Shown here in pieces: positions 1 to 34,907 of a stretch of 34,907 bases of DNA; position 1 is the first letter of the stretch, and every line of letters starts with the position of its first letter. Made by a program: the position numbers and the translations under genes. Source of the DNA: a virus; the IMG/VR virus record IMGVR_UViG_3300046820_000502, positions 1 through 34,907 of that record; one strand, 5' to 3'. The notes beneath the pieces were generated by a model. It saw only the letters and a program-made list of their open reading frames with translations. It was not told the origin of the DNA and ran no database searches.

Positions 1-112
1 AGCCAAGGGGGGGGAGGGGGTCAGCAGAATTGCCCATCCCTGAAACCCCACGGGTACAATCGGGGATTCTTTTTATCCCAAAAAGACTCTGGGGGAGATG
101 GGGCTTGAAAAA

Positions 113-134
113 GGAGCGACCATCAGGGAGCGAC
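113..134 (+). repeat. short direct repeat GGAGCGAC x2
   Basis: GGAGCGAC occurs at 113-120 and again at 127-134, a 14-base period, inside the G-rich leader. Two copies only. It could be a protein-binding iteron or chance in a G-rich stretch. Confidence 0.35.
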
Positions 135-384
135 AGGGGGGTAGTAGGGGGGAAGGTTTAAAGTCGGTCAAGGCTGTAATTTCTAGGACTAAAAGGCAGT
201 AGTAGAACTTATGCGTAGATTAATAGGTGCTAATGTACGCAAAATAATAGTTGACTCGTCGTAAACTGGTACTTGTATGCAGTTGTTCTTTGAATTTACT
301 GGGCTAATCGAGAGATTAGGCATAACAGACGTATGGGTTTCCACATCGAATAACCTACGTTATTCCTTATACATCAGTTATGGC

Positions 385-425
385 TGTGGGTAGTAATGCT
401 CCTAGGAGTCACCCCTAATCCCACA
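385..425. other. inverted repeat enclosing a 10-bp palindrome
   Basis: TGTGGG at 385-390 can pair with CCCACA at 420-425, and the loop contains the perfect palindrome CTCCTAGGAG (399-408). It sits just upstream of the tRNA-Thr gene. It could be an RNA fold in the leader transcript or a protein-binding site. It does not fold as a tRNA cloverleaf. Confidence 0.35.
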
Positions 426-438
426 CCCAGTTCCAATT

Positions 439-510
439 GCCTTGTTAGCACAGCGGTAGTGCGACTGTTTTGTAAACAGTAGGTCGTTGGTTCAATCCCA
501 ACACAAGGCT
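439..510 (+). tRNA. tRNA-Thr(TGT)
   Basis: The acceptor stem GCCTTGT (439-445) pairs perfectly with ACAAGGC (503-509), followed by discriminator T510. The anticodon stem ACTGT/ACAGT encloses a 7-base loop with anticodon TGT, which reads ACA. The T-arm contains GGTTCAATCC-type sequence. CCA is not encoded. ACA is used often in the phage structural genes, so the tRNA probably supplements host supply. The first 18 bases recur with one mismatch at 29788-29805. Confidence 0.95.
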
Positions 511-519
511 CGCTTTAGT

Positions 520-558
520 ACCACCCCGCCCTCTCAACGATGGTTTCTCTGGGGTGGT
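520..558 (+). other. 8-bp GC-rich hairpin between tRNA-Thr and tRNA-Arg
   Basis: ACCACCCC (520-527) is the exact reverse complement of GGGGTGGT (551-558), with a 23-base loop. It lies in the 57-base spacer between the first two tRNA genes. There is no T run after it, so it is not a classical intrinsic terminator. A tRNA-processing structure or transcript-stabilising hairpin is more likely. Confidence 0.5.
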
Positions 559-567
559 CGTATTTAC

Positions 568-637
568 GACCCGTAGTTCAACGGATAGAACACCCGCCTT
601 CTAAGCGGGTTATCTAGGTTCGATTCCTAGCGGGTCG
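568..637 (+). tRNA. tRNA-Arg(TCT)
   Basis: The acceptor strand GACCCGT (568-574) pairs with GCGGGTC (630-636) with one T-G wobble; the discriminator is G637. The anticodon stem CCCGC/GCGGG encloses loop CTTCTAA with anticodon TCT, reading AGA (and AGG by wobble). The T-arm is CTAGG-TTCGATT-CCTAG. CCA is not encoded. AGA is a dominant arginine codon in the phage genes, for example throughout 16589-21317, so the tRNA matches phage codon demand. Confidence 0.95.
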
Positions 638-644
638 AATTATA

Positions 645-717
645 GGGGGTGTAGTTCAAAGGTCAGAACACTCTGCTCATAACGGAAGAAACGCTGGTTC
701 AAATCCAGCCGCCCCCA
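645..717 (+). tRNA. tRNA-Met(CAT)
   Basis: The acceptor stem GGGGGTG (645-651) pairs with CGCCCCC (710-716) with one T-G wobble; the discriminator is A717. The T-arm is GCTGG-TTCAAAT-CCAGC. The anticodon loop CTCATAA gives anticodon CAT. The outer anticodon stem pair is a C-A mismatch. CCA is not encoded. CAT tRNAs can be elongator Met, initiator Met or lysidine-modified Ile; the first base pair G-C argues against the usual bacterial initiator, but Ile2 cannot be excluded. Confidence 0.88.
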
Positions 718-735
718 ATTTAACAATTTTTACAT

Positions 736-1134
736 ATGAAAGAAAAAAATCTTGCTATATCCCTAGGTCTATCTCGGGACTTTCTCAAAGAAGTCAGGTC
801 TTCTTATGAGGAGGGTAAGCATTGGATTCGCATTGAGTCCAAGAAACCTAAGCACCTCTGGGAGATTCAGTGGACTCAGGAGGGTATTGATACCCTTGCA
901 AAGAATCTTGAAATCCCAGCCGAAGAAAAAGTTGAACCTCCTGCGGAGGTTCAAGGCACAGTATGCGGTAAGTACAAGAATCTAAGACTTCTCAAAGTTC
1001 TTGTTGACGGAAAAGAAAATAATGTCATATGTCGTGACAGCACTAAGTTCGGCATCGGCATGAACGTCTTCATCAAATGGGACGGGATTCGATGGTGCGT
1101 TGTGCGTCACCCCAGATTTAAAGGAAAATACTAA
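736..1134 (+). CDS. putative DNA-binding small protein
   Basis: This is a 132-residue soluble protein. Residues 8-58 look like a helix-turn-helix or winged-helix unit: a LGLSRDFLKEVR recognition-type segment is followed by a basic wing and a second helix near WTQEGIDTLAKNL. Residues 75-132 are beta-rich with the short run VFIKWDGIRWCVV, possibly an SH3- or OB-like barrel. It is the first protein gene after the tRNAs and its stop overlaps the next ATG (TAATG). The start follows ACAT with no Shine-Dalgarno. Terminase small subunits are DNA-binding proteins found upstream of the large subunit, so that role is possible here, but no diagnostic feature supports it. The function is not recognised. 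Confidence 0.75.
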   Translation: MKEKNLAISLGLSRDFLKEVRSSYEEGKHWIRIESKKPKHLWEIQWTQEGIDTLAKNLEIPAEEKVEPPAEVQGTVCGKYKNLRLLKVLVDGKENNVICRDSTKFGIGMNVFIKWDGIRWCVVRHPRFKGKY

Positions 1135-1784
1135 TGGCTACTACCCAGTCAGATACCCCTCCTGCACAATATGCACCCATGTTTTTGCAGAACCACCCGT
1201 TGTCTGACTGGACTCCTAAAAATTATGTCCCTCCTGCTTTTTTTGAAAACAATGTAAATGAACGCATTAGGAATCTGGTGCATCCGTCGCATTTTAGGAA
1301 AGTAACCGCTGTAGGTCAGGCGGCTAAGGTTGGAATACCTTTTGAAACATACAGTGCTGAACCTTATGAAGACAGGGGATATCAAAGCATTGGATATGGA
1401 ACACGAAGAATTGGCGATGAAAAGTCCATACCCGAACCAGAGGCTCGTAGGCGTATGTTTGTTGACTTGGACAAAAAGCATCAGGAACTCATGAAGCACA
1501 AGGCTTATGCGGCGGCTAATCCTAATACGCAGGGTGGACTGCTTGATACATTTTATACAATTGGTACTGCACTTGACGTTCATAGCCCGATGGTTAAGGA
1601 AATGATGAAAGACCCCAAAAACTTACCATACATTATACAGGAGATTCCTACATATCGTAAGGCTAGAAATGAAAAAACTAAACAAAAGGAAGTTGTAGAA
1701 GGTCTTGAAAGAAGAAGAGCCGACGATTTTCGCTTGGCTATAGACCCTAACGATACAGAATATCTGCCTGTCTTTATAAGATAG
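1134..1784 (+). CDS. GH24-type lysozyme (muramidase)
   Basis: The 216-residue protein has the phage-lysozyme layout. Glu71 and Asp80 fit the E-x8-D catalytic spacing, followed by SIGYGT (85-90) where T4 lysozyme has TIGIGH. A Ser stands at the usual Thr position, and the D-to-S/T gap is one residue shorter than usual. IPEPEARRRM (99-108) matches the conserved 'teeA' helix, and GLERRRADDF (190-199) matches the family's GLxRRRxxE element. It would cleave peptidoglycan. An N-terminal extension of about 60 residues carries PMFLQ (15-19), shared with the protein at 2473-3372, and has no signal peptide. The gene is 27 kb from the holin, so it could be a cytoplasmic endolysin released by the holin or a virion-carried muramidase. 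Active-site divergence leaves activity uncertain. Confidence 0.85.
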   Translation: MATTQSDTPPAQYAPMFLQNHPLSDWTPKNYVPPAFFENNVNERIRNLVHPSHFRKVTAVGQAAKVGIPFETYSAEPYEDRGYQSIGYGTRRIGDEKSIPEPEARRRMFVDLDKKHQELMKHKAYAAANPNTQGGLLDTFYTIGTALDVHSPMVKEMMKDPKNLPYIIQEIPTYRKARNEKTKQKEVVEGLERRRADDFRLAIDPNDTEYLPVFIR

Positions 1785-1788
1785 GCAT

Positions 1789-1854
1789 ATGAAAGACCCA
1801 AACAACGAAGAAGAAGACGACGACATTCCTTTTGAAGAACTAATGTTCCTATGA
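1789..1854 (+). CDS. 21-residue acidic peptide with SSB-tip-like DDDIPF
   Basis: A short frame starts at ATG 1789 in the CATATGAA context also seen at the starts of 736 and 5401. It ends in TGA that overlaps the ATG of the next gene (ATGA, 1851-1854). It fills the otherwise empty gap between two genes. The product begins MKDPNNEEEDDD and continues IPFEELMFL. DDDIPF is the tip sequence of bacterial single-stranded DNA-binding protein, but here six residues follow it. It may be a translational coupler for 1851-2468 or a real peptide. No homology can be claimed. Confidence 0.45.
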   Translation: MKDPNNEEEDDDIPFEELMFL

Positions 1855-2468
1855 CTCCTCAACAGCAAAGCATTCTTAGCAGATACGGCATAAGCGACCC
1901 GCCTAAGTGGACTGGCATGAGCGGTCAAGGTGCTGACACTTTGTACTCAGTTGATGGAAGATGGATGAAGGCTGGTCAGAAGCACCCGTCTGGATACACC
2001 ATCGGTCAATACGACCCCAAGAGCAAGTCTCTTGGAATGTCAATTTACGGGGTCAATATTCCTGTTAATATGCAGGGTGCTTCTGTTCAGAGTTTTGAGT
2101 CTCCTACTAATCCTTATACTTCTGGTGCTGGTTTGTTCGCCGCAACTCAAGACCCTGCTCTTGAAATGTCAGGCGATAAAAATGAGTCAGAAAAATGGAG
2201 TATCCCAAGTGGTAGTAATGCTATTTCGCTTGACGACTTTGCTAAACTTAAAAAGTACTCTGTTCCAAAGGACTTAATGAGCAAGATGAGAGCCAACGCT
2301 GTTGGTTCTGGCTCAATGAATGATTATGAAGTCCAAAACATGATTCATATAGATGATTATATTAAAGGAGTAAAAAGTGGCTCACTTGAGCCTAATACTA
2401 AATATTATATTCCAACTAGTGATGGACAAGTAGACGTTTTTACTACAGGAAAAGATACATACGAATAA
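1851..2468 (+). CDS. hypothetical protein, Gly/Ser/Tyr-rich
   Basis: The gene encodes 205 residues of unrecognised function. The first 120 residues are rich in Gly, Ser, Tyr and Pro with alternating short strands (for example GRWMKAGQKHPSGYTIGQYD), as in structural or surface proteins. Residues 130-205 are more helical and acidic, with IHIDDYIKGVKSG. No signal peptide or membrane segment is visible. The start overlaps the preceding mini-frame by ATGA. The gene lies in an AT-richer stretch (about 1.8-3.6 kb) between lysozyme and terminase, suggesting an accessory module with a different history from the capsid genes. Confidence 0.75.
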   Translation: MTPQQQSILSRYGISDPPKWTGMSGQGADTLYSVDGRWMKAGQKHPSGYTIGQYDPKSKSLGMSIYGVNIPVNMQGASVQSFESPTNPYTSGAGLFAATQDPALEMSGDKNESEKWSIPSGSNAISLDDFAKLKKYSVPKDLMSKMRANAVGSGSMNDYEVQNMIHIDDYIKGVKSGSLEPNTKYYIPTSDGQVDVFTTGKDTYE

Positions 2469-2472
2469 ATTT

Positions 2473-3372
2473 ATGGATAAACCTTATGTTGTTGATTTTG
2501 GTCGAGGCGAAGAGCGGTGGCAAGACGAAGAACTTGGCAAAAAATGGTCTTCTTGGGTTGAAACGGAAAAAAAAGGAGATGCAGAAAGAAAGAGAATAAA
2601 TCCTAATTATCAAAATATTTCAGACAAATATTATGCAGAAGAAGCATCTAAAAGGTATAAAACTGAATTAATTCAGAGGTACTTAGATGAAAATCCTTAC
2701 ACTAATATTTTTGAAGAGGACAATGATGAGTCAACCCAAACAGATGATAGCATCATAAGGCTTCATTTTAATTTAAACCCTAAGGATGTAATAACTCCTA
2801 AACATAGAAACTACGCTCTTGCTTGGAGAATGTCTAGAGGGTATGCTAATGAAGATGAGCCGTTTTTGCACAACATTGATAAACTTTATAATCGTAAAGT
2901 AATAGAAGAAAACAAGACTTGGGAAGCGGATAGAAAAAATGCTGACATAACAAACACAAAGCCAACATTTACATCTACATCTCCAAGCAGATTGCAGTCT
3001 CTTGGCGTATTTGAGCAAAAGATAGACCCTAATGTTCCTATGTTTCTTCAGAAAGCAAATCCTCATCTTCCTTGGGATTCAAACCATCCATTAAAAAAGG
3101 CATACAGAGAATACGCTTTAACAAGAAGAGCAACGCCAGACAGGGAGGAATATGAATCCGATGTTATGGAAAAATTAAACAATCCTCGCTATCTTGAAGA
3201 AGATTTATACGAAGGCAATGATACTGAAGGAACTCCTTGGTTTCACCTAGCAGAAACTGCAAATGAAGTTAAAAAGTTGGGCTACACGCCACATTTAATT
3301 GATAAAATGCAAACAGAAAGACAAAAAACTTTACTTGAGTCTTATCAAAGATTCCTTTCTAACGAAGAATAA
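2473..3372 (+). CDS. hypothetical charged protein carrying a PMFLQ motif
   Basis: The 299-residue protein is highly charged, rich in Glu, Lys, Asn and Tyr, and predicted soluble and helical. Residues 189-193 are PMFLQ, followed within 20 residues by NHPL. The lysozyme at 1134-1784 has PMFLQNHPL near its N-terminus, so the two share a short element. The start is ATG in the 14-base context GAATAAATTTATGG, which is repeated exactly at the next gene start, and there is no Shine-Dalgarno. The coding sequence is clearly AT-richer than the portal and capsid genes. The function is not recognised; co-packaging or a common binding partner with the lysozyme is inference. Confidence 0.75.
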   Translation: MDKPYVVDFGRGEERWQDEELGKKWSSWVETEKKGDAERKRINPNYQNISDKYYAEEASKRYKTELIQRYLDENPYTNIFEEDNDESTQTDDSIIRLHFNLNPKDVITPKHRNYALAWRMSRGYANEDEPFLHNIDKLYNRKVIEENKTWEADRKNADITNTKPTFTSTSPSRLQSLGVFEQKIDPNVPMFLQKANPHLPWDSNHPLKKAYREYALTRRATPDREEYESDVMEKLNNPRYLEEDLYEGNDTEGTPWFHLAETANEVKKLGYTPHLIDKMQTERQKTLLESYQRFLSNEE

Positions 3373-3376
3373 ATTT

Positions 3377-3628
3377 ATGGGTTCATCTAAGAGATACAAT
3401 ATACCGCCTCCAACTCCCGCTCAGGGATGGGGTACTTACAACGGAAAAGATTTGGCTAATCCTAATGCCGCTTATCCTACAACACTTATGCCAGATAACG
3501 AGCCTCCCAGTGGCTCTGCTTATGGTGGCAGTGGGCTTAACAGGGGTTATTCTGTTGATGCAATGAAGGGATTGCAGGGCATATCTAACGTTGCCACTGG
3601 TTATTCTCCATTCTTCATGAGATTTTAA
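3377..3628 (+). CDS. hypothetical small Pro/Gly/Tyr-rich protein
   Basis: The 83-residue product begins MGSSKRYNIPPPTP and ends YSPFFMRF. It is rich in Pro, Gly, Asn and Tyr with little predicted regular structure. A longer frame starts at 3299, but the ATG at 3377 is preferred: it immediately follows the stop of the previous gene and shares the GAATAAATTTATGG context. Its TAA overlaps the terminase ATG (TAATG). It is probably a minor structural or assembly protein by position only. Confidence 0.7.
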   Translation: MGSSKRYNIPPPTPAQGWGTYNGKDLANPNAAYPTTLMPDNEPPSGSAYGGSGLNRGYSVDAMKGLQGISNVATGYSPFFMRF

Positions 3629-5235
3629 TGGCGTTTGAGCCTACACCTCATCCTATATTAATAACTCCCTCAACGGAAGATATTAGGAGCCTCGTCGAAA
3701 AACACGGGGATGCAAAGGTAGCGGAACTTCTCAATCTAAGAGAAGACAAGATACTGGCTGAAAAGTTAGACCCGTACAGACACGGGTTTGATTTGCCGCA
3801 TTGGAGGGAAGCAGACGAACTTCTCAAGCAGAACAATGAGATGCTGGTCTTGGGCGGAAATCGAGCGTCTAAGACCGAATGGGCGGCTAAACGGGTAGTC
3901 CAGACGCTCATCAACACAAAGGATGCCCGTGTCTGGTGTCTACACACGACCAATCAGTCGAGCATCCAGATGCAACAAAACGTAATATACAAGTATTTGC
4001 CATCTGAGTACAAAGAACTCAAGAAAAACAAGATTCAGAACGTACAGTACACCCAAAAGAACGGCTTTAGCGACAACACCTTTATTTTGCCCAATAAAAG
4101 TCAGTGCTTCTTCATGAATTATGCCCAGAAGCGTGACGTTATCGAAGGTGGCGAAGTGGATTTCATCTGGTGCGACGAACTTGTGCCGATGGACTGGATT
4201 GAAACGCTCAGATATCGTATTGTTACCCGTATGGGTAAGTTGCTCATTACTTTCACCCCTATTACTGGCTACACCCCTGTTGTAAAAGACTATGTAAGCA
4301 CGTCTAAGTTTACAGAAACCCGTCCTAGCGACCTTTTGCCAGACCTAATCAACGTGGCTGGCTGTCCTAGGGGGCATATGCCGTTTAAGGCTAAGTCTAA
4401 CGTAAGGAGTGCCGCTGTGATGTGGTTCCACAGCCAACTTAACCCTTATAATCCATTTGAAAACCTCAAAAAGATGCTTGCTGGCAAGAAATCTTACGAG
4501 GTTAAGATTCGTGCGTATGGATGGGCTGATAATGTCAGCGGAAATCAATTCCCTAGGTTTAGCCCTGAATTGAATATTGTAAGCGAAGACAAGATACCGA
4601 TTGAAGGCACTAATTACATGGCTGTTGACCCTGCTGGGTCTAGAAACTGGTTCATGCTATGGGTTAGGGTCGCTAAAAACGGCGATATGTACGTTTATCG
4701 TGAATTCCCAGACGAATCCGAAGGTGAATGGGCTGTTCCGTCGTCAGACCCAGATGGGAAGATGGGGACGGCTCAAAGAAACAACGCAGGACGCTCTCTG
4801 GCTGAGTACAAGGAGTTAATCCTGACCCTAGAGAACGGAGAAGACATATGGGAACGCTATATTGACCCTAGGGCTGGCGGAACAAAGGCTGTTACTGAGG
4901 ATGGGGGCGTTACCCTGATAGAGATGCTTGACAATGGCGAAATTCCCATGCACTTCCTTCCTTCTGCTGGCATTAGAATTGACCAAGGCATCGCAATGAT
5001 TAACGATGGCTTTGCTTACGATATGTCAAAGGACTTAAGCGAAGAAAATAAACCAAAACTGTATATTAGCGAAAAATGCCAAAACCTCATCTACTGCATA
5101 AAGGAATGGACTGGTATGGACGGAGAAAAGGGTGCGACGAAAGACCCAATCGACTGTCTTCGATACCTTTTGGTGATGGACTTGCAATATCAAGGAAATT
5201 CGGCAATGAAAAGTTGGGGTGGAGGAAGTTACTGA
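3628..5235 (+). CDS. terL: terminase large subunit
   Basis: This 535-residue protein is the DNA-packaging motor ATPase and headful or end-forming nuclease. Walker A GGNRASKT is at residues 76-83. Walker B is DFIWCDE with the catalytic pair Asp183-Glu184, followed by a coupling-type motif near KLLITFTP. The C-terminal RNase H-like nuclease shows Asp334 in MAVDPAG, Asp413 in YIDPRAG, and Asp506/Asp509 in KDPIDCLRY. The length is normal for the family. The start overlaps the previous stop (TAATG) and the end overlaps the following small gene (TGATG). No obvious small-subunit gene lies directly before it. Packaging type cannot be decided from the sequence alone. Confidence 0.97.
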   Translation: MAFEPTPHPILITPSTEDIRSLVEKHGDAKVAELLNLREDKILAEKLDPYRHGFDLPHWREADELLKQNNEMLVLGGNRASKTEWAAKRVVQTLINTKDARVWCLHTTNQSSIQMQQNVIYKYLPSEYKELKKNKIQNVQYTQKNGFSDNTFILPNKSQCFFMNYAQKRDVIEGGEVDFIWCDELVPMDWIETLRYRIVTRMGKLLITFTPITGYTPVVKDYVSTSKFTETRPSDLLPDLINVAGCPRGHMPFKAKSNVRSAAVMWFHSQLNPYNPFENLKKMLAGKKSYEVKIRAYGWADNVSGNQFPRFSPELNIVSEDKIPIEGTNYMAVDPAGSRNWFMLWVRVAKNGDMYVYREFPDESEGEWAVPSSDPDGKMGTAQRNNAGRSLAEYKELILTLENGEDIWERYIDPRAGGTKAVTEDGGVTLIEMLDNGEIPMHFLPSAGIRIDQGIAMINDGFAYDMSKDLSEENKPKLYISEKCQNLIYCIKEWTGMDGEKGATKDPIDCLRYLLVMDLQYQGNSAMKSWGGGSY

Positions 5236-5414
5236 TGGAACTCCTATTTCCATTGTTTCTTAGCCGCCAGAAGGCGATGCTCCTGACTGGATTCAGCAGG
5301 AGAAAGTTACAGAAACTAATCGAATACAATAACGTGAAATTCATCACGACAAAGGGAGGTCAGAAACGATACTCCAGAAAAGACATTTTAAAACTTACAT
5401 ATGAACAAGTATAA
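5235..5414 (+). CDS. MerR/excisionase-like helix-turn-helix microprotein
   Basis: The gene encodes 59 residues. The segment AMLLTGFSRRKLQKLIE is a helix-turn-helix, and TTKGGQKRYSRKDILKL is the wing plus following helix typical of MerR- or excisionase-like DNA-binding domains. The ATG overlaps the terminase stop (TGATG), and GGAGG lies nine bases upstream, one of the few Shine-Dalgarno-like sites on this strand. The 3' end overlaps the portal start by 14 bases in another frame. A DNA-binding protein translated between terminase and portal is a candidate for a minimal small-terminase or packaging-site factor, or for a late regulator. Both roles are inference. Confidence 0.75.
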   Translation: MELLFPLFLSRQKAMLLTGFSRRKLQKLIEYNNVKFITTKGGQKRYSRKDILKLTYEQV

Positions 5415-7587
5415 TATCAATCAGGACAAGTTGGTCTACGCCAGCAACAAGCCTGATATTCCGTATCTTTATCAAGAATACCAGCGTTCCACCCAGAACG
5501 GGGGCAACGCCGCCAATATCATCGAGAACGACGACATCCGTCTGGCTCGCTGGGAAGGTCAGACCAACGACGGCAAGAAGCACAGCCCTGACAGGCTCAA
5601 CGGCGACGGGGCTTTCCCTTTCGAGGGTGCGTCCGACGTTCGTTGCCGTCTGGTTGACAGAACCATCAACGATACAGTCGCCATGCTCATGACGACATTC
5701 GACAGATGCAAGGTCAAGGTCAAAGGCACTGAATTCAACGACTACGACTTCGCTGGCTCCGCTACTATCCTGATGGACTGGTTCACTCAGGCTAAGATGC
5801 GGACTGAAATCCGTAACGAGGCTGAACTTCTCGCCCAGTACACCATGCAGTACGGATGGTCTGCCCTTCAGGTCACTTGGCTTCAGGAAGAAGCCCTGCG
5901 TAGCCAAGTCATCAGAATCGAGGAACTCGATGCCGTCGCCCAGAAAGCGATGCAGGAGAATCCCACCACAGTCCTCAAAGACCTAATCAATGCCATCATT
6001 GACCCTGCTCAGGAAGACTATGCCGTAAGCCTGATTCAGTCCTTCCTTACGGATGTTAAGACCAGTGAAGTCAAGAAGGCTGTCCGCTCCCTGCGGGACA
6101 CTGGCAAGGCTGAAATCCCCCAGAAGTATGTGTCCAAGAACGTTCCTGTCATTTCCGCCCTCAAGCCTTACGATGAAATCTCGTTCCCGCCTGAGACTAT
6201 TGATATCCAGAACGCCAGAGTCATCTTCCGCAGAACCTTCATGACTGAGGTTGAACTCAGGTCTATGGCTGAGAAAGAAGGCTGGAACAAGAACTTCGTC
6301 GAAGAGGCTGTCAAGACCGCTGGCTCTGCCTCCTCCTACAATGACCCTAACGTGCTTCCTTCTGCGGCTCTGATGAACTATCAGGTCGATAGAAACAACC
6401 ACCTCATCGAAATCATCTACGCTTACTCGAAACTGCTCGACGAAAACAACGTCCAGTCCGTGTACTGCACAATCTTCGCTCCTGTCGCTGGTAGCGAGAC
6501 ATTTGCCAGCCATGAGATGCTCGGCTACGCACACAACGAATATCCTTTCGTGGTGTACAGAAGAGAACGCATCAGAAGACCGATTCAGGAGTCCCGTGGT
6601 ATCCCTGAGATTGCCACGACAGACCAGCAGGAAATAAAGGCTCAGCACGACTCTATTCGTGACCGAACAGCATTCACGACACTTCCTCCGATTCTTGTTA
6701 AGAAAAGGCTTGGCGGAATGAATAAAGTGGCTCCTGGAATTCATCTTCCTGTTACGTCACCTGACGATTACAAATTTATGCCGACACCTACAGGTGAGAC
6801 AGGCACTGCATTTAGCCTTATTGATAGAGTTGAGATGAACCACGCTCACTACTTCGGTATGTATCATCCGAACATTATTCCTGCCAAGACACAGACGACT
6901 CAGCAGTACATCGTAAATGGCTGGCTTGATGTCTGGGGCAAGGTGTACAATATGGCGTTCAGCATGATGCTCCAGTATCTTGACCCTGCTGAAATTGAGC
7001 AAATCACGAACAGTCCGATGCCTCAGAACATCGCTTCCATCTCCAATCAGTACGATTTCCAAGTCAAGTACGACGTGCGTGAACTCGACACAGATTTCGT
7101 GATGGAGAAACTCAAGGCTGTCATGCAGTTTGTCGTTCCGCTTGATAGCGGCGGCGTTATCGACAAGAACAAACTCGTCAGAGCCGCAATCGAGGCTATT
7201 GACCCTGACAAGGCTAAAGACCTCATACTCCAGACGGCTTCCGCCTCTCAGATGCTCTATAAGGAGATTCAGTCTGATATCGGCTTGATGATGCTTGGAA
7301 ATGAAGCCAATTACGTCGAAAATGACCCTGCGGCTCCTACTAAACTCCAGTACCTTCAGGATATCATTGGTAAGAACCCCAAGGCTCAGCAGTCCATGCA
7401 GGGCGACCAGCATTTCAGAGCCTTGATGGAGAACTATATAAAGAATCTACAGATGTCGGTCAGCCAACAGCAGAACAAGCAAATTGGCAGAACTGGCGTT
7501 ACCCCCGTCGCTCAACAGGCTGGCGACCAGATGCAACAGCAAATCAAACAGGCTGAAGATATGCAATCTGAGCAGGAATCCCAATAA
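5401..7587 (+). CDS. portal protein (P22-like size)
   Basis: The 728-residue protein follows the large terminase and precedes scaffold and capsid genes, the canonical portal position. The length is close to that of the P22 portal (about 725 residues). The N-terminal half has the portal-like mix of helices and wing strands (for example NAANIIENDDIRLARWEG and AFPFEGASDVRCRLVDR). The C-terminal 100 residues form a Gln/Met-rich helical tail ending QQQIKQAEDMQSEQESQ, like the barrel of P22-type portals. It would form the dodecameric ring at the packaging vertex that binds terminase and adaptor. The start is ATG in a CATATGAA context without Shine-Dalgarno. Codons are C-rich at third positions compared with 1.8-3.6 kb. 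Confidence 0.93.
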   Translation: MNKYNINQDKLVYASNKPDIPYLYQEYQRSTQNGGNAANIIENDDIRLARWEGQTNDGKKHSPDRLNGDGAFPFEGASDVRCRLVDRTINDTVAMLMTTFDRCKVKVKGTEFNDYDFAGSATILMDWFTQAKMRTEIRNEAELLAQYTMQYGWSALQVTWLQEEALRSQVIRIEELDAVAQKAMQENPTTVLKDLINAIIDPAQEDYAVSLIQSFLTDVKTSEVKKAVRSLRDTGKAEIPQKYVSKNVPVISALKPYDEISFPPETIDIQNARVIFRRTFMTEVELRSMAEKEGWNKNFVEEAVKTAGSASSYNDPNVLPSAALMNYQVDRNNHLIEIIYAYSKLLDENNVQSVYCTIFAPVAGSETFASHEMLGYAHNEYPFVVYRRERIRRPIQESRGIPEIATTDQQEIKAQHDSIRDRTAFTTLPPILVKKRLGGMNKVAPGIHLPVTSPDDYKFMPTPTGETGTAFSLIDRVEMNHAHYFGMYHPNIIPAKTQTTQQYIVNGWLDVWGKVYNMAFSMMLQYLDPAEIEQITNSPMPQNIASISNQYDFQVKYDVRELDTDFVMEKLKAVMQFVVPLDSGGVIDKNKLVRAAIEAIDPDKAKDLILQTASASQMLYKEIQSDIGLMMLGNEANYVENDPAAPTKLQYLQDIIGKNPKAQQSMQGDQHFRALMENYIKNLQMSVSQQQNKQIGRTGVTPVAQQAGDQMQQQIKQAEDMQSEQESQ

Positions 7588-7589
7588 TT

Positions 7590-7844
7590 ATGCTACCTAA
7601 TGAAATAATCGTCGGTTTTTCGTTTCAGGCTGGAAATGACACTTGGAAGGCTGTAAATATCCTTCTAGATGCCTCTATTGAGTCTGAAGTCGCCAATGCT
7701 ATTTCAAAGGAAAACAAAGGCGAAGATAGGGCTTGGTATGCTGGAAGAGCCGACGCTTTAATGGCTTTTAAGGACATTCTTATCAACACCAGAAACACAG
7801 TCCTTCAAGACCAAGGAAGACCCCTTGAAAATGATGTTTCGTAA
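7590..7844 (+). CDS. hypothetical small protein between portal and scaffold
   Basis: The 84-residue product starts MLPNEIIVGFSF and contains RAWYAGRADALMAFKDIL, a helical segment resembling small phage proteins of unknown function. It is predicted soluble. It begins two bases after the portal stop and is followed by the longest protein-gene gap in the late block. A role in head assembly is inferred from position only. Confidence 0.7.
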   Translation: MLPNEIIVGFSFQAGNDTWKAVNILLDASIESEVANAISKENKGEDRAWYAGRADALMAFKDILINTRNTVLQDQGRPLENDVS

Positions 7845-7967
7845 GAATTCGGTACACCTTTAATAATGCACTTGCTAATTAAAGCGAATGCGTTTTTACA
7901 TTAATTAGTTCTGGGACTATTAACAAAACCCTGCTTATAGTAATATAGGACTTTAGACCTTTCTCTA
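7845..7967 (+). promoter_or_regulatory. intergenic region before scaffold, putative control site
   Basis: This 123-base AT-rich gap separates the portal operon from scaffold and capsid. It holds an 8-bp inverted repeat, CTAATTAA (7875-7882) and TTAATTAG (7901-7908), with an 18-base loop. Downstream is the stretch TATAGTAATATAGGACTTTAG (7936-7956). A related element, GTAAT then TAGGACT, occurs at 176-190 in the leader. Capsid genes need high expression, so an internal promoter here is plausible. No clear -35/-10 pair or known phage-polymerase consensus was found. Confidence 0.35.
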
Positions 7968-8978
7968 ATGAATACAGACGAATCATCCGACCTTGGGACG
8001 GAATCAAATAACCCCACGAAAAACGAAGGAACACCCGCACCCTTCGACCAAAACAAACTTGCTGACCTCGTTAGCAAGACATTCCTAAGCGGTGAGGAAA
8101 GAGAGGACTCTTCGGATTCCGAAAATTCCGAAGCAGAAGTTCAAGCGACTTCTGAGGATAGTGAAGTTCATTCACAGTATACAGAAAAACAGCCCGAACA
8201 AGACGGCATCGAAGACTCCGAGGAAACCGAAGAAACCAAGTCTGAAGATGATGATTTTGAACGGGGGTTGCCAAAGGGCGTTAAGAAACGCATTGATAAA
8301 CTCTCCGCTAAACGCAGAGAGGCTGAGGCTGAGGTTCAGAAGTTAAGGGAAGAGGTTGAACGACTGTCGCAAGAGGCTTCCAAGCCAGCACAGGTTCCGA
8401 CCAAGAAAGACCCTTATGCTAATCTCTCCACCTTGGAAGAAGTGTCCCGTGAGGCTGAACAAGCCAAGCAGATTAGACGCTGGTGCGAAATGAACCCCGA
8501 TGGTGCAGTAGTCAGGAAGCCTGACGGCGAAGAAGTGGAATACACCGCTGAAGAAGTTCGTAAGATTAAGGTCAAAGCAATGGACGCTCTTGAAGAGCAC
8601 CTCCCTGCCAGAGCCAACTATCTCCAGAACTTTCAACAGATTGAACAGGTTGCCTCCAAGGAATATCCTTGGTGGAAGGACAGAAGTTCGTCTGAAAGAC
8701 AGATTGCGGAATCGTTCCTTAAGCACTTCCCCGAAATCCAGCGTTTCCCCGACTATAAGATGGTGCTAGGTGATTATATCCGTGGTGTTAAGGCGAGAGA
8801 ATCCTCTCAGAAGAACATCAAGGGTTTTAGTCAAAAGGCTCCCACACAACCAAGACCTTCAGCGGCTCCCGCTCGTCTTCCTCAACAGGAAGCGAATACG
8901 ATAGGTGCTAAGAAGCGTTTTATGTCTTCTGGAAATCGTGACGACCTTTCGTCCATAATCGCTAACCGATTCTTGTAA
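7968..8978 (+). CDS. capsid assembly scaffolding protein
   Basis: The 336-residue protein lies between portal and major capsid genes. Residues 1-95 are very acidic and disordered-looking (Glu/Ser/Asp rich). Residues 105-145 form a coiled coil (KLREEVERLSQEASK), and the C-terminus is basic and ends SSIIANRFL, as expected for capsid binding. These are the usual features of podovirus scaffolds, which direct procapsid assembly and are then released. No protease motif is visible. There is no Shine-Dalgarno at the ATG; an internal promoter may lie upstream. Confidence 0.88.
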   Translation: MNTDESSDLGTESNNPTKNEGTPAPFDQNKLADLVSKTFLSGEEREDSSDSENSEAEVQATSEDSEVHSQYTEKQPEQDGIEDSEETEETKSEDDDFERGLPKGVKKRIDKLSAKRREAEAEVQKLREEVERLSQEASKPAQVPTKKDPYANLSTLEEVSREAEQAKQIRRWCEMNPDGAVVRKPDGEEVEYTAEEVRKIKVKAMDALEEHLPARANYLQNFQQIEQVASKEYPWWKDRSSSERQIAESFLKHFPEIQRFPDYKMVLGDYIRGVKARESSQKNIKGFSQKAPTQPRPSAAPARLPQQEANTIGAKKRFMSSGNRDDLSSIIANRFL

Positions 8979-9008
8979 TCATCCCTCCCCTAAAAACTAT
9001 ATACTACT

Positions 9009-10094
9009 ATGGCTAATCTCACAGAACCCTCCTTCTCGTCTGGTAAGAGAGAAGAACTCGCTGACCTCATCGCCCTCGTTGATGCTAAGGATACTCCTTT
9101 CACCTCGATGGCGAAGAAGGGTAGCAAACCTGGCAATACTCTTTTCAGATGGCAGGCTGACAGCCTTCCTCTGCCGAAGATGACTGGCACAGTTGACGGC
9201 ACAGACGTTACATCCTACGACAACTACGTCAAGGATGCTGACGCTGGTAAGCAGTATCGTGCTGAACTCTCCAACTACATTCAGATTTTCCGCAGAGCCG
9301 TCCGTGTGTCGCCTCTGACTCAGGACATCTCGACTGTCGCTGGCGTTCGTGACGAACTCGCTAACAATGTCGCCAAGGGCATCCAAGCCCTCAAGCGTGA
9401 CATGGAAGTCACCCTCTGCTCCAACAATGGTGCTCAGGCTGACGCTGGTGGCACAACCCCCTACCTCACCCGTGGTCTGCACAAGTGGCTCCAAGCCGCT
9501 GGTACTGGCTCCGTCAACTTCAACACTGGTGCTTGGTCTACCCCGAACGCTTCTCAGGATGCTGTCCTGCCTATCCACGGCAACTTCCAGACTCCTGCCG
9601 CTAACCGCTCCACAGTTGGCACAGCCAACCTGACGGAATCGGTTGTCCAGAATATGCTCACGGGCATCTACTCCCAGACTGGTCAGTACAAGGATTATGA
9701 CGCTCTCGTCGGCACAGCCCTCAAGAGAGCCTTCACAAACCTCGTCTTCACCACTGCTCAGGGTACAGGCACAGCCCCGATGACCGCTATCCGCACCCTC
9801 AATCGTGAGTCGGACTCCTCGTCCTACATCTCTTCGGTTGACGTGTTTGAGGGCGACTTCGGTAAGTTGAGACTCCACCCGTCGCATTACCTCAATGCCA
9901 CCGCTGGTGTCGGCTCGACATTCGCTGGCTACATCATCCCGTTCGACCAAGTTGAAGTTCGTTATGGCGGCAACGTCGCTGGCGTGACCAAACTCACGAA
10001 CAACGGCGGTGGCGAAGCCAGAATGATTGAAGCGGTTGCTGGACTCTGCGTCTACAACCCGCTTGCCTTCGGCGTGTTCGACTTCACAGCCTAA
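9009..10094 (+). CDS. major capsid protein (DUF5309 / SU10-like)
   Basis: The 361-residue protein directly follows the scaffold gene. Its N-terminus, with KREELADLIALVDAKDTPFT, a following lysine-rich turn and FRWQADSL, matches the pattern of DUF5309 (SU10-type) HK97-fold capsid proteins. It has no leading pro-domain. The GC-richer, strongly biased codons (GCT, GGC, CTC, AAG, AAC) suggest high expression. The start context is ACTACTATGG with no Shine-Dalgarno. It would form the icosahedral shell and is preceded by a 30-base gap with no evident terminator. Confidence 0.93.
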   Translation: MANLTEPSFSSGKREELADLIALVDAKDTPFTSMAKKGSKPGNTLFRWQADSLPLPKMTGTVDGTDVTSYDNYVKDADAGKQYRAELSNYIQIFRRAVRVSPLTQDISTVAGVRDELANNVAKGIQALKRDMEVTLCSNNGAQADAGGTTPYLTRGLHKWLQAAGTGSVNFNTGAWSTPNASQDAVLPIHGNFQTPAANRSTVGTANLTESVVQNMLTGIYSQTGQYKDYDALVGTALKRAFTNLVFTTAQGTGTAPMTAIRTLNRESDSSSYISSVDVFEGDFGKLRLHPSHYLNATAGVGSTFAGYIIPFDQVEVRYGGNVAGVTKLTNNGGGEARMIEAVAGLCVYNPLAFGVFDFTA

Positions 10095-10101
10095 CCGCTA
10101 A

Positions 10102-10467
10102 GTGTCAGACATTATTCAAAGTCTGGCTGAAGTGATTCCCTCCCACCTTAGAAATAGGGTGGAGAGGGAACTCCTTCAAGGTTGGCGGATGTCTGAAATC
10201 AAGGCTCAGGCGACTGCTAAGCAGAACGCCGTTTTTAACCACTCCAATGAAGCACACAACATTGACGGAGTGGGTCGCCTAAAGGCGAGAATACCTATTG
10301 AGGCGTGGCACTATTGGGGTCAGCGTCTTGGTTATGAGTGCTGGGAGGACAAGCAGTTTCTTGACGAGTTCCTCCGAGATAACCCCGAAACAGCCATAAG
10401 AAACTATGCAAAACGCACTGTTGTAAATGGTGCGATTTTCACAGGTGACGGCTACCTTACTAAATGA
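10102..10467 (+). CDS. hypothetical protein after capsid gene, GTG start
   Basis: The 121-residue protein is read from GTG at 10102; no ATG is better placed. It contains the distinctive run RIPIEAWHYWGQRLGYECW followed by FLDEFLRDNPE. I associate this pattern with small conserved phage proteins found near capsid genes, but no function is known to me. It overlaps the adaptor start by four bases (ATGA). A head-completion role is possible from position. No zinc-binding cluster or membrane segment is visible. Confidence 0.75.
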   Translation: MSDIIQSLAEVIPSHLRNRVERELLQGWRMSEIKAQATAKQNAVFNHSNEAHNIDGVGRLKARIPIEAWHYWGQRLGYECWEDKQFLDEFLRDNPETAIRNYAKRTVVNGAIFTGDGYLTK

Positions 10468-11234
10468 GAACTACGGACTTTTCTAGAATCCTGTTCGACT
10501 CCCTTCAGTACTCTGGGAATGACAGGCACAACATCACGGACGAGACATTTGCTCAATTCCGTGACTTTGCGTCTGCCAGACTCCCCGAGGCTTGGGAATC
10601 TAATCAATGGTCTGATATCTGTCGCCTGACAACTTTCACGACATTTGTTGACGAAAACAATGTCACTTATTTCACTCCCGTAGAAGAGTCTGACGAAATC
10701 CTTGGCGTGTACGCTAGGAACCCTCAGGAAACCACAAAGGCTATTCCGCTTACTTACCAAGTGTACGATACTGGCAGTCTGCGTAAAATCGTTGTCAGTG
10801 GCAATCTCAGCAGTGGCTGGTATCTTTATAGGAAGGATTGCCCTACCCTTAATGGAGAAGTTTATAGTCCGTCTGTAGTTTATCACAAAGGAGTCCAGAT
10901 TTATTTTGACTCTGGCTCTGGGACTGGCACATATACGCCAGTGCAAGGTAAGCCGCACTCTGGCAACTTCTACACTTGCATCGCTAACTCTCCTACGAGT
11001 GCTGGTCAGAACCCTAACACAAACCCTGAACTCTGGTCTAAGGTCGAATTGCCTTACATCTTTGGTTCATTTATCGCTTGGTCTTCTGCCGCTAACTGGT
11101 TGGTTTCCGAAGGTCAAATGGAGGAAGCCGCCGTCATTGAGGGAAAATCTAAGGAAGTACTTGAACTTGAGTACGACAAATTCCTTCGCCAACAGGGTCA
11201 GTTTGGCAAAATAAACATGATTAAAACTTACTAA
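10464..11234 (+). CDS. head-tail adaptor (gp11/gp4-like) with inserted carbohydrate-binding-like segment
   Basis: The 256-residue protein is placed where podoviruses encode the adaptor that docks under the portal (T7 gp11, P22 gp4). Residues 1-60 and 198-256 are helical, as in adaptor cores, with FGSFIAWSSAANWLVSEGQ and a C-terminal helix ending in a flexible tail. Residues 138-196 interrupt the core with a pattern like CBM5/12 modules: Y-x2-G-V, then GNFYTCIANS, GQNPNTNPELW and SKVELP. Such modules bind polysaccharide. The adaptor assignment rests on position and general layout, the insert on motif pattern. Confidence 0.72.
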   Translation: MRTTDFSRILFDSLQYSGNDRHNITDETFAQFRDFASARLPEAWESNQWSDICRLTTFTTFVDENNVTYFTPVEESDEILGVYARNPQETTKAIPLTYQVYDTGSLRKIVVSGNLSSGWYLYRKDCPTLNGEVYSPSVVYHKGVQIYFDSGSGTGTYTPVQGKPHSGNFYTCIANSPTSAGQNPNTNPELWSKVELPYIFGSFIAWSSAANWLVSEGQMEEAAVIEGKSKEVLELEYDKFLRQQGQFGKINMIKTY

Positions 11235-11238
11235 AAAC

Positions 11239-11538
11239 ATGGCTAATATCGCATTCTCTACCCCTTTCATTAGGGGCTTTATCCACCAAGAAACCAACGC
11301 TGGCACTACGGCAAGCACCCTGCTTCCTGCGGCTGTCACCCCTATCAGACGAGTCGTTGTGATTGTCCAGAACAAGTCTGCTACAGCAACCATACAGGTC
11401 ATTATGGCTGATACTGGCTCTACTGGCATCCTTATCCCGCCCCTTGGTAATATCGACTTCGATAATTACAATGGTGTCATCCGTGTCGTGGCTAGTGCCG
11501 CTGACACTCCCGTTCACATCGCTTACGCTACTGTCTAA
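11239..11538 (+). CDS. small beta-rich structural protein
   Basis: The 99-residue protein consists almost entirely of predicted beta strands (RRVVVIVQNKSATATIQVIM, GVIRVVASAADTPVHIAYATV). It resembles small decoration, neck or fibre-associated proteins in fold type only. It starts five bases after the adaptor stop and its stop overlaps the fibre start (TAATG). A collar or fibre-attachment role is inferred. Confidence 0.7.
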   Translation: MANIAFSTPFIRGFIHQETNAGTTASTLLPAAVTPIRRVVVIVQNKSATATIQVIMADTGSTGILIPPLGNIDFDNYNGVIRVVASAADTPVHIAYATV

Positions 11539-12446
11539 TGGGAGTTGATATCTCACAGGGCGGTGGTGGCGGTGGTGGCATTACCATCGAAACTGACCCG
11601 ACAGCACTTAAGATTGCCAACAATCTTAGCGACCTTACAAATGTTGAAACGGCTAAAGGTTGGCTTGGTCTTGATATTAACAGCCAGCCTACATTTATTT
11701 CCGTTGCGGCTTCGTTTGAAGGCACTAGCACATATTATACACACACAGGCATTACATTCTCAGACGGCTCTGTGCAGACAACTGCTGGAGGTGGCAGTTC
11801 TTTTAATGGTGGAACTATTACCACCCCGCTTACTGTTTCTAATTCTGAAACTTCTGCAAGCATAGTTCTTAATTCAAACTTAGAAGGAGTGTCAGAAGTA
11901 AGAGCAGATAGTGGTTTTGGAGTATATGCTTCGCTAAGAATGGATGGAATCCAGTCTACTGACGGCGTAAGCACGACTGCCCTTGGGTATAATGGAATCA
12001 CATTCCCCGATGGCACAGTTCAGACCACAGCCTACACAGGTGGTGGTGGTGGTGTCGCTCTTAATGCGATTCAGCAGAAATATGCTGACGCTATTGCGTC
12101 TTTGACTGCGACTCCGCAATTTGGAGTAGAGTTTAGTGACACGATGATTAGCGTTCAATGGGCTGTAACATTTCAGTTCAATAACAACTCACTTGTCACG
12201 GAATACCCTAAGTTTATAGATGCTATGTCTAGTTGGTATAATATTGCTGTTTTCGATGGGGCAAACTTCTTTCCAGTCACTTATATTGACTCAACCTATC
12301 TCATCGGAACTTTGACTGGGACTTTTTCTTTCTACGGCTTTATCTACATCGCTGTTACTGATAGTGCAAGTGGTGGTGGTTTTACAGACCCAACTACAAC
12401 AGCAGTTTCGTTCCCTGCCGCATTTGTTAACTGGTCACCCGCTTAA
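11538..12446 (+). CDS. tail fibre / receptor-binding protein
   Basis: The 302-residue protein begins with MGVDISQ and a seven-glycine run (residues 8-14). It contains two copies of a fibre repeat, GITFSDGSVQTTA (71-83) and GITFPDGTVQTTA (153-165). F-x-DG-T/S-VQ-TTA repeats are common in beta-helical fibres of aquatic phages. Between and after them are Ser/Thr-rich strands and glycine runs that look like flexible joints. The C-terminal 120 residues form a distinct, aromatic-rich domain that may bind the receptor. It is placed between adaptor and nozzle genes. Confidence 0.82.
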   Translation: MGVDISQGGGGGGGITIETDPTALKIANNLSDLTNVETAKGWLGLDINSQPTFISVAASFEGTSTYYTHTGITFSDGSVQTTAGGGSSFNGGTITTPLTVSNSETSASIVLNSNLEGVSEVRADSGFGVYASLRMDGIQSTDGVSTTALGYNGITFPDGTVQTTAYTGGGGGVALNAIQQKYADAIASLTATPQFGVEFSDTMISVQWAVTFQFNNNSLVTEYPKFIDAMSSWYNIAVFDGANFFPVTYIDSTYLIGTLTGTFSFYGFIYIAVTDSASGGGFTDPTTTAVSFPAAFVNWSPA

Positions 12447-12449
12447 TTT

Positions 12450-12662
12450 ATGATTAAATCTAAATACACAGCCGACTGCGTTGCCGCCTTGGTCAAGAAT
12501 GGCAAAGGTTCAATCCTTGGTGCTATGAAGAAGGATATGCCCTATCTTATTATGGAAGGAGTTGAGGTAGTCACAGCCCCTACGCTGGAAGACCTTAAGA
12601 CCATGCTCACGGAGCGTAATGTCCAGTTCAGCGAGAAACTAATTCGCCCTATTTCCCAATGA
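12450..12662 (+). CDS. hypothetical 70-residue protein
   Basis: A small alpha/beta-looking protein starts MIKSKYTADCVAALVKNGKG and contains LEDLKTMLTERNVQF. It has no membrane segment and is not recognised. The start context TAATTTATGAT resembles the GAATAAATTTATGG starts at 2473 and 3377. Its TGA overlaps the ATG of the next small gene (ATGA). Confidence 0.65.
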   Translation: MIKSKYTADCVAALVKNGKGSILGAMKKDMPYLIMEGVEVVTAPTLEDLKTMLTERNVQFSEKLIRPISQ

Positions 12663-12766
12663 TTACCCTAATCCTCGCTACAGTCACCTTCCTTGGTGGC
12701 GTTTATGTCGGTGCTCGCTGGTCTGAAAAACTCAGAGAAATCTTCTACGCTATCGTTTCTAGATAA
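12659..12766 (+). CDS. 35-residue single-pass membrane peptide
   Basis: This frame begins at ATG 12659 inside the stop of the previous gene (ATGA), and its TAA overlaps the nozzle ATG (TAATG). It exactly fills the 103-base gap between two genes. The product starts MITLILATVTFLGGVYVGA, a plausible transmembrane helix, followed by RWSEKLREIFYAIVSR, an amphipathic basic tail. The tight overlaps at both ends support translation. It may be a small holin-like or membrane-associated factor; no function is assigned. Confidence 0.6.
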   Translation: MITLILATVTFLGGVYVGARWSEKLREIFYAIVSR

Positions 12767-15039
12767 TGCCTAATGAATACCAAAGGGATGGAGATATGGC
12801 GTTTGTCGGGCTTAATAGCCGAGACAACCCTAGTTCCCTACCCCAAGGTATCGTAAGCAAATCTCAGAACTTTAGACTAGATAGAGGCGTAGCCCAGACA
12901 AGAAAAGGTCTTCAACGCAAGACCATCGGTTCTCTTGTTGGTCAGACCATTTACGGGACTGGAACTTACATTCTGCCAAGCGGTCAGGAAGTCGTCATTA
13001 TTGCCGTTGCTAACGGGTTGTACACATACAATCCACAGACAGAGGCTTTGTCGTCTAAGATATACTTCCCTAATCACGTCACTGGAAAGACCTTCACATC
13101 TATAGACTCCTTGAATGTGACTGTGAATTCCACGGCACACGGGCTTTTAGTTGGTGCTAGTGTGTATGTGGAAGCCGCCTTTGATGGCTATTCTGGTCTT
13201 TTTGTCATAACTAGCGTAACGACTAATTCGTTCTCTTACAAGATGCAGTCTGTCGCTTCCTATGGGGCTGTTGGACTAGGTTCTTGCTCTTATAGTGCCT
13301 CTGAATTGATAACCACGCCAGAAGGTTGCGATGTTGTCAATGCTATGGATAAGGTGTTTATAAGTAGAGGATTTGATAAACGTCCTTTGATGTGGGATTT
13401 GGCTAGCACTGTTATTGCTTTGCCAATTTCTCCTAGTTCTGGTCATAAGTTTCCTAACTGCTCTACGTTGATGTACTATGGCAATAGAATTGTAGCCATA
13501 GGCAAATACCACGCAGAAACAAACACTGCCAGAAACTACGACACTGTTTCTATCAGTAATTACCTCGATTATACTGACTGGGATATAGCCGACGCTTTCA
13601 CAGTCAATAACGGAAGCAATGACCAACTCGTAGGCGTAGCACCTTGGACTCTTAATGAGTTCTTGGTGTTCATGCGTAACAGCATTTACTATGTCAGCGT
13701 AGGCAACGACAGGTATATCACTGGTGCTCCTCTGAGTTCCACGTCGTACATCAAGACTCTGGCTACAGATATAGGTTGCTCCGCCCGTAAGAGCGTTGTT
13801 CAGGCTGGTGGTGGCGTATTTTTCCTTTCTGATAACGGCGTGTACTTCCTGCAACCTCAGCCAGCGTCCGCTGAGTCTATGAAGTTGCTCACGATGTCTG
13901 ACCCGATTTCAGCACCAATTGATGATGTCATTCAGCGAATCAATCGCAACTACGCAAGCAATGCTGTTGCTACCTATTGGAATAATCGTTACTACCTTGC
14001 CGTTCCGTTGGACAATTCTACTGTCAATAACACTGTATTGGTATATAACTTCATACTGAAGCAGTGGGAATCTGTTGATACCTATCCAACCCTAGTGCAG
14101 ACAAGAGGCTCGTTAAATGCTTATGCCGCTTCACTTTTATCTGTCTACCCAATCCTTCAAAACCATTATGTACTAATCAATAAGAATGATTTGCCTAGGC
14201 ATGGATTGGCTGTTGGAGATTACGTCAATTGTACATTTGGTCTAGCCATTGGTGGAATAGTTCCAAGTGGAACGTATAAGGTTGTTTCAGCCAGTGATAA
14301 CGGCTCTTCTGTTCCGTTTAATGACACAAATTTTACAGTTGAGATACCTAGGTCTGCTTTCCCTGTAGACCCTTGGAATGGAAGTTCTTGGTTAATTGGT
14401 GGCAGTTTTACTTGCACATTCTCAAAGGCTGAATCCGTTTCCCTTAAGGAGTTCATTGTCGTCAAGAAAGATAACCAGCGGAGAATGTTTTTGGTAGATA
14501 ACTATCAGGGTGTCTTTCTTACGGAAGAACTTGATTATGATGAGTTTGGGAATTCTACTGGCAGTCCAATCCTACCCCGCCCAATCACTGGAGTTGATAC
14601 GGCAGAAAACATAGCAAAAGGAAGGTACGGAAACCTGATTCTGGTTGCACCTTTTGACTCCAGAGGAAATGCCAATGCCAATGTAATAATCCTTGACCCG
14701 CTTTCGTTCACCAAGAACGATATCACTGCTATACTTGAAACACGTCAGTATTCGCTAAATAACATAGGCGACAAGAGATTCACATCTTACGAATCCAATA
14801 TGATTACGACTGGCGGCGAAAAGGTGGAAACCTATGCAGTCGTACAGAATCCTGACGTTATCGTGAAAGTTGACTCTTTTGGCTCGTCTTCTTCTGAGGA
14901 TTACAATAGAAGCAATCCGATACGCAAGACAGGCTCTGGTGCTACCCTAAGGTTTATTTCTTACTCCAAACGACCCTCAATCCGCTCTGCGTACATCTAC
15001 GCAACACAGCAAGCCAAGAATAATATAAACAAACAATAA
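12766..15039 (+). CDS. tail nozzle / tail tubular protein B-like
   Basis: The 757-residue protein is in the position and size class of T7 gp12 and P22 gp10-type nozzle proteins that extend the tail below the adaptor. The opening FVGLNSRDNPSSLPQGIVSK followed by AQTRKGLQRK is a common N-terminal pattern of such proteins. Repeated blades with SNYLDYTDWD, VYNFILKQWESVDTY and similar strands suggest a beta-propeller platform. Residues about 115-165 and about 467-527 carry small beta modules of the type TAHGLLVG ... VITSVTTNSFSYKM. The first matches a module in the next gene. The start overlaps the membrane peptide stop. Confidence 0.85.
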   Translation: MPNEYQRDGDMAFVGLNSRDNPSSLPQGIVSKSQNFRLDRGVAQTRKGLQRKTIGSLVGQTIYGTGTYILPSGQEVVIIAVANGLYTYNPQTEALSSKIYFPNHVTGKTFTSIDSLNVTVNSTAHGLLVGASVYVEAAFDGYSGLFVITSVTTNSFSYKMQSVASYGAVGLGSCSYSASELITTPEGCDVVNAMDKVFISRGFDKRPLMWDLASTVIALPISPSSGHKFPNCSTLMYYGNRIVAIGKYHAETNTARNYDTVSISNYLDYTDWDIADAFTVNNGSNDQLVGVAPWTLNEFLVFMRNSIYYVSVGNDRYITGAPLSSTSYIKTLATDIGCSARKSVVQAGGGVFFLSDNGVYFLQPQPASAESMKLLTMSDPISAPIDDVIQRINRNYASNAVATYWNNRYYLAVPLDNSTVNNTVLVYNFILKQWESVDTYPTLVQTRGSLNAYAASLLSVYPILQNHYVLINKNDLPRHGLAVGDYVNCTFGLAIGGIVPSGTYKVVSASDNGSSVPFNDTNFTVEIPRSAFPVDPWNGSSWLIGGSFTCTFSKAESVSLKEFIVVKKDNQRRMFLVDNYQGVFLTEELDYDEFGNSTGSPILPRPITGVDTAENIAKGRYGNLILVAPFDSRGNANANVIILDPLSFTKNDITAILETRQYSLNNIGDKRFTSYESNMITTGGEKVETYAVVQNPDVIVKVDSFGSSSSEDYNRSNPIRKTGSGATLRFISYSKRPSIRSAYIYATQQAKNNINKQ

Positions 15040-15040
15040 T

Positions 15041-16168
15041 ATGCCTCAAATTTCTAAGGGAGATACGTTTGCTGACACACAGCAACTTACAGCCGCCAGA
15101 CTTAACCAACTCGTAGATTCCGCCACTCTTGCCGTTGGTGCAATTTCGGAGCAAACTGCCATCACAGCCAACACTGTCGAGGCTACTGACTCTACTATCA
15201 TTAACGACGGCGGTGTTCTCAAGAAGGCTACTGTCGGAGATTTGCTTGGCTCTGGCATCAATGTCACCACGAAAAGTGTGACATCAACTGCAAACAATGA
15301 CGTTACAGTCACCCCTTATGACGGAGTTATTGTCACTGGAAGCACATATGTAAGCACCGATGGTCTTACTGTTACTGTAACGACAACAGCCGCTCATAAC
15401 CTTGTCGTCAACAATGTCGTCCTTATTTCAGCCGCTGGTACTGGTTATAACGGGACATTCAGGGTCAGTGCCGTAACAACCAACACATTCCAGTACGTCA
15501 TGTTTACTGCGGCTACAGCGATGACAACGCCTACAGCCTGTAACTACGTCCGAAAGGCTACTGTTATTGACAATGGCAACTCTGTTGTTTCTGAAAATAG
15601 TTTTGTAAACAACACTGTCAGAAGCCCTAACGTTCAGACTGATACGCTTACTGCTAAGACAACTAACGTTACTTCCGCCATACAGTACAGCGGAGTTCCT
15701 GTCATGGGTCTGGCTTCTACGATTGAAGTCACCATTCCTTTTGCACAGTGCAACGGAACTACAGCCAGCGGACTTGCCAGCACCTGTTCTCAGTGGGTTC
15801 CTGTCCTTACGATTTCTTCCCTGACAAAGACAAACAAGGAACTCTGGACTGTTGAGGCTGATTTCACGGCACAGTACTTCTCGTTCTATGGTGCTAGATT
15901 TAGAATCATTCAAGTCAGCACAGGCAATGTCCTTTGCATGGAACAGCATTTCTTGCAGGGCTTTAACAACTTCCATCTGCTTCAGGTTAAGATGCGAGCC
16001 GTAATCCCTGATGCCACAGTTTTTACAAGCGACTCTATCAGGGTCGAAATGTGGTACAGTGCTACGGCTGTTGGTGCTAGCAACGTCTTGAACGTCGGCT
16101 ACGGCGGTGCTTTGACAGACCCTACAATCACAAGGCTCGCCAGAATAACCAAGTTCAACAAGCCCTAA
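15041..16168 (+). CDS. tail appendage / fibre protein with nozzle-shared beta module
   Basis: The 375-residue protein is dominated by Thr/Val/Asn-rich strands. Residues 1-85 contain a helical stem (TAARLNQLVDSATLAVGAIS) and NDGGVLKKATVGDLLGSG, typical of fibre N-terminal regions. Residues about 107-160 carry VTVTTTAAHNLVV and VSAVTTNTFQYVMF, matching the module at residues 115-165 of the preceding nozzle protein. Residues 215-375 form a separate beta domain that may be the distal or receptor-binding part. It starts one base after the nozzle stop and overlaps the next gene (TAATG). Confidence 0.75.
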   Translation: MPQISKGDTFADTQQLTAARLNQLVDSATLAVGAISEQTAITANTVEATDSTIINDGGVLKKATVGDLLGSGINVTTKSVTSTANNDVTVTPYDGVIVTGSTYVSTDGLTVTVTTTAAHNLVVNNVVLISAAGTGYNGTFRVSAVTTNTFQYVMFTAATAMTTPTACNYVRKATVIDNGNSVVSENSFVNNTVRSPNVQTDTLTAKTTNVTSAIQYSGVPVMGLASTIEVTIPFAQCNGTTASGLASTCSQWVPVLTISSLTKTNKELWTVEADFTAQYFSFYGARFRIIQVSTGNVLCMEQHFLQGFNNFHLLQVKMRAVIPDATVFTSDSIRVEMWYSATAVGASNVLNVGYGGALTDPTITRLARITKFNKP

Positions 16169-16584
16169 TGACTGAGGATGTCCTTATAGCCTTTATCGAA
16201 GAAAACCGACATAAGGGTAGGGGTCAGTCTTTTGGGTGGAATGGTGATGAGTTGAAAATGTATTTACACTGGGCGGCTAGATTCAACTATCTTTTCGTCT
16301 CTATAGAGGATAATAAGTTTACAGGGGTTGCTATCATGTACCCTTTGAGTAAACGTTTTGACAGTGAGGCTGATGCCCTGTACGATTTCAATAACAAGTT
16401 AGAAACTAACGAAGACGACCTGTGCATAATGGACTTCGTGTCTACCACAGAAAAGTCAAAAAAAGACCTTGTAAGTAAACTTAAAAACCGCTATCCAAAC
16501 TGGAAAGCCCAAAACAAGTGGGCTTTAAGGTTTGGTGAAGTCAAAAAGATATCAAACAGATACATAAACCTTTTAAATAATTAA
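16168..16584 (+). CDS. hypothetical 138-residue protein, gp13-like position
   Basis: An alpha/beta protein of 138 residues precedes the internal virion protein genes. T7 gp13 has the same length and position, and that protein is acyltransferase-fold-like. Here segments such as NKFTGVAIMYPLSKRF and DLCIMDFVSTTEKSKKDLVSKL followed by a C-terminal WALRFGEVKKI could fit a small acyltransferase fold. I see no acetyl-CoA P-loop signature, so this is only a suggestion. It overlaps the upstream fibre stop (TAATG). Confidence 0.7.
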   Translation: MTEDVLIAFIEENRHKGRGQSFGWNGDELKMYLHWAARFNYLFVSIEDNKFTGVAIMYPLSKRFDSEADALYDFNNKLETNEDDLCIMDFVSTTEKSKKDLVSKLKNRYPNWKAQNKWALRFGEVKKISNRYINLLNN

Positions 16585-16588
16585 CACA

Positions 16589-17413
16589 ATGGGAAGCACA
16601 AAAGTACAAGCACCTAAGCCTAGAGATTACAAGCAGGAGATGCTTGACGCTATGGCTGGTCAGGAAGCAATTCAACCCCGCCTTCTTCAACTCGAAAGAC
16701 AGTATCAGCCCCTGTATCAGCGTCTTCAACAGGAGATGATGGATAGACAGATGGAGTATCAACTCGACTCCTATGGCAAGGCTATCCCCAAGGCGGCGGC
16801 TCTCAGTGGCGATTTTGCCAAGGCTATGGCTCCCGTATATGGTGAGATGGGTGTTATGGCTCAGGATGCCTACAGAAAAGGGGTTGGAGCACCTACGATG
16901 GGTCTTTACGACAGCCTTCTTTCCAGTGCTTCTACAGACCTTTCTGCTGGTCGTGGACTCACCCCTGAGATGAACAAACAGGCTCAGCAAGCGGCTAGAG
17001 AGGCTATGGCGGCTAGAGGCTTGACTGGCAATCAGGGTATCATGGCTGAAGTTCTTCTTAACTATGGCATGGGTCAGGACAGAGAAGACAGGGCTAGACA
17101 GTTTGCTGGTAATGTATATGGCTTCGGTCAGGGTAATTTCCAGAACGCTATGGCTACATATGGTCAGCAGTTCCTTGGTCAGTCTGCGGCTTATACTCCT
17201 GCTAACCTTTATAACTCTGCCTACGGAATGTCTCAGGGTCTTGGTTCTCAGATTTTCCAGCCTGAGTCTCAGTACAACGCAAACCTAGTCACCGCTAACC
17301 AGTCTAACGAAATGCAAGCAAGAATGGCTACCGCTTCTAATAAGGCGGCTATTACTGGTGCTATTATCGGCGGTGCAACAAAGTTTGCTACTGGCTTCAC
17401 ACCTAAAGGCTAA
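16589..17413 (+). CDS. internal virion protein, gp14-like
   Basis: The 274-residue protein is rich in Gln, Met, Ala and Gly and predicted mostly helical: LQLERQYQPLYQRLQQEMMDRQ in its first third (a coiled coil), then repeated GQGNFQ, YGQQFLGQS and GMSQGLGSQ segments. Near the C-terminus, AAITGAIIGGATKFATG is a short hydrophobic, glycine-zipper-like helix suited to membrane insertion. By position and composition it corresponds to T7 gp14, the ejected protein that forms a pore in the host outer membrane. The AGA-rich arginine codons match the phage tRNA-Arg(TCT). Confidence 0.75.
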   Translation: MGSTKVQAPKPRDYKQEMLDAMAGQEAIQPRLLQLERQYQPLYQRLQQEMMDRQMEYQLDSYGKAIPKAAALSGDFAKAMAPVYGEMGVMAQDAYRKGVGAPTMGLYDSLLSSASTDLSAGRGLTPEMNKQAQQAAREAMAARGLTGNQGIMAEVLLNYGMGQDREDRARQFAGNVYGFGQGNFQNAMATYGQQFLGQSAAYTPANLYNSAYGMSQGLGSQIFQPESQYNANLVTANQSNEMQARMATASNKAAITGAIIGGATKFATGFTPKG

Positions 17414-17432
17414 GGTATACTAAAACAAAATT

Positions 17433-20400
17433 ATGGCTTCTCCATTTGGAAAATATACTGGCGGGATTCAGCCCGTTCAGGGACTGTTTGAAATGGGTGC
17501 TTCCATTGGCAAAAATTATGCCGCTGGAATTACTCAAGTCGCAGATAATCTCACCAAGGGCGTAGAGGACTACATGAAGGTGAAAAGAGAGTCTGAGTAT
17601 GCTGACACAGAGTTTGATGCAGAAGGTAAGAAGTATACAGTATTGGCTGAGATGCTTAAAAGTGAGCCTGAAACAGCCCATTTAGTTGAAGGAATAACTC
17701 CAATCCTTGATACAATTGCTAAGGGAAGAAAGGGAAGTCATTCTGCCAAACTTGCGGCTCTTTCTCAGGTTAAGGCTCAGGGTAAGGCTCTTTCTGAAAC
17801 ATTCCAGTACATGGGTCTTGTCAGGGGTGCTAAGGAGCGTCGTCTCTTTGACGAGGCTAATACACTTCCTCCCGAGGGAGAAGAAGTCACAACGAAGTCC
17901 TTCGGTCTTAATACCAAGGACACTCAGTGGAGTCCTAACCTTTCTTACACGGCTAATGTTGAACGTGTTAAGGGCAACTACAGAAAGTGGCTCGACTCGC
18001 ACAAGGACGAACTCGCCTCTGGTAAGTTCAGGGTCATGTCCGAAGATGACTTCATCAAGGACTGGAAGCGTAGACTTCCCAATGCCATTCAGAACTCAGG
18101 TCTTGCCACTCAGGACAAGGCTTGGGCGATGGATATTATTCAGCAGAACGAACTACTTGAAGGTATGTCCGATGAGGACATGGGAGCACAGGGCTTCTTT
18201 ATGCAGGATTGGGCTACAATCAACAGCCCGTCCAGTCAGGGTGGTTCTAAAATCAGCACTGCTACTGCTCCTGCTGGGACTATTGCTCAGGAGCCAGCCT
18301 CTTCTGCCAGACAGTTCCATCCCAATGCCATCAAACTTCAGGACGAAAATGAACGCCTGATAGTTGAGGCTAATAAACTAAAGGCTAAGATTGGAACCAG
18401 TTGGTTCGGTGGAGATGACCCCGCTAGGGCTAGACTTGCAGAAATCACCAAGCAAATCGGTGACAACAATCTCATCATAAACAGCCTTGGTGGTGCTCCT
18501 TCTTCCTCTCAAATCAACAGGTCTAACGCAAACAGAACGGCTCCGTTGGCTAAGGTTACTTTCGGAGAAGAAGAGTCTCCTGTATTGGCTCCTGACAAGG
18601 TTGAAGAGCCTATCGTTTCGGCTCCTGTCGTTCCTGTCCCCGTTCCAAGTTCTTCCGCCCCTGTAGCCAGAACTACAGAACCTACTGAAGAATACGACCC
18701 TACACGTTCTTCTATTTGGAATCTTCCTGAATGGGCTGGTGGAAAGCCAGAGCGTAAAAGTCAGCCTAACAAAGCCACTGCATCTCCTGCTAAAGTTGCA
18801 GAACCTCAGGCTGAGGCTCAGGCTCCTCAGGGTCTTCCTGAACCCGAGGCACAGCCCAAAGCCGCCGCCCCTCAGAAGGACGCTGGCAAACCTCCTGCCA
18901 GAAACATGACTCGCATCCTTGCGAATGAAAAACTGGCGATTGAGAATTACAACAAGAAGAAGGTCGCCGAATGGAAGGCGGCTGAGGACAAGACGAAGGA
19001 ACTGACACTTGGTGCTGTCGAAGGCGACATCGGCAATGTCATGATTAAGTACGGCATGACACAACAGGAGTTCAAGAAACTCAATCCGCACATCAAACAC
19101 GCCGATACATACTTCAACTTTGAAAAGGGCGGAAGAAGAAAATTTAACCAGAAGTTTGCTGACGTTAAAATCAATGTTCCTGAACGGGCTGGCAAGCCAG
19201 CAACAGTCACAGACCTTACTCAGTTGCCTCAGGAAGTTCTGGTCAGACTCAAACAGCAGAACGGCGGATATCTGAGCATAGAGCAGGGCAAGAATGCTGG
19301 TCTTGAGGCTGGCGGAAGTGCTGACTACGCCGCCGATGAAGGCGGTGCGGCTATCGATACTGCTGGGAACGTCACAATCACCGAGGACATCAATGCCCTT
19401 AAGAACAGACTTCCTGACGAAGAACAGTCTGCTGAAGGCGACGGAATCGACACTGGTCAGTTTACTCCTATCAAACTTAAGCCTATCACTGGCACTAGAC
19501 CTACCACTGGTAGTTCTCTTCCGTCTCTTCCTGCTGGAGTCAAGGCTTCCTATACTCCTGAGCAGACAGAAGACATCAAGATTGCCGCCAGACACGTTCA
19601 GGAAACAACCGCTGAGGTTCAGAGCCAACAGCGTTCTGTTGACCCTGCCATCAAGTATCTTGAGGCTATCAAGGATAACGTCATTAATGGCGATGGCACT
19701 GCCGTCGATTACGGCTCTTACGGAAAGTGGGAAAAACTCCATCCTGATGCGGCTAGTGCAATTAATACTGCGGCTCAGGCGGGTGCTTTGTGGTATGGCG
19801 GAGGCTGGGGCAAGACTGTCAAGTTTGCTAATTCTATCGAAAAGGTAGACTTCGTTACAAGAAAGTCCAAGATAGCAAGAGAAACAGCCACTAAGTTTAT
19901 CGAAGCAATTAGAAAGACTGGAAGAATCGAGACTCCTGAAGAAGTTGCTAAGGCTGTTTCGCTTGGCATGAAACAGGCTGGTCTTGCAAATAAGCAACTG
20001 TCCAAGGAATTGCTATATGAAGGTGTTGGTAGAATCGGAGGTTCTATAACAAAGAGTGCCACATGGTCTGCTATCATCAACCAGATGGTCGGTGACGAGC
20101 CTTACTCTGTAGGCGACGATGTGAACAACAGCACAATCAAGAACGAACTCGCAAGTGTTCTTGAAGAGGTTCGCAAGGCTAGACAGGATGAGGGTGGATA
20201 CAGTGCTGTCCCGTTCAATTCTAAGCCGATTACAGCCGCTGAAATCGTAAAGATTAGAACGATTCTTGATAATAAGATTGCTACGCTTAGAAATATATCT
20301 CAGCAGAACGTAGCCCAACTTGAATCTATCAAGACCAATTCTACGCCTGACAATCTTCTTAGACTGGCTGAAGAACTCAAGACCAATTCTAAGGCTCAAC

Positions 20401-21317
20401 TTGCGGCTGTTGAAGTAGCCAAGGCAAGCGGTCTTTACGAAGACCCGTCTGCTGGAATCCCGACAGATGGATACGGCGAAATTGAGATTGGCGGACAGTC
20501 TGTAGCCTCAAAGGATTTTGTCATCCCGCAGTCCAACGAAAGCAGAAAGAAGCAGATGATGGAATACATGAAAGGTCGTCTTGGTTACGTCCCCGCTGGA
20601 TTTGACGATATGTGGAGGAAGACACACCCTGAGTCTACCCTGCAAATCAAGGAAACTCCCTATGGAGTATTCTTTACAGACGGCAAGGGTGAGTGGAAGC
20701 AGATGTCCTCTAGCGGTGGCAAGCAACTCCAGCCGCATGAAGTGGCGGCTAATAGGGCTGTCCAGTTCGGAGCACTCCAGCCTGACGGAACTTATCTTCC
20801 TACTGAGTTTATTGCTGGTTCTGGCATCAAACTTGGCGGTATCGGCACATTCGGTACGCCTAGCGATGCTACGAAGTTCAGAATGGAATACACTAGAAAG
20901 ATTAAGGCTCTGAGATATGCAGATGAACTCAGGCAGATGAACGAGGTTACTTTCCGCTCCATGATGCCCTCTCAGTGGGGTAAGGCTAAGGCTAAGGTCG
21001 CTTCGCTTGTCGCCCAGATGAGACAGGAACTTATCGGCGTAGGCTCCGTGTCTGACTTTGAACAGAAGTTGCTCAAAGACCTTGTTGCTGACCCGACAGA
21101 CTTCTTCAGACTCCAGTCCACAGTCAGGTCTACATATGAAGAACTTATTGACAAGTTGGCACGAAGCCTTGTCGAAGACCCTCAAACTTATGGTATTGAA
21201 GTTCAGATGCCAAGGGATAAACAGGCTCAGTTGAAAAACATGAGAGCAGTTTATCTCGCTCAGCAAGAGCGTTATAAAAAGAAGATGTCTGATTTCCAAA
21301 ACCAAGAATCTAAATAA
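17433..21317 (+). CDS. internal virion protein, gp15-like, with LysM-like segment
   Basis: The 1294-residue protein lies between gp14-like and gp16-like genes, as T7 gp15 does. The N-terminus SPFGKYTGGIQPVQGLFEMG and long helices to about residue 270 are followed by a low-complexity Pro/Ala/Glu linker (about 380-490). Residues about 526-583 look like a LysM module: GDIGNVMIKYGMTQQEFKKL, NPHI, and a final INVPE. LysM binds peptidoglycan glycans. The remainder is long helical, with a second hydrophobic Gly/Ala segment near AAQAGALWYGGGWG and a charged C-terminal helix. It would be ejected with the DNA into the periplasm. No catalytic residues were identified. Its stop overlaps the next ATG (TAATG). 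Confidence 0.75.
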   Translation: MASPFGKYTGGIQPVQGLFEMGASIGKNYAAGITQVADNLTKGVEDYMKVKRESEYADTEFDAEGKKYTVLAEMLKSEPETAHLVEGITPILDTIAKGRKGSHSAKLAALSQVKAQGKALSETFQYMGLVRGAKERRLFDEANTLPPEGEEVTTKSFGLNTKDTQWSPNLSYTANVERVKGNYRKWLDSHKDELASGKFRVMSEDDFIKDWKRRLPNAIQNSGLATQDKAWAMDIIQQNELLEGMSDEDMGAQGFFMQDWATINSPSSQGGSKISTATAPAGTIAQEPASSARQFHPNAIKLQDENERLIVEANKLKAKIGTSWFGGDDPARARLAEITKQIGDNNLIINSLGGAPSSSQINRSNANRTAPLAKVTFGEEESPVLAPDKVEEPIVSAPVVPVPVPSSSAPVARTTEPTEEYDPTRSSIWNLPEWAGGKPERKSQPNKATASPAKVAEPQAEAQAPQGLPEPEAQPKAAAPQKDAGKPPARNMTRILANEKLAIENYNKKKVAEWKAAEDKTKELTLGAVEGDIGNVMIKYGMTQQEFKKLNPHIKHADTYFNFEKGGRRKFNQKFADVKINVPERAGKPATVTDLTQLPQEVLVRLKQQNGGYLSIEQGKNAGLEAGGSADYAADEGGAAIDTAGNVTITEDINALKNRLPDEEQSAEGDGIDTGQFTPIKLKPITGTRPTTGSSLPSLPAGVKASYTPEQTEDIKIAARHVQETTAEVQSQQRSVDPAIKYLEAIKDNVINGDGTAVDYGSYGKWEKLHPDAASAINTAAQAGALWYGGGWGKTVKFANSIEKVDFVTRKSKIARETATKFIEAIRKTGRIETPEEVAKAVSLGMKQAGLANKQLSKELLYEGVGRIGGSITKSATWSAIINQMVGDEPYSVGDDVNNSTIKNELASVLEEVRKARQDEGGYSAVPFNSKPITAAEIVKIRTILDNKIATLRNISQQNVAQLESIKTNSTPDNLLRLAEELKTNSKAQLAAVEVAKASGLYEDPSAGIPTDGYGEIEIGGQSVASKDFVIPQSNESRKKQMMEYMKGRLGYVPAGFDDMWRKTHPESTLQIKETPYGVFFTDGKGEWKQMSSSGGKQLQPHEVAANRAVQFGALQPDGTYLPTEFIAGSGIKLGGIGTFGTPSDATKFRMEYTRKIKALRYADELRQMNEVTFRSMMPSQWGKAKAKVASLVAQMRQELIGVGSVSDFEQKLLKDLVADPTDFFRLQSTVRSTYEELIDKLARSLVEDPQTYGIEVQMPRDKQAQLKNMRAVYLAQQERYKKKMSDFQNQESK

Positions 21318-24300
21318 TGGCTGAAATATTCAAAAATCCTGACCTTATACTTACGCCTTCGGTTAATGCTCCGTCGGCTGGAGGAAAGGAACACACGGGT
21401 AATAACGAGATTGATGCCTATATCAACTCGCTACCAGAAGATGAGCGTGAAGATGCTCTTCTAGCCATTACTGCACCTAAGACGGGCGAAGACATTCACA
21501 ACGAAATGAATGCCGCCGACCAGTCTGGGGTTGTTTATGACCCTAGCAAGGAAGACTGGATTAAGATGAACCAGTTCTACCGCACCAGAGATACGGACTA
21601 TCTCAAGGCTCTATCAGAAGGTGCTGGTCATATCTATCAGACGTTCGGAAAGGCTGTCAGTTCTCTTGCTGACGACCCTTCTATGGAGAACTTCTCCAAG
21701 GTCACTCCCAGCGTATTTGAAGGTGCTGTCCAGAATCTCAGAATGCTCTACGGCATTGCCGCCGAGTCCGCAGACTCTACCAGTCCTCAGGCTAGGTTCT
21801 TCAATTTGCTTAACGGAAGAAACCAAGACAGCGACGAAGCGTATCGTGTGTTCCTTGAGGCTAGGAATTTCATGCGGGAATCCCAGCAGTATATTGAAGG
21901 CAAGAAGACGATTCTCGTAGACAAAAACCACCTTAACAACGACTTCGTTCAGGCGGCGGCTCTGGTGGCTGACCCTACCATGTTCATTCCGTTCGGCAAG
22001 GCTTTCAGCGTTGCTGGCGGAGTCCTTGGTATGTCCGAACGTTCTATGGCTCTTTCTGCTAGAACTGCGGCTCTTAAGAACATGATTGTAGGCGGTGCTT
22101 TGAAGTACGGCGTTGGTATGCCTATCGAGTTCGTTGGCAAGGGTACTAGAGTCACACTTGACCATGCCATCGCCACTGGCGAAAAGGCTTTCGTTGCGGC
22201 TACGGGAGTTTCCTCCGAGACATTCAGAGAAGGCATGAGAATGACTGGTGTCGGAAGCCTTGGTGCTGGATACTTTGGTCACAACGTTCCGTTGCTGACA
22301 AATGCCTCTGGTGCTTATGTGGCTGGCACAGCCGCCGCTGGCATCGGTGAGACTGCATCCGTCATCGGACACCAGATAATGAAGGGTGAGAGAGGTATCG
22401 CCTCTTATGCTAAACAGGCTATGATGGACTCCGCCAAGCAGGGCGTTGAACTGTCAGCCCACTCCAAGGCTTTGCTCAAGATTGTCGATGGATTCGACCC
22501 TCTTATCGACTACACCACTACCATCGCCCAAGGTGCGGCTCATGGCTCCATGATTGGTGCTGGACTTGGCTACTGGTCTGGCGGCGAAGAAGGCATGGCT
22601 CAGGGCATCGGTGCTGGTATCGCCCTTGGTTCAGTCGGTGGTACTGCTGGTAAGTTGCTCGCTGATGTTACTGGCAGAACCACAAGACACAGGACACACA
22701 TTCAGGCTAAACTTGTCCTTGAAGGACTGAGAGACATCCACCCTGAACAGGCTCACAGTTGGGAAAGAGCAGAGGCTTGGGCTAGAACCAGAGGCTTCTC
22801 CCTTGACGGCATCCTTGCCGCCAAGGACACCATCCACCCGAACACACATATCGAGGTTCTGACCAACAGGGAATACGCCAATTATCTCGCAGAACACGGG
22901 CTTAACCCTGATACCTACGACGGCAAGACCTTCCTGAAGGACGGCGACCAGCCGCTTAGCCTTAGGTCTTTCGAGCAACAGAACGGCTACGTCGTCGAAA
23001 ACAGAGCCAACGGAACAGTCAAAATTTACCTCAACGCCGATGCCGCTCCTAGGGCTACGATGGGACACGAACTGTTCCATTCCATCCTGCGTAACAGCGT
23101 GATGAAGGATTACTACGCTCAGGCTGTGAAGGAGAAGGTCATCGGTAGCAGAGACTCCGAAGGCAATGTGACAAACAGGGGCGTTGTTGATGCGAAGGAA
23201 GTCAGGGATATGTTCAGCAGATACCTTGACGCTGAGTTCAAAGACCCCGCCGAACGTGCCGATGCTCAGGCTCGCCTCGACATGGCTCAGGAGGCTTTTG
23301 AAGCGAATGGTCAACTCGTATCAGACCCCTCTCTTGGTGGTCGTCCATTGCTTGAACATCTGAGCGAAGAATTCGGTGCGTACTATTTCTCTCACCTAGT
23401 GATGGATAAGCCAATTGATTGGCTATATCACGGCGGTGATTTGCCAGGAATTCGTGGTGTTCTTGACAACGCAAAAATGCAGTTCAGGGACTACTGGAGA
23501 AGTAGAATGAATCTGACTGCTCCTGAGTTCGACTTCAACAGAACTTTTATTGACGAGAATGGGTTTGAAAAACTCGTACCTATCGACGAAGTATTTGCTC
23601 CTGCCGAGCGTGATATGTTCGGTAACATCACTGGCAGAACACAGCGTGTGGTCAACCCTGCTATGGACTTGTTCTTCAGGGATATGCTCAGGGTCGAAAA
23701 GAGGGTCAACGAGACAGGTCAGTTCGACATCACTAAACTGGACAAGAAGACCCAGCAAAGATTCATCGACTCCGAGGGTCTTGACGGCGTGTTCACAAAG
23801 GACTCTTTCGGAAACTACCAGCACAGCACCGAGGCTCAAATCAAGCGTGAGAACAAGATAAAGGGCAAGGCTGTGTACCAATTGCTGATGGGCATTCCCG
23901 AGGCTGAGCGTACATTCACAGTCGATGCGGACGGAAGCATCAGAGGTTATCTGACACCCCAGATGCTCGACAACATCGTCAACGCTGGTCACATGAGCAG
24001 GGCTATGGCTAACAAGATTAGCCTATTCCAGTCCATTTCCAGAGGCGAAGCGGCTGGCAATGTCGTCGATTTCGGTGGCATCGGAAGGACAGCCGAACGA
24101 CAGATGGATGTCAACAACCCCAGCCGTATGTACGGCGACAGGGTTCCGTTCAAGTCTAGAACCGCAGTCGTGTTCGGTCTTGATACTGTCATCAACAAGA
24201 ACGGGCAGTTCCAGTTCAAGGGCAATATGCTGGACTACAAGGTCATCGAGACACGGGCTAACAACGAATGGAGCAATCTTGATGTTCGGTCACTTTGGAA

Positions 24301-27300
24301 CGGAAACCATACGGAATACCTAGCGGATTTCTTCAGATACCTTGAGAACGCATCCAAGAATCACGACGACCCTACTAGGGTTCCTTCGGCTGAACTCTGG
24401 ACTGACGACAAGGGTGGCGAACGCCGTAATGTCATGCACCAAATCCTTGGAATGGCTAAGGGTGAGGCTGACACATACCTTAACACTCCTAAGGCTGAGA
24501 TTAACCGAAACGCCTATTCGACTGTCATGTCGTTCAGCCTGAATCGGATGACCAACCTTAGGCTCCGCCAGCAGAGCGTTCCGTTCAGGTTTGATAACGC
24601 CTATCGTGACCTTGTTCGTAACTGGTCGCCGTCTGAAATGGACAGCGAACTCACTCCCCGTGGCACTGTGTTCAAGCACCCTTCTGGTTACAGATTTGTC
24701 CAGAGACAGGACGGAAAGACTGATGCCTTCGACGAGATGGGCAAGCGTATCGGAACCTACCAGACGGCTAAGGAGGCTACTGAGGCTGGAAGAAGATACG
24801 CCGCTAAGCACCCGTCAACTGTCATGCTCAAGGATAATATGCAGGACAACAGGGTCATCAATCGTTCTCCCAGTCAGGGTGAAGGAGAAGTACCTATTAT
24901 CAGCAGAAGCGAAGCCGCTGAAGCCAGACGCATAGGCGACCTGTTTAAGACCCCTGAGATGCAGGAGTTTGTTGGAGATAGAAAACTTGTCAGGCAGACA
25001 GCCGACGAAGGATATACTGATTTTTTAAACAAATTTAAAGAAGGTGAAATAGACCAAAGGACAGCCTTATATATGCTAGACGAAATGTCTAAGGATATGT
25101 TTGGCGGTCTTGATAGACAGAAGACCAGACTAAGACTCAAGGAACTTGAGGATATGGCTATGGCTAATTATAAGAAGGCTAACCCCAATGGGAACTTCTA
25201 TGGTAGCGATAAGCAACTAATGAGCCATCTTTCTCTTAATGAATTAGGAGAATGGAAGAGGCTTAGTTCTGAACTGGAAAAGAAAGCACCAGAAAATCAA
25301 CGCCACGGAGAATTCACAAGAGAGGCGGCAAGTGAATTTGCCAGAAAGGTTGAAGAGGCAAAGAGATGGGTAAGGAAAGCGTCTCCTACTTATAATGATT
25401 TTGCTGGATACATTGCAGACAATGTTCCGCTTCGTGAATACTACCAACACGCTGTGTACTCTAAGCAGTTTAGAACTGGAGAGCCTGTAGTCGTAGTCGG
25501 CGTACACGGAACTCCTAACGAAGCATTCCTTAAGTCCAAGAAATACGACCCTAAGTACATTGCATCTTCTGGCTCAAGCGGCAAAGAACGAGGCAAGCCA
25601 AGAAGCGACCTAGACTGGATTAAAAGCCAAGAAAAGGAAGCGGGAGAATATGCTGGTATGTTCTTTGCTTCGTCCGACTCTACTGCTTTGAATCCTTTTT
25701 ATCAGCCAGAAAGAGGCAATGCAAAGATTGCAAAATCAGCCATTAGATTTGACAATCCTCTTGTAGTTGATGGTCAATTCACGGACTTGATGAAACGCAC
25801 CGAGAAGATTCTTGGTGAAGCCGTAGAGAAGGGACACGACGGCGTAATCTTTATCAACCAAATGGATGGTGGAAATCTTGATGTTTCCTTTATTGTCCCT
25901 GCTGAAAAGGCTAATCAGCACCAACGTATGATTGGTAGCACCCGTGAGAAGGCTAAGGCTGGTGCTTCGTACGAGCCTCTACCTAGAGGTGAAGGTGTCA
26001 CAAACAGGACTGTCAATCTTTCCCCCAATGAAGGAACTGGCGAACTTGGAACGTCCAGATATAACGTTCCTAGAGAAGAGCCTAAGTTCAGGGATTCCAT
26101 CGGATACTACGAACAGTTTAATCTTCCAGCAAACACTGTACTCCCGTTTGAACCTACATACTTTGAGTCTCTCGTTAGAAAAGGCACTAGAAAAGGCACT
26201 GGAAAAGGCACTGGAAAAGACGGGCTTGATTTCACTCAAGCACCCGACCCTAAGTATCATAACCTTTGGCAGTACCTAGACTATCACCAACAGGCTAAGT
26301 CTTCCGTGACAGTTGGTGACGTTCTTCAGTTCATCAAGGAACAGGGACGACATAGAGCACCTAATGTTCCTAGAGACTACCACAGCAAACTTGCAGAAAC
26401 GCTTCTGGCTCTTGCAGACCAAAAGCAACTCAGCGTCAGGGTAGAGATAAAGGGCGGCGGTGGATGGTCTGGTGGTGAAAAGATTGTGAATATGACTAGG
26501 GAATACCAAGTCATATCTACCCGTGAAGCCACATTGAAGGAGCGTTATGCCAAACTCATCGAGTTGCAAAACAAGGCTCCTACTCCTGAACTTAAGAAGG
26601 AAATCGAAGCCCTCAAGAGGCATCTTGAACAGGCTGAGAAAGAGAAAGAAAAGCAGAAGAAAAGAATCGAGGAAGAAACTAGGAGAAAACTCGAAGATGA
26701 CGAAGAGGAAGAAGGAGTTGAAAAGAAGGACACCTACAGATTCCCTGTTCAAGTCATCCAAGAATCGAAGGGACATCAGCAGATGTTCATCGACCTACCC
26801 AGTCTAATCGACGAGGCTTGGGGTGCTAGTTCCAGAAAGGACGTGGGCAAGAACTACTCTGGTTCCGAGCGTACCAGAAGAATCAACGCCCTAATTGGAC
26901 ACTCCTTTGAAGGCACAGCCTTGGAAGAACTTGGTCATAGCATATTCGGCAGAATCTCCAGAGAGGCTGCAGAGATGGCTCCAGAGATAGCACCTCTTAT
27001 CGAGACTGTTTATCGAGGCAGAGGCGTGGAAGGTGTCGCATGGAAGAACGGAGTTAATGACTTCTTGGACAAGACCAAGAAACAAGTGCGTGATGGAATC
27101 GTGCTTCCTGAGCCAGTCCTTGCGTTTGCAAGAATCCTTGAACTCCAGAAGTACGTCCTGCAAAACACGCTGGTCAGAACCCCTAAAGGTAAGTTTGAGT
27201 CCCTGTGGGATACGAAGGGTTACTCCATCAACGAAAGACACCACACAGACAGTGGTAAGCCTAAGCGTGGAAGAGGACAACTCAGGGAGGGTTACTCGCT

Positions 27301-28657
27301 TGTCGAGCCTTGGGATGTCAACGGAAGACAAGCCTACGACATAAAGGACAACAGGTATAATGTTCCTATTAACAGCAAGAACACAAGCGTCTACAGATAT
27401 ACCAGTACTCAGGAGTTTCTAATCGCATTGATGAACGACCCTCAGCATATCGCAAGATGGGTGCATATGCCTTTCAAGGCTGACTTGCTTGATGCGTTGG
27501 AAACTAGGACTACAAGAGAAGGACTCCCTCCTAATGTAAGCAAACTTCATAGCCAGATGTATGATGGTTTGACTATGTTCATAGGAAAGGAGCCGACGTT
27601 CTCGCACCAGTTGCTGTCTGAGATGATTAGACTTATCGACAGCGGAAGACCTGAGGGTACGGATATCGCTCCAGTTAACCTCGAAAACAACAGAGGAAAG
27701 CCTCAGTCGTCTCTTCCAGAAAGACCTAAGGGCTTCCTTACTCCCTACGAAAAGGCTTTTGTTAACGACTGGAGAGTGAACATGGAGGCTTGGTCTAAGG
27801 CTAACAACAAGCCTAACGCACTTGAGGGACTAAGCGACTTTGAGATATGGCAGAGAGTCGGAGAAGACAAGCCTCCGTTTGAAGGTTCAGATGAGGCTAT
27901 GCGTGACCCTGCAAGTTGGAGAATAAACGCAAAGGAAATAATCGAATCCGAGAAGACTGGCGTAAGAATCGGCAAGGTTAAACTCAAGGATGAAAAAGGA
28001 AACATCATTGGCGAAGAGGAAGGAATGCTCAGGGCTGGAATGAAGATAACCTCTGGAGCAATGAAAGGTAAAATCTTTGACCCTAACAATGTTCCCACCA
28101 AGACAATTGGAAGATGGGATGAGGCTACAAAGAGATGGATTAAGGATGACACAGACTTCGGCGGAAGGATTGATGACACCACAACCGATACTACTACCGA
28201 GACAAAAACTGTAACCGACGACCAAGGCAACAAGGTCATCGTGGACGACGACGGCAACCCAGTAATCGACGACGATACTGGCAAGCCTGTAATCGTGGAT
28301 GACGACGGCAACACTGTAATCGTGGATGATGATGGCAACAAGGTTCCAGTTCCTAAGCCTGTGCCTACGCCTAAGCCTGTGCCTACGCCTAAGCCTACAC
28401 CTAAGCCCCCTGTCACCCCAGTCGCTCCTGCTAAGATTCCTAAGCGTGACTTCACTCAGGCTGACATCAGGGTGTGGAGGTCTTGGAAGACTGAGACTTA
28501 TGGCAATGGTTCTGCCCTGAAGAACGCCCTTGGTTATATCATCATGAGCGTCAATAAAAACTACAGGGTTTACAATCCTGCCAAGGTGCTTCTTGGAATC
28601 TACAAGGATGAGGATGAAGCCAAGCGTAGAGTCCAGCGAGAGGAACCTAAGCGATGA
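21317..28657 (+). CDS. giant ejected multi-domain protein (gp16-like position): zincin-like, ART-like and repeat domains
   Basis: This 2446-residue protein is the last and largest virion gene, where T7 encodes gp16. Residues 210-450 contain Gly/Ala-rich hydrophobic stretches (for example GSMIGAGLGYWSGG) fit for membrane crossing. HELFH (584-588), with a candidate third ligand in SEEFGAYY (about 683), suggests a zinc metallopeptidase. Residues 1122-1165 and 2415-2446 share a small YR-x-GK-IGTY-type module. Residues about 1393-1535 resemble ADP-ribosyltransferase modules of phage polyvalent proteins: VHGTPNEAF, GMFFASSDSTA, GHDGVIF, LDVSFIVP. A (R/G)KGT repeat (about 1621-1635), a charged helix (1740-1804), a degenerate zincin-like EELGHSIF (about 1870) and DDxGN repeats (2301-2345) follow. 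No lysozyme or transglycosylase motif was seen. Ejection and enzyme activities are inferred. Confidence 0.8.
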   Translation: MAEIFKNPDLILTPSVNAPSAGGKEHTGNNEIDAYINSLPEDEREDALLAITAPKTGEDIHNEMNAADQSGVVYDPSKEDWIKMNQFYRTRDTDYLKALSEGAGHIYQTFGKAVSSLADDPSMENFSKVTPSVFEGAVQNLRMLYGIAAESADSTSPQARFFNLLNGRNQDSDEAYRVFLEARNFMRESQQYIEGKKTILVDKNHLNNDFVQAAALVADPTMFIPFGKAFSVAGGVLGMSERSMALSARTAALKNMIVGGALKYGVGMPIEFVGKGTRVTLDHAIATGEKAFVAATGVSSETFREGMRMTGVGSLGAGYFGHNVPLLTNASGAYVAGTAAAGIGETASVIGHQIMKGERGIASYAKQAMMDSAKQGVELSAHSKALLKIVDGFDPLIDYTTTIAQGAAHGSMIGAGLGYWSGGEEGMAQGIGAGIALGSVGGTAGKLLADVTGRTTRHRTHIQAKLVLEGLRDIHPEQAHSWERAEAWARTRGFSLDGILAAKDTIHPNTHIEVLTNREYANYLAEHGLNPDTYDGKTFLKDGDQPLSLRSFEQQNGYVVENRANGTVKIYLNADAAPRATMGHELFHSILRNSVMKDYYAQAVKEKVIGSRDSEGNVTNRGVVDAKEVRDMFSRYLDAEFKDPAERADAQARLDMAQEAFEANGQLVSDPSLGGRPLLEHLSEEFGAYYFSHLVMDKPIDWLYHGGDLPGIRGVLDNAKMQFRDYWRSRMNLTAPEFDFNRTFIDENGFEKLVPIDEVFAPAERDMFGNITGRTQRVVNPAMDLFFRDMLRVEKRVNETGQFDITKLDKKTQQRFIDSEGLDGVFTKDSFGNYQHSTEAQIKRENKIKGKAVYQLLMGIPEAERTFTVDADGSIRGYLTPQMLDNIVNAGHMSRAMANKISLFQSISRGEAAGNVVDFGGIGRTAERQMDVNNPSRMYGDRVPFKSRTAVVFGLDTVINKNGQFQFKGNMLDYKVIETRANNEWSNLDVRSLWNGNHTEYLADFFRYLENASKNHDDPTRVPSAELWTDDKGGERRNVMHQILGMAKGEADTYLNTPKAEINRNAYSTVMSFSLNRMTNLRLRQQSVPFRFDNAYRDLVRNWSPSEMDSELTPRGTVFKHPSGYRFVQRQDGKTDAFDEMGKRIGTYQTAKEATEAGRRYAAKHPSTVMLKDNMQDNRVINRSPSQGEGEVPIISRSEAAEARRIGDLFKTPEMQEFVGDRKLVRQTADEGYTDFLNKFKEGEIDQRTALYMLDEMSKDMFGGLDRQKTRLRLKELEDMAMANYKKANPNGNFYGSDKQLMSHLSLNELGEWKRLSSELEKKAPENQRHGEFTREAASEFARKVEEAKRWVRKASPTYNDFAGYIADNVPLREYYQHAVYSKQFRTGEPVVVVGVHGTPNEAFLKSKKYDPKYIASSGSSGKERGKPRSDLDWIKSQEKEAGEYAGMFFASSDSTALNPFYQPERGNAKIAKSAIRFDNPLVVDGQFTDLMKRTEKILGEAVEKGHDGVIFINQMDGGNLDVSFIVPAEKANQHQRMIGSTREKAKAGASYEPLPRGEGVTNRTVNLSPNEGTGELGTSRYNVPREEPKFRDSIGYYEQFNLPANTVLPFEPTYFESLVRKGTRKGTGKGTGKDGLDFTQAPDPKYHNLWQYLDYHQQAKSSVTVGDVLQFIKEQGRHRAPNVPRDYHSKLAETLLALADQKQLSVRVEIKGGGGWSGGEKIVNMTREYQVISTREATLKERYAKLIELQNKAPTPELKKEIEALKRHLEQAEKEKEKQKKRIEEETRRKLEDDEEEEGVEKKDTYRFPVQVIQESKGHQQMFIDLPSLIDEAWGASSRKDVGKNYSGSERTRRINALIGHSFEGTALEELGHSIFGRISREAAEMAPEIAPLIETVYRGRGVEGVAWKNGVNDFLDKTKKQVRDGIVLPEPVLAFARILELQKYVLQNTLVRTPKGKFESLWDTKGYSINERHHTDSGKPKRGRGQLREGYSLVEPWDVNGRQAYDIKDNRYNVPINSKNTSVYRYTSTQEFLIALMNDPQHIARWVHMPFKADLLDALETRTTREGLPPNVSKLHSQMYDGLTMFIGKEPTFSHQLLSEMIRLIDSGRPEGTDIAPVNLENNRGKPQSSLPERPKGFLTPYEKAFVNDWRVNMEAWSKANNKPNALEGLSDFEIWQRVGEDKPPFEGSDEAMRDPASWRINAKEIIESEKTGVRIGKVKLKDEKGNIIGEEEGMLRAGMKITSGAMKGKIFDPNNVPTKTIGRWDEATKRWIKDDTDFGGRIDDTTTDTTTETKTVTDDQGNKVIVDDDGNPVIDDDTGKPVIVDDDGNTVIVDDDGNKVPVPKPVPTPKPVPTPKPTPKPPVTPVAPAKIPKRDFTQADIRVWRSWKTETYGNGSALKNALGYIIMSVNKNYRVYNPAKVLLGIYKDEDEAKRRVQREEPKR
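26177..26220 (+). repeat. 12-bp tandem repeat encoding (R/G)KGT
   Basis: The 12-base unit (A/G)GAAAAGGCACT is repeated three times plus a partial fourth copy. It encodes a basic linker RKGTRKGTGKGTGKD. It lies in the linker after the ART-like module of the giant protein and may vary in copy number by slippage. Confidence 0.85.
28217..28411 (+). repeat. 27-bp tandem repeats (DDxGNxVIV) and 18-bp PKPVPT repeats
   Basis: Five consecutive 9-residue units of the form DD-x-G-x-x-V-I/P-V/D occupy 28217-28351. Two PKPVPT units and PKPT/PKPP variants follow to about 28411. At the DNA level, copies share GATGACGACGGCAAC-like cores with silent differences, so the array is not brand new. The acidic Asp-Gly units could bind calcium, and the Pro-Lys units form an extended linker before the C-terminal module. 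Confidence 0.9.
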
Positions 28658-28962
28658 GTCCAGTAGACCCGACGATTATGGAAACTGCCGAAGAGTTCAA
28701 GAAGGGTGGATGGATAGTGGCAGTCCTTGGTGCGTTGGGTGCTGTCGCTAGGTTTATCATAACCGAGGAGAAGTTCAGGTGGGTAGTCCTTCTCCGTAAG
28801 GCTATCGCTGGCTCCATAGTCGGTACGCTGGTGTACTTCGCTATCAACTTCGCACCAATAGACCCTATCTATAAAGGTATTATTTATTCGTCCTCTGGTG
28901 CGTTAGCCCCAGATATTTTTGACTGGATTAAAAGCAAATTTATAAAAGAAACCAATGGCTAA
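28654..28962 (+). CDS. holin, LydA-like (holin superfamily III type)
   Basis: The 102-residue membrane protein has three probable transmembrane segments: residues 18-36 (WIVAVLGALGAVARFI), 45-65 (LLRKAIAGSIVGTLVYFAI) and 73-90 (KGIIYSSSGALAPDIFDWI). The order GALGAVARF, then a short basic loop, then IAGSIVGTLVYF, then a final SGALAPDIFDW element resembles the LydA-type phage holin family. It would permeabilise the inner membrane at the time of lysis. The ATG overlaps the giant gene's stop (ATGA), with GAGG upstream. The adjacent spanin-like gene supports a lysis cassette. Confidence 0.8.
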   Translation: MSPVDPTIMETAEEFKKGGWIVAVLGALGAVARFIITEEKFRWVVLLRKAIAGSIVGTLVYFAINFAPIDPIYKGIIYSSSGALAPDIFDWIKSKFIKETNG

Positions 28963-28986
28963 CGAAAACCTATTTCCTCCTCTTAA

Positions 28987-29673
28987 ATGAGATTCCTGTT
29001 CCTAACGTTGTTCCTGACTGGTTGCTTTAGCACGTCTAAGCCTACCCAGTCTGTCGAGCCTGTGGAGCCGCTCAATAGGGAGAAGGATAACTACATCACC
29101 AAGGTAGAGGCTGTCGTCTCAGACTCAGCCTCAGCCCTGACAGCGGTAGTCCCTACGCTTGACAAGGGAAATGCAAGGGGTCTTGTGGAAGCACAGGTCA
29201 CACGCCTGTCTGGTATATCAAAGCCTTCAGTGCAGAAGGTAGAGGAGTACGCTAGGATGATAAAACAGAATGACACCAAGGCTGTCGATAAAGACAAGGT
29301 GGAAGCATCCAAGGTCGAGTCTGAGATAGATGCCCTGAATGCTCTTGTTGAAGAAAGAGACTTGGAGTTGATTGAGGTTCATGCTAGGGCTGATGCTGAA
29401 TTCAAGCAGAAGATACTGTGGGAGTACAGCACTTACGGGATAGGACTATTTGCCATTGGTGTTCTTACAGTTGCATTTACACCCTTCAAGAAGTCTGGTG
29501 GAATCGTCGTCGCTGGCGGTATGCTTGCTATGGCTTCCGCTTGGATTTTTGATTCTTCTTGGTTCCTGTGGATTGTTGGAAGCGTGATTGCTGTCACGGC
29601 TTTCAGTATAGTATATGCAATCGTAAACAACAATAAGGCTAAGCCCGAGGATGACCCCAAGCAAATAGGGTAA
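28987..29673 (+). CDS. spanin-like lipoprotein with C-terminal membrane segments
   Basis: The 228-residue protein starts MRFLFLTLFLTGC, a short signal with an LTGC lipobox (Cys13). Residues 30-140 are charged and helical (EEYARMIKQ, VESEIDALNALVEERD), long enough to reach across the periplasm. Three hydrophobic segments end the protein at about 148-166, 171-188 and 191-213. A lipoprotein N-terminus plus C-terminal membrane anchor is the design of unimolecular spanins, which fuse the two membranes during lysis. Having three rather than one C-terminal segments is unusual. It lies directly after the holin; a separate lysis-inhibition or second-holin function is an alternative. Confidence 0.65.
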   Translation: MRFLFLTLFLTGCFSTSKPTQSVEPVEPLNREKDNYITKVEAVVSDSASALTAVVPTLDKGNARGLVEAQVTRLSGISKPSVQKVEEYARMIKQNDTKAVDKDKVEASKVESEIDALNALVEERDLELIEVHARADAEFKQKILWEYSTYGIGLFAIGVLTVAFTPFKKSGGIVVAGGMLAMASAWIFDSSWFLWIVGSVIAVTAFSIVYAIVNNNKAKPEDDPKQIG

Positions 29674-29696
29674 CAGTTTATCTCTAGTGTGTTCCA

Positions 29697-29882
29697 TCAG
29701 GAAGCCTTCTCCTTGATTCGTTGCAAAGACTGAGGGTCTAGGCTACCATAAGCCCAGCAGTTAGGGTGCTGGAGTTTTTGAATCCAAGCCTTGTTAGCAC
29801 AACGGCATGAATTCCTTTCACCCTCACGGGCTGGGGCTAGCAAAATGGTATTACAGTTTAAACAAACTAATTGGTTTTTCAT
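29697..29882 (-). CDS. small zinc-ribbon protein
   Basis: The 61-residue protein has C-L-N-C near residue 7 and C-R-C-A-N near residue 27, a four-cysteine zinc-ribbon pattern seen in small phage proteins of the DUF7695 type. It is the last gene of the leftward operon and converges on the spanin-like gene, with only 23 bases between the stops. The ATG overlaps the stop of the upstream helix-turn-helix gene (ATGA). The stretch coding for CRCANKA is also, on the other strand, the tRNA-Thr-like sequence at 29788-29805. The function is unknown; nucleic-acid or protein binding is likely. Confidence 0.7.
   Translation of the reverse strand: MKNQLVCLNCNTILLAPAREGERNSCRCANKAWIQKLQHPNCWAYGSLDPQSLQRIKEKAS
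29788..29805 (+). other. tRNA-Thr 5' fragment-like sequence
   Basis: GCCTTGTTAGCACAACGG matches the first 18 bases of the phage tRNA-Thr(TGT) at 439-456 at 17 of 18 positions, including the whole 5' acceptor strand and the start of the D-arm. No matching 3' acceptor strand or T-arm follows, so it is not a functional tRNA. It lies within the coding region of the zinc-ribbon gene on the opposite strand. Confidence 0.55.
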
Positions 29883-30118
29883 AGTTTAAGGAAATAATGG
29901 GGGGTCAAACGTACAGACTTCTTCTGTTTTATGTTAAATTCTTTCATCTTAACCTCTCCGCTTTTTGCGTTGATATGCTTTGATAGCATACTGACAATAG
30001 TAGTCCTTCCTTTGCCAGTAATTTCCATCAATTGCCGAACAGTATACCATCCTTTCGGAACCTCTTCAGGCTTTCCTTGGAATAGTTTCTGGAGTTTCTC
30101 TAGTTGTTTTTTGTTCAT
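29879..30118 (-). CDS. small helix-turn-helix protein
   Basis: The 79-residue protein has a basic N-terminal helix (KKQLEKLQKLFQGK) and a helix-turn-helix in YTVRQLMEITGKGRTTIVSML. A short basic strand pair at the C-terminus (KEFNIKQKKSVRLTPHYFLKL) looks like a wing. It is probably a DNA-binding regulator of early genes or an adaptor. It overlaps both neighbours by a few bases (ATGA type), so it is co-translated with the phosphoesterase and the zinc-ribbon gene. Confidence 0.75.
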   Translation of the reverse strand: MNKKQLEKLQKLFQGKPEEVPKGWYTVRQLMEITGKGRTTIVSMLSKHINAKSGEVKMKEFNIKQKKSVRLTPHYFLKL

Positions 30119-30852
30119 AGTCCTTTGATAGAGTAGATAAATTCTTTACCAACCCTATGGGCTTGCCAGACCTTCCAGTCTTTGCCTTGGACAAATCCAT
30201 AAGTCCATCCTGACCCCCACTTTGAGGTTGCTAGGCGGTTCTTAGCAAAGTCTGGGGACTTGTGGCATAGGCAACCACCAGAGAAGCCTACAGCACCTTG
30301 GTGCTTACGGGCGTTGACTTGCTGGATGCTATGCAAGTGACCCATGATGACAGCACCTTGAGGCTCTGCGTAATGGATAGCGTGTTCTTCAACGGCACGA
30401 ACACCACAGGTATATCCATGCACGAAGGCAACCTTGCCTAGCCTGTGTACGCCTTCCTCAGCATGGTACGGATAAATTTTCTTGCAACCATTCTTCTTGA
30501 GATGTTCGTAGATGCCAGTCTTCAGGTCATAACAATAGTCAACCAGCATCCCGCTGGTAGAACCATTGATAATTTGGTCTAGCCTGTCATCATGGTTTCC
30601 ATTAAGGAAAATGGTGGGCTGAACCATGCTAATGAATTTTTTCCCAGCCTTGACATCGGCAACAAGCGACTCGTCTTCCTCCTTCCGCCCAGCACCCCTG
30701 CGGATACTGCGAAAATCGAAGTTGTCGCCTAGGTGAATGACCTCATCTGGGTCGAACCACTTTAGAAATTTGAAAAACTGCTTTGCGACATCCTCGTCTA
30801 TATGGTCGCCGTGGTTATCGCCCACGGCTACGAATTTAATCATTTTGCTCAT
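30115..30852 (-). CDS. calcineurin-like metallophosphoesterase
   Basis: The 245-residue protein shows all five metallophosphoesterase blocks in order: GDNHGDH (11-17, Asp12 and His14), GDNFD (42-46), GNHDD (85-89), VHGY (144-147) and GHLHS (171-175). It should bind two metals and hydrolyse a phosphoester; the substrate is unknown. Phage members include DNA nucleases and nucleotide phosphatases. An ATG at 30852 is taken, but 30843 (three codons later) is equally possible. It overlaps the 68-residue gene upstream by 17 bases. The early operon context suggests nucleic-acid or nucleotide metabolism. Confidence 0.92.
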   Translation of the reverse strand: MSKMIKFVAVGDNHGDHIDEDVAKQFFKFLKWFDPDEVIHLGDNFDFRSIRRGAGRKEEDESLVADVKAGKKFISMVQPTIFLNGNHDDRLDQIINGSTSGMLVDYCYDLKTGIYEHLKKNGCKKIYPYHAEEGVHRLGKVAFVHGYTCGVRAVEEHAIHYAEPQGAVIMGHLHSIQQVNARKHQGAVGFSGGCLCHKSPDFAKNRLATSKWGSGWTYGFVQGKDWKVWQAHRVGKEFIYSIKGL

Positions 30853-31042
30853 TGGAAATATCGAAGGTGTCGTTGCGGATTAGTGAGAACTGGTCGGTGA
30901 GCATATGACGGATTACTCCATCCTTCTCCATTACGACGGCAAATATGTCATTACAAAAAGCACCACCAGATTGTACATAAAGAAGATATCCATATCCGAT
31001 ATCGGTCTTTACGGGAATAGGATTACGAAACTCCAAGAACAT
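30836..31042 (-). CDS. hypothetical small conserved-type phage protein
   Basis: The 68-residue product contains FRNPIPVKTDIGYGYLLYV followed by GGAFCNDIFAVVM. This resembles a family of small phage proteins of unknown function that share FxNPIPVxTxxGxGYxxYVxxGG-FxND. The fold is probably all-beta. It overlaps both neighbours (about 20 bases upstream, 17 bases downstream), so it is part of the leftward operon. Confidence 0.75.
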   Translation of the reverse strand: MFLEFRNPIPVKTDIGYGYLLYVQSGGAFCNDIFAVVMEKDGVIRHMLTDQFSLIRNDTFDISNEQND

Positions 31043-31325
31043 TCTTTTGCTTCTCGATTAGTTGTTTGCACACCCTGTATTCACGAGAGTACCTAGTTGC
31101 GTTCTTGGGTGAGGACAGCACGTTGAAGTACGAGAACAACTGCCTGTCGGTCATCCTGAGCAAAGCCGCTTCGACCTTGGCATCCCACTCGTCCCTAAGG
31201 GTAGGCATATCATACCTAGTCCTAATCTTGGCAAGAGAGCGGTGGTTCACACCGAACCGCTCCCCTGCTTGCCTAGCACTAAGCCCTTCGGCTACGGCTA
31301 TACGATAGACTTCAATCAGGGTCAT
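31023..31325 (-). CDS. homeodomain-like helix-turn-helix protein
   Basis: The 100-residue protein opens with a trihelical DNA-binding unit: VYRIAVAEGLSARQAGERFG followed by VNHRSLAKIRTRY, similar to Hin- or terminase-small-subunit-like homeodomain folds. The C-terminal half is helical (DRQLFSYFNVLSS, YRVCKQLIEKQKN). It could be a transcription regulator. Because small terminases use a similar N-terminal fold it is a remote TerS candidate, but it lies in the early operon. ATG overlaps the upstream stop (ATGA). Confidence 0.75.
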   Translation of the reverse strand: MTLIEVYRIAVAEGLSARQAGERFGVNHRSLAKIRTRYDMPTLRDEWDAKVEAALLRMTDRQLFSYFNVLSSPKNATRYSREYRVCKQLIEKQKNVLGVS

Positions 31326-31714
31326 AGATTCTTGGTGCGTACCCAGTTCCTGACAGACTCCTGAGACAGAGAGTTGTTGATTAGGGAATCACCAGCATCT
31401 TCTAGAGCCTTAATCTTGTTCCTAGCCTCAGCCAAGTCGTTAAGAATCTTGGAAGGGGTAGGGCAGTTCAGACGCTCCATGAGTTCCTTGACATCCATAG
31501 CCAGCACAACAGCCGCACCCCTTACGGAGTTGCTCTTACTGTTGTACTGGTTCTGGGTGGGTTGGAATCCGTTAGCCACGTCCAAGATTTCCTGTGCTTT
31601 GTCCATAGGTATGGTGACGTAGTTAAGTTTCTTGCTCTTGTGACGTAGGGCGTGACGAAGATAGGTAAGCCCGTGAGACTTAGGGCTGGACTGTTTCATC
31701 AGTTTCGTCTTCAA
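31322..31714 (-). CDS. hypothetical helical protein
   Basis: The 130-residue protein is not recognised. It has a basic N-terminus (LRHALRHKSKKLNYV) and long helices (VKELMERLNC, ILNDLAEARNKIKALEDAG). The ATG at 31714 overlaps the upstream gene by 35 bases. A second Met at 31699 would reduce this to 20 bases and is an alternative start. No catalytic motif is visible. Confidence 0.65.
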   Translation of the reverse strand: MKTKLMKQSSPKSHGLTYLRHALRHKSKKLNYVTIPMDKAQEILDVANGFQPTQNQYNSKSNSVRGAAVVLAMDVKELMERLNCPTPSKILNDLAEARNKIKALEDAGDSLINNSLSQESVRNWVRTKNL

Positions 31715-31880
31715 ACGGCTTCAGGAGAAGACGCTTGTTGATACGCTTCATCTCGCCGTCCAGAATCAGATTATAATAAACCTGATTGTTGATTGGGGTC
31801 GGCTTCAGAAGACGAGCGACGTTACCATCCTGAAGGATGATGTATTCGCTGTTCGGGTACTTGTAGTATAGGTCTTTCAT
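31680..31880 (-). CDS. hypothetical 66-residue protein
   Basis: This small protein has a beta-rich core (EYIILQDGNVARLLKPTPI, VYYNLILDGEMKRINKRLLL) and an acidic C-terminus. It resembles in style the small phage proteins next to HNH or recombination genes, but no family is assigned. It starts nine bases after the ERF stop and overlaps the next gene. Confidence 0.65.
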   Translation of the reverse strand: MKDLYYKYPNSEYIILQDGNVARLLKPTPINNQVYYNLILDGEMKRINKRLLLKPFEDETDETVQP

Positions 31881-31889
31881 GTTGGTGGA

Positions 31890-32669
31890 TTAGAAGGGAA
31901 CGTCGTCAGAGGTTTCTTGGGCAGGGGCTTCGTTGCCTTCAGCCCAGAGACGCTGAGCCTCAGCCTTGGTAGCAACGTCCTTGGGGGAAATCTTACCAGT
32001 GTCGCCGAACGGACGAGGCTCCCAGACGTTAGCCCAGTAGTTCAGGTCAGCACACTTCTTGCTCCTGTCGTCAGACTGACGGGGAAGGTCAGCGAGCGGC
32101 GTACCCTTAGCGTCACCGAAGGGAGCGACGGCAGTGCCGCTGGCTTTGCCCACAGACGGGTTAGGGATGAACTTGGAGGTCTTGGTCGTGCCGACGGACA
32201 CAGGGGCTTGGGAAGCAGGGCGAGCCATGCGGTCAGTCTCTGCGTCGCAGTCATCGGTGGCGACACCAGCCAGTCCAGCCAGTGCGTAGCGGCGGACATA
32301 AGAATAGATAGCACCAGCCTGTTGACCGCTCATGCCTTTGTCGGCAGGGAGATAAGCGTCAGACTCAAGCGACGCACCGCTGGCGTGGATTACGATGGTG
32401 CGGATGCCGACAGCCTCAGAGTTGCCAATCGGAAGTTGGACGACGGCAAGGTCATGCTTGGCGAAGATGGGCTTAATCTTTTCCAAGTGAGCCGAAAGAC
32501 TTGCGTACTTCGACTTGTGGAAAGGGTTCGTGGAGTCCGCTACGATATCCTTCGTCTCGCTGATAGCCTTCGTCAGAGCGGCGTACAGTTTAACCTGATT
32601 TTCTGCGGTGTTCGTGATGGTGTTGTTTTCGTGGTGCATTGTGTGGAAGAGTTCGTGGAAGTAGTTCAT
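31890..32669 (-). CDS. erf: ERF-family single-strand annealing recombinase with SSB-like tip
   Basis: The 259-residue protein has the ERF signature: NPFHKSKYASLSAHLEKIKP (48-67), KHDLAVVQLP (71-80), HASGASLESD (95-104), GAIYSYVRRYALAGLAGVAT (119-138) and an acidic DDCDAETD. ERF proteins anneal complementary single strands in phage recombination and genome circularisation. The C-terminal 100 residues are a variable, charged tail ending SDDVPF, like the tip of bacterial SSB that recruits repair enzymes. Met11 (32639) is an alternative start; neither start has a Shine-Dalgarno. The RHH regulator gene lies 13 bases upstream. Confidence 0.93.
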   Translation of the reverse strand: MNYFHELFHTMHHENNTITNTAENQVKLYAALTKAISETKDIVADSTNPFHKSKYASLSAHLEKIKPIFAKHDLAVVQLPIGNSEAVGIRTIVIHASGASLESDAYLPADKGMSGQQAGAIYSYVRRYALAGLAGVATDDCDAETDRMARPASQAPVSVGTTKTSKFIPNPSVGKASGTAVAPFGDAKGTPLADLPRQSDDRSKKCADLNYWANVWEPRPFGDTGKISPKDVATKAEAQRLWAEGNEAPAQETSDDVPF

Positions 32670-32682
32670 TGTTTACTGCGTG

Positions 32683-32853
32683 TTACTTGGAGTCAAGAGC
32701 AGATACGACATTTTGAAGAATATTTCGTACGAGGTCTGAGCGTGTCACTTTGTGCTTGATTGCGTACTTAGTGACCTTGGTCATGAGGGTCTTCGGCAGA
32801 CGCACAGTGAGCATGGACTCGTTGTTAGTTAGTTTCGTGGTGTTTGATTTCAT
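32683..32853 (-). CDS. ribbon-helix-helix (CopG/Arc-like) regulator
   Basis: The 56-residue protein starts MKSNTTKLTNNESMLTV. An upstream in-frame codon would add 14 hydrophobic residues not typical of the family, so 32853 is preferred. The strand MLTVRLP, then helix KTLMTKVTKYAIKHK and helix RSDLVRNILQNVV, is the ribbon-helix-helix pattern of dimeric repressors that bind palindromes. CTTG/CAAG palindromes at 32888-32896 and 32983-33000 lie upstream and are candidate operators. It probably controls the downstream recombination genes; that is inference. Confidence 0.85.
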   Translation of the reverse strand: MKSNTTKLTNNESMLTVRLPKTLMTKVTKYAIKHKVTRSDLVRNILQNVVSALDSK

Positions 32854-32887
32854 AGGAGAGGATTGGGAAAAAAAGAAAATGGTAATA

Positions 32888-32896
32888 CTTGTCAAG
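32888..32896. promoter_or_regulatory. candidate operator CTTGTCAAG
   Basis: CTTGTCAAG is a 9-base palindrome with a central T, 35 bases upstream of the RHH start. On the - strand it contains TTGACA, a perfect -35 hexamer, though no good -10 follows at normal spacing (a T-rich run is present instead). It could be an autoregulatory operator. Confidence 0.4.
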
Positions 32897-32903
32897 CAAA
32901 AGG

Positions 32904-32934
32904 GAGGGGGATGGTTTCTTACGCCACCCCCCTC
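32904..32934 (-). terminator. intrinsic terminator-like hairpin
   Basis: GAGGGGGATGG (32904-32914) pairs with CCACCCCCCTC (32924-32934): 11 bp with one A-C mismatch and a 9-base loop. On the - strand the stem is followed by CCTTTTGC. On the + strand it is followed by TTTC. It lies between the helicase-loader stop and the RHH gene, separating the replication genes from the recombination operon. The T run is short, so attenuation rather than full termination is possible. Confidence 0.6.
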
Positions 32935-32975
32935 TTTCTATGCGACCAGCATCATGAACAACCAAGGAGCAGTAT

Positions 32976-33671
32976 TCATGACTTGACGGGACTGTCAAGC
33001 CCCATCCCGACGATTTTGTAGTAGTCCTTGAAACGACGGATTAGGGCTACTCCCGTCTCCTTGTCCCTAGGGTCGAACCGCTCAAGCAGGGCGGCTCCGT
33101 TGAAGTTCGTGCTGATGATGGTACAACGCTTGTTCACGCTTCGCTCGTCGATAACGCTGAACAGGTCTGATGCCATGCGTTGAGTAAGACGCTCTTTTCC
33201 GAAATCGTCAATGACAAGGACTTTGCACTCGATGAGATTGTCAATCATCTTGCTGTGGTTGCGTTCGTCAAAGGACTTTTCAATCATTCCCTCCAGTTTA
33301 CGCATGGTCAGGAATAGGTACTCCAGTTGCCTGTCCTTCTTGGCTTCATCCACCCACAGGCGGCGGATGACTTCCCAGATTCCACGGGTCTTGCCGACCC
33401 CAGTCGTGCCGTGGAACAGCAGACCGCAGACTTCACCCTCTGGCTTCCATTCTAGGACGCTTTGAATCTTAGGGTGGAGCCTAGACACGTCCGTGTCCAC
33501 AAAGACTGTAGGCATCGACGGAGGGAACTTCGGCTCCTGCAAGCCAGCGGCGGTCACACGCTCTTTGTCCAGATGCTCACGGCAGTGATGCCAGCGGACG
33601 AGTTTGTTGGAGCCGTCATCCTTGGCGAACAACGCTCCACGCCTTCCGCAATGACAGGCTAGGTCGCTCAC
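32976..33671 (-). CDS. DnaC/IstB-type AAA+ helicase loader
   Basis: The 231-residue protein is read from GTG 33671, which overlaps the upstream stop (GTGA) and has AAGGAGGT six bases upstream. A longer reading from 33710 is less likely. Walker A is GTTGVGKT (88-95), Walker B is VLVIDDFGKE (151-160), sensor-1 is IISTNF (185-190), and Arg residues in IRRF (211-214) suit sensor-2 or a finger. The N-terminal cysteines and histidines CHC (6-8) and HHCREH (28-33) may bind zinc. DnaC-like proteins load the replicative helicase; the replication-protein fragment nearby supports this. Confidence 0.9.
   Translation of the reverse strand: MSDLACHCGRRGALFAKDDGSNKLVRWHHCREHLDKERVTAAGLQEPKFPPSMPTVFVDTDVSRLHPKIQSVLEWKPEGEVCGLLFHGTTGVGKTRGIWEVIRRLWVDEAKKDRQLEYLFLTMRKLEGMIEKSFDERNHSKMIDNLIECKVLVIDDFGKERLTQRMASDLFSVIDERSVNKRCTIISTNFNGAALLERFDPRDKETGVALIRRFKDYYKIVGMGLDSPVKS
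32983..33000. promoter_or_regulatory. inverted repeat CTTGAC-N6-GTCAAG
   Basis: CTTGAC (32983-32988) and GTCAAG (32995-33000) form a 6-bp inverted repeat at the very 3' end of the helicase-loader gene. It shares the CTTG/CAAG arms of the palindrome at 32888-32896 on the other side of the terminator. It may be a second binding site for the RHH protein. Confidence 0.35.
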
Positions 33672-34024
33672 GACTGCACCTCCTTGGCGGCGTTCCATGC
33701 TTTGACGCACTCTGGGTCTTGTGCGTCATCGTGGTACAGCCTTTCCTCAAATTGAAGGATACTTGCCATCGCATCCCCGACCTTGGTCAGCCGCTCGACC
33801 TGTGCTTCAAGGCGAGAGGATTGCTTATGATGCTCCATTGATTGACGAGTTAATGCCATTGTATGGTCAACATACTTGACAGCCCCTTGAGATGCCAAAG
33901 TCAGCCGCTCGACCTCGGCCTTGAGGCGGGCGACCTCGGCCTTGAGTTCGGAGATTTCTGCCTTCTTTTCGAGATTATCGTGGAAGGCATCTTCCCACAT
34001 TTCTTTGTAGCGGTCGGAACTCAC
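33668..34024 (-). CDS. coiled-coil protein (paralogue 1)
   Basis: The 118-residue protein is read from GTG 34024, overlapping the upstream stop (GTGA) after an AAGGGGGT Shine-Dalgarno. Residues 20-42 are a heptad coiled coil (ISELKAEVARLKAEVERL), and further heptads follow (SRLEAQVERL). The DNA encoding RLKAEVERL is an exact 28-base copy of a segment in the next upstream gene. The junction at its 3' end is also repeated. It arose, at least in part, by duplication. The function is unknown. Confidence 0.75.
   Translation of the reverse strand: MSSDRYKEMWEDAFHDNLEKKAEISELKAEVARLKAEVERLTLASQGAVKYVDHTMALTRQSMEHHKQSSRLEAQVERLTKVGDAMASILQFEERLYHDDAQDPECVKAWNAAKEVQS
33903..33930 (-). repeat. 28-bp direct repeat shared with 34229-34256
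   Basis: The 28 bases at 33903-33930 recur exactly at 34229-34256. The first 20 recur at 34166-34185, and a diverged copy begins near 33788. On the - strand the repeat encodes RLKAEVERL. Near-identity at synonymous sites points to recent duplication or gene conversion rather than coiled-coil convergence. Confidence 0.9.
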
Positions 34025-34335
34025 GACTGCACCCCCTTATCGTTCGACCAAAAGGTGCTGTAAGACGAGGGCAGTCGGCTCCCAGATTTAGTCCAGAAGG
34101 ATACATCCACCTCGATATAATCGACACCATCGGGGGTCTTGGTCATCTTGTTAAGGTCAGTTGTTAGCCGCTCGACCTCGGCCTTCAACTGTTCGATGCC
34201 GATACTATCGATGCTGTGGATGGCCTCCAGCCGCTCGACCTCGGCCTTGAGGCGGGTCTGGTCATCAATGGCTTCGTGCCAGAGGTTCTCGTAGTGACGA
34301 GCCTTCTCGATTAGGTCTTCAATTCGGTTGCTCAT
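34021..34335 (-). CDS. coiled-coil protein (paralogue 2)
   Basis: The 104-residue protein starts at ATG 34335, one base after the previous stop. A 20-codon upstream extension overlaps the preceding gene and is rejected. Residues 1-20 resemble the start of paralogue 1 (short Asp/Glu-rich helix, ENLWHEA vs EMWEDAF). Two LKAEVERL coiled-coil copies follow, then a beta-like C-terminus ending NDKGVQS. Its stop overlaps the GTG of paralogue 1. The function is unknown. Confidence 0.72.
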   Translation of the reverse strand: MSNRIEDLIEKARHYENLWHEAIDDQTRLKAEVERLEAIHSIDSIGIEQLKAEVERLTTDLNKMTKTPDGVDYIEVDVSFWTKSGSRLPSSYSTFWSNDKGVQS

Positions 34336-34336
34336 A

Positions 34337-34576
34337 TTATCCCAGTTTGATGTGCTGTTCAAGGGTCTGCCAGCCTTCTCCATCAACATAGGCACGAACT
34401 GTTATGGACAACTGTTCGCAATCCCACTTAGCGGTAATTTCGTATGTATTGTCTGACTTCTCAATGGTCATCTGACCTTCGCTTGTGAGCATGACATCCA
34501 TGTAGTCTTCAATGAAGTTCACGATGATGTTTTCAGCCCAAGCACCGAAGCCTAGGCGATTGATTTGGTTGTTCAT
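34337..34576 (-). CDS. hypothetical 79-residue protein
   Basis: This small alpha/beta protein begins MNNQINRLGFGAWAENI, continues with strands (QMTIEKSDNTYEITAKW, QLSITVRAYV) and ends HIKLG. It is not recognised. It starts seven bases after the replication-protein stop and lies one base before the coiled-coil gene, so it belongs to the same leftward operon. Confidence 0.7.
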   Translation of the reverse strand: MNNQINRLGFGAWAENIIVNFIEDYMDVMLTSEGQMTIEKSDNTYEITAKWDCEQLSITVRAYVDGEGWQTLEQHIKLG

Positions 34577-34583
34577 AGGATGG

Positions 34584-34907
34584 TCAGAATTGGTTGTGGT
34601 CTTCGGCTGTCAAGGGTTTTGCCTTGTAGACTCCGATGTTCTTCTTGGGTTCAAAGATTCCAGCCCAGCCTTGCATGATGCTCTGCTGGATGGCGAAGAT
34701 GGACTTGTCCTCTCCCCACTCCTTGAACTGTTTGAGTTGAGCCTGAACAGTCGCATCCTTGAGCGGCTTCTTGCGTTGCTTGTGGTAGTCAACCCAGCCC
34801 TTCCATGTGTTCACGAAAGCCTCTGAGCCGAACGGCAAACTGAGAATCCACTTAGTCTCAGTCCCTGTATCTTTATCTGCTTTATTATCTACTTTGTTAT
34901 ATGGGTG
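34584..34907 (-). CDS. replication protein, C-terminal part (cut by window edge)
   Basis: The frame is open to the window edge, so only the last 107 residues are visible. A TTG at 34838 could be mistaken for a start, but 23 sense codons precede it without a stop. The visible part has LPFGSEAFVNTWKGWVDYH, then a basic loop, then SIMQGWAGIFEPK. This F-x-x-x-W-x-x-W ... SI-x-x-GW-x-G-I/L-F pattern is typical of the C-terminal domain of phage replication initiator or replisome-organiser proteins. The helicase loader downstream fits. The N-terminal DNA-binding part would lie outside the window. Confidence 0.7.
   Translation of the reverse strand, partial: HPYNKVDNKADKDTGTETKWILSLPFGSEAFVNTWKGWVDYHKQRKKPLKDATVQAQLKQFKEWGEDKSIFAIQQSIMQGWAGIFEPKKNIGVYKAKPLTAEDHNQF

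Follow-up and report, generated by a model that had tools for sequence, protein, structure and literature searches.

The window, by which we mean the whole 34,907-nucleotide stretch of viral DNA analysed here, contains on its plus strand a very long open reading frame that starts with ATG and encodes 2446 amino acids, exactly the frame given in the original prediction. The upstream gene, encoding a 1294-aa protein, ends on the first base of this giant gene, and a holin-like gene overlaps its end (Table 1). When the whole giant was searched against Pfam, PHROGs and the PDB, no match above threshold was found, and tblastn against 50,697 phage records likewise gave no match. The best match of the major capsid protein was to Phage C75C1 (33% identity); judged from this protein, the phage is only distantly akin to named podoviruses. 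Scans of bacterial genomes with a profile of the giant's zincin-like domain and with the major capsid protein gave no relatives. Three tRNA genes lie in tandem at the record's left end (window 439-717; Thr-TGT, Arg-TCT and Met-CAT). The last late gene of Phage C75C1 (L019:8707-12738) encodes a 1343-aa protein with a Gly-rich N-terminus and, by eye, an ADP-ribosyltransferase (ART)-like stretch (LYRGG...VYTSP) with no Pfam ART match; apart from it, this phage encodes a giant about 2770 aa long.

Table 1. Features of the giant gene and its neighbours, with positions in the window and residue numbers of the giant protein
Feature	Position	Strand	Evidence or remark
Tail tube / head-closure Hc3-type protein, 757 aa	12766..15039	+	PHROG 3287 and 578
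138-aa conserved neighbour, same operon	16168..16584	+	synteny
gp14-like protein, 274 aa	16589..17413	+	synteny
gp15-like protein, 1294 aa	17433..21317	+	synteny; no Pfam family above threshold
Giant polyvalent-type protein, third ejection-protein position	21317..28657	+	ORF; synteny in relatives
Gly/Ala-rich, least hydrophilic stretch, residues 201-455	21917..22681	+	glycine-zipper-like GxxxGxxxG at 406-438
Zincin-like metallopeptidase domain, residues ~500-720	22814..23476	+	51/51 conservation; both motifs in predicted helices after strands, moderate pLDDT
HELFH, residues 584-588	23066..23080	+	H584, E585, H588 invariant in 51/51
EEFGAYY, residues 684-690, probable third zinc ligand (Glu)	23366..23386	+	51/51 invariance
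Linker copy 1, NWSPSEM, residues 1102-1108, backbone/module junction	24620..24640	+	
Small domain, residues ~1105-1166, diverged duplicate of the ~75-residue C-terminal domain	24629..24814	+	
Linker copy 2, NRSPSQGEGE, residues 1182-1191, left edge of ART module	24860..24889	+	
Exchangeable ART module, residues 1192-1566	24890..26014	+	helical N-terminal half and ART-like core
ART-like core, residues 1378-1566	25448..26014	+	conserved HGT 1397-1399, NP 1480-1481, GHD 1506-1508, DGG 1517-1519, D1522
Linker copy 3, NLSPNEGTGE, residues 1567-1576, right edge of ART module	26015..26044	+	
EELGH, residues 1870-1874	26924..26938	+	E1870, E1871, H1874 invariant in four close relatives
27-bp tandem repeat, DDDGN-type acidic repeats	28217..28340	+	
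Pro-rich repeats (PKPVPT)	28352..28407	+	
Conserved C-terminal domain, residues 2372-2446	28430..28654	+	ends AKRRVQREEPKR; window HMM E 9e-37
Holin-like protein directly downstream of giant	28654..28962	+	PHROG 6384; conserved neighbour

Scans of IMG/VR yielded 3, next 7 and finally 55 loci, with contigs partly shared between scans, and about 50 contigs encode relatives of the giant. The same backbone was found in complete reading frames spanning 1581 to 4413 aa. When the backbone model was compared with BFVD viral structures by Foldseek, nine matches were obtained at E<=1e-3, the strongest with E 1.9e-31. All came from uncultured Caudovirales, and several bore the names Large polyvalent protein associated, ART-PolyVal-like or NAT_SF. 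These names file the giant among the polyvalent proteins described by Iyer et al. (PMC5512222), in agreement with the original prediction. The giant combines at least two disparate effector-type domains in one polypeptide (zincin-like and ART-like, with GNAT added in relatives), and it is located among the late virion genes, as is typical of polyvalent proteins of phages.

The order Hc3 tube - 375 - 138 - gp14-like - gp15-like - giant - holin - g228 was kept in about 30 contigs, within the reach of each contig. Complete gp15-like frames measured about 730-1400 aa, and most of them abut or overlap the giant. The labels gp14 and gp15 denote order and size, not sequence similarity to T7. Like T7 gp16, which is about half its length, the giant closes a series of three consecutive ejection-type genes and is the largest of them; unlike gp16, it has no detected transglycosylase, and the two show no detected sequence similarity. 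Its place in the T7 gp16 slot, which had been proposed from the window alone, is supported by synteny across the family, now that the gp16-position proteins of related phages have been compared. No Pfam match to a lytic transglycosylase was found at the N-terminus of the giant or its close relatives, consistent with the earlier remark that such a motif is missing. This absence is no obstacle to the gp16 slot, because the transglycosylase of T7 gp16 is a phage-specific extra that is absent from P22-like phages (PMC8954989).

The membrane-active segments that had been predicted were not recovered. The giant has no canonical transmembrane segment, as no 19-residue stretch reaches a mean Kyte-Doolittle value of 1.3, and only a Gly/Ala-rich, relatively hydrophobic stretch was found at about residues 201-450 (12-19% Gly). 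The predicted repeats are present, as a tandem array and a Pro-rich array near the C-terminus. The C-terminal tail closes 43 of 55 sequences, and the HMM of the C-terminal domain also matches the position after the backbone in many relatives, with E values as low as 8.5e-10; in the window this duplicate was recognised by alignment only. The helical C-terminal region further contains a conserved EExxH motif (EELGH), which might be a di-metal site or a zincin that has degenerated.

Zincin-like and ART-like domains

The giant contains a single HExxH motif. Taken alone this is weak evidence, because 7% of shuffles of the giant's sequence contain one by chance. In 51 of 51 sequences, the farthest of which are 18-19% identical to the window, H584, E585 and H588 were invariant, together with E684, E685, F686, G687, Y689 and Y690 (EEFGxYY). 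The relatives had been gathered partly via the pattern EEFG[AS]YY, so the invariance of EEFGxYY is partly a sampling effect; HExxH was not in that pattern. In the backbone model both motifs lie in helices that follow a strand-helix-strand-strand succession (pLDDT about 60-80). Zincin-like MPTases are recognised by HExxH with a downstream Glu in a later helix; both motifs are kept in all 51 sequences and fall in predicted helices of the model, which bears out the predicted zincin-like motif.

A PDB fold search with the zincin segment returned nothing at E<=1e-3, with the metallopeptidases collagenase H and MATCAP appearing only at E>1, and a profile search of the PDB based on 26 zincin sequences found no match. 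DUF5700, a putative zinc peptidase family, was matched in 5 of the 26 (best E 0.0012), the window copy being sub-threshold. Since PDB structure and profile searches gave no confirmation, we named the domain zincin-like from its conserved motifs and their order.

For the ART-like module, the best Pfam match of the window fragment was ART-PolyVal (PF18760), below threshold (E=0.014), and its 16.6 bits stay under the curated cut-off of 31.2 bits. The copy of the sister locus L002 also gave ART-PolyVal as its best match, again sub-threshold (E=0.0086). We compared the order of the ART motifs (HGT, aromatic-F-x-x-S, NP, GHDG...D) and found that HGT, NP, GHD, DGG and then an Asp are common to 14 diverse window-type copies, in which H1397, N1480, P1481, G1506, H1507, D1508, D1517, G1518, G1519 and D1522 are invariant. 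By alignment, the last motif of the window copy differs from the PEQIKS form of ART-PolyVal. Alignment of profiles with hhalign linked the window-type ART (ART-2) to a second type (ART-1) in sister proteins (P=1e-4, probability 58%). Sister proteins with the same backbone match ART-PolyVal above the curated cut-off, with 37.1, 67.7 and 60.6 bits (E 6.5e-9, 2.4e-18 and 3.6e-16), and ART-1 has members that exceed this cut-off by a wide margin (2.4e-18). The PDB chains nearest to the ART core were ART toxins, at a sub-threshold E=0.32. An AlphaFold model of residues 1190-2145, built on eight alignment rows, had a pLDDT of about 25-35 over the ART core, and a PDB fold search with this low-pLDDT model gave no match.

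Judged by motifs and scores, the window module is likely a divergent relative of ART-PolyVal. The original prediction of an ART-like module thus stands for the family, with the window copy consistent with it; the window copy itself stays sub-threshold and its fold was not modelled with confidence. The prediction had also made structural matches its touchstone, and against the PDB neither the zincin nor the ART fold was matched at E<=1e-3. Effector-like modules as such were recovered in the giants of the family, of both ART and GNAT type.

Linker peptides and module exchange

A short peptide, [YFW][SQKM]PxE(G), recurs between the modules of the giants. It was counted 115 times in the giants compared to 10.7 expected, whereas the other genes of the same contigs contained 14 compared to 8.4 expected. 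The expected number of linkers inside the 59 mapped ART/GNAT domains was 12.7, and none of the 104 fell there. A single protein can have as many as eight or nine copies; L001, L003, L041, L044 and L063 are among the carriers. Two of the three window copies are degenerate (SPSEM and SPSQGEGE).

The modules between the linkers vary. ART-2 alone is present in the window, L001, L002 and L011, ART-1 together with ART-2 in L003 and L008, ART-1 alone in L018, and GNAT followed by ART-2 in L010. GNAT acetyltransferases were found in 17 of 28 sister proteins, with scores well above the cut-off in relatives, and in relatives farther away one to three GNATs occur, as do further unnamed modules. This linker-delimited, exchangeable organisation of modules is an addition to the original prediction.

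Between the window and L003, DNA identity reaches 91% in the ART module, compared to a median of 51% outside; between L001 and L002 it reaches 97%, compared to 58% outside. The trees of backbone and ART module conflict (AU p=5e-6 and 2e-5). Going by these identities and trees, modules are swapped between phages independently of the backbone. Within the L001/L002 module, the part from HGT to the aromatic motif (about 1394-1463 in window numbering) has 51-64% DNA identity and its flanks about 95%, as if the would-be NAD/substrate-binding part alone had been replaced.

What the linkers do can be read in two ways. They may stay uncleaved, as flexible joints or in-frame recombination junctions, with the zincin acting on host or envelope proteins; this reading is a serious possibility, which we hold to be somewhat less likely than not. 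The identity of the ART module falls at its right linker, and L018, which lacks ART-2, has in the corresponding position just one linker-like peptide, its left half like one linker and its right half like the next, which resembles a deletion between two linkers. A few linker copies also share identical codons, such as CCAGCGGAGGGC. Moreover, the virion RNA polymerase (vRNAP) of N4, which has an HExxH domain too, is packaged unprocessed (PMC5512222), which counts against cleavage. On the other hand, synonymous codon identity between linker copies was 0.53, barely above the 0.46 expected, so selection appears to act on the peptide and not on the DNA, and DNA-level repeat identity is not favoured as the sole source of the linkers (53% vs 46%). 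The residue before Pro, which is lineage-specific, also tracks the backbone: in 22 proteins, module linkers and the backbone-junction linker had the same residue in 92% on average, compared to 26% when shuffled. Mapped on the backbone tree, the residue shows four changes at the backbone junction and five in the module linkers, and with so few changes the agreement may mostly reflect shared ancestry.

Alternatively, the giant could be a self-processing effector polyprotein in the ejection channel, in which the zincin recognises [YFW]-S/K/Q/M-P-x-E and cuts out ART, GNAT and other modules in the host, the linkers being at the same time the borders of the swaps. We hold this to be possible and rather doubtful. 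That the zincin cleaves the linkers is a hypothesis in keeping with their placement, and the general idea that MPTase domains set other domains free had already been put forward by Iyer et al.

Proposed role and known systems

We propose that the giant is probably a polyvalent protein in the third ejection-protein slot of an uncultivated podovirus lineage. For packaging, ejection, linker cleavage and enzyme activity we infer the following course. From its position and from precedents, the giant would be synthesised late along with the proteins of the virion, placed in the head and ejected through a channel of the gp14/gp15-like proteins. In the cytoplasm its modules would act on host targets, the ART by ADP-ribosylation. 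With less certainty, the zincin might cut the linkers before packaging or after entry and thereby free the modules.

A chiefly structural role in ejection, in which the giant would form a gp16-like inner-membrane channel and the enzyme-like modules would be degenerate passengers, is unlikely. Its position directly after the gp14/gp15-like genes would suit such a role, as would the divergence of the window ART, whose fold was not confidently modelled and whose last motif is not PEQIKS. However, the ten ART residues invariant across 14 diverse copies, the invariant zincin motif, the exchange and diversification of the modules and the well-scoring GNATs of relatives all argue against degenerate passengers. 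A late intracellular enzyme or tail-associated protein, neither packaged nor ejected, would agree with the lack of a classical transmembrane helix and is likewise unlikely, given that the slot between gp15-like and holin genes is kept across the family and that proteins of the closest annotated kind, T4 Alt, P1 DarB and N4 vRNAP, are packaged in virions (PMC5512222, PMC12633501).

The class to which the proposed polyvalent ejection protein belongs is already known, from the polyvalent proteins (Iyer et al. 2017) and from the giant third ejection protein of N4. The polyvalent proteins of PMC5512222 are likewise large multidomain proteins of the late region; they combine domains of the zincin-like MPTase, ART and GNAT types, and packaging and injection have been predicted for them. 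That paper already recorded GNAT and ART side by side, one case being an uncultured Mediterranean phage (BAR32501.1). The giant family differs from them in having one fixed backbone in the gp16 slot, a recurring linker and module exchange; the words 'linker' and 'glycine' are absent from the main text of PMC5512222. The N4/DEV virion RNA polymerase, the third ejection protein of Schitoviridae (PMC12633501), is a giant enzyme in a gp16-analogous position, in N4 with an HExxH domain. In contrast to it, the window giant has no detected RNA polymerase family, the giants of its family carry ART and GNAT modules instead, and the two are unrelated by the sequence searches used. T4 Alt is a virion-borne ART that is injected and modifies proteins of the host, but it is encoded by a stand-alone gene and belongs to a different ART clade by PMC5512222. 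The novelty is therefore the gp16-slot backbone with its linker peptide and module exchange, not the class.

The finding joins two subjects that are usually separate: the ejectosome of podoviruses, about whose largest protein little is understood, and polyvalent effectors that are injected. The rule read from the sequences (linker peptide, module borders and lineage-specific residue) makes self-processing by the giant's own metallopeptidase directly testable. ARTs have been reported in only 3% of podoviruses (PMC9503650), and the giant family, absent from the phage records searched, would add many podovirus ARTs. Altogether this suggests that the DNA-injection machine of these phages also delivers host-modifying enzymes.
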